A stretch of DNA of 64,000 nt from Natronomonas marina (GTDB lineage Archaea; Halobacteriota; Halobacteria; Halobacteriales; Haloarculaceae). Positions within the stretch are counted from its first letter, which is position 1. Each line of letters starts with the position of its first letter. The translations under genes were made by a program, and so were the position numbers. The stretch is taken from positions 2,480,001-2,544,000 of the forward strand of contig NZ_CP101154.1 of assembly GCF_024298905.1 (NCBI RefSeq), written 5' to 3'. This document shows, piece by piece, positions 1 to 64,000 of this stretch. The notes below the pieces were generated by a model. That model had not been told where the DNA came from and ran no database searches. It saw nothing but the letters and a program-made list of their open reading frames with translations.

Positions 1-330
1 CTCGGATTCTACATGCTCGAGGACCGCGACGGCGCCGAGACGGAGGGCGTCCAGACGACGCTGGCGGCCACCATCCTCGCGGTGGCGTACCTGGCCGGCC
101 TCACCGACCCGCTCGTCCTGCTCGGCGTCACCGCCGTCTTCGTCTACCTGATGGTCGCGCCGGTCACGTATCCCGAACTGTACGCGAGAGACGCCCTGGT
201 ACTGGGCGGGTTACAGGCGCTCACGGTGCTGTTTCCGACCGCCGTCAGCCGGGTGTTTCCTCGGTCGTTGCTCCTCTTCGCCGTCGCGTACCTCGTGCTG
301 GCGCCGTTCGTTTACTGGCGGGACGCCTGA
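1..330 (+). CDS. Probable archaetidylserine synthase, C-terminal part (5' end outside window)
   Basis: The reading frame is open from the first base, so the gene starts upstream of the window; the ATG at 13 is probably internal. The visible part has three to four hydrophobic segments and the stretch TEGVQTTLAATILA, which I associate with the C-terminal half of haloarchaeal CDP-alcohol phosphatidyltransferases of the archaetidylserine synthase type. That enzyme makes the serine-headed archaeal phospholipid in the membrane. The catalytic CDP-alcohol motif lies upstream and cannot be checked, so the call rests on remembered family resemblance. It ends 6 bp before the convergent membrane-protein gene. 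Confidence 0.55.
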   Translation, partial: LGFYMLEDRDGAETEGVQTTLAATILAVAYLAGLTDPLVLLGVTAVFVYLMVAPVTYPELYARDALVLGGLQALTVLFPTAVSRVFPRSLLLFAVAYLVLAPFVYWRDA

Positions 331-336
331 CGCCGG

Positions 337-966
337 CTACTGGCGGGAGGGCTGCCCCGCCTCCGGCGAACGCCGGACGGCCGCAGGATTCACCTGCCGG
401 CCGACCAGTACGAGGCTCCCGACCAACAGTACCGCCGCGGCGGGCAGCAGGAACTGAAACGCCGTCAGCAGGACGCCCGAGGCCTGCACGCCGACGACGA
501 GGAGCACGACCGGGCCACAGCAGGCCGTCCCGGACAGAAGCGCCGGGATCGACGCGAGCAGCCCCGTCGACCGTTCGCCGATGCCACAGGCCTTCGGCTG
601 TCGCCAGGCCAGGTACGACAGCGCGAGGTTCAGCCCCACGAGGGCCGCAAGCGCCAGGCCGAGTACCGTGTTGAACGAGAGCAGGTACGTGACCGGGCCG
701 ACGTCGACGCGGGCGACGGGAGTGAACGTGAACGGACCGAGTTCCGGCCGGAAGAACGTCCCGAGCGGGTCGGCGACGACGGTCACGCCGAAGCCGCCGA
801 GACCGCCCGCGAGGTGGCCGACCGCCCACAGGTACGCCACCAGATAGACGGCGGTCACGGTACCGAAGACGGCGCGACCGTCCCACCGGCGGAACACCAG
901 CGCCGACGCCGTTCGGGTCCGTCCGAGCGCCGTCCGGAACCGTCCCAGCGGTCGTGGCTCACTCAT
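337..966 (-). CDS. Multipass membrane protein with a Cys-Cys-Gly-Pro pair in a membrane helix
   Basis: A 209-aa protein with an N-terminal cytoplasmic Arg-rich stretch and about five membrane segments. In its second half it has GTACCGPVVLLVVG, a vicinal cysteine pair inside a hydrophobic helix. Two other proteins in this window (13908-14606 and 19924-20577) share the same general plan with SCVSCT followed by Pro. No function is known to me; metal or thiol handling in the membrane is a guess. It overlaps the 3' end of the DUF3179 lipoprotein gene by 8 bp on the same strand, so the two are probably co-transcribed. Confidence 0.7.
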   Translation of the reverse strand: MSEPRPLGRFRTALGRTRTASALVFRRWDGRAVFGTVTAVYLVAYLWAVGHLAGGLGGFGVTVVADPLGTFFRPELGPFTFTPVARVDVGPVTYLLSFNTVLGLALAALVGLNLALSYLAWRQPKACGIGERSTGLLASIPALLSGTACCGPVVLLVVGVQASGVLLTAFQFLLPAAAVLLVGSLVLVGRQVNPAAVRRSPEAGQPSRQ

Positions 967-2089
967 AGACGTTCGTGTCCGGGTAGTAGCCCGCCCAGGC
1001 GAACCACATCGCGTCGAACGTGTGGACCTCCTCCAGCGGCAGGTCCGCCGGCGTGTGACGCTCGCCGTCCACCCGGACGGCGGTCCCGTCGGTCGACTCC
1101 ACGGTCGCCTCCTCGGGGTTCAGGTAGGCGTAGGCCGTATCCAGGCGGTCGTCGTAGGCCGCCACGACCGGAGTGTCGCCGATGCGACCCGAAATCACCT
1201 CCCGTTCGCGGAGGGCATCCTTCAGGAAGGCCGCCGCCCCCGCCGGGGTCCTGGCGCCCATCACGACGCGCTTCCGCCCGAAGGTGTCGTCGTTCGACAG
1301 CGCCGGGAACAGCAGCGAATCGTTCCCGTAGTAGCCGCCCTGGGGATTGTACGAACCGTAGGGGTCCCGTCCGTAGTTCTTCGCGTGGCCGGTGTCCGTC
1401 GACAGGACCCGCGTGTCGGGGCGGTGGCCCCGCCACCGTTCCCAGGTCGTCCAGACGAGCCGGAACTCCCGAAGCGACGCGATTTCGGGGTCCTCGTTCC
1501 ACGGCCCGGGAATGGACGTGGCGAGAATCTGTGGCCACCACGTCTCCGTCTCCCGGTCGTACATGACGAGGTTGTTGTTGATGAGTCGGCCGGAGACGCC
1601 GAAGGTGGTGCCGCCGCGCTCGAATCCCTGTACCGTGCCGGTGAGCGGGCAGTACGTGACGGCGACGGGGTCGCCGGCGAGCACGTCGTTTACGATCTCG
1701 TGTTGGACCAGTATCTTCTGGGGATAGGTCTTCGAGACGCCGTCGCGGACGACGCCGAAGACCGGGTCGCCGCCGTTCAGGAATCCGGCGTCGCTCGGAT
1801 CGACGAACGACGGGTGGTCTATCGACGGGATACCGTCCTTCGGCGGGCCGCCGGACCGGGCCGCTTCGCGCAACGCCGACGGCGACATCGACAGCGGGAG
1901 CCGTTCGTCGGCCGTCGGCGGGCGTGCACCGTCGCTGCCGTTTTCACCGCCGCCGCTGTCGCCCCCGCCGTCGCCGCCTTCGGACCCGTCGAGCGATCCC
2001 GACGGACCGCGGCGTCGACTGCACCCCGCCAGCGCCGCCAGCCCGCCCCCGGTCGCAGCGAGGAGCCGTCGACGAGTTGCCGTTCGCAT
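959..2089 (-). CDS. DUF3179 domain-containing lipoprotein
   Basis: 376 aa from the ATG at 2089. The N-terminus has a twin-arginine signal followed by a lipobox (RRRLLAATGGG...LAGC), so the protein should be exported by Tat and lipid-anchored outside. A low-complexity Gly/Ser/Asp linker follows. The remainder is a DUF3179 domain with conserved features such as VTYCPLTGTVQGF, DRETETWWPQ and a C-terminal MWFAWAGYYP. The function of DUF3179 is unknown. The frame stays open far upstream into the HEAT gene's antisense strand, but the Tat/lipobox signal fixes this start. It overlaps the downstream membrane protein gene by 8 bp. Confidence 0.88.
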   Translation of the reverse strand: MRTATRRRLLAATGGGLAALAGCSRRRGPSGSLDGSEGGDGGGDSGGGENGSDGARPPTADERLPLSMSPSALREAARSGGPPKDGIPSIDHPSFVDPSDAGFLNGGDPVFGVVRDGVSKTYPQKILVQHEIVNDVLAGDPVAVTYCPLTGTVQGFERGGTTFGVSGRLINNNLVMYDRETETWWPQILATSIPGPWNEDPEIASLREFRLVWTTWERWRGHRPDTRVLSTDTGHAKNYGRDPYGSYNPQGGYYGNDSLLFPALSNDDTFGRKRVVMGARTPAGAAAFLKDALREREVISGRIGDTPVVAAYDDRLDTAYAYLNPEEATVESTDGTAVRVDGERHTPADLPLEEVHTFDAMWFAWAGYYPDTNVYE

Positions 2090-2237
2090 ACGTCTTGAAT
2101 AGGGCGAAGCCACGGTTAACCGTTGAGCGGTCGTGTGAGACACACACAAACTCCCGGAACTCCGGGGACGGCAGCGTCCGGCGCCGCGGCCGAGGTGAAG
2201 GGAAACGCTCTTGCCCCGTTCTGCCGGATACCCGTGT

Positions 2238-3548
2238 ATGAGCAACGGGGACGACGAGAGCGCGGACGCGCCCGAGGAGTCGGCGGACGGGACGGACGCC
2301 GAGGACGCATCCGAGGTGCCCGCGACGGCGGTGACAGCCGAGTCGCTCGGCGAGCGACTCGACGACGCCGAGGCGGCCCTGGAGAACGCCGAGACCGAGG
2401 CCGACCTCGACGACGTCGAGGCCAGCCTGGACGCCATCGCATCCGATCTGGAGGACGCCGACCTCGAGGCGCCCGACGAGAACGAGGACGAAGAAGCCGA
2501 GGACCCCGCCGAGGAGCTACAGACACGCATCGACGACCTCCGGGAGGAACTCGAGGCGGCCCGCGGGCCGTACGCCGAGGACGTCCAGGCCATCCTCGAT
2601 GAGGCCGCGGCGACCGTCCGGGACACCCGCTGGACGGAGGACGGCGAACCCGACGTCCGGGCCGCCGTCTCGACGTTCCTCGACGCCGCCGAGGAGGAAC
2701 TCGACGACGAGTTCCCCGCGTCGGGCGACGACCTCGACGATCACGCGGCGGTGCTGGAGACGGTCGGCGAGGCGACGGTCGAGGCCGGTCTCGACGCCGA
2801 CGACGACGAGAAGACCATCGCGGCACTGCTCGAGGCCGCCGAGACGCTCGAAGAGGCCATCGAGGACGCCGAGGAGTGGGCCGACCTGACCGTCGTCGAA
2901 CAGCTTCGCGCACGGGGCTTCTACGACCGGGTGACCGGCGAGAACCGGAAGGACTTCCCGCCGGAACTCAACGTCGTCCGCATCGCCGAGGCCGAGAACG
3001 ACCCCGAGCGGGTTCTCATGGCGCTGGAGAAGCTCGAATCGGACTTCATGCAGGAGAACTGCATCGACGCCCTCCGGCGGATGGCCCCCGAGGAGGCCTT
3101 CGAGCCGATGCACGAGGCCGCCCAGAAGCGCGGCCGCCCGGAGATCGAGGTGCTGGGCAAGATCGGCGACGAGCGGGCCGTCGACACGCTCGTGGAGTTC
3201 GTCGACAGCGACAACCCGCCGCTGCAGAAGGTGACGCTGCGGGCGCTGGGCGAGATCGGGAGCCGGGAGGCCACCCAGGCCGTCGCCGACGCCCTGGCCG
3301 ACGACGAATCGGTCGTCCGCTCGCAGGCCGCCCGCGCGCTCGGTCTCATCGGTGACACGCGCGCCATCGAGCCGCTGGCCGACACCCTCGGCGACGGCGA
3401 GGAGGAGACGGACGTCCGGGCGGCCGCCGCCTGGGCGCTCGTCCAGATCGGCACCGAGCGCGCGCTCGAAGCCGCCGCCGAGTACGACGACGACCGCGCC
3501 TACACCGTCCAGATCGAGGCCGAGAAGGCCCGCGACGCCGCCGCCTGA
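2238..3548 (+). CDS. HEAT-repeat protein with acidic coiled-coil N-terminus
   Basis: 436 aa from the ATG at 2238; an in-frame start at 2211 is less likely. The first ~200 residues are extremely Asp/Glu-rich with heptad-like patterns (predicted coiled coil). From about residue 240 there are tandem helical repeats of ~31 residues typical of PBS-lyase/HEAT repeats, for example LGKIGDERAVDTLVEFV, LGEIGSREATQAVADAL and LGLIGDTRAIEPLADTL. Such repeats usually act as protein-binding scaffolds. No catalytic motif is visible, so the partner is unknown. It is divergent from the DUF3179 gene. Confidence 0.85.
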   Translation: MSNGDDESADAPEESADGTDAEDASEVPATAVTAESLGERLDDAEAALENAETEADLDDVEASLDAIASDLEDADLEAPDENEDEEAEDPAEELQTRIDDLREELEAARGPYAEDVQAILDEAAATVRDTRWTEDGEPDVRAAVSTFLDAAEEELDDEFPASGDDLDDHAAVLETVGEATVEAGLDADDDEKTIAALLEAAETLEEAIEDAEEWADLTVVEQLRARGFYDRVTGENRKDFPPELNVVRIAEAENDPERVLMALEKLESDFMQENCIDALRRMAPEEAFEPMHEAAQKRGRPEIEVLGKIGDERAVDTLVEFVDSDNPPLQKVTLRALGEIGSREATQAVADALADDESVVRSQAARALGLIGDTRAIEPLADTLGDGEEETDVRAAAAWALVQIGTERALEAAAEYDDDRAYTVQIEAEKARDAAA

Positions 3549-3587
3549 CCCCACGGTTTTTGTACCGGGACGGGACCAGACCCCCGC

Positions 3588-5228
3588 GTGCGGTCCCGAC
3601 CCCACCTACTCGCCCTCGCCACCGTCGCGCTCGTCGTCCTCGCGAGCGGCGCCGTCGCGCCGACGGCAGCCACCTCCTCCGGGCCGTCCGATTCGAACGC
3701 GACGCTGGTCGCCGCCTACCCCAATCCCGTCGCGGACGGCGACGCCGGCGAGTTCGTCGTCGTTCGCTTCCCGACGGCCACGAACACCACCGGCTGGACG
3801 CTGACCGACGGGACCTCGGCGGTCGAACTCCCGAACCGGACCCTCTCGGGGACCGTCGCGGTGACGAGCACGCCGAACGCGACCGCGGCGAGGACCGACC
3901 ATCCGGTCGTGGCTCTCGACGGTAGCTTGGGGCTGGCGAACGGCGGCGAGCGACTGCGGCTCCGGGCCGGCAACCGGACCGTCGGTTCGGCCCGATACCG
4001 GGACGCACCGGAGGCGGAACTGCGCCGGTTCGAGGCGGGGGCGTGGCGCCCGCTCGGCGCGACCGACCGCGACCCCGTCCGGACCAGCGGCGGCGAGGCG
4101 ACGGCGTTCGTCCTGCCAGACGCCCCGAATCTGACCGTCGAGACACTCCGGACGGCCGACGAGCGCCTGCTGCTCGGCGGCTACACGCTCACGTCCCGGC
4201 GGGTCACGGAGGCGCTCGTGGCCGCACACGACCGCGGCGTCACCGTCCGGGTCCTGCTCGACGGCTCGCCCGTCGGCGGCATGACCGACCGCCAGGCGCG
4301 GCAACTGGACCGCCTGACCGAGGCAGGCGTCGAGGTCCGGGTGTTCGCCGGGCCGTACGTCCGGTACGCCCATCACCACCCGAAGTACGCGGTCGTCGAC
4401 GACCGGGCGCTCGTGCTGACGGAGAACTTCAAGCCCGCGGGCACGGGCGGTATGTCGAGCCGCGGATGGGGCGTCGTCCTCGAGGACGCCGGGGCAGCCG
4501 ACGCCCTGGCCGCGCTCCACGAGACCGACCGGACCGCGCGGGCGGCCACGCCCTGGCGGACGTACCGCGAGGGGCGGAGCTTCGAGCCCGCGGAGCCGGC
4601 GCTCGGGGACTACCCCACGCGACACCCGCCCGAGCGGGTGTCCGTCGCGTCGACGACGGTGCTGGTGGCGCCGGACAACGCCGCCGACGGCGTCGTCGAG
4701 CGGTTCGAGGCCGCCGAGGACCGCATCCTGGTCCAGCAGGTCTCCATCGACAGTCGGGACAACCGCCTCCTCCGGGCGGCGTTGCGGGCCGCCGACCGCG
4801 GCGTCGAGGTCCGAATCCTGCTCTCGAGCGGCTGGTACGCCGAGGAGGACAACGCGGCGCTGTCGGCGTGGCTGAACCGTCGGGCCGACGCCGAGGGCTG
4901 GGACCTCGAGGCCCGCGTCGACGAGCCGAGCGGCTACCGGAAGCTCCACTCGAAGGGGGTCGTCATCGACGATGCGGCGCTGGTCGGTAGCCTCAACTGG
5001 GGCCCGACGCCGCAGACCGAGAACCGCGAGGTGGTCGTCGCCCTCGAGAGCGAGGAAGCGGCCGACTACTACGCGTCGGTGTTCGAATCCGACTGGGCGG
5101 AGACGACCTCGCGGTCGGTGCCGACGGCGCTCGTCAGCCTGGCGGCCGTCGCCGTCGCCGTGGCGGCGCTCGTGGCGCGCAGAATCGAGTTCGGCGGCCG
5201 CGACGGGGTGGTGGGCTGGCAGCCGTAG
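3588..5228 (+). CDS. Secreted, membrane-anchored phospholipase D-like protein with lamin-tail-like domain
   Basis: 546 aa starting with GTG at 3588. Residues ~1-25 form a signal peptide (hydrophobic, ending in an Ala-rich segment). Residues ~33-130 resemble a lamin-tail domain (GWTLTDG, LANGGERLRL). Two HxKx4D catalytic motifs follow: HPKYAVVDD near residue 265 and HSKGVVIDD near residue 455, each continued by an Asn (TEN, GSLNWG) as in the PLD superfamily. A hydrophobic helix plus Arg/Lys near the C-terminus would anchor it. The substrate could be nucleic acid or phospholipid; this cannot be told from sequence. It ends directly against the convergent nuclease gene. Confidence 0.82.
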   Translation: MRSRPHLLALATVALVVLASGAVAPTAATSSGPSDSNATLVAAYPNPVADGDAGEFVVVRFPTATNTTGWTLTDGTSAVELPNRTLSGTVAVTSTPNATAARTDHPVVALDGSLGLANGGERLRLRAGNRTVGSARYRDAPEAELRRFEAGAWRPLGATDRDPVRTSGGEATAFVLPDAPNLTVETLRTADERLLLGGYTLTSRRVTEALVAAHDRGVTVRVLLDGSPVGGMTDRQARQLDRLTEAGVEVRVFAGPYVRYAHHHPKYAVVDDRALVLTENFKPAGTGGMSSRGWGVVLEDAGAADALAALHETDRTARAATPWRTYREGRSFEPAEPALGDYPTRHPPERVSVASTTVLVAPDNAADGVVERFEAAEDRILVQQVSIDSRDNRLLRAALRAADRGVEVRILLSSGWYAEEDNAALSAWLNRRADAEGWDLEARVDEPSGYRKLHSKGVVIDDAALVGSLNWGPTPQTENREVVVALESEEAADYYASVFESDWAETTSRSVPTALVSLAAVAVAVAALVARRIEFGGRDGVVGWQP

Positions 5229-7136
5229 TTACTCGTCGCGGACGAGCGTGCTCCGCAGTTCCTCGTCGAGTTCGGCGTCGGCCATCTTCTCGACGAGGGC
5301 GTCGACGACCGTCTCGCGCATCCCGGGGACGAACTTGATGGAGCCGACGACGAGGTGGCCGCCGCCGGAGACGCCGGCGCCCTCGATTTCGTCCTGCAGT
5401 TCCGTCACCATGTTCGGGATGTCCAGTCGGACGCCGTCCGAGCGGAGGACGGCGAAGTCGGGTCCGTAGCCGATGGTGATGACGGGGTCGCCCGTCTCCC
5501 GGACCTTCCGGTCGTGGAGTTCGCCGGTGGTCTTGCCCGGCGCGGGGTAGGTGAAGCGGCGGGCGTGGTTCTCGACGTCCAGCCGGTACAGGTGGGCGTC
5601 GTTGTCGAGTCGCTCGTGTTCGACGTGGGGGTCGGCGTCCTCGAGTTGCTCCTCGACGTCGCGGCGGGCCCGCGAGGAGAGGAACTCGACGAGTTCGGCG
5701 TGCCGCGTCTGGTCGTCGCAGTCGACGTTGAGCACGTCGTCGATGAGGCTGCCGCCGGAGTTGTAGCGGAGCCAGTGGGCGGCGTAGTCCAGCGCCTCGC
5801 CGATGTCCTGGAGGTCGGCCTCGGAGTAGCCCGCCTCCTCGGCCAGTGCGAGGTACTCGTCCATAGCGTCGGCCTTCGAGCGGTCCGACAGCCCCGCGAC
5901 AGCCGGAACGTGTTCTAGGTCGTCGGTGATGGAGGGATCTATCATCCGCGCCAACTCGACGCACATCATGCCGGTCGTGATGCGGTAGTCCTCGTCGTGG
6001 AGGTAGGGGTTGACGTGCTCCTCGACGAGCGGGCCGACCGCTTCGGGGTCGGGGTGGTGGTGGTCGACGACGAGGATGGGGATGTCGTACTGGTCCAGCG
6101 CGCGGTACGCCGGGACGTCCTCCTCGGTCGAGCCGTTGTCGACCATGAAGAGAAGCGGGAGCCGCTGACCGTGCCGCTCGCGGTCCTCCAGCGCGAAGTT
6201 GAGGTCGCGGGTGACGTCCTCCATCTCGTAGAAGGGCGCCTTCGAGGGGAGTCGCTTGAACAGGTGGCGGGGCGCGTCGGGGTCCTCGTGGACCTCGCCG
6301 ACGAAGTTCTCCAGCGCGAGCTGGACCGGCAGCGACGCGCACATCCCGTCGCCGTCGGCGTGGTGTCGGAGCCGGATGGGGCGGGCCTCCAGCACCGACC
6401 GCCGCAGGCGCCGGGCGACGGCGGCGAGATCCTCGTGGAGCTTCTCGAAGGCCGGCCACTCGATGAGCGGTTCGACGTCCTCGGGAGCGGCCCGCTCGTC
6501 GAGGGCGGCGTCGACTCGTTCGCGGACCTCGGTCTCGGCCTCGCCGCGGAGTCGGACGAGGTTGTCGACCTCGATCTGGAGGGCGTCCTCGCGGGTCTCG
6601 ACGGTGCCGGTCACCCGGACGACGTCGTCGAGGTCGATCTCGGGGTAGGCCCGGACGCCGGCCTCCTCGAAAGCGGCACAGGGGACGACGCCGGCGCCGT
6701 CACGGACGGAGAAGATCGTCGGGCCGGCGGTCTGTTTGATCTGGACGACGTCGCCCTCGAGGTGGACGGTGTCGCCGACGCGGTCGGTGAGGTCGCCGAC
6801 GCCGACCTCGTCGCCGTGGACGACGTCGGCCGTGTCGGCCTCCTCGGGATCGACGGCGGCCTCGCCGAACCCGAGGTCGCCGTTCTCACGGATTTCGGCG
6901 AGCGTGACGACGAGGTCGTCGCCGACCGCCGGGTCGCTGTCGAGGTTCGTCTCGTGGACGAGCCCGGAGACGTTCTCGGAGACGTCGACGAAGACGCCGT
7001 ACTCGACGATGCCGTTGACCGTGGCGAGATATCGGTGGCCCTCCTCGACGTCCTCGAGGGTACACTCCGGGCCGAGGTCGTACACCACCCCGTCGTCGGT
7101 GGCGGTGCCGGCGTCGCCGGCAGCGGACTGAGTCAT
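5229..7136 (-). CDS. RecJ-like DHH-family nuclease with S1 and OB domains
   Basis: 635 aa from the ATG at 7136. Residues ~35-95 look like an S1 RNA-binding fold (GIVEYGVFVDVSENVSGLVH) and ~115-205 like an OB fold. The DHH phosphoesterase core follows with RHHADGDGMCAS, LLFMVDNGS and VDHHHPDP. The C-terminal DHHA1 part has SGGGHLVVGSIKF. This is the domain order of archaeal RecJ homologues, which act on single-stranded nucleic acid and, in some archaea, associate with the replisome. Haloarchaea carry several RecJ paralogues, and I do not assign which one this is. It is divergent from the JAMM gene at 7242. Confidence 0.85.
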   Translation of the reverse strand: MTQSAAGDAGTATDDGVVYDLGPECTLEDVEEGHRYLATVNGIVEYGVFVDVSENVSGLVHETNLDSDPAVGDDLVVTLAEIRENGDLGFGEAAVDPEEADTADVVHGDEVGVGDLTDRVGDTVHLEGDVVQIKQTAGPTIFSVRDGAGVVPCAAFEEAGVRAYPEIDLDDVVRVTGTVETREDALQIEVDNLVRLRGEAETEVRERVDAALDERAAPEDVEPLIEWPAFEKLHEDLAAVARRLRRSVLEARPIRLRHHADGDGMCASLPVQLALENFVGEVHEDPDAPRHLFKRLPSKAPFYEMEDVTRDLNFALEDRERHGQRLPLLFMVDNGSTEEDVPAYRALDQYDIPILVVDHHHPDPEAVGPLVEEHVNPYLHDEDYRITTGMMCVELARMIDPSITDDLEHVPAVAGLSDRSKADAMDEYLALAEEAGYSEADLQDIGEALDYAAHWLRYNSGGSLIDDVLNVDCDDQTRHAELVEFLSSRARRDVEEQLEDADPHVEHERLDNDAHLYRLDVENHARRFTYPAPGKTTGELHDRKVRETGDPVITIGYGPDFAVLRSDGVRLDIPNMVTELQDEIEGAGVSGGGHLVVGSIKFVPGMRETVVDALVEKMADAELDEELRSTLVRDE

Positions 7137-7241
7137 TGGTGAATTTCGGCTCCGGCAGCGTTTAAGAGTGTTGTTGTCGGCTCGCGGGACGGTCGGACCG
7201 CCACCGGAAGGCTTAGTTGTCGGGCAACCCGACCTGCGTCT

Positions 7242-7745
7242 ATGGGATTGCTCGGGTCGTGGACGCCGTCGCTGTTCCGGTCCAGCGAGATCCTCGGCAT
7301 CGCCGAGGACGCCCTCGAGTTCGCGCTGGAGGCCTCGGAGGACTCCCACCCCAACGAGTACATGGGACAGCTTCGGGGCGAGGACGCGACGAAGCTCGGC
7401 CTCGACCGCGAGGGGACGGTCGTCACCGACGTTCTCATCGCGCCGGGGACGAAGTCCAACCCCGTCAGCGCGGAGTTCAACCCGAGCTACATGCCGAACG
7501 ACCTCAAGAGCGTCGGATCGATCCACTCACACCCCAACGGCGTGTTGCGGCCGAGCGACGCCGACCTGGCGACGTTCTCGCGTGGCGACGTCCACATCAT
7601 CGTCGGAGCGCCCTACGGCCGGACCGACTGGCAGGCCTTCGACCGAAACGGCGAAGCGTTCGACCTCGAGGTGCTGGACGTCGAGTTGCCCGACGAGGCG
7701 TTCTTCGACTTCACACAGGCGGACATCGACCGGGAGTTGCGATGA
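7242..7745 (+). CDS. JAMM/MPN (Mov34/PAD-1) family metalloprotease
   Basis: 167 aa from the ATG at 7242. It contains the JAMM zinc-site signature H-x-H-x7-S-x2-D as [16 protein letters not shown] near residues 90-105. A glutamate lies upstream in the [15 protein letters not shown] region, as expected for the general base. Archaeal JAMM proteins cleave ubiquitin-like SAMP conjugates or are uncharacterised relatives. The length fits a single-domain JAMM protein. Its stop overlaps the start of the RibL gene (ATGA at 7742-7745), so the two are translationally coupled. Confidence 0.85.
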
Positions 7746-8164
7746 GACGCGTCGTCGCCCAGGGCACGTTCGACATCCTGCACCCCGGCCACCTCCACTA
7801 CCTCGAGGAGGCGGCCTCGATGGGCGATCGGTTGCACGTCATCGTGGCCCGGGGCGCCAACGTCACCCACAAGCCGGCGCCGGTCGTGCCGGACGACCAG
7901 CGCCGGGAGATGGTCGCCGCGCTGGACCCGGTCGACGAGGCCCGGCTCGGGCACGCCGAGGACTTCTTCGTCCCCGTCCGCGACATCGACCCAGACGTCA
8001 TCGTCCTGGGCCACGACCAGCACCACGACGAGGAGACGCTTTCGGCGATGCTCGCCGAGGAGGGCATCGAGTGCGAGGTGGCTCGCGCCTCCGGCCGGGA
8101 GGACGAGGGCCGACTGCTGTCGACGGGCCGTATCATCGACCGCGTCTGCGAGCGGCGCTGCTGA
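7742..8164 (+). CDS. ribL: FAD synthase (archaeal RibL, nucleotidyltransferase)
   Basis: 140 aa. It starts with the cytidylyltransferase-like nucleotide-binding segment [14 protein letters not shown] (HxGH motif), and later has [11 protein letters not shown] and a C-terminal STGRIID. The size and motifs fit archaeal RibL, which transfers AMP from ATP to FMN to make FAD in the cytoplasm. A glycerol-3-phosphate or other cytidylyltransferase of the same fold is the alternative. It overlaps the JAMM gene by 4 nt and ends directly against the convergent glycosyltransferase gene. Confidence 0.82.
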
Positions 8165-9262
8165 TCACCGGAGGTCGTCGTAGACGGCCGATAGCCGCTC
8201 GATGGACCGCTCGACGCTCAACTCGGGTCGTGCGTCCAGACACCGCGCCGAGAGGGTCGCGTTCTCCTCGAGAGTTCGCCGAATCGACGCCCGGAAGCCC
8301 TCGACGTCGTCCGGCTGGAAGTGATAGCCGGTCTCGCCGTCGGTGACCGACTCCGAGAGCGCGCCGCTGTCGACGGCGACGACCGGCGTCCCGCAGGCGA
8401 TGGCCTCCAGCGCCACGAGCCCCTGGGTCTCGACGGGGCTAGGGAACGCGAAGGCGTCCAGCACCGAGTAGAAGGTCGGCAGTTCCTCGCGGTCGAGGAA
8501 GCCGAGGAACCTGACGTCGTCGCGGGCGGCCGCCCGCCGCTGCAGTTCGGGGCGGGCGGGTCCGTCGCCGGCGAGGACGACGCCGGCGTCGAGACCGACC
8601 GTCGCCGAGAGCAGGTCGTCGAGGCACTTCTCGTAGCCGTGCCGACCGGTGTAGCCGACGAGCGGGCCGTCGGGAAGGTCGTGCCGCTCCCGGAAGGCCG
8701 CGAGGTGCCCCTCGTCGGCGGGTCCGAACCGCTCGGTGTCGACGCCGTTGGAGACGACGTGCGTCGGCGTGCCGGCAGTTTCGATGCCCTGGGCCGCCGT
8801 CTCCGAGGGAACGACGACGGCGTCGGCCTGCCCGAAGAACCACCGCTCGTAGCGGTCGGCGACGCGGCTGATGGCACCCGCGAAGGCGTCGCTGATGTAG
8901 CCGGCGTACTCGCGGGCCGGCGTGTGATACGAGACGACGAGCGGGAGCTCGTGCTCGCGGGCGAGGCGCCGTGCGCCGAGTCCGAGCGTGAACGGGGTGT
9001 GGGCGTGGACGACGTCGGGGCGCATCTCGCGGGCCGCCTCGGGGACGTCCGGCAGCCCGAACCGGAATCCCGGGTAGAAGGGAAAGGCGACGCTGGAGAC
9101 GGGGAACTCCCGGGCGTCGGGGTCGTAGTCGTCGTCGCCGGGATAGACGACCCCCATCCGACCCCCGCGGCGTTCCCAGCGGTCCCGCCACGTCCGGACC
9201 GTGTAGGTCACGCCGTTGACCGTCGGCAGGTAGGTGTCCGTGAAGGCCGCGACGGTCTGCAT
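8165..9262 (-). CDS. Glycosyltransferase family 4 protein
   Basis: About 365 aa from the ATG at 9262; a GTG at 9280 would add six residues, but the family typically starts right at VAAFTDTYLPTVNGV. It has the GT-B fold: an N-terminal acceptor domain with HAHTPFTLG, and a C-terminal nucleotide-sugar domain with VVSNGVDTERFGP, VGYTGRHGYEK and the E-x7-E element ALEAIACGTPVVAVD. It probably transfers a sugar to a lipid or polyprenyl carrier at the cytoplasmic membrane face. The next gene upstream on the same strand is another GT4 enzyme about 25 bp away, so they form an operon. Confidence 0.88.
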   Translation of the reverse strand: MQTVAAFTDTYLPTVNGVTYTVRTWRDRWERRGGRMGVVYPGDDDYDPDAREFPVSSVAFPFYPGFRFGLPDVPEAAREMRPDVVHAHTPFTLGLGARRLAREHELPLVVSYHTPAREYAGYISDAFAGAISRVADRYERWFFGQADAVVVPSETAAQGIETAGTPTHVVSNGVDTERFGPADEGHLAAFRERHDLPDGPLVGYTGRHGYEKCLDDLLSATVGLDAGVVLAGDGPARPELQRRAAARDDVRFLGFLDREELPTFYSVLDAFAFPSPVETQGLVALEAIACGTPVVAVDSGALSESVTDGETGYHFQPDDVEGFRASIRRTLEENATLSARCLDARPELSVERSIERLSAVYDDLR

Positions 9263-9286
9263 GTCGCCCGGTTCGAACACGGGGGA

Positions 9287-10363
9287 TTAATCGGTTGCGG
9301 CTTCGGTATCGGCGTTCTCGCGGGCAGCGGCGTAGGCGTCCCGTAACCCGTCGGCGACCCGGTCGAGGCCGTGCTCGCGGGCCGTCTCGCGGGCGTTCTC
9401 GCCCAGCCGTTCCCGGAGACCGGAATCACCGGCCAGCCGGTTGAGCGCCTCGCGGAACTCCGCCCGCGTCTCACAGAGCAGGCAGTCGTGGCCGTCCTCG
9501 TAGAACTCCCGGAAGACCGGGATGTCACGGAGGACGACCGGCTTTCCGCAAGCCATGGCCTCCAGGACGACCAGGCCCTGATTCTCGACCTTCGCGGGGA
9601 AGCAGAACACGTCGCCGGCGGCGAAGGCGCCGCGCTTGTCCTCGACCCATCCGGTGAATGTGACGTTCTCGGGCGGGTCCGTGACCCACTCGCGGACCGT
9701 CTCGGAGGCCTGCGGTCCCGTATCGTAGGTGCCGAACCACGCGAACTCGTGGTCGGTCTCGGTCGCCAGCCGACAGAACGTGGTGAGACCCTTCCGCTCG
9801 AAGACGTTGCCGACCGCGAAGACGACGGTCCCCTCGAGGTCGTACCGTTCGCGGTACGGCTCCCGGAGGGACTCGAAGCCCGAAAGCGAGTCGAGGTCGA
9901 CGCCGTTCGTGACGGGACGGATCGGCGCCTCGACGGGGTACGATTCGAGCGTCGCGCGGGTGTACTCGCTGGGACAGAGTACGAGGTCGGCCTGCGAGTA
10001 GAACCACCGGAGGTACCGACCGAGGGCGGGCGCGACCGCCGTCGACCCCCGGAAGCTCTCGGCGAAGTCCTCGCGGGTGACGTGAGCGTGCAACACGAGC
10101 GGAATCCCGTTGCGTTTCGCGTGGCGGGCGACCGCGACGCTACCCGGGCCGATGAGGTTGCAGTGAGCCAGGTCGTAGGACTCGAAGAGCGGGTCGCCGA
10201 CGGCCCGCTTTGCGGCCGCCTTGCCGAGACTCCCGCCGTTCCACGGCGACGTGACGAGTTCGACGTCGGTGTCGGCCAGCGCCTTCCGCTGGTGGCGGGC
10301 CGCCGTCCCGATGCCGCTGCGGTCGAGTCGCGATTCGAGTTCGAGGTAGTTCAGGACGCGCAC
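9287..10363 (-). CDS. Glycosyltransferase family 4 protein
   Basis: 358 aa starting with GTG at 10363. The GT-B signatures are RPVTNGVDLDSL, VFAVGNVFERKG and the E-x7-E element VVLEAMACGKPVVLRD near residue 265. A purine-rich GGAGGA lies immediately against the GTG, too close to act as a normal Shine-Dalgarno site, while a TATA box sits about 29 nt upstream (10388-10397), so the mRNA is probably leaderless. It pairs with the neighbouring GT4 gene. The sugar donor and acceptor cannot be read from sequence; glycolipid or glycoprotein-sugar assembly is likely. Confidence 0.87.
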   Translation of the reverse strand: MRVLNYLELESRLDRSGIGTAARHQRKALADTDVELVTSPWNGGSLGKAAAKRAVGDPLFESYDLAHCNLIGPGSVAVARHAKRNGIPLVLHAHVTREDFAESFRGSTAVAPALGRYLRWFYSQADLVLCPSEYTRATLESYPVEAPIRPVTNGVDLDSLSGFESLREPYRERYDLEGTVVFAVGNVFERKGLTTFCRLATETDHEFAWFGTYDTGPQASETVREWVTDPPENVTFTGWVEDKRGAFAAGDVFCFPAKVENQGLVVLEAMACGKPVVLRDIPVFREFYEDGHDCLLCETRAEFREALNRLAGDSGLRERLGENARETAREHGLDRVADGLRDAYAAARENADTEAATD

Positions 10364-10387
10364 TCCTCCGGGACTGGGTGTGGTCGG

Positions 10388-10397
10388 TATTTATAGG
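10388..10397 (-). promoter_or_regulatory. TATA box for the glycosyltransferase pair
   Basis: On the minus strand this reads CCTATAAATA, a near-consensus archaeal TATA element centred ~29 nt before the GTG at 10363. That spacing predicts transcription starting at or within a few bases of the start codon. Confidence 0.6.
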
Positions 10398-10497
10398 TGC
10401 CCGGTCGCCACCGGGACGAGTCGGCGCCGCCGCCGGGAACCGGCACGGCGGTCCGGAAAGCGAAGCGACCATTGGGACCGAAGCCGAACGGCGTCGT

Positions 10498-11100
10498 ATG
10501 TCGACAGTTCGTGGACCGGCGTTCGCCCGCGAGCACCCCCGGGCGCTGACGGCCGTCCTGACGGTCGTCGGCTACGTCGTCGTCGTGGGGACGCTGTACG
10601 GCGACGTGGGTATCTATCCCGAGATCTCGGAAGCGACCGTCGACCTCCTGGCGGCCGCCATCACGGTCATCAACGCGCTGACAATCTGCTCGCTGGTCGC
10701 CGGCTGGTACTGGATCCGCAACGGCGAGGTGCGGAAACACCGGGCGGCGATGACGGCGGCGTTCACGCTCATCCTGATCTTCCTCGTGCTCTACCTGCTG
10801 AAGACGGGCGGCGGCGGCCGCAAGGAGATAGTCGAGGGCGCGCCGCTGCGGAGCTTCTATCTCGGCATGCTCGGCGTCCACATCGTGCTGTCGGTGCTGT
10901 CGGTGCCGCTCGTGCTGTACGCCATCACGCTGGGGACGACCCACACGCCGGCCGAACTCCGGGAGACGGCCCACGCGACGGTCGGTCGCCTCGCCGTCTC
11001 GGCGTGGCTCGTCAGCCTCGTCCTCGGCGTCGCCGCCTACCTCATGCTGGCGTTCTTCTACGGCCCCGAACAGATCGAGTACGTCACCGGCGTCGCCTGA
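10498..11100 (+). CDS. DUF420 family membrane protein
   Basis: 200 aa from the ATG at 10498. Five to six membrane helices with conserved polar residues typical of DUF420: INALTICSLVAGWYWIRNGE, VRKHRAAM and LGVHIVLSVLSVPLVLYA. DUF420 proteins are related to the CtaG-like or oxidase-associated membrane families and often sit near respiratory genes, but their biochemical role is not established. The His residues in the KHR and GVHI segments are the obvious ligand candidates. The stop is 1 nt before the ATG of the next gene, so the two are probably co-transcribed. Confidence 0.87.
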   Translation: MSTVRGPAFAREHPRALTAVLTVVGYVVVVGTLYGDVGIYPEISEATVDLLAAAITVINALTICSLVAGWYWIRNGEVRKHRAAMTAAFTLILIFLVLYLLKTGGGGRKEIVEGAPLRSFYLGMLGVHIVLSVLSVPLVLYAITLGTTHTPAELRETAHATVGRLAVSAWLVSLVLGVAAYLMLAFFYGPEQIEYVTGVA

Positions 11101-11101
11101 G

Positions 11102-11806
11102 ATGGCCGACAAGGAGGCCATCCGGCAGCGCGTCTGGGACGAACTGGACGACAGCGGCGAGGCCCGCTTCCCGTTTCCGCCACACGGCCGGATTTCGAAC
11201 TTCGCGGGCGCCGACGCGGCCGCCGAACGGCTCGCGGCCTCGGACGCCTGGGAGGAAGCCGACGTTCTCAAGGCCAACCCGGACGCGCCGCAGTTACCCG
11301 TCCGGCGGGCGGCGCTGCGGGCGGGCAAGACCCTCTACGTTGCCGTCCCGCGACTCCGGGACGAGGCGTGCTTTCTGCGACTCGACCCCGCCGAGATCGA
11401 AGATGTCGACGAGGCGACGACGGTCGGCGGGATCGAGACGGCCGGCGAGGCCGTCGGCCCCGACGGGATGGAGCCGGTCGACCTGATAGTATCGGGCAGC
11501 GTCGCGGTGACCGGGGCGGGCGCCCGCGTCGGCAAGGGCGAGGGGTACAGCGACCTCGAGTTCGCCCTGCTCCGGGAGTTCGGTCTCGTCGACGACGGGA
11601 CGACGACCGTCACGACGGTCCACGAGATGCAGGTTCTCGACGAAGCGGTGCCCACGACGCCACGGGACGTCCCGATGGACCGGGTGTTCACGCCCGAACG
11701 GTCGTTTCGGACCGACGCACCGGCCGAGAAACCGGCCGGTATCGACTGGGACGCCCTCGACGAGGAGCGAATCGCGGAAATCCCGGTGCTGGCCCGACTC
11801 CGCTAG
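11102..11806 (+). CDS. 5-formyltetrahydrofolate cyclo-ligase-like protein
   Basis: 234 aa. It has features of the 5-FCL/MTHFS family: an N-terminal helix followed by VLKANPDAPQLPVRRAAL, a central DLIVSGSVAVTGAGARVGKGEGYSDLE corresponding to the glycine-rich GxGxGYYD region, and a later TTVHEMQVLD. The family uses ATP to convert 5-formyl-THF to 5,10-methenyl-THF. In haloarchaea this branch is divergent and the true substrate is unproven. The 3' end overlaps the convergent ABC permease gene by 4 bp (CTAG serves both stops). Confidence 0.78.
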   Translation: MADKEAIRQRVWDELDDSGEARFPFPPHGRISNFAGADAAAERLAASDAWEEADVLKANPDAPQLPVRRAALRAGKTLYVAVPRLRDEACFLRLDPAEIEDVDEATTVGGIETAGEAVGPDGMEPVDLIVSGSVAVTGAGARVGKGEGYSDLEFALLREFGLVDDGTTTVTTVHEMQVLDEAVPTTPRDVPMDRVFTPERSFRTDAPAEKPAGIDWDALDEERIAEIPVLARLR

Positions 11807-12579
11807 TCCGTTCGCGGCAGGGCGACGGCGCCGGCCGCGAAGAAGGCCACCGCGAGGACGGCCAACACCGCGAGGTTGAGGTACGGGTCGGTGCCGACGA
11901 GGCCGGCGTTGTCGGCGGCCGCCGAGGGGAACGTGGCCGCCCGGAGCCCGCGGGCGAAGTAGGTCAGCGGCGACAGTTCCATCAGCGGCCGGAACCACGC
12001 GGGCAGCAGGGCGGGCGGGACGAACGTCCGCGAGAGGAAGAGGAGGGGGAGGGCGACGCCGTTGGAGGCGGCGACGACGCCGTCCTGTGAGTCGGCGACG
12101 CGGCCGAGTATCGCCCCGAGCCCGCAGAACAGCGCGACGCCGACGGCGACGTAGGGCACGACGAGCGGCGACGGCGAGAAGGCGGCGTCGGTGACGGCGA
12201 GCACCAGCCCGAGGATGAGAACCGCCGCCAGCCCGATGACGGCGACGTTGACGAGCGTCTGGGCCAGGAGCCACTCGGCGCGGGACAAAGGCGTCGTCGC
12301 CAGTTTCTCGAAGCGGTTGCCCTCGCGGTGGCGAGCCACCTCGCTGCCGACCCGCGACAGCGGGGTGAAGAGGACGACGACGGCGATGTAGCCCGCGACG
12401 TAGTAGCCCGCCGGCTCGGTGAACAGGCCGCCACTCGTCGGGTCCGTCCGCACCAGGACGCCGAAGATGAGGATGAGGATGACCGGGAAGAAGAACGTGA
12501 AGAAGACCGCCGTCCGGCGTCGGGTGAAAGCGTACCACGCGGCCCGCGTCTCGGCGGCGACTCGTCCGAGGCGGCTCAT
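11803..12579 (-). CDS. ABC-2 type transporter permease
   Basis: 258 aa with six predicted membrane helices, the first at FFTFFFPVILILIFGVLV. The pattern VARHREGNRFEKLATTPLS is characteristic of ABC-2 exporters (the coupling region after helix 2). It overlaps the upstream ATPase gene by 4 bp, so the two form one ABC exporter. The substrate could be a drug, lipid or polysaccharide and is not indicated by neighbours. Confidence 0.9.
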   Translation of the reverse strand: MSRLGRVAAETRAAWYAFTRRRTAVFFTFFFPVILILIFGVLVRTDPTSGGLFTEPAGYYVAGYIAVVVLFTPLSRVGSEVARHREGNRFEKLATTPLSRAEWLLAQTLVNVAVIGLAAVLILGLVLAVTDAAFSPSPLVVPYVAVGVALFCGLGAILGRVADSQDGVVAASNGVALPLLFLSRTFVPPALLPAWFRPLMELSPLTYFARGLRAATFPSAAADNAGLVGTDPYLNLAVLAVLAVAFFAAGAVALPRTD

Positions 12580-13496
12580 CGGCCCACCGCCTCCCGTTCG
12601 ACCGTCTCGGCGTCTACCTCGGCACCTGTCACGGCGAGGTAGACGTCCTCGAGGTCAGGCTGGCGCCAGGTGAGCCGCTCGTAGTCGACGCCGGCCTCGT
12701 CGAGCGTCTCGACGACGGCCGGAATCTCCCCGGGGCCGACGCCGACCGCGAGGTGTCGCTCGTCGGGCAGCACCCGGTAGCCCGCCCTCTCCAGGGCCCG
12801 GGCGGCGTCGCCCTCGTCGCCGACGTCGACGACGAGGCGGTCGGCGCCGCCGTGGCGGTCGATCAGTTCCGCGGGCGTGCCGAGCGCGACCAGTCGGCCG
12901 TCGGCGAGCAGGCCGACCCGGTCGGCCAGCCGCTCGGCCTCCGCCATGTAGTGGGTCGTCAGCAGGACGGTCGTCCCGCTGTCGGCAAGTCCCTCGATCA
13001 GGTCCCACATCTCCCGTCGACCGGCGGGGTCGATGCCGGTCGTCGGCTCGTCCAGCACGAGCAACTCGGGGTCGTTGACCAGGGCGGTCCCGACGCAGAC
13101 GCGGCGCTTCTGGCCGCCGGAGAGGTTCTCGTAGTGGGTGTCGGCGGCGTCGTCGACCCCGACGTCCTCGAGGACGGCGTCGGGACTCCGGGATTCGTCG
13201 TAGAGACCGCCGTAGTAGGCGACGAGTTCGCGGGCCGTCAGCCGGCCGGCCGGCGAGAACTCCTGGGGGAGGAGGCCGAGCCGTTCGCCCGACACCGCAG
13301 CGGGCGGCCCGCCGAACACCTCGACGTCGCCGTCGGCCTTCGTCGTGCCCGTCAGGGCGCGTATCAGCGTCGTCTTGCCGGCGCCGTTCGGGCCGACGAG
13401 GGCGAACACCTCGCCGGACTCGACGGCGAAGGAGACGCCGTCGAGCGCCACCGTCGACCCGTAGCGGCGACGCACCGACTCCGCACGGATGACCAT
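12576..13496 (-). CDS. ABC transporter ATP-binding protein
   Basis: 306 aa. Walker A GPNGAGKTTL at residues ~38-47, Q-loop LLPQEF, signature LSGGQKRR, Walker B LLVLDEPTTGIDP and H-loop LLTTHYM are all intact. The ~80-residue C-terminal extension is the DUF4162-like tail seen in DrrA/CcmA-type exporters. It energises the ABC-2 permease encoded immediately downstream with a 4-bp overlap. Start chosen at the ATG at 13496. Confidence 0.93.
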   Translation of the reverse strand: MVIRAESVRRRYGSTVALDGVSFAVESGEVFALVGPNGAGKTTLIRALTGTTKADGDVEVFGGPPAAVSGERLGLLPQEFSPAGRLTARELVAYYGGLYDESRSPDAVLEDVGVDDAADTHYENLSGGQKRRVCVGTALVNDPELLVLDEPTTGIDPAGRREMWDLIEGLADSGTTVLLTTHYMAEAERLADRVGLLADGRLVALGTPAELIDRHGGADRLVVDVGDEGDAARALERAGYRVLPDERHLAVGVGPGEIPAVVETLDEAGVDYERLTWRQPDLEDVYLAVTGAEVDAETVEREAVGR

Positions 13497-13576
13497 GTCG
13501 GGAACGCGGCGGGGCCGACGGTAAAGGCTGCCGTTCGCGGGCGAGCGTTTTTGTCGGCCGGCGACGAAGCCGGGGC

Positions 13577-13906
13577 GTGCGCCCGGAACCGTTCGCTGTC
13601 GCCGCCGTCGGCTGTCTGGCCGGCGCCGGCTGGCTGTTCGTCGCCGTCCCGCGGCCGCTGGAGGCGGCGCTTCTGGCCGCCGCGGCCGCCGTGCTCGGAA
13701 GCGCCACAGCCGGTTTCGCCGTCGGACTCGCGGATCCGGGCCTGCCCGAGGTCGATTACACCGCCGTCGGCTCCGCCGTCATCGTAGCGTCGTTTCTCGG
13801 ACTGGCGGTACTCTCCGGCCGGCCCGCCGGCGCCTATCTGACGGCGCTTCTCGGCGGGAGCGGTGCGGCGCTGGTCGGCCTCGACAGCGGCCTGAAGCGC
13901 GCCTGA
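13577..13906 (+). CDS. Small membrane protein, function unknown
   Basis: 109 aa starting with GTG at 13577. Four hydrophobic segments separated by short loops, and no motif I recognise. It is divergent from the ABC ATPase gene and convergent with the Cys-pair membrane protein that follows (1-bp gap). Codon use matches the neighbours, supporting a real gene. Confidence 0.65.
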   Translation: MRPEPFAVAAVGCLAGAGWLFVAVPRPLEAALLAAAAAVLGSATAGFAVGLADPGLPEVDYTAVGSAVIVASFLGLAVLSGRPAGAYLTALLGGSGAALVGLDSGLKRA

Positions 13907-13907
13907 C

Positions 13908-14606
13908 CTACCGGAAGCCGGGTCGCCAGTACAGCAGCGCCACGGTCAGGAGGAACACCACGGTCGAGACGTCGTAGGGCACCTCGGTGACCGATGTAGC
14001 GAGGACGCCGGCGCCGCCGAACAGCGCCGACCCGACGGTCGCAAGCACGGGCCACGTACAGGAGACACACGAGACCAGCCCGAGGACGCCGCCGACCGCC
14101 GAGACCGCCGCGTCCAGTACCGTCACGTACAGCAGGTACGACAGCGCGAGGTAGCCGACCACGTAGGCGGGCATCAGCACGAACGAGACGGTGTGGCCGC
14201 CGTAGACGAGGGCGGGGCCCCACCCGGGCGTCAGCCAGGCGACCCGGAGACCGGTCGCGTCGGCCCCGAGGCCGGTCCCGACCAGGCCGCCGAAGACCGC
14301 GAGCAACCCGAAGTACGCCGCCGCCACGGCCAGCGCGCGCCGACGGCGCCGGAACCCGATGTCGTCGGGGCGGTCGGCAGTAGCGACCGCCAGCAGACCG
14401 ACGTTCACCCACAGGAGCCCGTAGACGACGTACCGCGGCGCGGTGAGCGTCGCGCTGCTGAAGGCGTAGTACAGCACGACGCCGACGGCCTGGAGGTTGA
14501 CGAGGAGGGCGACGGTCGCCAGCCGGCGGCGGGAGGGAACGGCCTCGGCGAGGCGCTCGACCGACGGCAGGGACGGGCCGCGAGAGGACGGCCAGCGCGG
14601 CGTCAC
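13908..14606 (-). CDS. Membrane protein with intramembrane CxxC (SCVSCT), oxidase-linked
   Basis: 232 aa with about seven membrane helices. Near residue 185 it has GLVSCVSCTWPVLATVGSAL, a Cys-x-x-Cys followed by Pro inside a helix. A paralogue with the near-identical motif SCVSCTLPV lies at 19924-20577, and a more distant one (CCGP) at 337-966. Here it overlaps the cytochrome oxidase subunit IV-like gene by 4 bp and is the last gene of the oxidase operon. That context suggests a role in oxidase assembly or copper/thiol handling; this is inference, as no function is known to me. Confidence 0.75.
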   Translation of the reverse strand: MTPRWPSSRGPSLPSVERLAEAVPSRRRLATVALLVNLQAVGVVLYYAFSSATLTAPRYVVYGLLWVNVGLLAVATADRPDDIGFRRRRRALAVAAAYFGLLAVFGGLVGTGLGADATGLRVAWLTPGWGPALVYGGHTVSFVLMPAYVVGYLALSYLLYVTVLDAAVSAVGGVLGLVSCVSCTWPVLATVGSALFGGAGVLATSVTEVPYDVSTVVFLLTVALLYWRPGFR

Positions 14607-14866
14607 GTAACCGAGAAGCTAGCGGCCACCATCAACAGGACGAAAAGCGCAAGCGCAAGCGCCATCAGTCCCGAGAGCGACCGCCGCTCCCAGCGGAGGT
14701 GCTGGAAGTAGCCGACGATGAGCAGCGTCTTTATCGAGGCGAAGACCAGAATGCCGCCGACGGCGATCCAGTAGTCGAATTGCCGCTCGAACACCACCTT
14801 CAGCGTGGCCAGCACGACCAGCGCCACGTAAATCAGGCCGTAGAAGCGTAACGAATCGCTCGCCAT
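14603..14866 (-). CDS. Cytochrome c oxidase subunit IV-like protein
   Basis: 87 aa with three membrane helices. VVLATLKVVFERQFDYWIAV and LLIVGYFQHLRWERR match the prokaryotic cytochrome c oxidase subunit IV (CyoD/CtaF-like) family, a small structural subunit that stabilises the heme-copper oxidase. It belongs to the minus-strand operon after subunits II and I/III and overlaps the following CxxC membrane protein gene by 4 bp. Confidence 0.88.
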   Translation of the reverse strand: MASDSLRFYGLIYVALVVLATLKVVFERQFDYWIAVGGILVFASIKTLLIVGYFQHLRWERRSLSGLMALALALFVLLMVAASFSVT

Positions 14867-14921
14867 TGTTGGTTCGTGCGAGCAATTGGCACGGTTCTAT
14901 TTAGACCTTCCGACAGCGGCG

Positions 14922-15086
14922 TCAATCGGAGGCCTCGCCCCGGTAGTGCTTCCACAGCCAGTTGACTCCGAGGAGGCCGCCGACCCAAAAGCCCACGCCG
15001 GCCAGCGCAAAGAGCAGTCCGCGGACGATCGGAAATCCGCCGAAGGCGTCGAACACCATGTGTAGAACCGACGGATCGACCCACAT
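14922..15086 (-). CDS. 54-aa single-span membrane protein in the oxidase operon
   Basis: Read directly from the minus strand: ATG at 15086 and TGA at 14922-14924. The product begins MWVDPSVLHMVFDAFGGF, has one strong helix (IVRGLLFALAGVGFWVGGLL) and ends with a basic/acidic tail WKHYRGEASD. It lies between the oxidase membrane protein at 15102-15560 and the subunit IV-like gene, on the same strand with short gaps. The size and position suggest a small accessory subunit of the oxidase; no homologue comes to mind. An overlapping longer frame here lacks protein-like composition. Confidence 0.68.
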   Translation of the reverse strand: MWVDPSVLHMVFDAFGGFPIVRGLLFALAGVGFWVGGLLGVNWLWKHYRGEASD

Positions 15087-15101
15087 ATACCTACCGCCGG
15101 G

Positions 15102-15560
15102 TCAGCGGTCGACCCGATAGAGGACGACGAGTGCGGCGAGCAGGCCGAGTTCGGCGATTTTCGAGGCCAAAAGCAGGCCGTCGGCCCGGAGGTGGTCCAG
15201 CGCCACGAGCAGCGCGTTCCGGTCGGGGTGTTCGTTGGCCTCCAGATACGGCCAGAAGCCGCCGTGGTCGAGGGCGGTGTGCCAGAGGGCGAATCCGACG
15301 AGAAACGAGAGGGTGACGACGATGCCGCCCGCGTAGAGCGGGCGACGGTCGAGGCCCTGGTAGCCGGCGATTATCCCGAACACCAGAGCGAAGCCGCCGA
15401 GCGTAAACAGCAGCGGCCGGGGGTCGCCGAGGTAGCCGACCCTGGCGAACACGAGGAGCGCGACCCCGCCCTGGGAGGGGTGCAACAGGTGGATGGCGGC
15501 GACGACCGCCGCCAGCACCGCCGCGACGACCCGGAGTCGGGCGACTTCCTCGGCGTCCAT
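15102..15560 (-). CDS. Membrane protein downstream of cytochrome oxidase subunit I/III
   Basis: 152 aa from the ATG at 15560; the open frame extends farther upstream but runs antisense through the oxidase gene, so it is not used. Four helices, with His residues in VAAIHLLHPSQGG and LWHTALDHGGFWPY. It lies 68 bp after the oxidase I/III gene in the same orientation. The function is unknown; the membership in the oxidase operon is the only clue. Confidence 0.75.
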   Translation of the reverse strand: MDAEEVARLRVVAAVLAAVVAAIHLLHPSQGGVALLVFARVGYLGDPRPLLFTLGGFALVFGIIAGYQGLDRRPLYAGGIVVTLSFLVGFALWHTALDHGGFWPYLEANEHPDRNALLVALDHLRADGLLLASKIAELGLLAALVVLYRVDR

Positions 15561-15628
15561 GCGGTCGGGTAACGTTGGGGGACCCGTCAGTGGTTCGGTT
15601 CGAACGTCGAACGGGAAGGGAAGGCGGA

Positions 15629-18157
15629 CTAGACGAGGTAGAACAGCGGGAAGAGGAACACCCAGACGATGTCGACGAAGTGCCAGTAGAGGCCGAAGTA
15701 CTCTATCGGCCGGTGGTCGTGCATGTAGTGGCCCTGGTAGGCCCGGACGAGCAGGAACGTCGCCACGATCAGTCCGAGGATGACGTGGATGCCGTGCAGC
15801 CCCGTCGTCACGTAGTACATCGTCGACTGGATGGGCGGGCCGTGGGGGTTCTGCGTCAGCGTGATTCCCTTGTCGTATATCTCGTGGTGCCACTCCCAGC
15901 CCTTGATGGAGAGGAACGTCAGCCCGAGGCCGATGGTCGCCGCCAGGCTGGCCATCATCTTCGTCCGCTCCTGGCGCTTCGAGTAGACCAGCGCCAGGAT
16001 GACCGTAAAGGAGGAGGTCAGCAGGACGTACGTGTTGATGAGCCCCGGAATCTCGGCGGGGAGCGGATCCCAGCTCATCCAGCCGGCGTTGACCCGGATG
16101 AACACCGCCGCCGAGATGAACGCGCCGAAGACGATGACGTCCGACGCCAGGAAGAACCACATCCCGAGTTTGTTCTTCTCGATACCGTCGAAGGGCCACC
16201 GGCTGGCGACCTCCGCGGGCGGCGCGTAGAAGTCCTCCAGCCCCCACTGGACGCCGGAGTACAGCATCGCGGCGGCGCCGACGAGCATCAACGCGGGGTA
16301 GAACGGATTCGAGACGACGACGTCGACGCCGGTGATCGAGTTCGGACCGCCGACGAACGACATCGACTGCTGGACGCCCGAGGCGCCGAGCAGCGCGACG
16401 AACGTCGCCAGGCTCAACGCGAACGGCCAGATGCTGGCGTGTGAGTGGTGCTTGTCGCCCAGCACGTAGTCGCCGGCCTCGTCGCCGTGGGCGTGGCCAC
16501 CGTCGGACACCGCCCTGTCCGACGAGGCTTGCCCTCCGGGCTCACCGCCGTCCGCCGCGGCCGGTTCGCCGCCGTCGGCCGCGTGGCCCCGTTCGAGGAA
16601 CTCCAGTCGTCCGGTCGCGTACGAGGGCCGGCCGTCCCAGTTCTCCAGCGGCGGCGGCGATGGCACCGCCCACTCCGCGGTGCGGGTGAACTCCCAGGGG
16701 TTGTCGCCGGCCACCTCGCCGGAGACGTAGCTCTTTGCGAAGTTGTAGAACATGATGAGGAACGAGAAGCCGAGCAGGAACCCGCCGATGGTCCCGAACT
16801 GGTGGATCTCGACGTAGTCCTGGCTGTACTGGAAGACGCGCCGTGGCGTCTCCCAGGCCATGAACATCGAGAAGTAGACCATGTTGAACGAGACGAAGAA
16901 GATCACGAAGTGGATCTTCCCGAGGAGTTCGTCGTACATCCGGCCGGTAATCTTCGGGAACCAGTAGTAGGCGCCGCCGATGAGCGCCGTCGCGCCGCCA
17001 AACATCACGTAGTGGAAGTGCGCGACGACCCAGTAGGTCCCGCGGAACTCGTAGTCGAGCACGATGGCGCCGAGGAAGACGCCCGTGATGCCTCCCAGGA
17101 TGAAGAGGAGCAACGCGCCGAACGCGAAGAGGAACGGCGTCTTGAACTTGATCCGCCCCTTGATGAGCGTGTAGATCAGCGCGAAGACGAGCAGGTCGAA
17201 GGGCAGGGAGATGCCGATGGTGCTCGCCATCATCAGCGTCTTGATCTCGAGGTTGATCGTCGTCAGGAACATGTGGTGCATCCACACGAGGAACGACTGC
17301 ACCGCGATGAGGACGATGGCGATGATGGTCCACTTGCGGCCGACCAGCCGGTTGCCCGAGAAGGACTGGAACAGTTCCAGCATGACGCCGAGGGCGGGGA
17401 AGAAGACGATGTAGACCTCGGGGTGGCCGAAGAACCAAAACAGGTGGCCCCACAGGAGCGCCCCGCCCTCGGTCGCCGAGAAGTAGAGGCTGCCGACGAC
17501 CCGGTCGGAGGCGAGGATGAGCACGGCGCCGAGCAGCGCGGCGAAGGCGAAGAGCATCATCCACACCGTCGCGAGGATGGACCACGTAAACATCGGCATG
17601 TCCATCAGGCCCATCCCCTCGGCGCGGGCGTGGTGGATGGTCGTCAGGAAGTTGATCGTCGAGGCGGTGACCGCGACGACGAACATACCCAGTGCGAGCA
17701 CCGCCGCGGTCGCCCCTGGAGTCGGAGTGTACGCCGGCACGTTCAGCGGGGCGTATATCGTCCAGCCCGTGCTCAGCGTCTCGCTCTGGAAGAACGAGAC
17801 GCCGAACAGGAGCCCAGACAGGAGGTACATCCAGTACGACAGCGCGTTCAATCGCGGGAACGCGAGGTCGTCGGCCCCGATCTGCAGCGGGACGAGGTAG
17901 TTCGCAAAGCCGAACGCGAAGGGCGAGAGGAACCAAAACACCATGAGGAGACCGTGGGCGGTGACCGTCTCGTAGTACGCCGCGTCGGCCAGAATCTGTG
18001 TGCCCGGCTGGACGAGTTGCAGCCGGATCAGAAGTGCCAGTACGCCGCCGAAAAGCAGGAAGAAAAGCGACGTGACGATGTAGAGGATGCCGACGTCCTT
18101 GTGGTTGGTCGTGACGAGCCAGCGCTTGACCGACGACGTCGGCGGGAGTCCGCTCAT
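15629..18157 (-). CDS. Cytochrome c oxidase, fused subunits I and III
   Basis: 842 aa. The subunit I part (residues ~1-560) has the heme ligand in TAHGLLM (His68), the CuB/Tyr site GHPEVYI (His245), the CuB pair WMHHMF (294-295) and the heme ligands VVAHFHYVMFGG (380, 382). The D-pathway element IGADDLAFPR and the Glu of HPEVYI suggest an A-type proton-pumping oxidase. A His/Asp-rich linker (~560-605) leads into a five- to six-helix subunit III part. It reduces oxygen to water in the membrane. It overlaps the subunit II gene by 4 bp. Confidence 0.95.
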   Translation of the reverse strand: MSGLPPTSSVKRWLVTTNHKDVGILYIVTSLFFLLFGGVLALLIRLQLVQPGTQILADAAYYETVTAHGLLMVFWFLSPFAFGFANYLVPLQIGADDLAFPRLNALSYWMYLLSGLLFGVSFFQSETLSTGWTIYAPLNVPAYTPTPGATAAVLALGMFVVAVTASTINFLTTIHHARAEGMGLMDMPMFTWSILATVWMMLFAFAALLGAVLILASDRVVGSLYFSATEGGALLWGHLFWFFGHPEVYIVFFPALGVMLELFQSFSGNRLVGRKWTIIAIVLIAVQSFLVWMHHMFLTTINLEIKTLMMASTIGISLPFDLLVFALIYTLIKGRIKFKTPFLFAFGALLLFILGGITGVFLGAIVLDYEFRGTYWVVAHFHYVMFGGATALIGGAYYWFPKITGRMYDELLGKIHFVIFFVSFNMVYFSMFMAWETPRRVFQYSQDYVEIHQFGTIGGFLLGFSFLIMFYNFAKSYVSGEVAGDNPWEFTRTAEWAVPSPPPLENWDGRPSYATGRLEFLERGHAADGGEPAAADGGEPGGQASSDRAVSDGGHAHGDEAGDYVLGDKHHSHASIWPFALSLATFVALLGASGVQQSMSFVGGPNSITGVDVVVSNPFYPALMLVGAAAMLYSGVQWGLEDFYAPPAEVASRWPFDGIEKNKLGMWFFLASDVIVFGAFISAAVFIRVNAGWMSWDPLPAEIPGLINTYVLLTSSFTVILALVYSKRQERTKMMASLAATIGLGLTFLSIKGWEWHHEIYDKGITLTQNPHGPPIQSTMYYVTTGLHGIHVILGLIVATFLLVRAYQGHYMHDHRPIEYFGLYWHFVDIVWVFLFPLFYLV

Positions 18158-18963
18158 CGGGCCGCCACCCCCGCACGGTGGGCGCTGGCCGACCCGTCAC
18201 CCACGGTCGAGACGCTGGCCTCGCCGTGGCCGCCCGGCGTCGGGGTCGGCGTCGATTCCTCGGTCACGTTCGCGCCTGCCGATTCGTACCACTCGTCGAA
18301 CTCCTCTTGCTCCATGACGACTATCTCACCGGTCATATCGGAATGGCCGCTGCCGCACAGTTCGTAGCACTTTATCGTGTAGCTGCCCGTCTCGTTTGCG
18401 ATGAACCAGGTGTGGGAGTACTCCCCCGGAATCGCGTCGGTCTTGACGCGGAGATCCGGGACGCCGAAGTTGTGCCAGACGTCGCCGGAGGTCACCGCCA
18501 GGCGTATCAGTTCCCCCCTCGGGACCCGCATCGTCCCCGTCGTCTCCACGCCGTTGGGGTACTCGTACTGCCAGATGAACTGGATGCCCGTCACGTCGAC
18601 CTCCATGTTCTGTTCGTCGGCCACGTCGCCGCTCGGTCCCTGCTCGACGTAGAGCAACAGCCCGTAGGAGTAGACCACGAGACTGATGACGATGATGGCG
18701 CTGAGCCCGAACGACAAAAAGAGCTTGCTGCTCTTGCCGCCCTCCTGTCCGGTCGGCAGTTCGCCGAGCTGTGGCGCGTCGAACTCCTCTCGGCCCTGGC
18801 CGTCGTCGCGGTTCTTGTATGCGTTGTACAGCGTGTACGAGACGACCACGACGCCGACGAGCGTGCCCACGACGAGGAAGACGAAGAACAGCTCGTTGAA
18901 CACCTCCGCCTGCGCCCGCCAATCCTCCGGGACCTGGTGTGCCAATGCGAGGGAATCTAACAT
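18154..18963 (-). CDS. Cytochrome c oxidase subunit II (CuA)
   Basis: 269 aa from the ATG at 18963; longer in-frame starts are unlikely because they run through the promoter region. Two N-terminal membrane helices (LFFVFLVVGTLVGVVVV and LSAIIVISLVVYSYG) are followed by a cupredoxin domain outside the membrane. The CuA ligands are visible as DVWHNFGVP and CYELCGSGHSDM. The C-terminus is a Thr/Pro/Gly/His-rich tail. It accepts electrons for the oxidase and is the first gene of the operon that runs down to 13908. Confidence 0.93.
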   Translation of the reverse strand: MLDSLALAHQVPEDWRAQAEVFNELFFVFLVVGTLVGVVVVSYTLYNAYKNRDDGQGREEFDAPQLGELPTGQEGGKSSKLFLSFGLSAIIVISLVVYSYGLLLYVEQGPSGDVADEQNMEVDVTGIQFIWQYEYPNGVETTGTMRVPRGELIRLAVTSGDVWHNFGVPDLRVKTDAIPGEYSHTWFIANETGSYTIKCYELCGSGHSDMTGEIVVMEQEEFDEWYESAGANVTEESTPTPTPGGHGEASVSTVGDGSASAHRAGVAAR

Positions 18964-19214
18964 GATAGTCGGTGACGTGGTACACGCTGGCGGCGAGATG
19001 TACTTAGCTTTTGCGTCCCGAAGATGCGGCGACACCCTCTCGCCCACCGGTGGTTTTAAGTGCTGGGATCGAAGCGTCGAACGGCGATCGCCGACGAAGA
19101 ACGATCGGAGGCCGAACGGCGGCGAACGATCACCTTTCGGGCCGACGGGTGCCACGGGGTGAGAGGACACACCAAGGTATTTGTACGTGCCCACGGACCA
19201 CACCCCAAGAAGCC

Positions 19215-19661
19215 ATGAGTACGCATCTGCTCGGCAGTACGGTGTTGATGGGACTGGTGTTCGGCGCGATATTCCTGGCGCTGTCCCGAATCGGCATCGC
19301 GGAATCGACGGACGGCGGCGAGGAGGGGATCGAGCCGTACACGGGCGTCACGGGGACGGCCGAGTCGGAGTCGCCGATGCGCCTCGGCGCCGTCTTCCTG
19401 GCGATTGCGCTCCTCGTCGGCGCGCTATCGGTTGGCGTCGTCGGCGGGATGGGAACCTCCGAGAGCCTCGCCCCTAGCCTGTTCGGTGCCATCGTGGGGC
19501 TCTTCGGACTCCTCCTCGTCGGGTTCCTCTTTGCGGGGAGCTACGTGCTGGCCAGACAGCACGGCCTGGGTCAGGCCCACGGCGTCGCCACCGGGCTCTT
19601 TCTCGTCGGCGGCGCTGGTATCCTCCTCATCGCGGCGAATCTGATGTTCGGAATCCCCTGA
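19215..19661 (+). CDS. Membrane protein next to oxidase genes, function unknown
   Basis: 148 aa from the ATG at 19215. Four helices: one at the N-terminus, then an acidic loop of ~40 residues, then three more with Gly-rich faces. It is divergent from the oxidase operon, sharing the 250-bp intergenic region. A His in LARQHGLGQAHGVATG sits at the membrane edge of the last helix pair. I recognise no motif. The stop abuts the stop of the convergent SelW-like gene. Confidence 0.72.
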   Translation: MSTHLLGSTVLMGLVFGAIFLALSRIGIAESTDGGEEGIEPYTGVTGTAESESPMRLGAVFLAIALLVGALSVGVVGGMGTSESLAPSLFGAIVGLFGLLLVGFLFAGSYVLARQHGLGQAHGVATGLFLVGGAGILLIAANLMFGIP

Positions 19662-19892
19662 CTACAGTTCCGCCCGGACGCGACGCGTTATCTCGTCGAC
19701 GTCGTACTCGTCGGACTCCTTGTCGAAGACGACGGCGTCGTCGACGCGTACCTCGAAGACGCCGTGGGCGCCCGTCACGAGTGAGACGCGGTCGACGTCC
19801 TCGCCGAACGTCGACAAGAGCGCCTCGGCGAGGTCGCTCGCGCGGTTCAGGAAACCACATGGGACGCAGTACTCTATCTCGACGTCGGCCAT
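19662..19892 (-). CDS. SelT/SelW/SelH (Rdx) family thiol protein
   Basis: 76 aa from the ATG at 19892. Thioredoxin-like small fold with the family's N-terminal redox motif IEYCVPCGF (CxxC) right after the first strand, then the helix LNRASDLAEALLSTFGED and GVFEVRVDD. In selenoprotein W relatives the second position is Sec; here it is Cys. Its position between oxidase genes and a CxxC membrane protein suggests a thiol-redox role in oxidase or metal-site assembly, which is inference. Confidence 0.85.
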   Translation of the reverse strand: MADVEIEYCVPCGFLNRASDLAEALLSTFGEDVDRVSLVTGAHGVFEVRVDDAVVFDKESDEYDVDEITRRVRAEL

Positions 19893-19923
19893 ACACCGGG
19901 TACGGTCCTCTCGGGTGTTATCA

Positions 19924-20577
19924 CTACCGGCCCGGAACGCCGGGGCGGACCGACAGCAGGACCACGGTGACGACGAAGACGACGGTGCCGACGGCGTAGG
20001 TCTGTGCAGAGGCCGCCGCCGCCAGCGCCGCGCCGCCGCCCAGGAAGCCGCCCAGCACGGACGCGACGACCGGCAGCGTACAGGAGACACACGAGAGGAG
20101 TCCGAGGAGACCGCCGGCCAGGACCCCCTTCGCCTCGATGGCCGTCAGGTAGACCAGATACGACAGCACGGCGTAGCCGAACGCCGTGAAGGGGACGACT
20201 GCGACCCGCACCGTCCGCCCGCCGTACAGCAGCGCGGGGTTCCACCCCGGCGGCAGTTGGGTGACCTGGACCGACAGCCCGGTCGCCGGGGCACCGCCCG
20301 GCCCGGCCAGCCCGCCGACCACCGCCAGGACACCGAAGTAGACGGCCGCGACGGACCCGGCGGCGAGTCGGGTCCGGTCGGAGGCGGGCGGCCGCGGCGT
20401 CCGCAACAGTGCCCACGCGCCGACGGTGAGCCAGACGACCGGGACCGCCCAGTAGTACGTCGGCGTCCGGCCGGCCAACAGCGCGTACAGCAACAGCAGG
20501 AGGACGAGCGTGTTGGCGACGACGGCGGTGTAGAGGAGCGTCTGCCGGTCGTCCACGAGGGCCTCGAGGCGGGACAT
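19924..20577 (-). CDS. Membrane protein with intramembrane CxxC (SCVSCT), linked to heme synthase
   Basis: 217 aa from the ATG at 20577. About seven helices. Near residue 165 it carries GLLSCVSCTLPVVASVLGG, the same motif as the protein at 13908-14606, and both also share LLYGGRTV/LVYGGHTV and SYLVYLT/SYLLYVT, so they are paralogues. Its start overlaps the stop of the CtaA-CtaB fusion gene (shared base in TGATG), so translation is coupled. The tie to heme A/O synthesis is by context only. Confidence 0.78.
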   Translation of the reverse strand: MSRLEALVDDRQTLLYTAVVANTLVLLLLLYALLAGRTPTYYWAVPVVWLTVGAWALLRTPRPPASDRTRLAAGSVAAVYFGVLAVVGGLAGPGGAPATGLSVQVTQLPPGWNPALLYGGRTVRVAVVPFTAFGYAVLSYLVYLTAIEAKGVLAGGLLGLLSCVSCTLPVVASVLGGFLGGGAALAAAASAQTYAVGTVVFVVTVVLLSVRPGVPGR

Positions 20578-21947
20578 CACACCGCGAGCGCGTCGACGAC
20601 GACCGCGACCAGGAGCAGGCCGAGGTAGGCGTTCGATGCGTGGAAAGCACGGAACGCAGCCGACTCGGTCCGTTCGCGGTGGAGTCTCACGACCGCCCAC
20701 AGGAAGACCCCGCCGAGCGTGACCGTCACGGCCGCGTAGAGCCACCCGAGCCCCGACAGCGCCGACAGCGCACTGGCGGCGAGCAGCGTCGCCCCGAGGT
20801 ACAGCAGGATGTGCTTTCGGGTCTCCGTCTCGCCGCGAACGACGGGCATCATCGGGAAGCCGCCGCGCTCGTAGTCGTCCTTGTACGCCAGCGCGAGGTT
20901 GTAGAAGTGCGCCGGCGTCCACAGGAAGATGACGCCGGCCAGCACGACCCCGGTGACGCCGAGCGTCCCCGCGACGGCCGCGTAGCCGATGAGGGCCGGC
21001 AGCGCGCCCGCCGCACCGCCGATGACGGTGTTCTGGACGGTGTTGGGCTTCAGCATCAGCGTGTAGACGACGCTGTAGAAGGCGATGGCGGCCAGGCCGA
21101 GCGCGGCGACCAGCAGGTTCACCGAGAGGAACGCCCCCAGCGCGGCGACGGTCAACAGGCCGCCGAACGCGAAGGCGTTCCGGACGGGGACGACGTGGGT
21201 CGCCACCGGCCGGTCGGCGGTCCGCTCCATCCGGCGGTCGATGTCCCGCTCGAGGACGTGGTTGAAGGTACCCGAGGCGCCGATGGCGAGGATGCCGCCG
21301 CCCAGCGTTGCGAGGACGGTCCGCACCGTCGGCGTCCCGGCCAGCGCCATGCCGGCCCCCGCGACCAGACAGAGCAGCCACATCAGCCGGGGCTTCATCA
21401 ACTGGAAGTACGCCCACGCGGTCGCCCTGACCCGCCGGAGCCCGTCGAGGTCCGACAGCGGCGCCGGTTCCGGCACGGGCTCGTCGAGGGCCGGGTCCGG
21501 GTCGGGCGTCCTCGCGGGGGCGTCGTCGGTCCCGGTCTCGGCTTCGAGGTGCCAGGCCAAAGCGAGCACGAGCGCCGCGAAGATGGCCATCGCCACGGCG
21601 AGGTGGAGACCGGCGACGCCGCCGCCGGACGCGACCAGCGCACCGAAGCCCGCCTGCACGGGATAGAGTACGACCGCGGTACCGAGGGCGGCACGGCTCC
21701 GACCGCCGAGGTCCGACCACGCGAAAACGGCGGTGACGGCGACCAGCAGGCCGACGATGGCGGCGGCCAGGCGGTGAGCGAGTACGACCGCGACGGCCGG
21801 CGAGGAGACGTCGCCGCCGCAGGCCGGCCAGCCGGAACAGGCCGCGGCGGCGTCGGCCAGCGCCGCGGTCGCCCCCACCACGACCAGCACGTAGACGCCG
21901 ACGGTCGCCGCCGCGAGAAGCGCCGTCGCCGAGGGCTGGCGGTCCAT
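20577..21947 (-). CDS. ctaB: Heme O synthase fused to an N-terminal heme A synthase-like half (CtaA-CtaB)
   Basis: 456 aa. Residues ~1-145 form a four-helix CtaA/COX15-like half with a Cys pair in CSGWPAC, HR in VVLAHRLAAA and a second His in VAGLHLAVAM, matching heme-ligand positions of the family. An acidic Pro-rich linker (~150-185) leads to a UbiA-type CtaB domain with YFQLMKPR, the Asp-rich site NHVLERDIDRRMERT and a second site LALAYKDDYERGG. CtaB farnesylates heme B to heme O and CtaA oxidises it to heme A. This supplies the oxidases encoded on both sides. Confidence 0.9.
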   Translation of the reverse strand: MDRQPSATALLAAATVGVYVLVVVGATAALADAAAACSGWPACGGDVSSPAVAVVLAHRLAAAIVGLLVAVTAVFAWSDLGGRSRAALGTAVVLYPVQAGFGALVASGGGVAGLHLAVAMAIFAALVLALAWHLEAETGTDDAPARTPDPDPALDEPVPEPAPLSDLDGLRRVRATAWAYFQLMKPRLMWLLCLVAGAGMALAGTPTVRTVLATLGGGILAIGASGTFNHVLERDIDRRMERTADRPVATHVVPVRNAFAFGGLLTVAALGAFLSVNLLVAALGLAAIAFYSVVYTLMLKPNTVQNTVIGGAAGALPALIGYAAVAGTLGVTGVVLAGVIFLWTPAHFYNLALAYKDDYERGGFPMMPVVRGETETRKHILLYLGATLLAASALSALSGLGWLYAAVTVTLGGVFLWAVVRLHRERTESAAFRAFHASNAYLGLLLVAVVVDALAV

Positions 21948-22013
21948 AAGTCGTCCTTATTCTGCGCGCACTTAGACCCCGTGTTTCCGAACGCGCTCGG
22001 GGGAAGTCAGCAA

Positions 22014-22023
22014 CTATTTACTT
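22014..22023 (+). promoter_or_regulatory. TATA box for cytochrome oxidase subunit II gene
   Basis: CTATTTACTT lies about 27 nt upstream of the ATG at 22046, the spacing expected for an archaeal promoter giving a leaderless or nearly leaderless mRNA. Confidence 0.45.
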
Positions 22024-22045
22024 CGGTGTTCCATAGCTGCCGTCA

Positions 22046-22882
22046 ATGAGAGCGACGCGTCTCGTCCATGCGGCACTCGGGGTCGCGCTTCTCGTCGTGG
22101 CGTCGACACCGGTCGCCGCCCAGACGAAGAACATCGAGTTGATCAGCGACCTGAACCTGACGCTTCTGTACGCCGCTATCCCCATCACCATCCTCGTCGA
22201 GGCCATCCTCATCTACGCCGTCGTCAAGTTCCGGAACAACGACGACCCGGACCCGACGCGCGAGAACCGCCGCCTCGAGATTACCTGGACGGTCGCGACC
22301 GCCATCGTCCTGCTGTTCGTCGGCTTCGCCTCCTATCAGGTGCTGGCCGTCGAGGTCGTCGGCAACCCCATCCCCGGCGACGAGGAGCGGGTCGAGCCGA
22401 CCGTCTCCGAGGACCTCGAGGGCGCCGCCGGCCCCTACGAGTCCGAGGACGACGCCGTCGAAATCGAGCTTCGCGCGTTCCGCTACGGCTGGGAGGCCAT
22501 CTACGAGGGTACCGAGGTCACGACGAACAACGAGATACGGATCCCGACCGACCGACCGGTCTACATCCACGTCATCTCCGAGGACTGGCTCCACATGCTG
22601 TCGGCGCCCGACCTCGGTCTCAAGCAGAGCGCCTTCCCCGGCGAGTACAACACCATCAAGACGGTCGCCAACGAGGAGGGCAACCACCAGTTCTACTGCA
22701 CCGAGTACTGCGGCGTCGGCCACTCCCAGATGAACGGCGAGTTCATCGTGATGGGCGGCGAGGAGTACGACCAGTGGCTGGCCGACCAGCAGGAGGCCGC
22801 CGAGTCCGGCGGCCAGGGCAGCGGCAACGCGACCAACGGCACCGAAGCCACCCCGACGCCGACCCCGACGCCGGCCGCCTGA
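22046..22882 (+). CDS. coxB: Cytochrome c oxidase subunit II (second copy)
   Basis: 278 aa. Signal peptide (residues ~1-26, ending STPVAAQ), two helices (LLYAAIPITILVEAILIYAV and ATAIVLLFVGFASYQVLAV), then a cupredoxin domain with CuA ligands EDWLHMLSAPDLG and CTEYCGVGHSQM. The C-terminus is a Thr-Pro repeat tail. It is only distantly similar to the subunit II at 18154-18963, so the window encodes two different oxidase subunit IIs. Subunit III follows 81 bp downstream, but no subunit I follows. Confidence 0.92.
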   Translation: MRATRLVHAALGVALLVVASTPVAAQTKNIELISDLNLTLLYAAIPITILVEAILIYAVVKFRNNDDPDPTRENRRLEITWTVATAIVLLFVGFASYQVLAVEVVGNPIPGDEERVEPTVSEDLEGAAGPYESEDDAVEIELRAFRYGWEAIYEGTEVTTNNEIRIPTDRPVYIHVISEDWLHMLSAPDLGLKQSAFPGEYNTIKTVANEEGNHQFYCTEYCGVGHSQMNGEFIVMGGEEYDQWLADQQEAAESGGQGSGNATNGTEATPTPTPTPAA

Positions 22883-22931
22883 GGCGCCCGGTGACGGTCC
22901 CCTTCCGGCCGCCGTCGGTCGGCTTTGAGAG

Positions 22932-22943
22932 GGTTTTTATCGC
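22932..22943 (+). promoter_or_regulatory. Possible TATA box for coxC
   Basis: GGTTTTTATCGC lies ~25-30 nt before the ATG at 22964. It allows coxC to be transcribed separately from the upstream subunit II gene. Confidence 0.4.
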
Positions 22944-22963
22944 TTCACTCGAATGGTCCCGGT

Positions 22964-23830
22964 ATGAGCGTTGACCACGACGAGGGCCACGGGGGCCACG
23001 ACCACCACCTGCCCGCGGTCGAGGACTGGCCGAAGGGGTTCGGTGAGGCCTCCTGGTGGCCGTTCATCACGGCACTGGGCGGCAGCGGCTTCTACATCGG
23101 TGCGGCGCTGTTCGTGCTCGGACAGAACGACATTCTCAGCCCCGCCGTCGGCGCAGGCGTGTTCATCCTCAGCTCCGTCGCCTTCCTCGTCGGGCTGTAC
23201 GGCTGGCTCTACCACGCCTTCATCGTGAACTTCTGGGAGGGCGAGGCCGAGGATTACGGCTTCCCGCTGAAACTGACGATGCTGCTGTTTCTCGCCACCG
23301 AGGTGGCCACCTTCGGCGCCGGCTTCATGTACTACTTCTTCGTCCGCGGCTCCAGCGTCTGGAGCGAGGAGGCGCTGCCCGAACTCGTCGTCTCCGGGGA
23401 CATCCTCAGTTCGCTCGTCGTCGTGAACACGCTCATCCTGATCGCGAGTTCGTTCACGATGCACTACGCCCACCACGCGCTGCTGAAGGACGACCGAACC
23501 CGGTTCGTCCGCCTGCTCGGCGTGACGCTGCTTCTCGGGTTCGTCTTCCTGCTCGGGCAGGTCTACGAGTACTACGAGTTCATCGTCCACGAGGGCTTCA
23601 CCATCACCGAGGGCGCCTACGGGTCGGCCTTCTACGGGCTGACGGGCCTCCACGGCCTCCACGTCAGCCTCGGGGCCGTCCTGCTCGCCATCGTCTTCGT
23701 CCGGGCGCTGTACGGCCAGTACTCCGCCGAGAAACACACCTCCGTCAGCACCGTCTCGATGTACTGGCACTTCGTCGACGTCGTCTGGGTCTTCCTCGTC
23801 GTCGTGCTGTACGCCGGCGCCATCGTCTGA
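22964..23830 (+). CDS. coxC: Cytochrome c oxidase subunit III
   Basis: 288 aa from the ATG at 22964; an in-frame start at 22925 is unlikely because it would include the promoter. A His-rich N-terminus (DEGHGGHDHHLP) precedes seven helices. Family features include LFLATEVATFGAGFMYYFFVR, TGLHGLHVSLGAVLL and the last-helix WHFVDVVWVFLVVVLY. Subunit III stabilises the oxidase core. It follows a subunit II gene but lacks a neighbouring subunit I. A conserved intergenic element begins at the first base after its stop. Confidence 0.93.
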   Translation: MSVDHDEGHGGHDHHLPAVEDWPKGFGEASWWPFITALGGSGFYIGAALFVLGQNDILSPAVGAGVFILSSVAFLVGLYGWLYHAFIVNFWEGEAEDYGFPLKLTMLLFLATEVATFGAGFMYYFFVRGSSVWSEEALPELVVSGDILSSLVVVNTLILIASSFTMHYAHHALLKDDRTRFVRLLGVTLLLGFVFLLGQVYEYYEFIVHEGFTITEGAYGSAFYGLTGLHGLHVSLGAVLLAIVFVRALYGQYSAEKHTSVSTVSMYWHFVDVVWVFLVVVLYAGAIV

Positions 23831-23956
23831 ACACCCACTTTTTACACGACCCCCTCGCTGCGCGAGGGGGTTGCGTGGCGGCATGGCCGCCACGACCATT
23901 CGGCGGCGGCCTGTGGCCGCCGCCCGCGGCAAAAACGTGGGGAAAATATGCGCGCG
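23831..23956 (+). repeat. Stop-abutting intergenic element, copy A (three perfect hairpins)
   Basis: The first 25 bases (23831-23855) and the last 29 (23928-23956) are identical to the ends of a second element at 41558-41620 on the opposite strand. Between them are three perfect hairpins, each with a 3-nt loop: 23850-23870 (9-bp stem), 23875-23893 (8-bp stem) and 23902-23924 (10-bp stem). It begins at the first base after the coxC stop codon and contains a T5 tract at 23839-23843, so part of it may act as a terminator. The copy B middle has only one 7-bp hairpin. Confidence 0.8.
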
Positions 23957-24047
23957 TGCTCCTGTGGCGCCCGCAGTTGTGGCACGATAGTCGAACGGCA
24001 CGGCCGATTCCGCAACCCTCACCAACGACAGGTGCCTACCATCGGTG

Positions 24048-25415
24048 ATGAGCCGCCGCCGTCGTCTCGCGCTCGCCACCCTAGGGGTCCTGATCGCCGT
24101 CGCCACGCCCGCGGCCGCCCACGGGGCCGGCCTCGCGGGGGCGTCGACCCGCTCGCTCGACGTCCCGACCTGGCTCTTCCTGACGACCGGCGGCGGCGTC
24201 GTCGGCGCCTCCTTCCTGCTCGCGTCGTTCGTCACCGACCGATCGTTCGTCCGCCGGGTTCACGGCTGGCGCCGCGGCAGCAGCCCCCCCCTCGAAGGGC
24301 TCGTCCGCTCGGGGCTGCGCCTGTTCGGCGTCGCCGGCCTGCTGTTCGTGCTGGCGGTCGGGTTCTTCGGCCCGCCGACGCCGACCCGCAACGCCGCCGT
24401 GCTGGTCGTGTGGGTCGGCTGGTGGTCCGGCTACACGATGAGCACCTACCTCGTCGGCAACACCTGGCCCGCCCTGAACCCCTGGCGCACGGTGGCGTCG
24501 GCGCTGCCGTCGCTGGGGTGGCGCTACCCCGAGCGACTGGACGCCTGGCCCAGCGTCGCCGGCCTCCTCGGACTCGTCTGGCTGGAGGTGGTCAGCCCCG
24601 TCGCCGACCGCCCCCGGTTCCTGGCCGGCGTCGTCGCCGTCTACACCGCCGTGACGCTGGCCGGCGCCGTCGCCTTCGGCGCCGACACCTGGTTTCGGCG
24701 GGTCGACCCAATCGCCCGCGTCTTCCGGTACTTCGGCCGGCTCGCGCCGCTGTACTACGACGGGGGCGTCCGCGTCCGGCTGCCCGGCGTCGGTCTCGAC
24801 GCGCCGAAACTCGTCACCTCGCGGGCCGAGGTGGCCTTCGTCGTCGCGGTCCTGTGGGTGACGACCTACGACGGCCTCGTGGCGACGCCGCTGTGGCGCG
24901 GGGCCGCCGTCGCCGCCGTCGAGGCCGGCGTCCCGCCGGCGCTCCTGTACCCCGCGGCCCTGGTCGTCGGCTACCTCCTCGTCCTCGGCGTCTACGCGCT
25001 CGCGGTCCGCTACAGCAAGCGGACCGCCCGGACCTACCTCCCGGCGGACGCGCTCGCTCGCCGGTTCGCGCCGCCACTCCTGGCCATCGCCGCCGGCTAC
25101 CACCTCGCGCACTTCCTGGGGTACTTCCTCGAGCTGTCGCCGGCGCTCCTCGGCGCGATTGTGGCGCCGCTCGGCCCGCCGGCCCCCGTCGCGCTCGTGT
25201 TGCCCGGCTGGTTCGGCGGCGTCGAACTCGGCGCGGTCGTCCTCGGGCACCTGCTGGCCATCTGGGTCGCCCACGCCGCCGCCTACGAGGTGTTCCCCGG
25301 CAAGCTACAGGCCGTCCGCAGCCAGTACGGGATCACCGCTGCGATGGTCTGCTACACGATGGCCAGCCTCTGGATCGTCTCACAACCGTACTCGGTTCCT
25401 CCCTACGTCTCATGA
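24048..25415 (+). CDS. Large multipass membrane protein, function unknown
   Basis: 455 aa from the ATG at 24048 (a GTG directly before it is also possible). A signal-like N-terminus (LALATLGVLIAVATPAAAHG) precedes about ten helices. Notable conserved-looking elements are LVGNTWPALNPWRTV, AAGYHLAHFLGYFLE and VLGHLLAIWVAHAAAYEVF, with several histidines in helices. No family function is known to me. It follows the oxidase subunit III gene and overlaps the C2H2 zinc-finger gene by 4 bp (ATGA). Confidence 0.75.
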   Translation: MSRRRRLALATLGVLIAVATPAAAHGAGLAGASTRSLDVPTWLFLTTGGGVVGASFLLASFVTDRSFVRRVHGWRRGSSPPLEGLVRSGLRLFGVAGLLFVLAVGFFGPPTPTRNAAVLVVWVGWWSGYTMSTYLVGNTWPALNPWRTVASALPSLGWRYPERLDAWPSVAGLLGLVWLEVVSPVADRPRFLAGVVAVYTAVTLAGAVAFGADTWFRRVDPIARVFRYFGRLAPLYYDGGVRVRLPGVGLDAPKLVTSRAEVAFVVAVLWVTTYDGLVATPLWRGAAVAAVEAGVPPALLYPAALVVGYLLVLGVYALAVRYSKRTARTYLPADALARRFAPPLLAIAAGYHLAHFLGYFLELSPALLGAIVAPLGPPAPVALVLPGWFGGVELGAVVLGHLLAIWVAHAAAYEVFPGKLQAVRSQYGITAAMVCYTMASLWIVSQPYSVPPYVS

Positions 25416-25702
25416 CCGGCGATGGATCGCGGCCGGCCGGCGACAGGGACGCCCCGCCCGCCGAGGCGCCGTCGGAGCCGGCGGTCTGTGCGTACTGCGG
25501 GGACCGATTCGTCGATACACGGCTGTTGGCGCTGCACCGCGGGCTGACCCACTCCGGGCGCCTCACCGACGACGAGCGAGCGGCCTACCGCGAGGCCCGC
25601 GCCGACGAACGGGACGAACTGCGGCTCTTCCGGCTGAAGGCACTGGGGGCCCTGCTCGTCGTCTACTTCGGGTTCATTTTCGTCTACGCGTTCGTGCTGT
25701 GA
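25412..25702 (+). CDS. C2H2-type zinc-finger protein with C-terminal membrane helix
   Basis: 96 aa from the ATG at 25412. Residues ~29-52 form a C2H2 finger, CAYCGDRF...LALHRGLTH (C-x2-C-x12-H-x4-H). A charged helix (DERAAYREARADERDEL) follows, then a C-terminal membrane helix (GALLVVYFGFIFVYAFVL). Single C2H2 fingers tethered to the membrane are known among haloarchaeal small proteins, without assigned function. Its 4-bp overlap with the upstream membrane protein gene implies coupled expression. Confidence 0.8.
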   Translation: MTGDGSRPAGDRDAPPAEAPSEPAVCAYCGDRFVDTRLLALHRGLTHSGRLTDDERAAYREARADERDELRLFRLKALGALLVVYFGFIFVYAFVL

Positions 25703-25794
25703 CCCGGCTTTCGTACGGGCGCCCCCGGCCGTACCACGCCCCCGTCGCCGCGAACCGGTCCGTCGACGGCCGACGCTGGCCGGGAGGAACTACA

Positions 25795-25908
25795 TCAAAC
25801 CGCGGTCAACACGAGAATCAGCCCGGTTGCCGCCATGAGAACTGCGACGCCGACCAACACGAGCAGGAAGTACTCCTTCTCCGTGAACTCCCGGGTGGCC
25901 TCGGCCAT
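25795..25908 (-). CDS. 37-aa single-span membrane protein
   Basis: From the ATG at 25908 to TAA/TGA ending at 25795. The product starts MAEATREFTEKEYF and then has one hydrophobic helix of ~21 residues to the C-terminus. The charged N-terminus with Glu/Lys and the clean helix are typical of genuine haloarchaeal micro-membrane proteins. The function is unknown. It is divergent from the gene at 26003. Confidence 0.6.
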   Translation of the reverse strand: MAEATREFTEKEYFLLVLVGVAVLMAATGLILVLTAV

Positions 25909-26002
25909 ACGGCGCGTTGGAAGCGGCGGGACAAAAGGCGCGCGGTTTCGGCGCCGAGTCGATTGGGAAACGCTCATCGCCGACGAGGTCGTACGGACGG
26001 GC

Positions 26003-26266
26003 GTGACCGAGACAGAACGGGCCTCGGGCTTCGGCGGAAGTCGGATCATCCTGACGCTGTACGCCGTCGTCGTCGCCATCGCGGGGCTGATGGGCGCCGT
26101 CATCGGCAGCATGGGACTGCGGGACCTCGAAGCCGTCTCCTTTCTGGGACTGGTGACCTTCCAGCCCACGCCGCTCGGCCTCGCGGCCTTCGGCGTCTCG
26201 ACCATCGGAACCTTCCTCGGAGTCCTGCTCGTCCTCGTCGTTTTCGTCTCCCGGCGGTACGCCTGA
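26003..26266 (+). CDS. Small two-helix membrane protein (resembles DUF7520-type)
   Basis: 87 aa with GTG start at 26003 (VTETERASG); the frame is open farther upstream, but that part would run through the 37-aa gene's promoter and lacks protein-like composition. It has two helices, ILTLYAVVVAIAGLMGAVIG and STIGTFLGVLLVLVVFV, and ends SRRYA. I recall similar small haloarchaeal proteins of unknown function found near oxidase genes, but this is memory, not a search. Confidence 0.6.
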   Translation: MTETERASGFGGSRIILTLYAVVVAIAGLMGAVIGSMGLRDLEAVSFLGLVTFQPTPLGLAAFGVSTIGTFLGVLLVLVVFVSRRYA

Positions 26267-26324
26267 CGGAACCGACTCGGGCGGAGACGAAGCTTCTTTT
26301 CGACGCGTCACCAACGTGACGGAT

Positions 26325-26732
26325 ATGTACCACCTCGCGCTCGCCGTCCAGTCCGACGACGAACACCTGGGGGACAAACTCGACGCCGTCGCGGCGCTGC
26401 CCGAGGCGGCCGACGCGGTCCGGGTAACGGTCGTCCACGTCCACGAGGGGGACGGTTTCGTCGAGGACGTTCCCGCGGTCGCCGAGGCGCTCGACCACCT
26501 CGGGACGGTCGGCATCGAGGCGACGGCGACGGGCGTCAGGGACGACGACGCCACCCGCGGGTTGCTGGACACCGCCGCCGACCTCGATGTCGACGCCATC
26601 TGTATCGGCGGGCGCCGCCGCTCGCCGGCCGGGAAGCTACAGCTGAAGCCGGGCGCACAGGAGGTCCTCCTCCGGGCGGAGGTACCGGTCGTCGTCGCCG
26701 GCGACCTCGAGAGCCGCGAGCCGCGAACCTAG
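26325..26732 (+). CDS. Universal stress protein (UspA)-like protein
   Basis: 135 aa from the ATG at 26325; a GTG at 26316 is the alternative. It has an alpha/beta Usp-like pattern: an N-terminal strand YHLALAVQSDDE, TVVHVHEGDG, then DVDAICIGGRRRSPAGKLQL and a C-terminal strand PVVVAGDLE. The nucleotide-binding G-x2-G-x9-G-S/T motif is only partly matched (GGRRRSPAGK), so ATP binding is uncertain. It ends directly against the stop of the convergent mutase gene. Confidence 0.75.
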   Translation: MYHLALAVQSDDEHLGDKLDAVAALPEAADAVRVTVVHVHEGDGFVEDVPAVAEALDHLGTVGIEATATGVRDDDATRGLLDTAADLDVDAICIGGRRRSPAGKLQLKPGAQEVLLRAEVPVVVAGDLESREPRT

Positions 26733-28430
<1,698 letters not shown>

Positions 28431-28505
28431 AAAGCCCGATTGGGATGGTGCAACTATGAAGGTTGGCGTGGTTCTCACCGCCGCCAACGCGGAACGAATC
28501 CACCG

Positions 28506-29324
28506 CTACTCGTGGTCCTGGAGTCGCTTCGTCGTCTCGACGAGCGGATGGTGGGCGTAGTCGACCTCCTGAATGTCGTCGATCGACTCCAGATCGGCCT
28601 GTCGGGCGGTCTCGGCCATCCCCAACTCGACCCGTTCGTCGAGAACGATCACGTAGGCATCCATCTCCTCGATGCCGAGGCGTGCGGCGGCCTTCACGCG
28701 GTGGTGGCCGTCGGCCAGCAGCAGTTCGCCCGCGTTGTCGATGACCACGAGCGGTTCGGCCAGCCCGTTTTCGAGTTCGTAGCTGCGGCCCTCGAGTTCG
28801 TCGGTGTAGACCTTCGTCTGGGTCGGCGTCAGCACCGACAGCTCGACCGTGCGGTGCTCCTCGGTGGCGTCGGCGCCGTGGATGCTCTCGAGGGTCCGCT
28901 TGAGTTTGCCGACCTTCTCCGGCGTCGCACGCTCTATCTGCGAGCGGATGACGTCGGCGTTGGAGATGATGCCCGCCAGGTTGCCGGCGTCGTCGACGAC
29001 CGGGAGCCGCTGGATGCCCGACCGCAGGATGACGCGGGCGGCGTCGGTTATCTTCATGTCCGGGTGGGCGACGATGATGTCCTTGGTCATCACCGTGAAG
29101 ATGGGGTCCTGGTCGTCGGCCAACAGCAGATCGCGTGCGCTGATGAACCCCTCGACGCGGCGGCCGTCACAGACCGGAAAGCCGCTGTGGGCATCGCTGT
29201 CGGCGATGCGCTCGGCGACGTCACCGACGGTGTCCTCCGGCGAGACCGTCACGACGTCGCGGGTCATGTAGTCTTTCACCCGGGGTTTGTCCTCGTAGAT
29301 CGTCGTATCGGGGTCATCGACCAT
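28506..29324 (-). CDS. CBS-pair protein with ParB/Srx-type domain (possible SerK-like kinase)
   Basis: 272 aa. Residues ~15-135 hold two CBS motifs (YMTRDVVTVSPEDTVGDVAE; VMTKDIIVAHPDMKITDAA), which usually bind adenine nucleotides. The C-terminal part has a ParB/Srx-like motif ELLLADGHHRVKAAARLG. In archaea this domain has been shown in one case to be a free-serine kinase (SerK), so annotation as a partition protein may mislead. No DNA-binding HTH is visible. It sits 33 bp after the DHH gene on the same strand. Confidence 0.83.
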   Translation of the reverse strand: MVDDPDTTIYEDKPRVKDYMTRDVVTVSPEDTVGDVAERIADSDAHSGFPVCDGRRVEGFISARDLLLADDQDPIFTVMTKDIIVAHPDMKITDAARVILRSGIQRLPVVDDAGNLAGIISNADVIRSQIERATPEKVGKLKRTLESIHGADATEEHRTVELSVLTPTQTKVYTDELEGRSYELENGLAEPLVVIDNAGELLLADGHHRVKAAARLGIEEMDAYVIVLDERVELGMAETARQADLESIDDIQEVDYAHHPLVETTKRLQDHE

Positions 29325-29357
29325 CGTCGAATCGAAGGGGCCGACGCCGCAAAAAGC

Positions 29358-30824
29358 TCACTGGCCGTCGCCGGGACTGTCGGGCCCGAGGAAGCGACCG
29401 TAGGCGACCGCCGACGCGCGGTCGGCCTCGACGCCGACGGCTTCGAAGAATCGCTCGACGACGACGTCTTCGATGACCTGCCCGCGGTCGGCGTCGTCAG
29501 TCCCCTCCAGCAACATCCCGACCGGTATCTGGGCGCCGGCCATGTCCGCGTGGCCGCCGGCGCTGCCGATCTGGCCGAACGCCTCCCGGAGCGTCTCGCC
29601 CAGATCGAGCCCGCCCGCCCGCGAGCGGGCCGAGACGAACACCACCTCGTCGGTGTAGCCGAACACGAGCGTCGTCGAGACGCCCTCCATCTCGAGGAGT
29701 CGGTCGGCCGCCTGCGCGAGGGCGTCGCGGTCGGTCACCTCGCCGACGCAGGTCGTCATCACGTCGCCCTCGACGCGACGGTTCCGGACCGCCTCGGCGA
29801 CGGTGTCCAGCGTCTCGCCAGCGACGCTCGGCGACTCGATCCGCTGGAGTGCGCTGCTGTCGGCGTGTTCGACCAGCATCGCGGCCGCCTCGAAGTCCGC
29901 CGTGGACACCTCCCGGCTGAAGTCCTTCGTGTCCGTCCGGAGGCCGTACAGCAGCCCCGTGGCGAGGTCCGTCCCCGGTTCGATGTCCAGTTGCCGCAGG
30001 TAGTCGGTCAGGAGCGTACACGTCGCGCCCACGTCGCTTCGGAGGTCGACGAACCGGGCCTCGACCGGCGCTCGCGGCGGGTGGTGGTCGATCACGATGT
30101 CGATTGGCGTCCCCTCGGGCAGCCCGCTGTTGATACCGGGGCGGGAGTGATCGACCAGGGCGAACCCGTCGAACCCCGTCAGGTCGGCGTCGGGGTCGAG
30201 GTTCCGGAGGTCGTACTCCAGTAGGTTCACCAGCGCGCGGTTCTCCTGGTGGTCGATGTCGCCGTAGTAGCAGACCTTCGCGTCGGTGCCGGCCCGTTCG
30301 GCGATGCGACGGAGACAGACCGCCGACGCGATGGCGTCCGGGTCGGGGTCGTTGTGGGCGAACACGCCGAGCGTCCCGTCGATTTCGCGGATGGTCCGCT
30401 GGAGGCGCCGGGGACGGACGCCGGGGTCGCCGGCCCGCTCCAGCAGGTACGAGGCGGTCTCGCCGGTCACGTCGACGACGCGGTCGGCGAACTCGGCGAC
30501 GACGCGCCGGTCGGTCGCGTCGGTGTCGGCGCCGAGACACGCCAGAACGAACGCGTCGGCATAGGCGCTCCGGGCGCTCTCGGCGAGCGCCGGCCCGTCC
30601 TCGAGGGTGCCCGGAAACACGACGACCGACTCGACCGGGCCCGCGACGGTCCTGATCGCGGTCGGGTCGGTCACGTCGACGCTGCGGGCGTCGACGCCTT
30701 CCTCGCGGAGCGACTCGATCTGCTGGTCGTCCTCGATCAGGACGACGAGCGACCCGGGCCGCCCGGCCAGTCGCTCGAGGAGCGCGGAGCCGACGGCCCC
30801 GGACCCGAGCACCAGTCGGTCCAT
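29358..30824 (-). CDS. DHH-family phosphoesterase with N-terminal TrkA-N-like domain
   Basis: 488 aa. Residues ~1-130 form a Rossmann-type domain (VLGSGAVGSALLERL) like TrkA-N/RCK, which binds a nucleotide. The DHH domain follows with FAHNDPDPDAIASAV near 155, FALVDHSRPG and VIDHHPPR near 235. The C-terminal DHHA1 part has GSAGGHADMAGAQIPVG. Such fusions are probable cyclic-dinucleotide or nanoRNA phosphodiesterases; the substrate is unproven. It may be co-transcribed with the CBS-ParB gene downstream. Confidence 0.87.
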   Translation of the reverse strand: MDRLVLGSGAVGSALLERLAGRPGSLVVLIEDDQQIESLREEGVDARSVDVTDPTAIRTVAGPVESVVVFPGTLEDGPALAESARSAYADAFVLACLGADTDATDRRVVAEFADRVVDVTGETASYLLERAGDPGVRPRRLQRTIREIDGTLGVFAHNDPDPDAIASAVCLRRIAERAGTDAKVCYYGDIDHQENRALVNLLEYDLRNLDPDADLTGFDGFALVDHSRPGINSGLPEGTPIDIVIDHHPPRAPVEARFVDLRSDVGATCTLLTDYLRQLDIEPGTDLATGLLYGLRTDTKDFSREVSTADFEAAAMLVEHADSSALQRIESPSVAGETLDTVAEAVRNRRVEGDVMTTCVGEVTDRDALAQAADRLLEMEGVSTTLVFGYTDEVVFVSARSRAGGLDLGETLREAFGQIGSAGGHADMAGAQIPVGMLLEGTDDADRGQVIEDVVVERFFEAVGVEADRASAVAYGRFLGPDSPGDGQ

Positions 30825-30887
30825 AGCGGTCGGTGGGCGGGGACCGTCTAAAACGTGCTGGACCCCATACGGGACCGGCGTGGGCGC

Positions 30888-32375
30888 CTACAGCAGCGCG
30901 CCGGCGGCGTCGAAGGCCGCCACATCGAACACCGCAAGTCCCGGCAACAGCAGGACCGTCACGACCGCGGCCCCGACGATGGCGGCGTACAGCGCCGTCG
31001 GGTAGCTCTCTATCTCGCGGCCCTCCTCGGGCTCTTCGATCCACATCGCCTTGACGACCCGGCTGTAGTAGAAGAGGCTCAGGGCGCTGTTGACCGCCAG
31101 CACCGCGCCGAGCCACCAGACGCCGGCGCCGACCGCGCCGACGATGAGGAAGTACTTCGAGAGGAAGCCCCCGCCGACCGGCAGGCCGGCCAGCGAGAAC
31201 ATGAACACCGTCATGGCGACGCAGGCGACCGGCGCCTCCCTGGCGAGGCCGTTGTAGTCCTCGAATGTCCGACCGAGTTCCCAGTGTTCGCCCAGGGCGA
31301 TGAAGAGGAACGCGCCGGTGTTCATGAAGCCGTAGACGAGGAGATGGAGCATGCTTGCCCCCAGCGCCGTCGTCTCGGCGCCGACGCCCCCGGCACCGGT
31401 CAGCGCGGCCAGCCCGATGAGGACGTAGCCGGCGTGACCGATCGAGGAGTACGCCAGCATGCGCTTGACGTTCTCCTGGGTCGCCGCCGCGAAGTTGCCG
31501 ACCGTCATCGTGACGACGGCCAGTATCGTGAACGCGAGCACCCAGTCGACGGAGCTGGCGACGTCGCCGATGGGGAAGGCGACGGTGAACACCCGGAAGG
31601 CGACGACGAAGCCGGCGGCCTTCGAGGCCGAGGAGATGAACGCCGCGACGGGTGCGGGCGCGCCCTCGTAGGCGTCCGGCGCCCAGAAGTGGAACGGCAC
31701 CGAGGCGGTCTTGAACGCGAAGCCGCCCAGCACCATGAGGATGCCGACCCCGAGGACGCCGGGGTAGGTGGCGGCGGCCTCGCTGGCGCCGGCCGCGACG
31801 TCCTCCAGCAGCAGGCTCCCGGTGGCGGCGTACACCAGCGAGATGCCGTACACGAGGATGCTCGACGACAGCGCGCCGACGAGGAAGTACTTCAGGCCGG
31901 CCTCGACGGAGCCGCGGTTGGTCTTCAGGTACGCCACCAGGGCGTAGGAGGGGAGACTGGAGAGTTCCAGCGCGACGAAGACGACCGCGAGGCTGTTGGC
32001 CGACGCCATCAGCGACATCCCCGTCGCCGCCAGCAGCACGAGCAGGTAGTACTCGGCCTTGTAGGGTAACTCGCGGACGTAGTCCAGCGACGCCAGCGAG
32101 ACCAGCGCTGTCACGCTACCGAATATGAACGTGAAGATGAGGCTCATCCCGTCGACGACGAGTTGGCCCTCGAAGAACTGCGCCGGGAGGTCGATGGCTC
32201 CCGACAGCAGGAGCGCCCCGGAGGCGACGGCCGCGACCAGGCCGCCGACGGTGGCGACGGCCGACAGCAGCGGGCCGTTCGTGCTGTCGGGGTCGATCGA
32301 GTCGATGACGAACAGCGCCAGCGCGGCGAGGAGGAACGCGCCGGCCGGCGAGAGCAGTAGCCAGTGGTTGCTCAT
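30888..32375 (-). CDS. nuoN: NADH-quinone oxidoreductase subunit N
   Basis: 495 aa with ~14 membrane helices. The proton-pumping antiporter-like family is clear from ELSSLPSYALVAYLK, FKTASVPFHFWAPDAYEGAP and MLAYSSIGHAGYVLIG, with the key Glu and Lys residues in place. It is the last gene of the minus-strand nuo cluster and overlaps nuoM by 1 bp. Confidence 0.95.
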   Translation of the reverse strand: MSNHWLLLSPAGAFLLAALALFVIDSIDPDSTNGPLLSAVATVGGLVAAVASGALLLSGAIDLPAQFFEGQLVVDGMSLIFTFIFGSVTALVSLASLDYVRELPYKAEYYLLVLLAATGMSLMASANSLAVVFVALELSSLPSYALVAYLKTNRGSVEAGLKYFLVGALSSSILVYGISLVYAATGSLLLEDVAAGASEAAATYPGVLGVGILMVLGGFAFKTASVPFHFWAPDAYEGAPAPVAAFISSASKAAGFVVAFRVFTVAFPIGDVASSVDWVLAFTILAVVTMTVGNFAAATQENVKRMLAYSSIGHAGYVLIGLAALTGAGGVGAETTALGASMLHLLVYGFMNTGAFLFIALGEHWELGRTFEDYNGLAREAPVACVAMTVFMFSLAGLPVGGGFLSKYFLIVGAVGAGVWWLGAVLAVNSALSLFYYSRVVKAMWIEEPEEGREIESYPTALYAAIVGAAVVTVLLLPGLAVFDVAAFDAAGALL

Positions 32376-33904
32376 TACAGGTCACCTCCGACGTCGATGA
32401 CTGCGGCGGACGCGTCCTGTATCATCCCCCAGAACAGTTCCGGGACGGTCCCGAGCAGGACGATGAGCAGGACGAGCGTGACGATGGGGACCACGTCGTG
32501 GACGGGCGCCCGCGTGATCTCGTAGTCGGTCTCCAGCCGGAAGGGGCCGAACAGCGACCGCTGCATGGCCCACAGCAGGTAGCCGGCGACGATGACGATG
32601 CCGAACATCGCAAGCGCCGTGAACAGCGGCGCGGCCGGGATAACCGTCGACTGGAAGGCGCCAATGAAGATGAACAGCTCGGCGGCGAAGCCGGCCATCA
32701 GCGGCAGGCCCATGTAGGCGAAGGCGCCGGCGACGAAGACGCCCGCGGTGACGGGCATCCGGTCGGCCATCCCGGACATGTCGCCGACCATCCGGGTGTG
32801 GGTGGCGTTGTAGAAGACGCCGACGGTCATGAACAGCAGCCCGGAGATGAGGCCGTGGGCGACCATCTGGAAGGTCGCCCCGCCCACGCCGTAGACGGTG
32901 TAGGCGATGAGCCCCAGGATGACGTAGCCCATCGAGGAGACCGACGAGTAGGCGACGATGCGCTTCAGATCGGACTGGGCCAGCGCGAGCAGTGCGCCGT
33001 AGATGATGGAGACGACGGCGAGGGCGGCGATGGGCACCGCGAGCGTCGCCGCCTGCTCGGGCAGCATCGTGAAGTTGAACCGCAACAGCGCGTAGGTCCC
33101 CATCTTCAGGAGGACGCCCGCCAGCATGACCGACGCCGGCGTCGGCGCCTCGACGTGGGCGTCCGGCAGCCACGTATGGAACGGGACGGCCGGCACCTTC
33201 ACCGCGAAGCCGACGAACATGGCGACGAAGGCGGCGAGCGCGAGCGTGCTGGCCGGGACGGGGCCGAGCGCGCTCAACTGGCCGGCCCGCAGCGCCTGGG
33301 CGATCTCGGGCAGCCCCGTCGAGGAGACGGCGTCCCCGAGACCGAACACCAGGGCGAAGAAGCCGATGAACATCACCAGCGACGCGATGTTGGTGTAGAC
33401 GAAGAACTTGATGGCGGCGTACTTCCGGCGCGGGCCGCCCCAGACGCCGATGAGGAAGTACATCGGGACCAGCACGGCCTCCCAGAAGACGAACCAGAGC
33501 AGGAAGTCGAGCGCCGCGAACACGCCGATGAGCGCGGCCTCCATGAACAGCATCAGGCCGTAGAACTGGCTCTGCCGCTCGTCGATGGGCGTCCACGCGC
33601 TCAGGATAGCCAGCATCGTCAGCACCGTCGACAGCACGACCAGCGGCAGCGAGATGCCGTCCAGCCCCATGTGGTAGTTGACCGTGTAGGGACCGACCGA
33701 GAGCCACTCGAAGAACGTCTCGTAGGCGATGTCGCCGCCGAGCAGGGCGTTGCCGCTGCCGTCGAAGCCGAAGTACATGTACAGCGAGCCGACGACGGGC
33801 AGCGCGGAGATGCCGAAGGCGAGTTTCCCCGCGTAGCGGTCGGGCGCGACCATGACGGCGCCGGCACCGAGCAGACAGACCGCGATGAGGGCCTCTATCA
33901 GCAT
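32375..33904 (-). CDS. nuoM: NADH-quinone oxidoreductase subunit M
   Basis: 509 aa with ~14 helices. Diagnostic segments: FFEWLSVGPYTVNYHMGLDG, VLVPMYFLIGVWGG, KVPAVPFHTWLPDAHVEAPT and IVAYSSVSSMGYVILG. It forms one of the antiporter-like proton channels of the membrane arm. It is preceded by nuoL with no intergenic gap and followed by nuoN with a 1-bp overlap. Confidence 0.95.
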   Translation of the reverse strand: MLIEALIAVCLLGAGAVMVAPDRYAGKLAFGISALPVVGSLYMYFGFDGSGNALLGGDIAYETFFEWLSVGPYTVNYHMGLDGISLPLVVLSTVLTMLAILSAWTPIDERQSQFYGLMLFMEAALIGVFAALDFLLWFVFWEAVLVPMYFLIGVWGGPRRKYAAIKFFVYTNIASLVMFIGFFALVFGLGDAVSSTGLPEIAQALRAGQLSALGPVPASTLALAAFVAMFVGFAVKVPAVPFHTWLPDAHVEAPTPASVMLAGVLLKMGTYALLRFNFTMLPEQAATLAVPIAALAVVSIIYGALLALAQSDLKRIVAYSSVSSMGYVILGLIAYTVYGVGGATFQMVAHGLISGLLFMTVGVFYNATHTRMVGDMSGMADRMPVTAGVFVAGAFAYMGLPLMAGFAAELFIFIGAFQSTVIPAAPLFTALAMFGIVIVAGYLLWAMQRSLFGPFRLETDYEITRAPVHDVVPIVTLVLLIVLLGTVPELFWGMIQDASAAVIDVGGDL

Positions 33905-35944
33905 CTAGAACCACCCCCCGATGACGGCGAAGACAGCCAGCAGCGCCAGCACGCTGAGCGTGATGAGCGCCGCGTAGTTGGTGACGATACCCGTCTGGAG
34001 CCGACGCAGGCGGTCGCCCGAGAAGAGGCTGACGCTGGAAACGGCATTGACCGCGCCGTCGATGACGCCCTGATCGAAGGTGTCGGCCGCGCTCGCTACG
34101 CGGACCGTCAGCCCCTCCGCGAGCCACACCTGGTACTCGTCCTGGTAGTAGTTGTGCATGAGAACCGTCCGAAGACCGCCGAGTTTCTCCGTGTGCCGTT
34201 CGGGGTCGGCGCCGCGGTACAGCGAGAACGCGGCGCCGGCACCGGCAAGCGCCAGCCCGAGGCTCAGCCCCGCGCCGACGAGCATCGTTCCGACCTCGCC
34301 GCCCGCGATTGTGCCCGTGGTGTAGCCGGCGTAGTCGTGGGTCAACTCGCCGTAGTGGTGGGCGCTCGTCAGCAGTTCCTCGCTGGCGGGGTTGTCGAGA
34401 TACGCATGCAGGAAGTCCACCTCCGCGCCGGTGAGCTTCTTGATGGGGACGGGGTTGAGGAAGCCGGCGACGACCGCAAGCACTCCCAGCACCGACAGCG
34501 GGAACTTGACGTTCCAGCGGACGCCGTGGGGGTCCTCGGCAGTGTCCGTCCGTGGCTCGCCGTGGAACGTCAGCATCACCATCCGGATGGTGTAGAAGCC
34601 GGTCACGAACACGGCCGCGAGTCCCATCAGGTAGCCGCCGAGCAGCAGCGGACTCTCGCCGAGACCGTGGACCAGCGTCTCGAACAGCACCTCGTCCTTC
34701 GACCAGAAGCCGGCGAACGGGAAGATGCCCGCGAGCGCGAGCGACCCCGCGAGGAACGTGAGGTAGGTGACCCGCATCTCGTCTTTCAGCCCGCCCATCA
34801 GCCACATGTCCTCCTCGTGGTGCATGGCGATGATGACTGACCCGGCGCCGAGGAACAGTAGCGCCTTGAATACCGCGTGGGTCGTCAGATGGAAGAACGC
34901 GGCGACGTAGCCGCCCGCGCCCAGCGCGAGCATCATGTAGCCGTACTGGCTGATGGTCGAGTAGGCGAGCACCTGCTTGATCTCGTTTTTGACGACGCCC
35001 ATCGACGCCGCGAACAGCGCCGTGAAGCCGCCCGTGAACGCGATAATGGCCAGCACCGTCGGCAGCAGCGCGTAGAAGCCGTACATCCGGGCGACCAGGA
35101 AGACGCCGGCGGCAACCATCGTCGCGGCGTGGATGAGCGCCGACACGGGCGTCGGACCCTCCATGGCGTCCGGCAGCCACGTATGGAAGGGGAACTGTGC
35201 GGATTTGCCGAGCACGCCGCCGAGGACGAGCAGGCCGAGCACCGCGAACCACGTCTCGGGCGCGAAGCCGAAGGTGTTGACCGACGCCTCGCCGGCCAGA
35301 ACCGCCTCCGCGAGCGCAGGGAAGCCGTCCTCGCCGGCGAAGCCCGCGGTGCCGAACGTCGTCAGGACGCCCACGACGCCGATCAGGAAGAAGTAGTCAC
35401 CGAAGCGGGTGACCAGGAACGCCTTCTTCGCCGCGGAGGGCGGGGCGTCCTCCCGGAACCAGTGGCCGATGAGCAGGTACGAACAGAGGCCCACCAGCTC
35501 GAAGAAGAAGAAGGCCATCAGCAGGTTCGCCGAGAAGACGAACGCGAGCATGCTCGCCGAGAACAGTCCGAGACCGGCGTAGTAGCGCGGCAGCCCCGGT
35601 TCACCCTCGTCGTTCATGTAGCCGAGCGAGAAGACGTGCACGAGGAAGGCGATGAGCGAGACGATGACCAACATTGCGGCCGACAGCGGGTCGACGAGGA
35701 GGCCGAACGTCAGGTCGAACGTCTCGGTCGCGTCGACGAAGGTGTACAGCGTCTCGTCGTAGCCCTCGCCCGTGAGGACGACGTTGGCGAGCATCGCCGC
35801 CGAGAGGCCGAGCGACCCGGCCGTCGCCAGGATGCCCGCGAGCGCGCCCTTCTTCGGGAGCCACTTCCCGGCCAGGAGTGCGACCAGGAACGAGACGAAC
35901 GGCAGCAGCGCGATAGCCGGCGCGTATGCGTATATTCCTGCCAT
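33905..35944 (-). CDS. nuoL: NADH-quinone oxidoreductase subunit L
   Basis: 679 aa from the ATG at 35944; a GTG at 35953 would add three residues. About 16 helices with GLCSYLLIGHWF, QFPFHTWLPDAMEGPTPVSA and LAYSTISQYGYMMLALG. The long C-terminal extension includes an amphipathic part with the LGGLRTVLMHNYYQDEYQVW region, as in the NuoL lateral helix. It translocates protons in the membrane arm. It is directly adjacent to nuoM and nuoK. Confidence 0.95.
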   Translation of the reverse strand: MAGIYAYAPAIALLPFVSFLVALLAGKWLPKKGALAGILATAGSLGLSAAMLANVVLTGEGYDETLYTFVDATETFDLTFGLLVDPLSAAMLVIVSLIAFLVHVFSLGYMNDEGEPGLPRYYAGLGLFSASMLAFVFSANLLMAFFFFELVGLCSYLLIGHWFREDAPPSAAKKAFLVTRFGDYFFLIGVVGVLTTFGTAGFAGEDGFPALAEAVLAGEASVNTFGFAPETWFAVLGLLVLGGVLGKSAQFPFHTWLPDAMEGPTPVSALIHAATMVAAGVFLVARMYGFYALLPTVLAIIAFTGGFTALFAASMGVVKNEIKQVLAYSTISQYGYMMLALGAGGYVAAFFHLTTHAVFKALLFLGAGSVIIAMHHEEDMWLMGGLKDEMRVTYLTFLAGSLALAGIFPFAGFWSKDEVLFETLVHGLGESPLLLGGYLMGLAAVFVTGFYTIRMVMLTFHGEPRTDTAEDPHGVRWNVKFPLSVLGVLAVVAGFLNPVPIKKLTGAEVDFLHAYLDNPASEELLTSAHHYGELTHDYAGYTTGTIAGGEVGTMLVGAGLSLGLALAGAGAAFSLYRGADPERHTEKLGGLRTVLMHNYYQDEYQVWLAEGLTVRVASAADTFDQGVIDGAVNAVSSVSLFSGDRLRRLQTGIVTNYAALITLSVLALLAVFAVIGGWF

Positions 35945-35946
35945 GA

Positions 35947-36261
35947 TTACCACCTCAGTGTCGTCGCTTCGGTCACGTCCACGTCGTCGAAGTTACGGTA
36001 CAGCACCAGGATGATACCGATGCCGATGGCGACCTCCGCCGCGGCCAGCGCCATCGTGAACAGCGTGAACACCTGGCCGGTGATGTTCCCCCAGTAGAAC
36101 GCGAAGGCGACGAGGTTGATGTTCGCGGCGTTCAGCATCAACTCGACGCTCATCAGGAACATCAGGGCGTTCTCCCGGGTCAGGATGCCGAAGACACCGA
36201 TACAGAACACCGCCGCCGAGAGGACGAGATAGTACTCGGCGGGGACGGTTCCGAGAACCAT
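35947..36261 (-). CDS. nuoK: NADH-quinone oxidoreductase subunit K
   Basis: 104 aa with three helices. The conserved membrane glutamates are in MSVELMLNAANINLVAF and ALAAAEVAIGIGIILVLYR, as in NuoK. It is a small membrane-arm subunit. The stop lies 2 bp before the nuoL start and its ATG overlaps the end of the preceding nuoJ-type gene by 1 bp. Confidence 0.95.
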   Translation of the reverse strand: MVLGTVPAEYYLVLSAAVFCIGVFGILTRENALMFLMSVELMLNAANINLVAFAFYWGNITGQVFTLFTMALAAAEVAIGIGIILVLYRNFDDVDVTEATTLRW

Positions 36262-36551
36262 CAGCCATCCCCCTCCTCGTCCTTCTTTGCGAGCATGACC
36301 GCGCCGTCAAGTGCGGCGTCGAGCACGACGGCGATGGTGATGAAGGCCACGAGGAAGCCCTCGCTGGCGATGTCACCGGCGTCGAGGTTGAACATCGCGT
36401 AGCCGATAGAGCGTGTCACCGAGCCGTCGGCGAACCCCTCGGCAGTGCCGAACCCCGAGGTCAGGAAGACGGCCGCGAGGAAACCGAAAAGTCCCACAGC
36501 GAGGATCCCCGTGAGCTTGCTCCCCCCGTAGAGGCGCGGACGGGTCGTCAC
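36261..36551 (-). CDS. nuoJ: NADH-quinone oxidoreductase subunit J, second half (NuoJ2)
   Basis: 96 aa with GTG start at 36551, overlapping the end of the first NuoJ gene as GTGA. Two helices: KLTGILAVGLFGFLAAVFL and GFLVAFITIAVVLDAALDGAVML. Haloarchaea split NuoJ into two short proteins; this one covers the C-terminal half. The frame is open farther upstream only as antisense or overlap of the previous gene. Confidence 0.88.
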   Translation of the reverse strand: MTTRPRLYGGSKLTGILAVGLFGFLAAVFLTSGFGTAEGFADGSVTRSIGYAMFNLDAGDIASEGFLVAFITIAVVLDAALDGAVMLAKKDEEGDG

Positions 36552-36826
36552 GGCGCCACCTCCGTCTCCGGCCCGCTCTCGCGGCGGACCAGCATGACCG
36601 CGAAGGTGATGAGGATCAGTACCCCGCCGACGTACACGAGTACCTGCATCGCGGCCAGAAACTCGGCGCTCAACATCACGTAGTGGACCGCGACGGACAG
36701 CAGCGCCACGCCCAAGAGTAGCGCCGAGTGCCACACGTCACGGGCCAAGACGACGCCCAGGCTCGCCCCGACGGTCACGAGGGCGAACAGCAGGAACGCC
36801 AGTAACTGGTACGGTACTACAGCCAT
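36548..36826 (-). CDS. nuoJ: NADH-quinone oxidoreductase subunit J, first half (NuoJ1)
   Basis: 92 aa with three helices, including HSALLLGVALLSVAVHYVML and the NuoJ signature AAMQVLVYVGGVLILITFAVML. It is the first gene of the second nuo block. In other haloarchaea nuoI immediately precedes it; here nuoI is at 41621-42082, 4.8 kb away, so this block needs its own promoter or read-through. Confidence 0.93.
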   Translation of the reverse strand: MAVVPYQLLAFLLFALVTVGASLGVVLARDVWHSALLLGVALLSVAVHYVMLSAEFLAAMQVLVYVGGVLILITFAVMLVRRESGPETEVAP

Positions 36827-36910
36827 TGTTTACCTCTGCATCCGGGTTCCCTTTGAAGATTTCCTTTGCGTTCCACGCCGGCGACGCCAGCAGGCCGGGC
36901 CAGCCCCGCT

Positions 36911-37318
36911 TCAGGACTCCAGGCCCGTCTCCTGCAGCGTGACCCAGACGACTCCCTCGGGTGCGGCCTCGTCGGCCCGGAACAACGCCGTACTGACCCG
37001 GCCCGTCTCGCCCGCCGCCGTCGACTGCCGCTCCTCGTACCGCACCACGGCGTGGTCGTCCAGCAGCGCGACCGTCTCTATCTCCCGGACGTCGATGTCG
37101 AAGTCCTCGCCGGCGGTGCGGCCGTGCGACTCCGCGATCCCGTCGACGAGCGCCTCGTGGTCGACCCGCTCGCCGGCCGTCGTGACCATCTCGAACTCGG
37201 GGGCGAGCGCCCGCTCGAGGCGGGAGAGATCGCTCCGCGGGGCCGCCCCGGCGAACCACTCGACGAAGAACTCGTGGAGGCCCGTTATCTCGGCCCGACA
37301 CGCCGTGGGAGTCAGCAT
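36911..37318 (-). CDS. DUF4440/SnoaL-like (NTF2-fold) protein
   Basis: 135 aa. The cone-shaped NTF2-like fold is suggested by FVEWFAGAAPRSDLSRLERALAPEFEMVTT, LVDGIAESHG and the strand-rich half VREIETVALLDDHAVVRYEERQ, ending with WVTLQE. DUF4440 proteins are small enzymes or ligand-binding proteins of varied role. It sits between nuoJ1 and the IS region, 84 bp upstream of nuoJ1 on the same strand, inside the segment that splits the nuo genes. Confidence 0.78.
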   Translation of the reverse strand: MLTPTACRAEITGLHEFFVEWFAGAAPRSDLSRLERALAPEFEMVTTAGERVDHEALVDGIAESHGRTAGEDFDIDVREIETVALLDDHAVVRYEERQSTAAGETGRVSTALFRADEAAPEGVVWVTLQETGLES

Positions 37319-37358
37319 ACTCCCCCTACGACGCCGACCAGTAAATCGTTGGGTGTGG

Positions 37359-37574
37359 CTACTCGAGCAGTCCCAGGTCCTCGGCGACGAAGTCCGCGAT
37401 TTGGTCCATCACCGCGGGGTCGACCTCCGCGACCGCCTCGCCGTCGTGGAGTTGCTCGTTGTGCCGCGCGACGGCGTCCTCGACATCCGAAAACGGGACC
37501 TTCGTGCGCGTGTCACACTCGCTGCAGACGACCGGGATGTCCGGCAGGCCCTCGTCGTCGTCGGTGTCAGTCAT
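37359..37574 (-). CDS. Small CxxC protein, function unknown
   Basis: 71 aa from the ATG at 37574. An acidic N-terminus (TDTDDDEGLPDIPVV) is followed by CSECDTRTKVPFSDVEDAV, a single CxxC knuckle, and a helical acidic C-terminus (VMDQIADFVAEDLGLLE). One CxxC alone would need a partner or dimer to bind zinc. A truncated paralogue covering the first ~27 codons and the promoter lies at 40732-40842. It is 40 bp upstream of the DUF4440 gene. Confidence 0.72.
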   Translation of the reverse strand: MTDTDDDEGLPDIPVVCSECDTRTKVPFSDVEDAVARHNEQLHDGEAVAEVDPAVMDQIADFVAEDLGLLE

Positions 37575-37639
37575 GCCTCGACCTGTGGCGGCCGTTGTAA
37601 AAACCGGTGCGGTCGACGTATCCGGCCAAACGGTCTCGT

Positions 37640-37686
37640 GATCCTCAAGTAACGGTAGGAGGGGTTGACCTCCTCCCACGGCTGTA
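37640..37686 (-). mobile_element. Putative right end of an IS200/IS605-type remnant (split by IS630)
   Basis: Contains the palindromes GGAGG-GGTTGA-CCTCC (37657-37672 region) and the left arm CCCACGGC of a longer hairpin whose right arm GCCGTGGG lies at 38844-38851, beyond the IS630 element. Removing the IS630 element and one TA restores CCCACGGC-TGTAAC-GCCGTGGG. Palindromes of this kind are typical of haloarchaeal tnpB-element ends. No tnpA or tnpB gene remains here. The exact outer boundary is uncertain. Confidence 0.4.
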
Positions 37687-38840
37687 GTGATTAGCGGATC
37701 TTATTGAGGAATCCACTGAGGTGATTGTCAATCCACGATGCAGCGAAGCTCAGTTGCTCGGTCAGTTCTTCGAACAGATCGTCAAGGAGTGTTCGGTACT
37801 CGTCTTCATCTTCGACAATCAGCGGTGATGACTCCCACTTGAGACTTTTCCAGACTGGCTCGATTGGATTGAGATGCGGCGATCCAACCGGAAGGAATAC
37901 GAGATCAATTCCTAGTTCGTGGGCACGCTTGCGAGTGTACTTGCAAATGTGAGATGAGAAGTTATCTAAAACGAGCAGAATCCGGGTACGCGGATTCTGC
38001 TCGCGGATCGTCTCGAAGCACTCACAGATCTGTTCTTTCTCCTGGTTCGGCGGAAACGACAGTACACTCTCACCGTTGAGTGCATAGAACCCGGCCGCTG
38101 GTGTGTCGATTTTCACCAGCGGCCGGGTGATGTGTGGGTCATCAACTGTGTACATCCGCTGAGAATTGTCCCACGGCTGTGGATGTGACAGGTCGAAAAA
38201 CCCGATGACTGTGCCACCATCTGTTCGAATATCCTCGTCACGGTCCCAGTCTTCGTCGTCTTGATCTTTCTCTCGTTTGTTGTGAGGCTGATCGTCGGCA
38301 TCCTCGTCGAACGCGTACTCGACGCGTTCGTCGAGAATCCCTTCGGCGTCGTCTGGTCGATCAGGACGTTTCGTCCGTGGAATAGCGTACGAGAGGCCGA
38401 GGTTGTCCAGAAACGTCGGTAGATAGTGTGGATGATACTCGATATTGAATTCCTCGTTGAGGAGATGCTGAATCTCCTGTTTTTTCCAGGGCTGGCCCTC
38501 ACGGAGTCGCTCGATCAGTCGCTGCTGTTCGGCCTCGCCGAGCTTCGGGGGCCTGCCGCCCCCGAAGTTCGGCGTGAGTTTGCCCAGTCCTCCTTCATTC
38601 CAGCGTTCGACCCAGTTGTCAGCTGTCCCCTCTGATCGCCCAACGTCATCAGCGGCTTCAGCGAGCGTCGCTCCCTTGTATAGCCGTTTGATGAACACGA
38701 GCCGTTCGTGTTGCTTCACGTCGTCAGTTTCCGTGAGCAGTCTATCCAGGTCTTCCTCGCTCAGGTGGCGTACAACTTCTTTCTCACGGCCAGTCATTAC
38801 ATCGAAAAGACGGTTTTCCTCAATAACTTCCCCGAATGAC
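37687..38840 (-). mobile_element. IS630-family insertion sequence (1154 bp)
   Basis: Terminal inverted repeats of 25 bp at 37687-37711 and 38816-38840 match at 20 of 25 positions (inner part TTATTGAGGAA is identical). The element is flanked by TA on both sides (37685-37686 and 38841-38842), the target duplication of IS630/Tc1-type elements. It encodes one intact transposase. The insertion lies in the loop of a palindrome of an older element. Confidence 0.85.
37691..38797 (-). CDS. IS630-family transposase
   Basis: 368 aa, uninterrupted. The N-terminal HTH part contains YKGATLAEAADDVGRSEGTADNW (helix-turn-helix), followed by a second winged-helix-like region with GGGRPPKLGEAEQQRL. The DDE catalytic residues appear in GFFDLSHP, LVLDNFSSH and PHLNPIEPVWKSLK. 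Its stop codon lies inside the terminal inverted repeat. It has lower GC than flanking core genes. The element looks recently active because the ORF and both ends are intact. Confidence 0.93.
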   Translation of the reverse strand: MTGREKEVVRHLSEEDLDRLLTETDDVKQHERLVFIKRLYKGATLAEAADDVGRSEGTADNWVERWNEGGLGKLTPNFGGGRPPKLGEAEQQRLIERLREGQPWKKQEIQHLLNEEFNIEYHPHYLPTFLDNLGLSYAIPRTKRPDRPDDAEGILDERVEYAFDEDADDQPHNKREKDQDDEDWDRDEDIRTDGGTVIGFFDLSHPQPWDNSQRMYTVDDPHITRPLVKIDTPAAGFYALNGESVLSFPPNQEKEQICECFETIREQNPRTRILLVLDNFSSHICKYTRKRAHELGIDLVFLPVGSPHLNPIEPVWKSLKWESSPLIVEDEDEYRTLLDDLFEELTEQLSFAASWIDNHLSGFLNKIR

Positions 38841-38842
38841 TA

Positions 38843-39345
38843 ACGCCGTGGGATTCCCACGTTGGGAGTTTCAGGTTTGCAGTCTCGTCGGCATGACGGG
38901 ACTGCTGGCGGGGCCAAGCCGCCGTTACTCCTATCCCGGCATGGGATTCAGAGGTACCGTGTGTCGGAATCCACAGCCAGCGGCCCCGAAGGGGATTCCT
39001 TCAGATTCAGACGTAGTGTGGCCCGAATCCCGATATTATCCGTTTATTCGGGCGGCTCGACCGCCTCGGTACGGCCTTTTTACGCCCTACTCAACTATAA
39101 AACTCCGGGGCTGCGCACCCTCGTGGATAGATTCCCAGTTGTCGGCTTCATCCCTACCCGTGAACGGGTGGGCTTTCGCTTCGCTACCGCTGTAAAACCA
39201 AGGTCTATGATTGGTACACCCGTCGTCGGCAGTCAGTATGAAGACGGTCCGAACCCAGTTGACGGCAAGACCAGAGCTCCCCCAAGCCACAGACGGAGCT
39301 CGCACTGCGGGTCTGCCTTCTTACAGAAACATCGGTAAGTCTTGG
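38843..39345 (-). mobile_element. Non-coding remnant, likely derived from an IS200/IS605-type element
   Basis: About 500 bp with no convincing gene. It begins with the other half of the palindrome split by the IS630 element (GCCGTGGG, then GTGGGATTCCCAC) and contains further short hairpins, for example CCCGTGAACGGG near 39161-39172. Open frames on both strands are short and have unusual composition. The arrangement resembles a non-autonomous palindrome-associated element or the 3' RNA region of a tnpB element whose gene is lost. Confirmation needs comparison with other genomes. Confidence 0.35.
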
Positions 39346-39435
39346 GTGTGGCGCAGTTGCTCTGAAATCAATGAAACCTCTCGGAAAGAACGATGATAGT
39401 TTATGTTACTCCGCATCTATTAATTAGGAATTAAA

Positions 39436-39450
39436 TTTAAGTATATAAAA
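39436..39450 (+). promoter_or_regulatory. AT-rich promoter (TATA box) of the Tat-secreted protein gene
   Basis: TTTAAGTATATAAAA sits 17-30 nt before the ATG at 39466, in a strongly AT-rich stretch unlike the rest of the window. The spacing predicts a leaderless mRNA. Confidence 0.6.
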
Positions 39451-39465
39451 TAAGATTATACAGAT

Positions 39466-40095
39466 ATGGCAGATGAAGATATTCCGAAGGAGACCGACAG
39501 AAATGACAAGTCTGGGTCTGTGTCCATCGTTAGTCAAGTGACCCGTCGAAAAAGTATAAAAGCACTCGGCAACCTTGGGTTAGGAACTGCATTTCTGACC
39601 GGCAATACAGTCGCGGATTCTAATTCGGGCACCACAGGTGGAAACGAGAAACAGATGAAACAAAAGGACGTTCCGTCTGTCGAAGAGTCCAATGTGGTCT
39701 ATATCCCACCTGAAGAGGTCGAATGGCCGGACGACAACATGGTCAGTTCTGACGGTCCGGTTTCCTCATCTACGCGTGTCTCGAAAGTGAATTCGAGGTG
39801 CCTTGGTGGTCAAATAGCCCGTATTGGTGTTGAAGTATGTCCGAACGATGGTGATTTTGAGGTTTCCGTTTCGCTATTAGGAGTCTTAGTGGGGAACTAT
39901 TCGTTCGATGGAGATGTATATAAACACACCACTAGCTGGCAAGGCGCAGTTCCGGGGGCCCCCGGTATATTTCAGAGAGTTGATCTGACATTCTACTTCG
40001 ATAGCGTCACCGATGTGTCTGTACAAGCCGACTTCTGCTACTACTCCAATCTCCAGTGGTACTGCACGGAATACCCAAAAACCAAACTCAGTTAG
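39466..40095 (+). CDS. Tat-exported protein with four cysteines, function unknown
   Basis: 209 aa. The twin-arginine signal is VTRRKSIKALGNLGLG (Arg27-Arg28), with cleavage likely around residue 50. The mature part has a linker to ~105, then a compact region with Cys112, 125, 191 and 200 that could form two disulfides, with strand-like segments (FEVSVSLLGVLVGNYSF; VDLTFYFDSVTDVSVQADF). It is clearly AT-richer than the core genes and lies between a mobile-element remnant and a structured non-coding stretch. Halocins are Tat-exported and Cys-rich, but I see no homology; a halocin-like role is only a hypothesis. Confidence 0.75.
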   Translation: MADEDIPKETDRNDKSGSVSIVSQVTRRKSIKALGNLGLGTAFLTGNTVADSNSGTTGGNEKQMKQKDVPSVEESNVVYIPPEEVEWPDDNMVSSDGPVSSSTRVSKVNSRCLGGQIARIGVEVCPNDGDFEVSVSLLGVLVGNYSFDGDVYKHTTSWQGAVPGAPGIFQRVDLTFYFDSVTDVSVQADFCYYSNLQWYCTEYPKTKLS

Positions 40096-40112
40096 GAAGT
40101 AATGTGACGAAA

Positions 40113-40535
40113 ATGCCAACAAAACATCCGCTTAACTATACGATGGTAAATCGGCAAGAGCTCATTTACATAGCCGCCGGTGGAGTACTCGGATGGGTAG
40201 CAATCTATTCTTATAACGCGGTATATGGCTCGGGGAGCTCGGTCTACGTATCGATCAGCCTTATCGGGAGCGCTGTCGCCGGGTTCCTCGCCGCAAGAGG
40301 CGAGAGAAACCCCCAACGGGTCGGCGTCGGCGCAGCACTCGTTGGGACGTTCCCAATCCTGTATTTGATGTACGATAGCGCGATTCAGATGGCGGGTGGA
40401 CTCATTACGGACTCGGCTCCCTGGGTGTTCCTCGTCTTCGGTGTCCTGATGGTAGCGATTCTTACGTTCCAAGCGGTTGGAGGACTCATCTGCGGTAAGG
40501 CTGGCGGGTGGCTCGAAAAACGAATCGCATCCTGA
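40113..40535 (+). CDS. Small membrane protein (DUF5518-like), paired with the Tat-exported protein
   Basis: 140 aa from the ATG at 40113; a GTG at 40104 and an ATG at 40143 are alternatives. Four hydrophobic segments: LIYIAAGGVLGWVAIYSY, VYVSISLIGSAVAGFLA, VGVGAALVGTFPILYLMY and WVFLVFGVLMVAILTFQAVGGL. The AGFLAARGERNPQRVGVGAALVG pattern recalls haloarchaeal DUF5518-type proteins. It starts 17 bp after the preceding gene's stop, so the two are probably one transcript. It could protect against or anchor the upstream protein; this is inference. Confidence 0.65.
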   Translation: MPTKHPLNYTMVNRQELIYIAAGGVLGWVAIYSYNAVYGSGSSVYVSISLIGSAVAGFLAARGERNPQRVGVGAALVGTFPILYLMYDSAIQMAGGLITDSAPWVFLVFGVLMVAILTFQAVGGLICGKAGGWLEKRIAS

Positions 40536-40710
40536 TCGATACCGACTGGTCGGAGATACCGATAATGAACGGCGTTCGCGGGTGGTTGAATACTCTTCCA
40601 CTCGGCAACCACCAAGCTGAAACGACTGATACAGCGGGAAGAACCCGCAAGCGGACGAAGAGGGTCTAGCGGTTTGCTCGAAAGAACGCCGTAGGCTGTT
40701 TCGACATGAC
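40536..40710. other. Structured non-coding stretch
   Basis: No gene is visible. Inverted repeats are GGTGGTTG...CAACCACC (around 40582-40615) and GCGGG-AAGAA-CCCGC (around 40637-40651). The composition is intermediate between the AT-rich pair and the GC-rich core. It may be the distal end of the acquired segment or the remains of a mobile element. Confidence 0.4.
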
Positions 40711-40733
40711 GAACGATGTCTGCGACATCGTTC
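40711..40733. repeat. Perfect hairpin at the edge of the accessory segment
   Basis: GAACGATGTC-TGC-GACATCGTTC: a 10-bp perfect stem with a 3-nt loop. It overlaps the stop of the truncated CxxC gene copy and marks the junction between acquired DNA and core sequence. Confidence 0.75.
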
Positions 40734-40842
40734 AAATCACACCGGACGACCGGGAGGAGCGCGGGACCTTCGTGCGCGTGTCACACTCGGTGCAGACGAC
40801 CGGGATGTCCGGCAGGCCCTCGGCGTCGTCGGCGCTGGTCAT
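40732..40842 (-). pseudogene. Truncated paralogue of the small CxxC protein
   Basis: 36-codon frame from the ATG at 40842. Its first ~27 codons match the protein at 37359-37574 almost residue for residue (EGLPDIPVVC-x-ECDTRTKVP) and then continue with an unrelated RSSRSSGVI and a stop. About 50 bp of the upstream region is also similar. The C-terminal half is missing where the acquired DNA begins (about 40762). It is most likely a tandem paralogue cut by insertion. Confidence 0.75.
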
Positions 40843-40899
40843 GGCCCCGAGTGGGGTCGCCTCCGTGAAAACCGCCGCGGTTCGTGGCGTCCGGACCGG

Positions 40900-41352
40900 C
40901 TACACCTCGACGACGTTGCCGCAGTCGGGACAGGTCAGCGTCACGTCTTCGCCGTCGACGTCGGTGACGTGGTAGTCCGCACCGCACGCCCGGCAGGGCA
41001 ACTTCGTGCGCGTCTCGCCCATCCCCTGCGGGGCGCCCATCGCCAGCGCACGGACGCGGTCGTCGCCGTCGTTTCTGCCCTCCTGGTACTCGCCGGGGGC
41101 GAACCGGACGACCTCGTCGGGGCCGACCTCGTGGGTGTCCTCCGGCGTCTCGAAGGTCGCCGTCCCCTCCATCACGTAGAAGACCTCCTCCTGATCCATG
41201 TGGGTGTGAATCCCGCCGGAGAAGGAGTCGCCGGGTTCGAGTTCGTAGTAGTTCAGCGCCATGTCCGACAGCCCAAGCGGGCCCGTGGCGTGTTTCTGTA
41301 CGTCCGCGACGCGCGGGTCGTTCTCCAGGTCGTCGATTGCTACCTTCTCCAT
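40900..41352 (-). CDS. Cupin protein with C-terminal zinc ribbon
   Basis: 150 aa from the ATG at 41352; the longer open frame upstream is non-coding. The cupin domain shows GIHTHMDQEEVFYVMEGTATF (motif 1: G-x-H-x-H-x-E) and VRFAPGEYQEGRNDGDDRVRALAMG (motif 2). The C-terminal 40 residues form a zinc ribbon with CRACGADYHV and LTCPDCGNVVEV. Substrate unknown. It is the gene next to nuoI, with the repeat element in between. Confidence 0.87.
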   Translation of the reverse strand: MEKVAIDDLENDPRVADVQKHATGPLGLSDMALNYYELEPGDSFSGGIHTHMDQEEVFYVMEGTATFETPEDTHEVGPDEVVRFAPGEYQEGRNDGDDRVRALAMGAPQGMGETRTKLPCRACGADYHVTDVDGEDVTLTCPDCGNVVEV

Positions 41353-41399
41353 GGCGAACGGTGGATGTGCGGCACACGGAGTAAATTTTGGTGTCGGAG

Positions 41400-41557
41400 G
41401 TGGGACACTGCGACAGGAACGACGAACCACCGGAGCATCCGCCGAGGGAGCGAAGCGACCGAGGCGGTTCGCGGCGGCGAGGCGACGGAGGTCGCCGAGC
41501 CGCCGTAGCGCGCGACGACTAACGCGCTCGAACGAAGTGAGAGCGCGGCTGGAGGAG
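41400..41557. repeat. GC-rich palindromic intergenic stretch
   Basis: Contains stacked short inverted repeats such as GGCGAC-GGAG-GTCGCC (near 41485-41500) and GCGCTC...GAGCGC (near 41524-41546). No open frame here has protein-like composition. It lies between the cupin promoter and repeat copy B. Similar GCGAAGCG-type hairpins occur near 63010-63030. Confidence 0.5.
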
Positions 41558-41620
41558 CGCGCGCATATTTTCCCCACGTTTTTGCCGACCCCCGAAGGGG
41601 GTCGTGTAAAAAGTGGGTGT
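41558..41620 (-). repeat. Stop-abutting intergenic element, copy B (one hairpin)
   Basis: On the minus strand it begins at the first base after the nuoI TAG. The outer blocks 41596-41620 (25 bases) and 41558-41586 (29 bases) are identical to those of copy A at 23831-23956. The middle is a single perfect hairpin GACCCCC-TTC-GGGGGTC (41587-41603). The T5 tract of the first block lies 8 bases after the stop codon and could end transcription. Confidence 0.8.
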
Positions 41621-42082
41621 CTATTGGTAGTCCACTTCGCCCTCGCCCTCGCCGATCCAGGCGCCGCGGTCGGGTTCGCGCGAGGCGAGCGGGTCGATGT
41701 CCTTGTACCAGGGGACGTTCTTCAGTTCCTCCATGTTGTAGGCCAGATCGTCCTTGGTGTCGCCGGTGAACTCGAAGTTCTGGGTCAGGAGGATGGCGTC
41801 GACGGGGCAGACCTCCTCGCAGAGCCGGCAGTAGATGCACTGCCCGATGTGGAGGTTGTACTGCTCGCCGTTGCGCTGTTCGTCGGTGACGATCTGGATG
41901 GTGTCGTTCGGGCAGACGTTCTCGCACTGCCGACACCAGATGCACCGTTCCTGTGAGAACTTGTGGACGCCGCGGAACCGCGGGGAGACGTCGGGCGTCT
42001 CCTCGGGGTACTGGACGGTGAACTTCTCGCCGTCCAGAGCGTGTTTCATCGTCGTTGCCATCGATTTGAGCATTCCAATCAT
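41621..42082 (-). CDS. nuoI: NADH-quinone oxidoreductase subunit I
   Basis: 153 aa from the ATG at 42082. Two [4Fe-4S] ferredoxin motifs: CIWCRQCENVCP and CIYCRLCEEVCP. It carries clusters N6a/N6b between the peripheral and membrane arms. It is the last gene of the first nuo block; its expected next gene nuoJ is displaced to 36826. An intergenic element starts directly after its stop. Confidence 0.95.
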   Translation of the reverse strand: MIGMLKSMATTMKHALDGEKFTVQYPEETPDVSPRFRGVHKFSQERCIWCRQCENVCPNDTIQIVTDEQRNGEQYNLHIGQCIYCRLCEEVCPVDAILLTQNFEFTGDTKDDLAYNMEELKNVPWYKDIDPLASREPDRGAWIGEGEGEVDYQ

Positions 42083-42084
42083 GG

Positions 42085-43146
42085 TCAGGCGATCACCCCC
42101 ACGATGACGGCCGTGAGGATCAGGTTCGCGAGCGACAGCACCAGCATCCCCTTCCAGCCGATCTGGATGAGCTGGTCGATACGGAGCCGCGGCAGCGCCG
42201 AGCGGGCCCACTGGGTGAACAGGAAGACCCCCCAGATCTTGATGATGAACCAGAGGATTCCGGGCAGGACCGGCCCGGCGGGGCCGCCGAGGAACAGCGT
42301 GGCGATGATGGCGCCGCCGAGGAAGATGTGGATGAACTCGCCGAGGTAGATCAACACGAAGTAGACGCTGGAGTACTCGGTCTGGTAGCCCGCGACGATC
42401 TCGGTCGGCGCCTCGGGGATGTCGAAGGGATTGCGGCCGACCTCCATCAGGTTCGCGATCATGAACAGCGCGAACGCGAAGGGGTTGACGAAGGCGTACC
42501 ACGACGGAATCGTGAGGCCGGCGACGCTGACGAGCGCCTCGCTCTGGGCGGCCACGATTTCGCTCATCTGCAGCGACCCGGAGAACAGCACGACGGACGC
42601 CGCGATGAGCACCAGCGGAATCTCGTAGGCGAGGTTCTGGGCGACCGCTCGCAGGCCGCCGAGCATCGAGAACTTGTTGTTCGAGCCGTAGCCGGCCATC
42701 ACCAGCGCCAGCGAGGCGATGGAGGCGACGGCGAAGACGTAGACCAGACCGATTTCGGGGTCGGCGAGGTGGATGCCGTTGCCCATCGGGATGACGGCGA
42801 AGCCCAGCAGCGCCGACCACGCGAGCAGGAGCGGCGCGATGTCCCAGGCGGGGCGGTCGACGCCCTCCGGGACGATGAGTTCCTTCGACAGCAGGCGGAC
42901 CGCGTCGGCGACGATGATGAGCAATCCGGCGGGGCCGACCCGGTTGACCGCGTAGCGGTCGGTGAAGGCGGCGGTTATCTTCCGCTTGGCCCACGGCCCG
43001 GCGACGGCAGTCATCGCAAGCATGAGCGTGCCGACCAGCGCCGCGCCGATGAAGGAGGCGACGAAGTCCTCGGCAGGCGACAGTTCCGAACCGAACCCGA
43101 GCAGGCGGCCGATGGTGTCCGGCAGCGTCGTCTGTGCCGGCAGCAT
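42085..43146 (-). CDS. nuoH: NADH-quinone oxidoreductase subunit H
   Basis: 353 aa with eight to nine helices. NuoH signatures visible: AVNRVGPAGLLIIVADAVRLLSKE in pieces, LAYEIPLVL, PFDIPEAPTEIVAGYQTEYS and LRIDQLIQIGWK. It forms part of the quinone-binding chamber. It is 2 bp upstream of nuoI and starts 1 base after the nuoCD stop. Confidence 0.95.
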   Translation of the reverse strand: MLPAQTTLPDTIGRLLGFGSELSPAEDFVASFIGAALVGTLMLAMTAVAGPWAKRKITAAFTDRYAVNRVGPAGLLIIVADAVRLLSKELIVPEGVDRPAWDIAPLLLAWSALLGFAVIPMGNGIHLADPEIGLVYVFAVASIASLALVMAGYGSNNKFSMLGGLRAVAQNLAYEIPLVLIAASVVLFSGSLQMSEIVAAQSEALVSVAGLTIPSWYAFVNPFAFALFMIANLMEVGRNPFDIPEAPTEIVAGYQTEYSSVYFVLIYLGEFIHIFLGGAIIATLFLGGPAGPVLPGILWFIIKIWGVFLFTQWARSALPRLRIDQLIQIGWKGMLVLSLANLILTAVIVGVIA

Positions 43147-44835
43147 CTACCGGTCCACCTCCCCCAGCACGATGTCGAGGCTGCCCAGCGACGCGATGAG
43201 GTCCGGGATGTACTCGCCCTCGGTCATCTCCCGCAGCGTGTGCAGGTTACAGAAGCACGGGCTGCGGATCTTGAACCGGGCGGGCTTGTCGGTGCCGTCC
43301 GAACGCATGTAGATGCCGAGTTCGCCCTTGGCGGCCTCGACGCCCCGGTAGATCTCGGTGTCGGGGTCCGGCTTCAGCGTCCGCGGGACGTTGGCCTGGA
43401 TGGTCCGCTCCTCCTCGGGCCAGTCCTCGAGCAGGTCCACACACTGCTCGATGATCTTCGCGGACTCCTCGACCTCGCGCAGGCGCACGAGGACGCGACT
43501 GTAGTTGTCACAGCCGTCCTCGGTGACGACGTCCCAGTCGAGTTCGGGGTAGTAGCCGTAGGGGTCGTCCCGCCGGAGGTCGATGTCGACGCCGGAACCG
43601 CGGGCGACCGGGCCGGTGGCGCCGTACTGCTTTGCGACGTCGGGCGGCAGTTCGCCGGTGTCGACACACCGGACCTGGAAGATCTCGTTGGAGGTGACCA
43701 GGTTGTGGTACTCCTTCATCTTCTCCGGCAGGTCCTCAAGGAAGTCCCGCGTCTTCTCGAAGAACTCCTCGCGGGGTTCCGGCAGGTCCCAGGCCACGCC
43801 GCCCAGTCGGAGGTAGTTGAACATCAGCCGCTGGCCGGTGAGGTCCTCGAGGATGTCCTGGACGACCTCCCGGTCCCGGAAGGCGTACTGGAAGGTGGCG
43901 GTGAAGTCGCCGAACACGTCCAGACAGAACGTCCCCAGCGCGAGCATGTGGCTGGCGATGCGGCACAGTTCGGCCGACATCGTCCGGATGACCTGGGCGT
44001 ACTCGGGCACCTCGATGTCCGCGAGGTCCTCGGCGGCGCGCGCGTAGGCCCACTCGTTGAGGATGCCCGCCGAGACGTAGTCCCAGCGGTCGGGATACGG
44101 CATGATCTGGTGCCGGTAGGTTCCCTGCTGGCACATCTGCTCCTCGCAGCGGTGCAGGTAGCCGATGTCGGGTTCGACGTCGGCTATCTGCTCGCCGTCC
44201 AGCACCGTCTTGACGTGGAGGACGCCGTGGGTCGCCGGGTGGTGCGGCCCGACGTTGATGAACATCGTGTCGGACTCGCCGGGTTCGTCGGACCCGGCGC
44301 GCTGGTCGGGTTCCAGCGGGTTGGCGTGCTCGCGGAACGGGACGACCTGCGGCTTCTCGGGGTCGTAGTCCTTCCCCAGCGGGTGACCCTGCCACGTCTC
44401 GGGTAGCAGGATGCGTCGGAGGTCCGGGTGGCCCTCGTACTCGATGCCGACGAGGTCGTAGGCCTCCCGCTCGTGCCAGTCGGCCGTCCGGTAGACCGGT
44501 TCGGCGGTCTGGCTGACCGGTTCGTCCGTCGCGGTCGGGACCACAACGCCGACCTCCTGGGTCGGGTCGTCGTACTTCTTGAGGTGGTAGATGGACTCGT
44601 AGCGGTCCTCGTACTCCTGGGCGGTGACACAGGAGCAGTAGTCGAAGCCGGCCTCCTGCCGCAGCGCCGAGAGGGCGTCCTGGACCTCGTCGGGGCGGAC
44701 GACGAAGGCGGGGGCGTTGACGTGGTCCTCCCGTTCCAGCGCCGTCTCGCCGAGCAGCGCCTCGAGTTCGTCGTAGTCGACCTCGCCGTCCGCCGTCTCG
44801 CCGACGTCCGTGGGTCGCGGTTCTTCCAAGCTCAT
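43147..44835 (-). CDS. nuoCD: Fused NADH-quinone oxidoreductase subunits C and D
   Basis: 562 aa from the ATG at 44835. Residues ~45-170 correspond to NuoC ([34 protein letters not shown]). Residues ~185-562 correspond to NuoD ([52 protein letters not shown]). The fusion is common in haloarchaea. It forms the quinone-reducing part of the peripheral arm. It overlaps nuoB by 4 bp. Confidence 0.94.
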
Positions 44836-45518
44836 GGCGAGTTGGCCCAGTTGTACCGCATCACGAGGTCGTCCTCGTCGATCTCGTCCGCGAGGTGCTG
44901 TACGAGTTCGTCCTGCTCGAGGTCGCCGAACTGTTCGAGTTCGTAGGGCTTGACCGTCACCGGCGACGTCTCGCCGTTCGCGACCCGTTCCTGGAGTTTG
45001 GCGATGCCGTAGATGAGCGCCTCGGGGCGGGGCGGACAGCCGGGGACGTGGATGTCCACCGGGATGACCTCCTCGGCGCCCTTGATGACGTTGTACCCCT
45101 CCTGGAAGGGACCGCCGGAGATGGTACACGAGCCCATCCCGACGACGAACTTGGGTTCGGGCATCTGGTCGTACACCCGCTTCATCCGCGGGGCGAACTT
45201 CGAGACGATGGTCCCGGGGACGATGATGACGTCGGCCTGTCGGGGCGAGGCCCGCGGCACACCCGCGCCGAAGCGGTCGAGGTCGTGCTTGATGGCGTAG
45301 GTGTGAATCATCTCGATGCTGCAGCAGGCGATGCCGAACTGCAGCATGAACATCGACGAACCCCGGACCCAGTTCATGAACTTGTCGAACTTCGTGAGGA
45401 TGAACGGCGAGGAGCCGAACGCCTCCCGAAGCTTCGAGTTGAACCGGTTGTCGACGCCCTCGCCCATCCGGGCTTCCTGCGTCGAGACTGTGTCGTGGAT
45501 TTCCTGGTCGCTACTCAT
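44832..45518 (-). CDS. nuoB: NADH-quinone oxidoreductase subunit B
   Basis: 228 aa. The N2 cluster ligands are visible: [23 protein letters not shown] and [14 protein letters not shown]. An N-terminal extension of ~45 residues precedes the conserved core. It passes electrons to quinone. It overlaps nuoA (45515) and nuoCD by 4 bp each. Confidence 0.95.
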
Positions 45519-45919
45519 AGTTCACTCTTGATTTCCGCACGCTCGCTTTTGACCCAGCGAACGGCACCGTTGCGCCACGCCCACCCGAGTCCGAGGATGA
45601 GGATGGCGAGGAAGACGAGCATCGGACCCAGCACGTCGGTCAGGCCGAACTCGGCGACAGCGTCGCTGTAGATCAGTGCCCACGGGAAGATGAGCACCGT
45701 CTCGATGTCGAAGACGACGAACAGCAACGCGATCAGGTAGTACTGGATGTTGAACCGGATGCGCGTCGACCCCGTCGGTATCTCACCGGACTCGTAGATG
45801 GCGCGTTTACCTTGCTCGGGAACGCTGGGCCGCAGCAGGCTCGAAATCGCGACCATCGACAGCGGAATCGCGATGCCCACCAGCGCCAGCGCCCCGACGG
45901 CGATCCATGGATTGCTCAT
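45515..45919 (-). CDS. nuoA: NADH-quinone oxidoreductase subunit A
   Basis: 134 aa with three helices. YESGEIPTGSTRIRFNIQYY and LFVVFDIETVLIFPWAL are diagnostic for NuoA. It is the first gene of the nuo operon; a possible TATA element (CTTATGTATGG on the minus strand, about 45952-45962) lies upstream. NuoEFG are absent, as usual in archaea, so NADH is unlikely to be the direct donor. Confidence 0.95.
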   Translation of the reverse strand: MSNPWIAVGALALVGIAIPLSMVAISSLLRPSVPEQGKRAIYESGEIPTGSTRIRFNIQYYLIALLFVVFDIETVLIFPWALIYSDAVAEFGLTDVLGPMLVFLAILILGLGWAWRNGAVRWVKSERAEIKSEL

Positions 45920-46059
45920 CGCGTCTGTATCGTATGACGATTAGGCGCACCCATACATAAGAGTTGATTAACCGGCTCGCACGCCGAACGACTGTTGGGC
46001 AATGCGTGGTGGTCCCGATCTCCGAGACCGGTGCCGTTCGGTGACGGACCGGAGCGGTC

Positions 46060-46683
46060 CTACGAGCGGTCCGCGCGGAACTTCTCGGTTCCCTCCTCGT
46101 GGAGTCGGCGGGACACCTCGCCGACGCCGTCCTGCAGCTCGTCGTGGTAGGCCTCCAGCCGCTCGACCAGTTCGGGGTGGGCCCGCGAGAGGATCTGGAC
46201 GGCCGACAGCGCCGCGTTGAACGACTTGCCGGCGTCGACGGCGACGATGGGCGCGCCCGTCGGCATCCCGACGACGGAGTCGACGGACTTCTCCTGGACC
46301 GGCACACCGACGACCGGCAGGGGATAGGCGATGGAGGCGGTCATGTTCGGCAGGTCCGCCGACTTCCCGCCGGCGCCGGCGATGATCACGTCGAGGCCGC
46401 GCTCGCGGGCTGTCTCGCCGTAGGCGTACATCAACTCCGGCGTCCGGTGGGCCGAGACGACGTACGTCTCGAACGTGAAGCGCGAGGCCGGCGGGTCGTC
46501 GTAGTCGGTCACCTCCTCGAACCCCAGTTCCGTCAGCGCCTCGTAGGCGCCGTACATCACGTCCAGGTCCGAGTCCGACCCCATGATGATTCCGACGTCG
46601 GGCGTGTCCTCGGAGCCCCGCTCGGTCCCGGCTTCGGTCTCCAGGGCGTCGACGAGGTCCTGCACCTCCTGTGAGCGCGTCAT
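46060..46683 (-). CDS. purE: N5-carboxyaminoimidazole ribonucleotide mutase / AIR carboxylase
   Basis: 207 aa from the ATG at 46683. The PurE core begins near residue 30 with VGIIMGSDSDLDVM, followed by YVVSAHRTPELMYAY and IAGAGGKSADLPNMTAS. There is a ~30-residue acidic N-terminal extension and a C-terminal tail compared with the usual ~165 aa. It acts in purine synthesis after PurK, whose gene is at 49201-50349 on the same strand but separated by two plus-strand genes. Confidence 0.93.
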   Translation of the reverse strand: MTRSQEVQDLVDALETEAGTERGSEDTPDVGIIMGSDSDLDVMYGAYEALTELGFEEVTDYDDPPASRFTFETYVVSAHRTPELMYAYGETARERGLDVIIAGAGGKSADLPNMTASIAYPLPVVGVPVQEKSVDSVVGMPTGAPIVAVDAGKSFNAALSAVQILSRAHPELVERLEAYHDELQDGVGEVSRRLHEEGTEKFRADRS

Positions 46684-46807
46684 GTGCGGGACCCGGTTCG
46701 GCGGGTGCTTTGGCGTTGCGGTCCGGGGCGTGGCGCGGGCGCGGCGTTCTCCCACCCGGCGGCCCGCCGAACCCTTAACCACCCCGCCCCCGACCGGAAG
46801 GGTACGG

Positions 46808-48403
46808 ATGGGTCGACGCTCCCACGACTACGTCGTCGTCGGCGCGGGCGCCGCGGGGTGTGTCCTCGCCAACCGCCTCTCCGTGGACCACGACGTCCTG
46901 CTGCTGGAGGCCGGTGATCCGCCGCGGGACCCCCGCGTCGGGATTCCCGCGGCGTTCGGCGACCTCCTGAAGACCGACCTCGACCGCGCGTACTACACGA
47001 CGCCACAGCGACACCTCGACGGCCGCCGGTGTTACTGGCCGCGCGGGAAGACCCTCGGCGGGTCGACGGCCATCAACGCCCAGTTGTACGTCCGCGGCCA
47101 CCCCGCCGATTACGACCGGTGGGCCGAGGCCGGCAACGATGGGTGGGCCTACGAGGACGTCCTGCCGTACTTCAGGCGCGCCGAGCACAACGAGCGACTC
47201 GACGACGCCTATCACGGCCGGGACGGACCCCGGAACGTCGCGGACCTCCGGGACCCGAACGTGCTCTCGCAGGCGTTCGTCGACAGCGCCGTCGCCGCCG
47301 GCTACCCCCACAACGACGACTTCAACGGCGCCCGCCAGGAGGGGGTCGGTCTCTATCAGGTGACCCAGCGGGACGGCCAGCGCCACAGCGCCGCGGACGC
47401 CTACCTGACGCCGGTCCTCGACCGCCGGGACCTGACAGTCCGGACCGGCGCCGAGGTGACCCGCGTCCGCTTCGAGGACGGCCGGGCCGTCGGCGTCGCC
47501 TACCGCCGCGACGGCGACCGATATCTCGCCGACGCCGACCGCGAGGTCGTCCTGTCGGCCGGCGCCGTCGACTCGCCGAAACTGCTGCTTTTGTCCGGCG
47601 TCGGCCCCGCCGACCACCTGCGGGAGCACGGCATCGACGTCGTCGCCGACCGGCCCGGCGTCGGGCGGAACCTGCAGGACCACCTCTTCGTGCCCGTCAT
47701 CTACGAGGCGACCGACCCGGTCAGCCTCGACGAGGCCGACACCTTCCCGAACGTCCTGTGGAACGCCGCCCGGTACCTGCTCGGCCGCCGCGGGCCGCTG
47801 ACCTCCAACGTCGCCGAGGCCGGCGGGTTCGTCCGGACCGACCCCGACCTGCGCGCGCCGGACCTGCAGTTCCACTTTGGGCCGGTCCACTTCGTCGACC
47901 ACGGCTTCGAGCGCCGCCCGGGCCACCACTTCGGCGCCGGGCCGACGCTCGTCCGCCCGGAGAGCCGCGGTCGCCTCGAACTCCGGTCGGCCGACCCGGC
48001 CGACCCGCCGCGAATCGACCCGAACTACCTCGCCGAACGCCGGGACCTGTCCGTCCTCGTCGAGGGCGTCCGCCGCGTCCGGGAGATAGCCGCCGAACCG
48101 CCGCTGGACGACTACCGGGGCACGGAGGTCCACCCCGGCGCCGACGCCACCGACGACGAGGCCATCGCCGAACACGTCGCCGCGACGGCCCAGACCATCT
48201 ATCACCCGGCGGGGACCTGCCGGATGGGCGACGACGGGATGGCGGTGGTCGACGACCGCCTCCGGGTCCACGGCGTCGAGGGCCTCCGCGTGGTCGACGC
48301 CTCGGTCATGCCGACGGTCGTCGGGGGCAACACGGACGCGCCGACGACGATGATAGCCGAGCGCGCGGCCGACCTGATACGGGACGGGCAGGCTGTCGAA
48401 TAG
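46808..48403 (+). CDS. GMC family oxidoreductase (choline dehydrogenase-like)
   Basis: 531 aa from the ATG at 46808. FAD-binding Rossmann motif VVVGAGAAGCVLANRL, GMC signature 1 GKTLGGSTAINAQLYVRG and signature 2 GAVDSPKLLLLSGVGP. The C-terminal catalytic part has YHPAGTCRMG (active-site His) and NTDAPTTMIAERAADLI. It oxidises an alcohol with FAD; choline would give betaine aldehyde for osmoprotection, but the substrate cannot be proven. No betaine aldehyde dehydrogenase is next to it. Confidence 0.9.
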   Translation: MGRRSHDYVVVGAGAAGCVLANRLSVDHDVLLLEAGDPPRDPRVGIPAAFGDLLKTDLDRAYYTTPQRHLDGRRCYWPRGKTLGGSTAINAQLYVRGHPADYDRWAEAGNDGWAYEDVLPYFRRAEHNERLDDAYHGRDGPRNVADLRDPNVLSQAFVDSAVAAGYPHNDDFNGARQEGVGLYQVTQRDGQRHSAADAYLTPVLDRRDLTVRTGAEVTRVRFEDGRAVGVAYRRDGDRYLADADREVVLSAGAVDSPKLLLLSGVGPADHLREHGIDVVADRPGVGRNLQDHLFVPVIYEATDPVSLDEADTFPNVLWNAARYLLGRRGPLTSNVAEAGGFVRTDPDLRAPDLQFHFGPVHFVDHGFERRPGHHFGAGPTLVRPESRGRLELRSADPADPPRIDPNYLAERRDLSVLVEGVRRVREIAAEPPLDDYRGTEVHPGADATDDEAIAEHVAATAQTIYHPAGTCRMGDDGMAVVDDRLRVHGVEGLRVVDASVMPTVVGGNTDAPTTMIAERAADLIRDGQAVE

Positions 48404-48464
48404 CGGCGTTATCGACGGTGTGCTCGCCGGTAGTTTGAATTTCGAGCCGGTCGACTCCCGGCCG

Positions 48465-49178
48465 ATGGCAACCCTCCACCCGCGACTGCCGACCGCGGAG
48501 TCGCTCCGTCCCCTCGAGGGCCGCGTCCTCGAGAGCGCCGTCCTGGCGCTGCTGCCCGTCGTCCTCACCTCCGCCGCCTTCGCGGCCCACGCCGTCCTCG
48601 TGGGACCGGGGCGGGAGTACACGGCGGTCGACGCCTCGCTCGTCTACGGGGCGGCGCTGGCGGTCGTCGGCGCCGGTCTCTACATCAGGCTCTCCGGGGC
48701 GGCGCGGCGGGCCGTCTTCGCCTTCGACCGCCCGGACGGGCGGGAACTGGCGGCCACGCTCGCGGCGTTCGTCGTCGGTATCCTGCTGTTCCCGGTCGTC
48801 ACCGCGGCCGCCGAGGTCGTCGGTCTCCCGCCGATGGGTGGCTTCGACTACGCGCTGTCGGACCCGGTGACCGTCGCCATCGTCGTCGTCGGCAGCGTCG
48901 TCCTCGCGCCGCTCGTCGAGGAGGTGCTGTTCCGGGGCTACCTGCTCGGCGCGCTGCTGGCCCGCGGGCTCCACCCCGCCGTCGCCGGTGCGGTCGTCGT
49001 CGTCCTGTTCGGCGCGATGCACATCGTCAGTCTCGGACCGACGGGCGTCCTCTTCACCGCCGTCTGGGGCGTCCTCCCGACCGCGCTGCGACTCTACTTC
49101 GACGACCTGACGAGCGCGTGGCTGTTGCATCTGCTCAACAACGCCTACGCCTACGTGCTCGTGGTGGCGCTGTTCTGA
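48465..49178 (+). CDS. CPBP family intramembrane metalloprotease
   Basis: 237 aa from the ATG at 48465. About seven helices. The CPBP/Abi motifs are present: EEVLFRGYLLG (EExxxR), FGAMHIVSLG (His) and HLLNNAYAY (HxxxN-type). The family cleaves prenylated or membrane peptides in its known members, including roles in bacteriocin immunity. Here no target gene is nearby. It is 60 bp downstream of the GMC gene and convergent with purK. Confidence 0.87.
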   Translation: MATLHPRLPTAESLRPLEGRVLESAVLALLPVVLTSAAFAAHAVLVGPGREYTAVDASLVYGAALAVVGAGLYIRLSGAARRAVFAFDRPDGRELAATLAAFVVGILLFPVVTAAAEVVGLPPMGGFDYALSDPVTVAIVVVGSVVLAPLVEEVLFRGYLLGALLARGLHPAVAGAVVVVLFGAMHIVSLGPTGVLFTAVWGVLPTALRLYFDDLTSAWLLHLLNNAYAYVLVVALF

Positions 49179-49200
49179 GGGAGCGGACCCCCGGCGACGG

Positions 49201-50349
49201 TCACTCGAACGTCAACCCGTCCCGGAGTTCGCGTGCCCGCTCCAGCAGCGTCTCCGCGTCCGAATCCGCGTCCGAAAGCGTCACGTGGCCCATCTTCCGC
49301 AGCGGCCGGACCTCGCGCTTGCCGTACCAGTGCAGCGACGCCTCCGGCGTCGACAGCACCGACTCGACGCCGGACAGCTCCGCGGGTTCGGGCGACTCGA
49401 TGTCCCCCAGGATGTTCGTCGTCACGGAGGGCGCGCGCCGCTCGGCCGACCCCAGCGGCCACCCCAGCACGGCGCGGGCGTGCTGTTCGAACTGGGAACT
49501 GTGGGCGCCCTCGATGGTCCAGTGGCCGGAGTTGTGCGGCCGGGGCGCGATCTCGTTGACGAGGATGCTTCCGTCCCGTGTCTCGAACAGTTCGATACCG
49601 TAGACGCCGCGGCCGTCCAGGGTCTCGAGGACGTCGAGGGCCACCTCGCGGGCGCGCTCGCGGACGGCCGCACTGGTCCGGGCCGGTGTCACGAGTTCCC
49701 GGAGGATTTCCTCCTCGTGGACCGTCTCGGTGACCGGGAAGGCCCTGACCTCGTCGTTGCCCTTCACGCCGATGACGGCCAGTTCGCGCTCGAAGTCGAC
49801 CAGTTCCTCGGCCAGCGCCGGCCCGGTCTCGGCGATGGCCTCGTCGGCCTCGTCGGGGCCCTCGACGGGGAAGTTGCCGCGGCCGTCGTAGCCGCCCTCG
49901 CGGGCCTTCAGCATCAGCGGCCAGCCGAGTTCCTCGCCGGCCGCCCGGAGTTCGGCCGCGGTGTCGACGCCTCGGAACGCCGGGACCGCGATTCCGGCGT
50001 CGGCGAGCGCGCGGTTCTGGACCAGTTTGTCCTGGATGGTCCGCAGCGTGTCGGGGTCGGGGTGGACCGGCGTCCCCGTCGCCTCACTGACCCGCTCCAT
50101 GGCGTCCGGGTCGGCCAACTCGATTTCGAAGGTGAGGACGTCGGCACGCTCGGCGAGTTCGCGGATGGCGTCGTAATCGTCGAAGTCGCCGACGACCTGG
50201 TCGCGGACCACCGGCGCGGCCGGGCAGTCCGGCGTCGGGTCCGAGACCACCACCTCGACGCCGAGAGGCCCAGCCGCCTCCCCCAGCATCCGGGCGAGTT
50301 GGCCGCCGCCGACGACGCCCAGCGTGGCCGCAGGTGTCGTGTGAGTCAT
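49201..50349 (-). CDS. purK: 5-(carboxyamino)imidazole ribonucleotide synthase
   Basis: 382 aa from the ATG at 50349. ATP-grasp enzyme with the N-terminal VVGGGQLARMLGEAA, central PLMLKAREGGYDGRGNFPV and the metal-binding ELFETRDGSILVNEIAPRPHNSG in pieces. It makes N5-CAIR from AIR, ATP and bicarbonate, feeding PurE. The open frame upstream of the ATG is non-coding. Confidence 0.94.
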   Translation of the reverse strand: MTHTTPAATLGVVGGGQLARMLGEAAGPLGVEVVVSDPTPDCPAAPVVRDQVVGDFDDYDAIRELAERADVLTFEIELADPDAMERVSEATGTPVHPDPDTLRTIQDKLVQNRALADAGIAVPAFRGVDTAAELRAAGEELGWPLMLKAREGGYDGRGNFPVEGPDEADEAIAETGPALAEELVDFERELAVIGVKGNDEVRAFPVTETVHEEEILRELVTPARTSAAVRERAREVALDVLETLDGRGVYGIELFETRDGSILVNEIAPRPHNSGHWTIEGAHSSQFEQHARAVLGWPLGSAERRAPSVTTNILGDIESPEPAELSGVESVLSTPEASLHWYGKREVRPLRKMGHVTLSDADSDAETLLERARELRDGLTFE

Positions 50350-50447
50350 GGATGGTCGTCGAGGCGGGGCCACCGAGAAGGTTGCTGTTCGGGGTCGGAA
50401 CGCCGTTCGTACGCGACGACCCCGGCGTGCGACTGCGGCGAGCGGCG

Positions 50448-50963
50448 CTAGCTGTCGACCGGGTCCGTGAATCGCATCACCAGCCGCTCCGGTCGACGGA
50501 CGTGCCGGAGGCCGACCCCTGCGAGGAAGCCGATAGTCGCCAACACCAGCCCCTCGACCACCACCATGTCGTACACGTTGTGGGCGGAAACGAGCCCCAC
50601 GTAGTCGTCGATGCCGTAGACTATCCAGAGCTTGGCGCCGACGGCCGGAGCGAGCCCGAGGATCAGACTCGGCAGGTACCCTCTGTTGAAGTAGGCATGG
50701 CTGGCGCTCAACGTAATCACGAACAGATAGCCGGGTATCCACCACCAGCCGTGGAGCTCCGTCATTGGCGACACCTCAAACGCGACACTGATGTCGAGAA
50801 AGGGGTTGAACTCGCGTAGCTGGATAAGGTTCTGGAGAGCCAGGTACTCGTTGACCGTCGCGAAGCAGAACAGCACCAGCGCCGCCACGAGCGCCGCCGC
50901 GGTCACCTGGCGCGTATCGCCCACGAGCAGTCCCCAGCGGGTCTCGTCCGTCTCGCCTGGCAT
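50448..50963 (-). CDS. Membrane protein, function unknown
   Basis: 171 aa. Four helices: TAAALVAALVLFCFATVNEYLAL, HGWWWIPGYLFVITLSASHAYF, the GYLPSLILGLAPAVGAKLWIVY segment and VVEGLVLATIGFLAGVGL. The layout recalls small DUF5658-like haloarchaeal proteins with Asn-Pro-Phe between helices (REFNPFLD), but this is only a weak memory. It is slightly AT-richer than neighbours. A TATA-like AATATAATC lies right upstream. Confidence 0.65.
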   Translation of the reverse strand: MPGETDETRWGLLVGDTRQVTAAALVAALVLFCFATVNEYLALQNLIQLREFNPFLDISVAFEVSPMTELHGWWWIPGYLFVITLSASHAYFNRGYLPSLILGLAPAVGAKLWIVYGIDDYVGLVSAHNVYDMVVVEGLVLATIGFLAGVGLRHVRRPERLVMRFTDPVDS

Positions 50964-51095
50964 AATATAATCCTACTCGTTGTCGGATAAAAAGCCTGGT
51001 GGAGAGGGTCGCAGCACGACGTTGGAACCGTGCGTCGAGACGCTACCCGACGGTGGTCGGCGAAAACTGTCGACGAGAACGGCCGCGAACGGGAG

Positions 51096-51170
51096 TAGCG
51101 GGAGGACGATTTGAACGTCCGGTCTCCGGGTTATGAGCCCGGCGGAATCTCCTGGCTATCCCATCCCGCT
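51096..51170 (-). tRNA. Initiator tRNA-Met (CAT)
   Basis: 75 nt on the minus strand. The acceptor stem AGCGGGA/TCCCGCT pairs fully with an A1-U72 pair, the anticodon loop is CTCATAA (CAT), and the anticodon stem CCGGG/CCCGG ends in three G:C pairs. A1-U72 and the GC-rich anticodon stem identify the initiator rather than elongator. The T arm is GGACG-TTCAAAT-CGTCC. No CCA is encoded. A TATA-like CTTAATTGGC (51191-51200, minus strand) lies ~25 nt upstream. Confidence 0.95.
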
Positions 51171-51230
51171 ACCTTCCCGTAACCCGGTGCGCCAATTAAG
51201 GGTTGTGATATGCGTGCCGTCCGGGGAATC

Positions 51231-51773
51231 CTACCGTGCGTCCTGCACCCGCCACGTCACCAGCGATTCGGCGACGTAGTTGAGCGTCATCCCGACGCCG
51301 ATGGCGATGCCGTTGGCGACGGTCGGCCACAGGTTCGCACCGCCGACGACGAGGGTGACGTCGGTCAGCGACGTGAGGACGAACAGCGCCCCGAAGGCGA
51401 CCGACAGCCCGCCCAGCCGGACGACGTGGGACTTGCCGTACCGGCGGAGGAGCGACCCCAGGCCAGTCTCGCCCTCGTCGGCGAACGTCCAGCGGTCGTT
51501 CAGCAGGAACATCAGCGTGATGGAGGCCTCGGCGCCGACGGCCTTCGCGGCGAGCGGCGGCGCCGTCACCGCGAGCAAGCCGGTCGTCAGAAGCGCGACG
51601 ATGATGGTCTCCAAGGTCGCGCCCGCGACGCCGACGGAGACGAACTGGCCGATGCGGTCGGCGGCCACCAGCGCGCGGGCGCGGTCCTGGAGGAGTTCGA
51701 CCGGCCCTGGCGCGGCCCCGTCGGCCGAGGCGTCGCTGGCTTCCGGGCGGTCGTCGGGGTCGGCCGTCGTCAC
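51231..51773 (-). CDS. GtrA family membrane protein
   Basis: 180 aa with GTG start at 51773, overlapping the GT2 gene's stop (GTGA). An acidic N-terminal tail precedes four helices with GtrA features: FVSVGVAGATLETIIVALL, EASITLMFLLNDRWTFAD and NYVAESLVTWRV. GtrA proteins are thought to flip or handle polyprenyl-linked sugars with a GT2 partner, which is exactly the gene upstream. Confidence 0.88.
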   Translation of the reverse strand: MTTADPDDRPEASDASADGAAPGPVELLQDRARALVAADRIGQFVSVGVAGATLETIIVALLTTGLLAVTAPPLAAKAVGAEASITLMFLLNDRWTFADEGETGLGSLLRRYGKSHVVRLGGLSVAFGALFVLTSLTDVTLVVGGANLWPTVANGIAIGVGMTLNYVAESLVTWRVQDAR

Positions 51774-52558
51774 TGCCCGTGGCCTCCCCGCTCCTCCGGC
51801 GTCCGGTCGACGAGCGCCGTCTCCTCGCGCCGTGCGGCGATGGCCCCGTGCAGGCGGCTGTCCTGCAGGCGCTTTGCGCGGTGGCGGGCGGTCAAGAGCG
51901 CCGCCCCCAGATCGAGCGCGGTCGACACCGGTTCGACGGTCGAGCCGGGCTGGTCCTCCCACTCGATGGGGACCTCCCGGACCCGACACTCCAGCGCGGC
52001 GGCCATCGCAACGAGTTCGACGTCCCAGGCGAAGCCGGGTTCGTAGAGGTGGTCCCGGACGGTCGCCCAGGCTTCGGCCCGGATGGCCTTCGCGCCGCAC
52101 TGGTAGTCGTAGAGGTCCGCGGCGAGCAGCCTTCGGGCCAGCCACGCAAAGCCGTCGCCGAGGAACCGGCGGGCGAACGTCTGGTGGCCGACCACCTCGG
52201 CGTCGGGGTGGCGGCGGGAGCCGACCGCGAGGTCGATGTCGTCGAGGGCGCCGACGACGCGGGCCATCTCCGGGGCGGGGGTACTCCCGTCAGCGTCGGC
52301 GAAGGCCAGCCGGTCGGTCGAGAGCGCCTCGAACCCGGCGGTGACGGCGGCGCCCTTCCCGCGACGGTACGGGACCGTGTTCACCTCGAGGCCGGGCACC
52401 TCGATGGCGGCGACGGCCTCGACGGTGGCGGCGGTCGGGTCGTCGAGTTCGAGCCGGAGGGCGGCGGGGTCGAGTTCGGTGACCAGCTCGCGGAGGTACG
52501 CCTCGAGCCGGTCGACATCGGGACGGAAGGCGGGGACGACGATCCCGAGGCGGGTCAT
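51770..52558 (-). CDS. Dolichyl-phosphate sugar synthase-like glycosyltransferase (GT2)
   Basis: 262 aa from the ATG at 52558; the very long open frame upstream is antisense to the DUF2298 gene. GT-A fold with the DxD-type motif FADADGSTPAPEM, RRGKGAAVTAGFEAL before it and LYDYQCGAKAIRAE plus VELVAMAAALECRVREVPI after it, as in DPG/DPM synthases. It should load a sugar onto a polyisoprenyl phosphate. Operon with GtrA; divergent from DUF2298. Confidence 0.88.
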   Translation of the reverse strand: MTRLGIVVPAFRPDVDRLEAYLRELVTELDPAALRLELDDPTAATVEAVAAIEVPGLEVNTVPYRRGKGAAVTAGFEALSTDRLAFADADGSTPAPEMARVVGALDDIDLAVGSRRHPDAEVVGHQTFARRFLGDGFAWLARRLLAADLYDYQCGAKAIRAEAWATVRDHLYEPGFAWDVELVAMAAALECRVREVPIEWEDQPGSTVEPVSTALDLGAALLTARHRAKRLQDSRLHGAIAARREETALVDRTPEERGGHGQ

Positions 52559-52654
52559 GGAAGCCCCTCGCGCCCGTGCCAGCAAAAGCGGTTCGATTCG
52601 GCGAAAACGTCGACTCCGCAAGAGGTATACGGGGCGACGCCGGCGATTGTGGTG

Positions 52655-54901
52655 ATGGAATACGGGCTCGTCGTGCTGTGGCTCGCCATGTACCTGATAC
52701 TCGGGCTGGCCGCGCTCCCGCTCGCGGCCGCGCTCTTTCCTCGACTCGACGGCCGCGGGGCGATTTTCGCGATTCCGGTCGGTCTCGCCGTCGTCGCCGT
52801 CGTCGGCCACCTCGTCGGCCATCTCGCCTTCGGGTGGCCGGCACTGCTGGCCGGTCTCGCCGCGGTCGTCGGCGCCAGCGCCGTCCTCGGCGACGCCGAC
52901 GCCGTCGAGGAACGCGCCTACGGCGAGGCGTCGGCCGTCTTCGCGGTCGCCTTCCTCTTTCTGGTCGCCATCCGGTCCTTCAACCCCGCAATCGCGCCGC
53001 TGCCGGTCGCCATCGGCGAGAAGATGCTCGACTTCGGGCTGGTCCAGTCCTCGCTGCGGGCCGGGGCGCTGCCCCCCGATGACATGTGGTTCGCGGGAAA
53101 GGCCGTCCAGTACCACTACGGCGGGCACATGCTGTCGGCGCTCTTGACGCGCCTCACCGGGACGGGGCCGCAGTTCGCGTACAATCTCGCCCTGGCTGGC
53201 TTCTACGCGGCGCTGGTCACCGCGGCCTACGGGCTGGCGGGCGCCGTCGCCGCCGCCCGCGACGTCCCGCGCCGGGCGGCGGCCGGTCTCGGCGCGTTCT
53301 TCGTCGGCGTCGCCGGCAACCTCCACACCGCCGGCCAGGTGGCCGGGTGGCTGCTCCCCGGCGACCTGGTGGCGGGGCTGCCGGGCGTCCCCGAGAGCGC
53401 CGCCTCGTGGAACCCCTCGGCGTTCTCCTACTTCGACGCCAGCCGCGTCCTCCCGGTCCGCCCGGACGACCCCTCCGTCGACTTCCTGGCCGCGACGGAG
53501 TTCCCGCTCTTCGCCTGGCTCAACGGCGACCTGCACGCCCACATGATGAGCCAGCCATTCCTGCTCCTCTCCGTCGCGCTGCTGTTCAGTTACTGGCGCG
53601 CCGAACCGTCGACCCGACGGCTGGTGCTGTTCGGCGCGCTGCCGCCCGTCGTGGGGCTGGTCGCCCTGTTCAACCTCTGGTCGTTCCCGACCGCGCTGGG
53701 GGTGACGTTCCTGGCGCTCGCCTTCGCCCCCGGCGACGCGACGGCCCTGTTCGGGTCGTACGGCGAGGGCATCTTCGAGGACCGCGGGCCGGTCGGCGAG
53801 GAGGCGGCCCGCCTCGGCGTCGCCGCCCTCGGGACCGTCGCCGTCTTGCTCGGCGCCCTCGCGTGGACGCTGCCCTACTGGGTCGGCGTCGTCGCCGGCG
53901 GTCCCGACCAGACGCTCGCCTACTGGGAGCCGTGGACGCCGCTGGGACCGCTCCTCGTCGTCCACGGGGCCTTCCTCGCGGTCTTCGCGGCCTACCTCGC
54001 CCGTCGGCTGGCGACCGGGCGGGTCCCTCCGGCGGCGGTCCTGCTCGGCGGACTCGGCCTCCTCGCGGTCGTGACGGTCCTCGGGGCGCCCGCGCTCGGC
54101 CTGACGCTGCCCTTCCTGCTGGGGGGCTGGTGGCTGCTGCGGACCCGCCCGGAGACGGGCTTTCCGCTCGTGCTCGTCGTCGCCGGGGCGGGGCTGGTCC
54201 TGCTCGTCGAACTCGTCACCATCGAGGGCGAGCGGTTCAACGTCATCTTCAAGCCGTACGCCCACGTCTGGCTGCTCTGGTCGGTGGCGGCCGCGGTACT
54301 GTTGCCGATGCTGGCCCGGGGCCGGCCCGCGCTCGGTCTCGACGTCGACCGGGACCGCCTCCGGAAGACGGGAACCGTCCTCACCGTCGCACTCGTCGCG
54401 CTGACGGGGCTGTACGCCGGCTTCGCGGTGCCGGCCGCGGTGGACAACGAGCCGGTCGGCGCCGACGGCCCGACGCTGGACGGGACGGCCTACGCGGGCG
54501 CACTCTACCCCGATGAGGCCGCCGCCATCGAGTGGCTGAACCGGCAGCCCGGCCGCCGGACCATCGTGACCGCCGCCCCCGGCGGCTACCGGTGGCAACC
54601 ACAGGAGGGCAAGGGCGCCTCCGCGCCCGCGAGTCTCACCGGACATCCGACCGTCCTCGGGTGGTTCCACGAGCGACAGTACCGCGGCGACGAACCCTAC
54701 GAGAAGCGCCTCGCCGACGTCCGAACCATCTACCAGGGGTCGACCGACGAGCAGTCCGACCTGTTCGACCGCTACGATGTCCGGTACGTCTACGTCGGGC
54801 CCGCCGAGCGCAACCGGTACGACGTCGCGGTTACCGACCACCCGGACCTCGATGTGGCCTTCCGGGAGGGCGACGTCACGATATACGAGGTCCAGCGCTG
54901 A
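52655..54901 (+). CDS. DUF2298 (YYY-type) multipass membrane protein, probable GT-C glycosyltransferase
   Basis: 748 aa from the ATG at 52655. More than a dozen helices. Family features: FGLVQSSLRAGALPPDDMWFAG in pieces, KAVQYHYGGHM, the acidic/aromatic loop EFPLFAWLNGDLHAHMM and the C-terminal extracellular part with EAAAIEWLNRQPG and DVRYVYVGPAERN. DUF2298 proteins resemble GT-C enzymes using polyprenyl-linked sugars, so the divergent GT2/GtrA pair could supply its donor. The function is not proven. Confidence 0.88.
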   Translation: MEYGLVVLWLAMYLILGLAALPLAAALFPRLDGRGAIFAIPVGLAVVAVVGHLVGHLAFGWPALLAGLAAVVGASAVLGDADAVEERAYGEASAVFAVAFLFLVAIRSFNPAIAPLPVAIGEKMLDFGLVQSSLRAGALPPDDMWFAGKAVQYHYGGHMLSALLTRLTGTGPQFAYNLALAGFYAALVTAAYGLAGAVAAARDVPRRAAAGLGAFFVGVAGNLHTAGQVAGWLLPGDLVAGLPGVPESAASWNPSAFSYFDASRVLPVRPDDPSVDFLAATEFPLFAWLNGDLHAHMMSQPFLLLSVALLFSYWRAEPSTRRLVLFGALPPVVGLVALFNLWSFPTALGVTFLALAFAPGDATALFGSYGEGIFEDRGPVGEEAARLGVAALGTVAVLLGALAWTLPYWVGVVAGGPDQTLAYWEPWTPLGPLLVVHGAFLAVFAAYLARRLATGRVPPAAVLLGGLGLLAVVTVLGAPALGLTLPFLLGGWWLLRTRPETGFPLVLVVAGAGLVLLVELVTIEGERFNVIFKPYAHVWLLWSVAAAVLLPMLARGRPALGLDVDRDRLRKTGTVLTVALVALTGLYAGFAVPAAVDNEPVGADGPTLDGTAYAGALYPDEAAAIEWLNRQPGRRTIVTAAPGGYRWQPQEGKGASAPASLTGHPTVLGWFHERQYRGDEPYEKRLADVRTIYQGSTDEQSDLFDRYDVRYVYVGPAERNRYDVAVTDHPDLDVAFREGDVTIYEVQR

Positions 54902-54975
54902 CGCGGCGGGCACGGACACCCCGCGCGGGTCGCCCCCGTCCGTAGAATAATGTGGGTCGCTACCATAGTGAGAAC

Positions 54976-55824
54976 ATGGCAATCGCACGCCACGGCGGCG
55001 GAGTCCGGGCGGACGTCGGGGCGCTGGTCTCGCAGGTCCACCCCGTGTTCATGCTGCCGCCGCTGGCCGCCTCGGCGTTCGGCGCGGTGCTGGCCGACCG
55101 ACTCGACGCCGCGCTACTGGCCATCCACCTCACCGCCGCCTTCGCCGCCCTCTACACGGCCCACATCAAGGACGGCTACGTCGACTTCTACCGCCGCGGC
55201 GAGGACGACGACCACCCGCTGTCGGCCGTCGGCTGCCGGGTCGCGCTGGCCGGCGCCACAGCCGTCTTCTTCGCCTGCCTGCTCGCCATCGGCGCCCTCG
55301 TGAACGCGTGGGCCGCGCTGCTGACGCTTCCGGGGTGGGTCATCGGCTACCTCCACGCGCCCCAGCTGGACCTCAATCCGGTCGGGGCGACCGCCGGCTA
55401 CCCCGCCGGCATCGCCTTCGCGCTCCTGGGCGGCTACTACGTCCAGGCGACCGCACTCACCGCCCGCGTCGTCGCCTTCGCCGTCGTCTTCTTCGTCGTC
55501 CTCAGCGGCATCAAGACCGTCGACGACGCCAAGGACTACGAGTACGACCGCTCCATCGGCAAGCGGACCGTCGCCGTCGTCCTCGGTCCCGGGCGGGCCC
55601 GCCGGTTCGCCTACGGCCTGATGGCCACCGGGATGGTCGTCGTGGTGGCGCTCGCGGGTATCGGGGTCTTCCCGCCGGCCAGCGCCGCCGCACCCGTCGT
55701 CTTCGGCGTCGTGGCGGCCTTCGCGTGGCGGGCCGGCGAGGACGACGGCCTGGCGACGAAACTGCTCATCCGGGGGTCGTATCTCTTTCTGGCGGTGCTG
55801 GTGGCGGCGGTGTGGCTCGGGTAG
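54976..55824 (+). CDS. UbiA family prenyltransferase
   Basis: 282 aa from the ATG at 54976. Eight to nine helices. The two Asp-rich motifs are AAHIKDGYVDFY-like (HIKDGYVDFYRRGEDDDHP) and TVDDAKDYEYDRSIGKRT. UbiA enzymes attach prenyl chains to aromatic or lipid acceptors. The first motif is not the classical NDxxDxxxD, so this may be a divergent clade; menaquinone or lipid synthesis are both possible. It follows the DUF2298 gene by 74 bp and is convergent with the Nudix gene. Confidence 0.85.
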   Translation: MAIARHGGGVRADVGALVSQVHPVFMLPPLAASAFGAVLADRLDAALLAIHLTAAFAALYTAHIKDGYVDFYRRGEDDDHPLSAVGCRVALAGATAVFFACLLAIGALVNAWAALLTLPGWVIGYLHAPQLDLNPVGATAGYPAGIAFALLGGYYVQATALTARVVAFAVVFFVVLSGIKTVDDAKDYEYDRSIGKRTVAVVLGPGRARRFAYGLMATGMVVVVALAGIGVFPPASAAAPVVFGVVAAFAWRAGEDDGLATKLLIRGSYLFLAVLVAAVWLG

Positions 55825-55832
55825 CGCGACGG

Positions 55833-56375
55833 TCAGCCCTCCCCGAGGTCGTCGATGGCCTCGAGAACCTGCTCGCGGCCCGACGCCCGGAGCCGCGGGG
55901 ACTCGCGTCGAATCTCCTCGCGAGACCAGAACCGGGCGTCGGCCGCGTCGTCGGCCGCCTGCAGTGTGCCCGCCGTCGCGGCGGCCGGCACCGCGTAGTT
56001 GAACGACACCATCGCGGCGCCGCCCTCGAACTCGAGGAAGCCGTCACCGACGAGTCGCAGGTCAGCCGCCGTGGCCGACAGCCCGGTCTCCTCTCGGAGT
56101 TCGCGGGTCGCACACGCCGCCGGCGACTCCCCGCGCTCGACGTGGCCGCCGGGGAGCGCCCACTCGCCGGCGTGCGGCGCCGCGCCGCGCTCGATCAACA
56201 GCGCACGGTCGCCGTCGACGACCGTCGCCTGGGCGACCGGCACCGGGTTGCGGTACAGCCGCAGGTCGCAGGCCGGACAGTGCGGCACCGCTCGCCCCTC
56301 GACCGTCTCGGTGTCGAGGTCGGCGCCACAGGTCGGACAGTAGTCCACCCGGTCGGTCTCGGCGGTCCACGCCAT
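55833..56375 (-). CDS. Nudix hydrolase with N-terminal zinc ribbon
   Basis: 180 aa from the ATG at 56375. The zinc ribbon has DYCPTCGADL and PHCPACDLRLYRNP. The Nudix box GGHVERGESPAACATRELREETG is complete (here at residues ~75-97). This arrangement resembles NudC/NUDIX proteins with a ribbon that hydrolyse nucleotide diphosphates such as NADH or ADP-ribose. The exact substrate is unknown. Confidence 0.9.
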   Translation of the reverse strand: MAWTAETDRVDYCPTCGADLDTETVEGRAVPHCPACDLRLYRNPVPVAQATVVDGDRALLIERGAAPHAGEWALPGGHVERGESPAACATRELREETGLSATAADLRLVGDGFLEFEGGAAMVSFNYAVPAAATAGTLQAADDAADARFWSREEIRRESPRLRASGREQVLEAIDDLGEG

Positions 56376-56433
56376 GACGGCCGCGGGTACGCCGGGCGCG
56401 CAGTTAGCCCTGGGGGTCGCGGTGCCGGGCGCC

Positions 56434-56676
56434 TCAGAGCGGTTCCTCGCAGTGGTGACAGGCCTCGGCGTCCTCGTCGTTCGGGGCGCCGCAGCCCTCG
56501 CAGTTGACACTAGTCGTGGCGGTCGAGTCCGACCCCCCGCTCGCCATCTCGACGAACCCGGCGACGATGAGCACAAGCGGTATCGCCACGATGCCTATCG
56601 GGCCGGCTACGAGGATGAACCCCAGCGCGACGAAGGTGAGAAATCCCGAGAGGACGAGCTTGCTTCCCGTGTCCAT
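56434..56676 (-). CDS. Small membrane protein with C-terminal zinc ribbon
   Basis: 80 aa from the ATG at 56676. Two helices (KLVLSGFLTFVALGFILVAG and IGIVAIPLVLIVAGFVEMA), a Ser/Thr linker and a C-terminal ribbon CEGCGAPNDEDAEACHHC with two CxxC knuckles. This fits the zinc-ribbon-plus-membrane class common in haloarchaea, function unknown. An AT-rich promoter region lies upstream (about 56690-56715). Confidence 0.8.
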   Translation of the reverse strand: MDTGSKLVLSGFLTFVALGFILVAGPIGIVAIPLVLIVAGFVEMASGGSDSTATTSVNCEGCGAPNDEDAEACHHCEEPL

Positions 56677-56861
56677 ATATTTCTGACTCTGGCTATGAAA
56701 TATAAGTTTTCCGGAGCACGGTGTGGTCTCACCGAGAGCATCCCGCGGAGAGCGGTAGCTGCAGCGGTTTCGGCTCACGACGGCGCTATCGCCGCGGCTC
56801 TTCGGTGGCCTCGGCCGAAAGAAGGTCGAAGGTTCGAGTCGAGCGACGCGCCGGGGTTTGG

Positions 56862-57014
56862 CTACTCGTCCGGCGCTTCCTGCTCCTCGTCGCCGCCGTC
56901 GGTCAGCACCTCGGTCTCGACGCTCGCCTCCTCGTTGACGAACGACGGCTCCTCGTCCTCCGATTCCTCGCGCTCGAACTCGCGTCGGTCACGCAGGTCG
57001 AATCCGTGGCACAT
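56862..57014 (-). CDS. Small acidic protein (50 aa), function unknown
   Basis: From the ATG at 57014. The product begins MCHGFDLRDRREFEREE and is highly acidic throughout. The Cys2-His3 start and the charged helix suggest a real small haloarchaeal protein rather than noise, and the frame is free of other genes. It is convergent with nothing and lies 67 bp downstream of YchF on the same strand. Confidence 0.55.
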   Translation of the reverse strand: MCHGFDLRDRREFEREESEDEEPSFVNEEASVETEVLTDGGDEEQEAPDE

Positions 57015-57081
57015 GGTACACTCCCGCAAAGGGCTGGTGATACTAATACGCACGGTCCGTCGAAGCGCTTGCTGGAACCCG

Positions 57082-58263
57082 CTAGTTCGCCGTCGAGACG
57101 ACCTTGATGACGTCGCCCTCGGAGAGGTCGTGGTCCTCGCCGACACGGCGGCCGTCGCGGGCGTCGACGGCGTGGAGGTAGCCCTCGCCGATGTCGGAGT
57201 GGACGGCGAACGCGAGGTCGGGCGGCGTGGCGTCGTTCCGCAGGAGGAACGCATCGGGCAGGACGTTGCCCTGGCCGTCGGTCCAGCGGGTCTCGTTCTG
57301 GACGGGGTACACCGTGATGCGGTCCAGCAGGTCGTAGACGGCCTCGTCGAGGGCGGCCTGGACGCCGGTGCCGCCGAACTCGACCATCACCTCGCGGACG
57401 CGCTCGAGGCCCTTGGTCTGCGCGTCGGAGAGTTCGCCCGTGATTTCGAACTCCTCGTCGCCTGGGTCGTAGTCGACGACGCCGGCCTCGACGGCCTTCC
57501 GGAGCGCGAGTTCGCCCTCCGCGGTGGCGGCGACGACGCGGTCGGCCGCCTCCCGGAGTCGCTCGACGTTGCCCTCGGGCGCGACGTCCGCCTTGTTGGC
57601 GACGACGACGATGGGCTTGGTCCGCTCCCGGATGCGCCGGGCGAGTTCCTCGCGGTCGGCGTCGTCCCAGGCCATCGGGTCCGTCGAGTACTCCATCTCC
57701 CGCAGGACGGCCATCACGTCGTACTCGGTGGCGCCGACGCCGGTGAGGACGTCGGTCAGCGCGTCCTCGAAGTCGAACTCCGGGGAGCGGGAACCCCGCT
57801 CGACGGTCTCCCAGTTGTCCTCGACGATGGAGGCCAGCCACAGGTCCATCTCCGTCTCGACGAACTCGACGTCCTGGACCGGGTCGTAGGAGCCGGCCTC
57901 GACGGGTTCGCCCTCCTCGTTGGTGCCGCCGGAGGCGTCGACGACGTTGAGAATGACGTCGGCGTTCGACAGCGCGTCGAGGAACTGGTTGCCGAGTCCC
58001 TTCCCCTCGTGGGCGCCGGGGACGAGACCGGCCACGTCCAGCAACTCGACGGGGACGTAGCGCTTGCCGTCGTGGCAGTCGTCGTTGCCGCACCGCTCGT
58101 CGAGGTCCAGGCAGGGACAGCGGGTGCGGACGTGGCTCACCCCCCGGTTGGCGTCGATGGTCGTGAAGGGGTAGTTACCGACGTCGACGTCGGCCATCGT
58201 GGCGGCCTTGTAGAACGTCGATTTGCCGGCGTTGGGCTTGCCGGCCAGAGCGACAGAGAGCAT
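57082..58263 (-). CDS. ychF: Redox-regulated ATPase YchF/OLA1-like (Obg family)
   Basis: 393 aa from the ATG at 58263; a GTG two codons earlier is possible. G1 motif [13 protein letters not shown], switch region [13 protein letters not shown]3 [17 protein letters not shown]4 [12 protein letters not shown], and a C-terminal TGS domain ending [10 protein letters not shown]. An inserted [15 protein letters not shown] segment with several cysteines near residue 55 is typical of the archaeal form. It is a ribosome-associated nucleotide hydrolase. Confidence 0.92.
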
Positions 58264-58320
58264 ACCCACCCTCGGCGGGGCGGGCCGAATTGCCTTTCGG
58301 TCGGGCCGCGCGTCGCCGGA

Positions 58321-58909
58321 CTACCACGGGAGCGACGCGGGCAAATCGCCGAACCCCTCGCCCTCGTAGCGGCGGGCGCTCCAGCCCGCCGCCGCCGCGC
58401 CCTCGACGTCGTCGTCGCTGTCGCCGACCATCGCGTAGGCGTCGGCCGGAAGCCGCTCCTCGGCGAGCCGGTAGGGTGCGGCGGCCGGCTTGTGGGCGCC
58501 CGCCTCGTAGGAGACGACGACGGCGTCGAAGTGCTCGGCGAGGCCGCTGGCGTCGAGTTTCGCCCGTTGCCACGCCGGGACGCCGTTCGTGAGGACGCCG
58601 AGCCGGTGGCTCCCGGCCAGCCGCCCGAGGTCCGCGCCGGCGCCGGCCGGCGGCTCGCAGGCCGCCAGTTCCCGCTCGAACAGCGCCGCCACGAGCGGGT
58701 CGGGGTCGAGCCCGGTCGCCCGGAATCCCCGGCGATAGGGGGTCCGGCTCCAGCGCCGCGAACGCGTCGAGGAACGCCTCCTCGTACGTCTCCAGCCACG
58801 GTTCGCGCACCTCGCCGTGAACGTCGCGGAAGGCGTCGGCCAGCAACGCGGGGTAGTCGCGGGTGACGTGGAGGAGCGTGTCGTCGAGGTCAAAGAACAG
58901 GGCACGCAT
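58321..58909 (-). pseudogene. HAD-superfamily hydrolase, frameshifted
   Basis: From the ATG at 58909 the frame encodes FFDLDDTLLHVTRD (HAD motif I) and continues to FAALEPDP, then shifts. The other frame supplies the rest: LGVLTNGVPAWQRAK (motif II), GAHKPAAAPY (motif III Lys) and MVGDSDDDVEGA (motif IV). The switch is at a run of five G/C (58738-58742); removing one base restores a ~195-aa protein. It is either an inactivating indel or a sequencing error in a homopolymer. All catalytic motifs are otherwise intact. Confidence 0.85.
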
Positions 58910-58933
58910 ACCGCGGCGTTCTCGGACGGGTGG

Positions 58934-60040
58934 TTACTGCTTTTCGGCTTCCGCGATGACGCCCTCGACGTCACCGTCGCCGTTGGTCGCCGCCGCGCCG
59001 ACCGCGTCCCAGTCGACGTCGCTCTCGGCGAGCGGGACGACCGCGGGCGTCGTCTCGACGTCGAGGTCCCCCTCCCCGAGGGGGACGACGGCGGCCTCGG
59101 GAGCGGTCTCGTCCCTCGGTGCGTCGTCGGCGCTCGCCCCGTCGGTCGACGCGTCGTCGACGGCTCCCGGCCCGTCGTCGCGTCGGGAGTCGGCTCCCTC
59201 GGTGACGGCCGTGACGTTCGTCTCGCCGCGGGCGCGGATGGCGCCGTCGACCTCGGCGGCCTCCGAGAGGTCGCAGTCCTCACAGGAGATGTCGCCGCGG
59301 ACGTGGGCGTCGGGCGCGACGACGACGTCGCCGCCCTTCGTCGTCACGTCGCCGTGGACGACGGTTCCGGCGCCGACGCGAATGTCCTCCTTGGCGCGGA
59401 GGCTGCCGAATATCTCGGTGTCCGCGCCGACCTCGATGTCGGTCGCGCGGACGTTGCCGTGCATCCGGCAGTCGTCGCCGACGGTCGCGGGCGTCGAGAC
59501 GCGCCAGGCGTCGTCGGAGACGTTCGCGCCCCGGGGGATGACGACGGGGTCGACCTCCCGGTCGTCGGCGAGGAACTCCTCTGCGACCTCCTCGGCGGCC
59601 TCCTCCTCGCCGATGCGGAGCAACTGCGAGAGGTAGACGAACAGGAAGACGATGGTCGGCATCGGGTTGCGGATGACGATCCAGCCGTTGGCCTCGAAGC
59701 CGCGCTCGATGTCGACGTCGTCGCCGATGTCGAGGTCGCCCGAGACGATGAGCTGGCCGGTGATGTGGACCCGCTCGCCGAGGTAGGCGTCCTGGCCGAC
59801 GAGGACGTTGCCGTCGACGTCGCACCACATGTCGAGTCGGCAGTCGCCGTCGGCCTCGATGTCGCCGCCGAAGGTCACCCGCTCGCCGGCGATGACGTTG
59901 CCGCCACGGACGCCCAGCTCGACGTCGCTCTGGCCGCCGACCAGCACGTCCCCCTCGGTGACGAGGTCGTGCTCCTGAACGTGCGTGCCGTCGGGAATCG
60001 CCAGTTCCTCGAGCGGGTCGGAACCCAGCACGGTGGACAA
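58934..60040 (-). CDS. Polymer-forming cytoskeletal protein (bactofilin-like) with a membrane-embedded segment
   Basis: 368 aa; start taken as TTG at 60040, with a GTG at 60031 as alternative. Repeated short beta-helix units such as VTEGDVLVGGQSDVELG, GDIEADGDCRLDMW and HGDVTTKGGDVVVAP are typical of bactofilins. A hydrophobic stretch PMPTIVFLFVYLSQLL near residue 130 interrupts the helix and may attach it to the membrane. The C-terminal ~100 residues are acidic and disordered. It could act in cell shape or polarity. Confidence 0.8.
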   Translation of the reverse strand: MSTVLGSDPLEELAIPDGTHVQEHDLVTEGDVLVGGQSDVELGVRGGNVIAGERVTFGGDIEADGDCRLDMWCDVDGNVLVGQDAYLGERVHITGQLIVSGDLDIGDDVDIERGFEANGWIVIRNPMPTIVFLFVYLSQLLRIGEEEAAEEVAEEFLADDREVDPVVIPRGANVSDDAWRVSTPATVGDDCRMHGNVRATDIEVGADTEIFGSLRAKEDIRVGAGTVVHGDVTTKGGDVVVAPDAHVRGDISCEDCDLSEAAEVDGAIRARGETNVTAVTEGADSRRDDGPGAVDDASTDGASADDAPRDETAPEAAVVPLGEGDLDVETTPAVVPLAESDVDWDAVGAAATNGDGDVEGVIAEAEKQ

Positions 60041-60125
60041 TCACGCGTGCCCCATATTAAAACCACCCCGGGGCGTCAGACGTGCGTCCGACGCGACGCG
60101 GCACGCGTCCCGGCCGCACCCACTC

Positions 60126-60139
60126 GGTATTTTTATGCG
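60126..60139 (+). promoter_or_regulatory. TATA box for the 164-aa protein gene
   Basis: GGTATTTTTATGCG is centred ~28 nt before the ATG at 60161, giving a leaderless mRNA. Confidence 0.5.
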
Positions 60140-60160
60140 GGCAGGTGTGCAGATACGGGT

Positions 60161-60655
60161 ATGGCGGAGCCGAACGGCGCGGGGGGAGAGGGACCACCGG
60201 AGCAGCAGCGCGAGGCGGCCCGCTCGCTGCTTGAGTCCGTCGTCGACACCGCCTCGCCCGGCGCCACCGTCTCGTTCCGCAACACCGATTTCGGTCCGTC
60301 CAACGGGACGCTGGGATTCAGTTACCGGAACGGTTCGCTGATGGTCGAGTACCAGGCCGACGTCAACGCCGCCGACTCCCACCCGGACACGACCGCGGCG
60401 ACGAGCGAACTGATGGAACTGAACGACCACACGCCGCTGTCGGCGGCCGGCGAACCCTACGCCGCCGTCCAGCGCAGCGCCGTCGAGTTGGTCGCCGACA
60501 CCGTCGCCGGGGCGCCGGACGCGGCGGCGCTGGAGCCCGTGACGGTGTGGCCGGTCACGAACGACCCCGGGCTCTACAGGGTCGGTTACGAGGTGCCCAG
60601 CCGGGAGTTCCTCTATGCGGTCGCGTTCAAGATTCCCCCCTCGGCGATGGAGTGA
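60161..60655 (+). CDS. Protein of unknown function
   Basis: 164 aa from the ATG at 60161; the open frame upstream is antisense to the bactofilin gene. Soluble alpha/beta-like pattern with LLESVVDTASPGATVSFRN, SLMVEYQADVNAADSHP and the C-terminal strand EFLYAVAFKIPPSAME. I do not recognise a domain. A TATA box at the expected distance supports expression. Confidence 0.7.
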   Translation: MAEPNGAGGEGPPEQQREAARSLLESVVDTASPGATVSFRNTDFGPSNGTLGFSYRNGSLMVEYQADVNAADSHPDTTAATSELMELNDHTPLSAAGEPYAAVQRSAVELVADTVAGAPDAAALEPVTVWPVTNDPGLYRVGYEVPSREFLYAVAFKIPPSAME

Positions 60656-60797
60656 TGCCGTCGGGTACGGAATCCGACGTTCGGCCCACACGCACTTATG
60701 TCAGGTGCCCGAACCCCCACGTCGGGGCCGTCGATGCGCCCGCCGTGGCGCGCCCCCGCGACGGGGAGGGGAAACTCCGTCGCGTTCTCAACGCACC

Positions 60798-60806
60798 GCT
60801 TATACG
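60798..60806 (+). promoter_or_regulatory. TATA box for the DUF5800 gene
   Basis: GCTTATACG lies ~26 nt before the ATG at 60828, the normal archaeal spacing for a leaderless mRNA. Confidence 0.5.
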
Positions 60807-60827
60807 TGGCAGCCGCCAAGCGAGGAC

Positions 60828-61025
60828 ATGACCGTTCTGTCGTTCGACGAACAGGGAGTCGAGGTGATCTACGAGGGCACCGAGTTCCGGCTGGAGGCCG
60901 ACCTCATAGAGGAGGCCACCCACAAGGACTACCCCGACGTCACCGACCACGAGGTGCTGCAACTCGTCGAGGAGGACCCCGCGCTCTCCTCGGAGCCGCG
61001 ACGGATCGCGGAGATACTCGACTGA
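60828..61025 (+). CDS. DUF5800 family protein
   Basis: 65 aa from the ATG at 60828. The sequence TVLSFDEQGVEVIYEGTEF and DVTDHEVLQLVEEDPALSSE, ending RRIAEILD, fits the short haloarchaeal DUF5800 family, which has no known function. The acidic, compact composition is typical. It has its own TATA box and is followed by the alcohol dehydrogenase gene after ~50 bp. Confidence 0.8.
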   Translation: MTVLSFDEQGVEVIYEGTEFRLEADLIEEATHKDYPDVTDHEVLQLVEEDPALSSEPRRIAEILD

Positions 61026-61076
61026 CCTCGGCCGGCCACCGGAACGCTCTTTGTCCGTGCCCCGGGCTACCGACCC

Positions 61077-62072
61077 ATGCGAGCGGCGCGCTTCCATCCC
61101 GGCGAGGGGCTCCGAATCGAGGACGTAGCGCGGCCGTCGGTCGGCCCGGGCGAGGTGCTCGTCGAGGTGGCCGGCTGCGGCGTCTGTCACTCCGATCTGC
61201 ACGTCATGGACGGGGACATCCCCCTGGTCGAGCCGCGAGTGCTGGGCCACGAGGTCGCCGGCACGGTCGCAGAAACCGGCGAGGGCGTCGCCCTCGACGC
61301 CGGGACGGAGGTGGCCGTCTTCGGCGGGTGGGGCTGCCGGAACTGCGAGACCTGTGCCCGGGGCGCCGACCAGCTCTGTAACCTCTCGAACTGGCTCGGC
61401 ATCGGTCACGACGGCGGCTACGCCGAGTTCCTGCGGGTGCCGACGGCGGACTACTGCCTGCCGCTCGACGGTCTCGACCCGGTCGAGGCGGCGCCGCTGA
61501 CCGACGCTGCCCTCACCGCCTACCGCGCGCTCCGGCGGGCCGAGGTGGGTCCTAGCGATTCCGTCGCGCTCGTCGGCATCGGCGGCCTCGGCGAGTTCGG
61601 CGTCCAGCTGGCCCGGACCTGGGGCTGTCGGGTCGTCGCCGTCGACCGGGTGCCGGCGAAACTGGACCGCGCCGAACGGCTGGGCGCCGACGCGACCGTC
61701 GAGACCGGGGGCTCGGTCCCGCGGGCGGTCAAGGCCGCCGCCGACGGGCCGGTCGACGCAGTCGTCGACTTCGTCGGCGTCGATGAGACGCTGCAGTGGG
61801 CATCGAACGTCCTCGGCGCCGACGGACACCTCGTGCTCGCGGGCATCGGCGGCGGCACGCTCGACTTCTCGTGGAACCCTCTCGTCGGCAGCGAGGTGAC
61901 CTACCGGACCGTCCAGTGGGGTACGTCGGCGGAACTGCGGGACGTGCTGGCACTGGCCCGGCAGGGCCGCATCACGGCGGACGTAGAGCGGGTCGACCTG
62001 GCCGAACTACCCGATACCTTCGACCGACTGGCGGCCGGCGACGTCGCAGGCCGTGCCGTCGTCGTACCGTAG
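61077..62072 (+). CDS. Zinc-dependent alcohol dehydrogenase (MDR family)
   Basis: 331 aa from the ATG at 61077. Catalytic zinc site GCGVCHSDLH and GHEVAGTV, structural zinc site CRNCETCARGADQLC, and NAD(P) Rossmann motif GIGGLGEFGVQLAR. The C-terminus reads RLAAGDVAGRAVVVP. Oxidises alcohols or reduces aldehydes; the substrate is not evident. A degraded second copy of its last ~34 bp lies at 62727-62760. Confidence 0.92.
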   Translation: MRAARFHPGEGLRIEDVARPSVGPGEVLVEVAGCGVCHSDLHVMDGDIPLVEPRVLGHEVAGTVAETGEGVALDAGTEVAVFGGWGCRNCETCARGADQLCNLSNWLGIGHDGGYAEFLRVPTADYCLPLDGLDPVEAAPLTDAALTAYRALRRAEVGPSDSVALVGIGGLGEFGVQLARTWGCRVVAVDRVPAKLDRAERLGADATVETGGSVPRAVKAAADGPVDAVVDFVGVDETLQWASNVLGADGHLVLAGIGGGTLDFSWNPLVGSEVTYRTVQWGTSAELRDVLALARQGRITADVERVDLAELPDTFDRLAAGDVAGRAVVVP

Positions 62073-62147
62073 AACCGCGGGTTCGGGCGGCGGCGACCGA
62101 CCGGTCGTGGCCGGTGCCGGCCGGTGGTCGGCGGGCCCGACGGCTCG

Positions 62148-62255
62148 TACTGCCGGCTGTAATTACGTGCAGGCCGTTTCGTGAGGTTCGACAGTAACCG
62201 TTCTGTACGGTCTGATTTCCGCCACCACTGGTTTGGATAGTTACAGCCGGCAGTA
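62148..62255. repeat. 15-bp inverted repeat between convergent genes with an inner hairpin
   Basis: TACTGCCGGCTGTAA (62148-62162) and its exact complement TTACAGCCGGCAGTA (62241-62255) enclose 78 bp. Inside is ACCGT-TCTGT-ACGGT (62197-62211). The right arm abuts the stop codon of the small zinc protein gene. It may serve as a bidirectional terminator, or be the ends of a tiny non-autonomous element. Confidence 0.7.
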
Positions 62256-62468
62256 TCAGAACTCGAAGTACATGTAGAAGCCGTGGCCGTTCGGACAGCA
62301 GGACTGCCGGCGCTTCCGTCGCCCGGCGTTCTCGCCGGTGTAGGCGTCGTCGAGTTCGGGCGAGGGGCTGGCGCTTATAACCGGATCGGTCGTCGACCGC
62401 GGGAGTCCGACGACGGTGGTGGCGCCGCACACGGGGCACGTTACCATTCCACGTGTAAGTTGCTCCAT
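62256..62468 (-). CDS. Small protein with two CxxC/CxxxH zinc-knuckle motifs
   Basis: 70 aa from the ATG at 62468. TCPVCGATTVVG and SCCPNGHGFYMYF are the metal-binding ends, separated by a basic segment (ENAGRRKRRQ). A zinc-ribbon is likely. It lies between the alcohol dehydrogenase gene and a degraded copy of that gene's 3' end, and its stop touches a 15-bp inverted repeat. Function unknown. Confidence 0.62.
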   Translation of the reverse strand: MEQLTRGMVTCPVCGATTVVGLPRSTTDPVISASPSPELDDAYTGENAGRRKRRQSCCPNGHGFYMYFEF

Positions 62469-62797
62469 ACCGCCACTCCCGCGAGAACCGTAATAACTGT
62501 ACGGTACCGTTCAAGCGAGGAGTAACGCCTTTCGATTACCCGGTCACGCCGCGGCCGGCGCTCAGTGCGCATCACCGCGAACCGATTCTGGTGAGAGTCT
62601 CCTGGGGCGGCAGTAATCGATACGCATTTCGAGTTATCCACCGGGCTATAGTCGGACCGGAGCGCGGTGGCCCGCCGGGAGCGGTCGACGGCGGGCGTGA
62701 CCCCCGTGGGTCGGACAGTCTCCGCCGACGTCGCGGGCCGTGCCGCCGTGGTTCCGCAGAGCGGTACATCTAAGGGACAGCGACCGAACGGGAGCGT
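62469..62797. other. Intergenic stretch with a relic of an alcohol dehydrogenase 3' end
   Basis: No intact gene is visible. At 62727-62760 there are 34 bp that match the last 34 bp around the alcohol dehydrogenase stop (62040-62073) at 29 positions. Most differences are at third codon positions, and the stop codon is changed to Gln (TAG to CAG). This looks like the remains of a second dehydrogenase copy. The rest holds only GC-rich short repeats and the promoter of the gene at 62798. Confidence 0.5.
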
Positions 62798-62941
62798 ATG
62801 AACGTCGCCGACCTCAGAGAGGAGTACGACCACCCCGCCTGGTTCACGGCCGCCGGGACCTTCCTCGCCTACGGGCTCGTGCTGGCCGTGATGACGCTCC
62901 TGCTGTTCGGACTGCCGTGGCTGATTTTCACGCTGCTGTAG
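62798..62941 (+). CDS. 47-aa single- or double-span membrane protein
   Basis: Read directly: ATG at 62798, TAG at 62939-62941. The product begins MNVADLREEYDHPAWFTAAG, then has hydrophobic segments TFLAYGLVLAVMTLLLFG and LPWLIFTLL. The charged N-terminus followed by a helix is typical of small haloarchaeal membrane proteins. The frame has haloarchaeal codon use. Function unknown. Confidence 0.62.
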   Translation: MNVADLREEYDHPAWFTAAGTFLAYGLVLAVMTLLLFGLPWLIFTLL

Positions 62942-63010
62942 GGCGGTCCCCGTCACGGGCGAATTCGTAAACGGAGTACCCGCAGTCGAGACGCATCGGG
63001 AGGCAAGTAT

Positions 63011-63035
63011 CAGCGAGCGGCGCGAAGCGCCGAGA
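63011..63035. repeat. Short GC-rich hairpin downstream of PAN
   Basis: CGGCGC-GAA-GCGCCG forms a 6-bp stem with a 3-nt loop ~20 nt after the PAN stop. It may help end the transcript; the 3-nt loop is the same style as other hairpins in this window. Confidence 0.45.
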
Positions 63036-63052
63036 GGAGGTGCAGAAAGCGG

Positions 63053-64000
63053 CTACGCGAAGGTCTTCGAGATTTCGGCCTCGGCGGCGTCCTCGGTCTG
63101 CTGGATCTTCTCCCAGGCGTCCTCGAAGTCGGCCATCTCGACCTCGGTGCGGTCGTCGCGGATGGCGTACATGCCGGCCTCGGTGCAGATGGCCTTGATG
63201 TCGGCTCCAGAGGCGTCGGCGGCGACGTCGGCCAGTGCCGTGTAGTCGACGCTGTCGGCGACGTTCATCTCGCGGGTGTGAATCTTGAAGATGATCTCCC
63301 GTCCCTCGCGTTCGGGCTTGGGCACCTCGATGAGGCGGTCGAAGCGGCCGGGCCGGAGGATGGCCCGGTCGAGCATGTCGAAGCGGTTGGTCGCGGCGAT
63401 GATGGATATCTGGCCGCGGTCCTCGAAGCCGTCCATCTCCGAGAGCAACTGCATCATGGTCCGCTGGACCTCGGCGTCGCCGGAGGTCTTCGACTCCGTC
63501 CGTTTGGCGGCGATGGCGTCTATCTCGTCGATGAAGACGACGGCAGGCTCCTGCTGGCGGGCCAGCTCGAAGAGGTCGCGGACGAGCTTCGCGCCCTCGC
63601 CGATGAACTTGTGGACGAGTTCGGAGCCGGCCATCTTGATGAACGTGGCGTCGGTCTGGTTGGCGACGGCCTTCGCCAGCATCGTCTTGCCGGTGCCCGG
63701 CGGGCCGTGCAACAGCACGCCCGACGGCGGGTCGATGCCGACCTCGTCGAACATGCCGGGGTTCTCGATGGGCATCTCGACGGTCTCGCGGACCTCCTCC
63801 ATCTGCTCGTCGATGCCGCCGATGTCCTCGTAGGTGACGTCGGGCGACTGCTCGACCTGCATGACCCGGGCGCGGACGTCCGTCTCGTCGTCGAGTTGCT
63901 TGACGACGGACAGGGAGTTGTTCACCGCGACGCGGTCGTCGGGGTCGAGCGACTCCCGCATCTCGTCGGTGACCTCGGTCAGCGCCTCCTGGTTGTTGCC
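63053..64000 (-). CDS. Proteasome-activating nucleotidase (PAN), C-terminal part; 5' end outside window
   Basis: The frame is open to the right edge of the window (315 codons visible), so the start and coiled-coil N-terminus lie beyond 64000. AAA+ domain complete: Walker A LLHGPPGTGKTMLA, Walker B PAVVFIDEIDAIAAKR, sensor 1 IIAATNRFDML, arginine finger region RPGRFDRLIEVP, and C-terminal helical domain. The last residues (SKTFA) differ from the classical HbYX ending. PAN unfolds proteins for the 20S proteasome. Confidence 0.93.
   Translation of the reverse strand, partial: GNNQEALTEVTDEMRESLDPDDRVAVNNSLSVVKQLDDETDVRARVMQVEQSPDVTYEDIGGIDEQMEEVRETVEMPIENPGMFDEVGIDPPSGVLLHGPPGTGKTMLAKAVANQTDATFIKMAGSELVHKFIGEGAKLVRDLFELARQQEPAVVFIDEIDAIAAKRTESKTSGDAEVQRTMMQLLSEMDGFEDRGQISIIAATNRFDMLDRAILRPGRFDRLIEVPKPEREGREIIFKIHTREMNVADSVDYTALADVAADASGADIKAICTEAGMYAIRDDRTEVEMADFEDAWEKIQQTEDAAEAEISKTFA

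Follow-up and report, generated by a model that had tools for sequence, protein, structure and literature searches.

We describe here a family of folded non-coding elements, about 150 to 240 bases long, that stand a few bases after haloarchaeal genes. They are best read, at what we judge an even chance, as replaceable gene-boundary modules that combine a two-way T5 terminator with a strand-specific hairpin array.

Two copies in a Natronomonas marina window

Two copies, A and B, lie in the window (the whole stretch of 64,000 nucleotides of the Natronomonas marina genome that was analysed). As the earlier note had stated, copy A (23831-23956, plus strand) directly follows the TGA at 23828-23830, and copy B starts on the minus strand at 41620, directly after the TAG at 41623-41621. 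The 25-base first block ACACCCACTTTTTACACGACCCCCT and a 29-base block GGCAAAAACGTGGGGAAAATATGCGCGCG are the same in both copies, and perfect hairpins with 3-nt loops number three in copy A (23849-23871, 23874-23894 and 23902-23924) and one in copy B (41586-41604). The 29-base block had been called the last block; its identity stands, but it is not the end of the element, as the conserved structure of copy B reaches 41434, and the segments first described cover just the left end of something larger. A 22-mer from the first block and an 18-mer from the last, each allowed ≤3 mismatches, matched the window at these 2 places only and had no match in 100 shuffles. The features are as follows.

23831..23956, plus strand: conserved left part of copy A (P1 with a three-hairpin HP1, then AAAATATGCGCGCG), from the block and shuffle comparison
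23839..23843, plus strand: T5 tract of copy A, lying 8 nt past the stop of coxC and proposed to terminate transcription from upstream
23849..23924, plus strand: HP1 of copy A, the three perfect hairpins given above, from a hairpin scan
23931..23935, plus strand: A5 tract closing P1 of copy A, which is T5 on the minus strand and terminator-like in the other direction
23957..24085, plus strand: eroded right half of copy A, in which CTCC (23959) and AGTC (23989) can still be recognised
41434..41620, minus strand: full-length element, copy B (covariance-model match, 119.3 bits)
41572..41620, minus strand: P1 of copy B, with CCCAC-T5 (T5 at 41612-41608), the HP1 hairpin (41604-41586) and A5-CGTGGGG
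41560..41571, minus strand: joint AAAATATGCGCG of copy B, invariant across 14 aligned own-genome copies
41517..41556, minus strand: P2 internal loop (TCC..AGTC) of copy B, with inner hairpin HP2 (41546-41524)
41473..41504, minus strand: P3 arm of copy B (GGCGGC-TC-GGCGAC-CTCC-GTCGCC-TC-GCCGCC; tandem G.A on the plus strand)
41434..41472, minus strand: GCGAA joint, P4 arm (41467-41439) and terminal ATGCT of copy B

The right half of copy A gave a decayed covariance-model match (23943-24085, 18.4 bits, E 0.015). Perfect 7-bp hairpins with 3-nt loops number 23 in the window, compared with 9, 14 and 11 in three resamplings. GA/GA loops number 15, and the 9 of these on the plus strand compare with 7, 0, 4 and 3 in four one-strand resamplings, so that GA/GA loops alone are not clearly enriched in the window; GA/GA loops with a C(GNA)G tip have only two instances there, both within copy B. 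A generic feature of the genome was rejected as an explanation.

The gene before copy A encodes a COX3 protein, which fits the name coxC, and the gene before copy B encodes a 4Fe-4S protein and adjoins an NADHdh gene; the name nuoI fits the latter, partly from gene order. The nuo cluster is split in this region (window 33905-43146): the NADHdh and 4Fe-4S genes precede copy B, the chain 4L and chain 5 genes are at 36.3-33.9 kb, and a DDE_3 transposase gene (37694-38794) lies between the two parts.

Extent of the element family

The host genome comprises 2 contigs and 3.99 Mb; the P1 pattern with ≤3 mismatches occurred there at 20 places, compared with 3 for a reversed control. A covariance model built from 14 full-length right halves of the host genome gave 37 matches there at E≤1, 30 of them below E 1e-6, and found a match at E≤0.01 in 29 of 60 genomes, including the host. 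Within the genus, 15 of 20 genomes (again including the host) carry a match, with 1 to 52 matches each; copy number in the listed congeners ranges from 0 to 52. The 30 matches below E 1e-6 in a single genome, with more in congeners, go beyond one recent duplication.

The exact P1 pattern, which misses divergent subtypes and so understates spread, was present in 11 of the 20 genus genomes (0 control matches) and in 4 of 146 sampled genomes of the order, including the host. When the best 13 loci from other genera were judged by eye, 7 were short relatives (L066, L067, L069, L071, L072, L074, L075), L073, L076, L077 and L078 looked unrelated, and L068 and L070 were ambiguous. The short relatives, in other haloarchaeal families, run from the gene end through a T tract, a hairpin, an A tract and one arm to GAACCGC..GCGGATGC. 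The pattern search named as carriers Natronomonas species, Halobacteriales MAGs, Halorarius litoreus and halobius, and a single Haloarculaceae record; Natronomonas gomsonensis and Natronomonas sp. CBA1123 are among the carriers. A loose pattern matched 86 named records, of which the 18 bacterial ones were taken for chance. The pattern GAACCGC..GCGGAT matches 20 of 20 genus genomes and was excluded from the counts because its matches in G008 look like coding sequence.

Rfam covariance models gave nothing at E≤1 for 20 own loci, and an ncRNA search of 11 loci, most of them lacking a sense frame, returned tRNAs alone, in 2 loci; a known ncRNA was rejected on these grounds. Insertion next to tRNAs was also rejected, as ARAGORN found tRNAs in 2 of 37 loci and none abutting P1. 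We found no published description of the element in the open-licence literature. Four own copies (L012, L033, L038 and L045) look interrupted or cut by one repeat, TTATTGAGGAA.. beside CATAGTCATTCGGGG or CTTAGTGATTAGCGG, which probably represents the ends of an insertion sequence entering hairpins, and L281, L328 and L343 carry, within or beside P1, a small palindromic insert close to CTCAGAAATCGGAGATTTCTGATGGGC.

Structure and covariation

After the stop codon and a spacer of 0-6 nt, the element consists of CCACTTTTT, one or more hairpins and AAAAAC, then AAAATAT, three more arms with conserved joints, and GCGGATGCT. On the gene strand, the left half reads CCAC-T5-(G/A)CACG-HP1-GGC-A5-C(G/T)T followed by AAAATAT, and the right half comprises P2 (an internal loop TCC..AGTC around HP2), CTAC, P3, G(C/G)GAA, P4 and ATGCT. 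Conservation of T5 is partly built in because P1 was found by matching CTTTTTGCAC.

The stems covary strongly. Pair counts were taken from 62 distinct rows (the model was given 55 loci, and 68 matches were aligned), and 95.2% of pair cells were paired, compared with 76.1% in shuffles, in an alignment that was fitted to the model and is therefore biased toward the structure. Double-change cells numbered 208, compared with 52.4 in shuffles, and were seen in 18 of 24 pairs, while sliding the structures lowered paired cells to 27-46%. For the P1 base after the T tract and its partner, there were 135 G/C, 6 C/G, 1 C/C and 28 unpaired A/C; among the exact-pattern matches listed, the same pair was 12 times C/G and 4 times C/C. 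By eye, we also distinguished variants that we call type 2 (..CTTCGATGAAAAATAGC), type 3 (..GAAAAAGACAC) and type 4 (without P2), names that are this analysis's own. The picture of conserved ends with stem-preserving, exchanged hairpins, proposed from the two window copies, is supported by these data.

Position relative to genes

Of the 118 non-redundant copies (30 own, 80 that are the best listed of six congeners, and 8 from other genomes), 97 are stop-type, 15 face a divergent gene, 4 lack a recognisable P1, 1 comes after SRP RNA and 1 is degenerate. With upstream reading frames called from composition, CTTTTT starts 3-9 nt after the stop codon at 92 of the 97 stop-type loci (a first positional count, 94/105, was made before the divergent class was recognised); at the remaining five, four of them in G018, the stop lies 18-23 nt before CTTTTT. 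In these four G018 copies (L127, L128, L135 and L137), an additional CCCACTTTT precedes the T5 of the element by about 20 nt, which looks as though an element had landed next to an older T tract. In the divergent class (n=15), the best-judged start codon is 41-55 nt away, once 72, with several copies having an alternative, nearer start. One copy has an SRP RNA 3' end 12 nt before its CTTTTT. Among 27 loci found by P1 alone, 8 of which were already in the first set, a stop was present at 2-9 nt in 19 and no sense frame in 8; four of the latter, judged partly by eye, are upstream of divergent genes.

The blocks are hence not at random positions relative to genes, given the stop spacing of 3-9 nt at 92 of 97 loci. 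A start at gene ends, as noted for the two window copies, is supported family-wide, but a strict need for a stop codon is not, in view of the 15 divergent-start copies and the one after SRP RNA. Downstream genes, called crudely, were convergent in 60 cases, tandem in 57 and ambiguous in 1. Close tail-to-tail element pairs on opposite strands were seen in G002, G010, G011, G001 and G000, as expected for convergent genes each having a copy.

In the host genome, 16 of 20 scanned upstream proteins have a Pfam family (23 had a reference; L031, L032 and L050 were left out), including ribosomal S19e, AICARFT/IMPCHase, succinyl-CoA ligase, a TFIIS-type zinc ribbon, glutamine synthetase and a DNA polymerase II large-subunit domain. 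Copies A and B both follow respiratory genes, but a wider tie to such genes is unsupported, and specificity for them was rejected in view of this mixed housekeeping set. The best copies of G003 (L058) and G019 (L055) each lie, by eye, about 50 nt upstream of a nuoJ-like start, from which a 60-aa piece gave no Pfam match; G003 also has a frame ending like the host nuoI, followed by plain CCCCCTTTTT in place of the element.

Which strand folds

Hairpin tips on the opposite strand are mostly C(GNA)G (GAA 158, GGA 67, GCA 55, GTA 24), with a further 15 C(GTCA)G, and tandem GA/GA loops number 421 on that strand compared with 3 on the gene strand. With RNA energies, folding favours the opposite strand in 112 of 114 elements, and in 113/118 when the core is taken by itself; the same preference in controls was 84/118 for upstream coding sequence, 46/118 for downstream sequence and 69/118 for resampled cores. 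DNA energies narrow the advantage (12 of 14 copies, compared with 13 of 14 with RNA energies). On the gene strand of 111 copies, TNC:GNA loop ratios were 34:20 in HP1, 35:0 in HP2, 52:1 in P3 and 51:4 in P4, ratios that omit arms with other loops (57, 45, 43 and 47, respectively; about half) and arms without a location (0, 28, 15 and 8). The strand bias sits in HP2, P3 and P4, HP1 showing it only weakly.

In a folded RNA, one would expect GNRA loops. According to the available excerpt of PMC4686876, by contrast, GNA or GNNA loops make DNA mini-hairpins unusually stable, and this difference favours single-stranded DNA. An RNA 3' end structure, one of the possibilities raised in the earlier note, is weakened because the arms past the first hairpin show the chemistry of opposite-strand folding in their loops and mismatches, although the G.T count points the other way: gene-strand pairs include 47 G.T compared with 14 A.C (29 compared with 14 when one P2 pair is removed), an excess more in keeping with gene-strand RNA than with folding of the opposite strand.

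A structured RNA, either the upstream gene's 3' UTR or an opposite-strand antisense RNA (P4-P3-P2) ending at the minus-strand T5 of P1, is in our judgement unlikely. The strong covariation, the invariant joints and the G.T excess are in its favour, and an opposite-strand RNA would end in UUUUCCCCACGUUUUU, which fits its having its own terminator. However, the loops of the opposite strand are GNA triloops and GTCA tetraloops, GNRA being absent from the 25 commonest, the 20 loci compared with Rfam were without a match, and gene-strand transcripts should stop at T5 ahead of the arms. Moreover, in the 83 of 118 copies amenable to anchoring, the 80 nt that follow GGATGCT contain no conserved A+T box, and there is only a mild A+T rise about 8-18 nt beyond this motif. 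An element-borne promoter beyond GGATGCT was rejected, as none was seen in these copies.

Turnover at shared gene ends

Among the copies compared, the host shares four gene positions with G002 and four with G018, against a chance estimate of 0.1-0.2. Orthologous copies are mostly no more alike than non-orthologous ones, and sequence hence does not separate descent from reinsertion. In a trio of close genomes (G001, G010 and G016; upstream flanks 92.6-96.3% identical), 10 ortholog pairs at 8 sites have a model match in both members, and 9 pairs were aligned. Arms are exactly or nearly inverted in L262/L264 and L267/L274, one arm is exchanged in L262/L264 and L265/L259 (L265 also has a deletion), L255/L269, L262/L266 and L270/L268 are rebuilt more widely, and L276/L277 is identical along its whole length. 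At five further sites, picked from 13 unmatched trio loci where a partner had not been seen, the other two genomes have another subtype in 9 of 10 cases and no element in 1; in the copy-free G017, two of the five gene ends are not closely followed by a T tract. These comparisons gave no clean empty site from which an insertion boundary or target duplication could be read. Five own copies have about 65 bp in common beyond the 3' end, which indicates that DNA copying has occurred; in L023, L026 and L027, the shared stretch starts 2-12 nt before CTTTTT. The mobile-like character first proposed for the window copies is supported by these results.

A passive MITE/SMR-like repeat, spread by a putative transposase, tolerated only at gene boundaries and without host function, agrees with the range of copy number among congeners (0-52) and with the common 3' extension. 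Nonetheless, we consider it improbable: shared gene positions across species exceed the chance estimate (even though ortholog copies are mostly no more alike), stems are kept across diverged copies, and the stop spacing appears tighter than tolerance alone would predict.

A non-autonomous single-stranded DNA transposable element of the IS200/IS605 type (PATE-like), mobilised by TnpA, would share with the present family its palindromes, absence of coding capacity, variable copy number and strand-specific hairpins; PATEs have been described in haloarchaea (PMC3119063), and a Y1_Tnp match was found in 13 of the 20 genus genomes, including one each in the high-copy G002 and G018. However, G011, G013 and G015 (88, 82 and 72% complete) have 30, 17 and 16 copies and no Y1_Tnp match, G008 and G017 have 5 and 3 Y1_Tnp matches and no copies, and the sole match in the host genome has an internal stop. 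Placement at gene boundaries in a fixed orientation is also absent from the PATE descriptions in the available excerpt of PMC3119063, and we hold this origin to be quite unlikely. Mobilisation by a Y1 transposase was rejected because, across the 20 genus genomes, the presence of Y1_Tnp does not track copies.

A probable two-way terminator with a strand-specific hairpin array

According to the excerpts available, a T stretch is the intergenic termination motif in Haloferax, with T5C called strong (PMC7237163), and archaeal U-tracts act with aCPSF1, a hairpin not being strictly needed (PMC8716108). T5 has 10 occurrences on each strand of the window, and it lies 2 and 8 nt after the stop at two other gene ends of the 44 called there. 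The terminator-like character suggested earlier is supported, and by analogy with these excerpts (PMC7237163, PMC8716108), the T5 of copy A (23839..23843) would end the upstream transcript. As judged from sequence, the left half (P1/HP1: T5, hairpin, A5) sets a T5 on each strand right at a gene end or shortly upstream of a divergent gene, and for this reason P1/HP1 is most likely a bidirectional transcription terminator or insulator. A bidirectional terminator would fit the gene-end and divergent classes alike.

The right half (P2-P3-P4), whose role is suggested by its strand bias, is kept as a folded, strand-specific array of hairpins on the strand opposite the upstream gene. To judge from its GNA/GNNA loops and its tandem G.A mismatches, this strand would fold in the form of single-stranded DNA, probably during copying or recombination of the element. 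Hairpins invert or are exchanged, and whole subtypes replace one another, in copies that keep their place at the same gene ends. This pattern suggests that copies often recombine with each other, or that elements reinsert at a favoured boundary site, through a putative enzyme. A more specific and doubtful proposal is a chromosomal attC-like single-stranded DNA recombination module, in which a putative recombinase would recognise the GNA-capped arms of the opposite strand and repeatedly swap terminator-bearing subtypes.

If the attC-like reading were true, transcription terminators would behave as exchangeable cassettes at the same gene ends. Archaeal terminators in the literature available to us are mostly simple T tracts. 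A dispersed family in which a two-way T5 signal is joined to a strongly covarying, strand-specific array of hairpins, and which is exchanged in place between related genomes, would tie the 3' ends of archaeal transcripts to the mobility of single-stranded DNA. The family also offers a natural system in which hairpin inversion and exchange can be traced at single-base resolution from one close genome to another, and it gives cause to re-examine haloarchaeal intergenic palindromes.

Comparison with known systems

Integron attC sites lie just after a stop codon, fold from the bottom strand, keep structure rather than sequence, and carry the core sites RYYYAAC/GTTRRRY. The present element likewise mostly follows stop codons, is predicted to fold better on the opposite strand and keeps its structure; no attC core sites were seen by eye in the conserved blocks, and its scanned upstream genes, unlike those of attC, are housekeeping genes.

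Bacterial REP/BIME elements are intergenic palindromes, RAYT is TnpA-REP, and in REP/RAYT systems a tetranucleotide stands at the hairpin foot. Some of these palindromes lie within 15 nt of a stop codon, with proposed roles at transcript ends (excerpt of PMC12306157), and the tetranucleotides GTAG/CGTC are named in PMC3733652. The present element resembles them as a set of palindromes at gene 3' ends. In contrast to REP/RAYT, it is not tracked by a Y1 (RAYT) protein, since the incomplete G011, G013 and G015 are without Y1_Tnp, and it differs from REP/BIME in that it is about 150-240 bp long with four arms, has T5/A5 at its ends, shows a strand bias in its arms and is exchanged as whole subtypes.

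Like the PATEs and SMRs of Haloquadratum walsbyi, the family consists of short, transposase-free haloarchaeal repeats, and, like PATEs, which have near-terminal palindromes, it has palindromes near its ends, no terminal inverted repeats and no room for a transposase (PMC3119063, in part). By eye, no terminal inverted repeats were seen, the ends CCACTTTTT and GCGGATGCT not being inverted repeats of each other. The same excerpt likens PATEs to the ends of IS605 and does not link them with gene ends (PMC3119063), and copies of the present element show no correlation with TnpA. With archaeal U-tract, aCPSF1-dependent terminators, as covered in the excerpts of PMC8716108 and PMC7237163, the element shares a tract of four or more T close behind the gene end; what sets it apart from such plain terminators is the paired A5 of P1 and the P2-P4 arms.

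What the first reader, a model, noticed from the sequence alone, without database searches (positions are those of the whole stretch)
39466..40535. AT-rich gene pair: Tat-exported four-cysteine protein plus small membrane protein
The pair has a strong AT-rich promoter, a Tat signal (Arg27-Arg28), four cysteines in the mature part, and a downstream membrane protein 17 bp later. It is bounded by mobile-element remains on one side and a perfect hairpin on the other. Secreted protein plus adjacent membrane protein is the layout expected for a toxin/immunity (halocin-like) or surface-antigen cassette. No homology to a known halocin is claimed.
Basis: inference. Interest (0 to 1): 0.6.

Follow-up and report, generated by a model that had tools for sequence, protein, structure and literature searches.

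The report
Putative haloarchaeal secreted-toxin and immunity pair
This is a small, foreign-looking two-gene cassette in a salt-loving archaeon, one gene for a freely exported disulfide-rich protein and one for a membrane protein, and because the same two families sit together at unrelated places in other haloarchaeal genomes it is probably an undescribed weapon-and-self-protection pair, though no activity has been shown.

Summary
Window 39466-40095(+) encodes a 209-aa Tat-exported, unanchored protein with four cysteines; 17 bp downstream, 40113-40535(+) encodes a 140-aa multi-TM member of Pfam DUF5518. The pair is AT-rich (48/55% GC against 68%), sits next to an IS630 element in a variable gap of the nuo operon, and is absent from 19 congeners.

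The exported protein matches no family library, but profile searches recovered relatives in nine other haloarchaea, including Haloferax mediterranei ATCC 33500 (WP_137685691.1, 'hypothetical'). Most are AT-rich; each sits at a different site. In 9 of 10 loci a DUF5518 gene lies within 1.5 kb, in several relative orientations (chance about 5e-21). Similarity of exported protein and partner correlates over eight adjacent pairs (Mantel p 0.0006; 0.03 with all ten). In two decayed units the exported gene is broken and DUF5518 intact.

Best reading: a new halocin-like secreted toxin with membrane immunity protein (about 0.5). Rivals: export/maturation partner, or secreted signal and receptor. The window protein is the most divergent member (leave-one-out 14.8 bits; shuffles at most 6.6). 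No activity, target or structural relative is known; no held paper mentions DUF5518.

The parts
39437..39450 (+). Putative TATA element, spaced for a leaderless start at 39466
   Evidence: sequence; inference
39466..40095 (+). Exported protein (putative toxin), 209 aa: Tat signal ~1-50, low-confidence linker ~51-109, C-terminal all-beta domain ~110-209 with C112, C125, C191, C200
   Evidence: AF2 model (8 strands, pLDDT about 54-81 by block over 110-209); relatives; leave-one-out
40113..40535 (+). Membrane protein, 140 aa, DUF5518 (PF17647), putative immunity protein
   Evidence: E 1.6e-6, above gathering cut-off
37494..37613 (.). Direct repeat copy 1, inside the 5' part of the complete zinc-finger-like gene (37359-37679, -)
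   Evidence: 84% over 121 bp
40762..40881 (.). Direct repeat copy 2: truncated 5' copy of the same gene beyond the cassette
   Evidence: reading frame shown
37691..38797 (-). IS630-family transposase flanking the cassette
38840..39195 (.). Repeated segment with two other 99% copies in the genome
40581..40613 (+). Hairpin downstream of the pair: 8-bp perfect stem, 17-nt loop, no T-run

Best explanation
A two-gene, horizontally acquired antagonism cassette. The first gene makes a Tat-exported protein that is cleaved after the signal and released: a poorly ordered linker followed by a compact beta domain of about 100 residues, probably with two cross-strand disulfides (C112-C125, C191-C200). It is predicted to act on the envelope of related haloarchaea lacking the matching partner. 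The second gene, a multi-TM DUF5518 protein, stays in the producer's membrane and protects it. Shown: both genes, the export signal by sequence, the two families, recurrent linkage at different sites, correlated divergence, AT-rich and patchy occurrence. Inferred: release, disulfide pairing, toxicity, target, immunity.
For: (1) Linkage: 9 of 10 loci have DUF5518 within 1.5 kb; chance about 5e-21 given 3-8 copies per genome. Orders differ: same strand, exported gene first (window, G429, G163); same strand, DUF5518 first (G327); divergent (G184, G181, G102, G420). (2) The G420 member was found at E 0.006 by its exported sequence alone and then proved to adjoin DUF5518 (E 1e-12). (3) Similarity matrices correlate: Spearman 0.67, p 0.0006 over eight adjacent pairs; 0.36, p 0.03 over ten. 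(4) Decay: the G102 exported frame is split while DUF5518 is intact; G163 has a second unit with a remnant (E 4e-4) and an intact DUF5518. (5) Patchy: absent from 19 congeners, 3 of 146 genomes of its family, about 7 of 391 in the class sample. (6) Cysteine motifs C-L-x(n)-G-[IV]-[DE]-[VA]-C and [DE]-x-C-x-[YW]-x(n)-C shared with G429, G041 and others. (7) No surface anchor or lipobox seen.
Against: No activity data; no similarity to a known halocin in the libraries. Two loci weaken strict pairing: G041 has no adjacent DUF5518 (a paired-type copy lies on another contig, but is closest to the G184 partner), and in H. mediterranei the nearby DUF5518 is 1.5 kb away across an IS fragment and of another type, so perhaps not cognate. 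Most DUF5518 copies have no such neighbour. The window protein itself is the most divergent member (leave-one-out E 0.005). Small exported proteins with membrane partners can have other roles.
Confidence: 0.5

Rival explanations
1. The DUF5518 protein is a dedicated membrane helper for export, folding, processing or retention of the exported protein, which has a non-toxic role.
For: Close linkage in several orientations and correlated divergence fit any physically interacting pair.
Against: Intact DUF5518 genes persist beside broken exported genes (G102, second unit of G163), and an unlinked paired-type copy exists in G041, neither expected of a pure helper; patchy, island-like spread fits conflict genes better.
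Confidence: 0.22
2. A secreted signal (pheromone-like) and its membrane receptor, for example in strain recognition or mating.
For: Secreted ligand + cognate membrane protein + co-divergence also fits.
Against: No regulator or signalling domain is consistently adjacent; DUF5518 is a short membrane protein without a soluble domain; the decay pattern favours immunity.
Confidence: 0.12
3. A virus- or plasmid-related accessory such as superinfection exclusion or a decoy surface factor.
For: AT-rich, near IS elements, one member on a plasmid.
Against: No member in phage records or viral contigs with the queries tried; no PADLOC match; no anchor to the cell surface.
Confidence: 0.08
4. No functional link: both genes are merely common passengers of AT-rich islands.
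For: DUF5518 is multi-copy; many copies of both lie in AT-rich islands.
Against: 9 of 10 within 1.5 kb against 0.3-0.7% expected per locus; correlated divergence. Clustering of passengers in islands is not modelled, so the true chance is higher than that figure.
Confidence: 0.05

Closest known systems
Halocin C8 (HalC8/HalI)
   Same: Haloarchaeal secreted precursor with an active C-terminal fragment (PMC12893001); cysteine-bearing, with immunity encoded at the same locus (own knowledge).
   Different: HalC8 immunity is part of the same preprotein (own knowledge); here a separate multi-TM DUF5518 protein. No NCBIfam or Pfam match.
Halocin H4 / HmHapP (HFX_0892) of Haloferax mediterranei
   Same: Secreted haloarchaeal precursors active on other haloarchaea (PMC12893001). 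H. mediterranei also carries a member of the present family on pHME505.
   Different: HmHapP activity lies in N-terminal helices, the present family has an all-beta C-terminal domain; the sequences of H4 and HmHapP could not be compared here. The sections of the paper that were read name no membrane immunity partner.
Lactococcin 972-type bacteriocins (bacterial)
   Same: Small secreted beta-sandwich protein with multi-TM immunity machinery (from memory: a lead only).
   Different: Its target, lipid II, is absent from archaea; no sequence relation was tested.
Pfam DUF5518 (PF17647)
   Same: The membrane partner is a member by the curated cut-off.
   Different: The family has no described function; most copies stand without such a partner, many beside core genes.

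Membership tests
Pfam DUF5518 (membrane protein) | hmmscan score above the gathering cut-off over most of the model | tested here: met
   28.6 bits against 27, positions 4-116 of 116
The exported-protein family defined here | Mature-domain profile similarity with the window protein left out of the model | tested here: met
   14.8 bits, E 0.005 at Z 5000, best of 500 shuffles 6.6; modest, other members 1e-6 to 1e-29
The exported-protein family defined here | DUF5518 gene in the immediate neighbourhood | tested here: met
   17 bp downstream; 9 of 10 loci overall
Halocin (functional class) | Secreted by a haloarchaeon | tested here: inconclusive
   Tat signal and predicted cleavage site by sequence only; secretion not measured
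Halocin (functional class) | Inhibits growth of other haloarchaea | not testable with these tools
   needs a supernatant or purified-protein assay
Halocin C8 family | Sequence match to a curated HalC8-type model | tested here: inconclusive
   no Pfam or NCBIfam match even at E 10, but whether the libraries hold such a model was not checked
Surface-anchored haloarchaeal protein | PGF-CTERM-type tail or Tat lipobox | tested here: not met
   read directly from the sequence: no cysteine at the signal's end, no C-terminal TM segment
Immunity protein (functional class) | Protects a cell from the cognate toxin | not testable with these tools
   needs a genetic test

The most novel reading that the evidence does not exclude
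One branch of DUF5518 is a large, unrecognised set of haloarchaeal membrane immunity proteins, and the exported proteins are a new class of disulfide-stapled beta-domain halocins, spreading as compact two-gene cassettes that also leave orphan immunity genes behind.
Probability: 0.3. Interest if true: 0.75.

Novelty: new variant of a known kind. Interest (0 to 1): 0.55.

Why it matters
Few archaeal protein toxins have an identified immunity protein (own knowledge). This gives a defined, testable candidate pair, proposes a first function for part of the uncharacterised family DUF5518, and places one member in Haloferax mediterranei, a genetically tractable strain whose inhibitory activity is known not to be explained by halocin H4 or HmHapP alone (PMC12893001).

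Tried and rejected
No match for the exported protein in Pfam, NCBIfam, PHROGs or PADLOC or convincingly among PDB sequences (best E 0.5). P0001 by tblastn in plasmids and phages, and by pattern scans in viral and genome contigs: nothing. Weak hits were mostly shared Tat signals and were dropped (e.g. L003, L005, L006); G157 and G098 hits were not supported by context. Fold comparisons gave no convincing relative: Foldseek no E below 0.001; VIA-align best Z 8.2 (window model) and 6.9 (G429 model), both to human FAIM N-terminal domain, within the range the tool calls common. No Rfam match. The first DUF5518 tree had three rows in a wrong frame and was redone: paired copies do not form one clade (4 label changes) but are clustered (0 of 500 shuffles as low), 8 of 9 in one supported half. 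In one search the cupin coordinates were out of frame; cupin-like similarity in three congeners still showed by the shared DNA. Halocin H4 (plasmid record) could not be fetched. The 2019 mBio survey of archaeal toxins is not held.

Full report
WHAT IS THERE. The window is chromosome C1 of a haloarchaeal genome (G000:C1:2480001-2544000). The exported protein has Arg27-Arg28 in a Tat-type signal, a plausible cleavage after Ala50, and four cysteines (112, 125, 191, 200). GC is 48% and 55% in a window of 68%.

SETTING. The cassette lies between nuoI (41621-42079) and nuoJ (36548-36826) of the nuo operon, together with a cupin-like gene, a small zinc-finger-like gene, a SnoaL-like gene and an IS630 element. 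In nine congeners examined the stretch next to nuoJ holds other or fewer genes and never this pair; in two of these loci (L145, L147) nuoI was not found in the stretch fetched, so the gap was seen only in part. A 121-bp direct repeat (84%) flanks IS630 + repeat segment + pair: the 5' part of the zinc-finger-like gene is present again, truncated, beyond the pair. The G420 pair is flanked in the same way by a truncated and a complete copy of a GNAT gene (299 bp, 90%). The divergence of the copies suggests that the extra copy came in with the foreign DNA (inference).

RELATIVES. A class-wide search with the window protein gave one convincing hit, G184 (E 3e-6, 203-aa frame). From there, iterated profiles of the mature part found G181, G327 (one intact and one decayed copy), G102 (frame split in two), G041, G429, G420 and G163, and tblastn found Haloferax mediterranei ATCC 33500 plasmid pHME505, WP_137685691.1 (E 8e-6). 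Identity to the reference row is about 11-38% in the alignments made. With each member left out of its own model, the others score E 1e-6 to 1e-29; the window protein is the weakest at 14.8 bits, E 0.005 for 5000 sequences, against a best of 6.6 bits in 500 shuffles of itself. Its four cysteines fall on the two cysteine motifs shared by G429, G041 and others.

THE PAIRING. In the window, G429 and G163 the DUF5518 gene follows the exported gene on the same strand; in G327 it precedes it; in G184, G181, G102 and G420 the genes diverge; in H. mediterranei it is 1.5 kb away across an IS fragment; in G041 it is not adjacent. All partners of the eight adjacent pairs pass the Pfam cut-off; the H. mediterranei one was identified with a profile built here. 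With 3-8 DUF5518 genes per genome (the H. mediterranei count is assumed) the chance of 9 in 10 within 1.5 kb is about 5e-21 under uniform placement. The partner was not used to find the members. Conversely, most DUF5518 copies lack such a neighbour and many lie beside core genes, so the dependence is one-sided, as for an effector that needs a protector. Similarity matrices correlate over the eight adjacent pairs (Spearman 0.67, p 0.0006) and less over all ten (0.36, p 0.03); leaving out the two loci without a directly adjacent partner was decided after seeing the matrix.

DECAY. In G102 the exported frame is split while the DUF5518 gene is open. In G163 a second unit keeps an intact DUF5518 but only a fragment of the exported gene (E 4e-4). 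In G041 a paired-type DUF5518 close to that of G184 lies alone on another contig. This is the asymmetry expected if a toxin can be lost freely and an immunity gene cannot; the numbers are small. Against it, G327 holds a decayed exported fragment without its own DUF5518 next to it.

STRUCTURE. AlphaFold2 with 9 and 11 family sequences gives low confidence up to about residue 110 and an eight-stranded all-beta C-terminal domain: block means about 54-81 for the window protein and about 77-87 for most of the domain in the G429 relative. No solved structure is a convincing relative. No catalytic motif is apparent (inference). The poorly ordered stretch carries a TPDWF-like motif in several relatives but not in the window protein; a pro-region is possible (inference).

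INTERPRETATION. Freely exported, disulfide-bearing small domain; one-sided dependence on a membrane protein; co-divergence; patchy, AT-rich, often IS-associated occurrence at different sites; effector decay with retained partner. Together these fit a secreted toxin with membrane immunity best. It works like a halocin/immunity pair as far as anatomy goes, but membership in any known halocin family was not found and activity was not tested. A helper or receptor role for DUF5518 remains possible. No paper in the held library mentions DUF5518 or PF17647.

Noticed in passing
window 37494-37613 and 40762-40881; L118 4739-5035 and 6566-6864: In two unrelated genomes the cassette is flanked by a truncated 5' copy and a complete copy of a host gene (zinc-finger-like gene, GNAT gene), 84-90% alike: a possible common mode of arrival.
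   Followed up: partly
L100 7746-8585 (-): G327 carries, near its two members of the family, another Tat-exported protein (279 aa) with a hydrophobic cysteine-bearing segment and no family match; it has a halocin-like look.
   Followed up: partly
window 38840-39195: A roughly 356-bp segment with two other 99% copies in the genome, without an obvious transposase; possibly a non-autonomous element.
   Followed up: partly
window 36826-41621: The nuoI-nuoJ gap of the nuo operon holds different cargo genes in different species of the genus.
   Followed up: partly
L174 1408-1920 (-): Orphan DUF5518 of G041, closest to the paired copy of G184: a candidate orphan immunity gene.
   Followed up: partly
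L159 9109-9594 (-): A DUF5518 gene in H. mediterranei pHME505 that is missing from the gene table of the plasmid collection; a near-identical copy lies in G327 (L084) without an exported partner of this family.
   Followed up: partly
L128 8117-8495: Tandem direct repeats of about 91 bp just downstream of the double cassette in G163.
   Followed up: no
L066/L074 and L064/L068: DUF5518 copies in tandem beside conserved core genes (ribosomal protein S2 region in G327): a separate, apparently housekeeping branch of the family.
   Followed up: no
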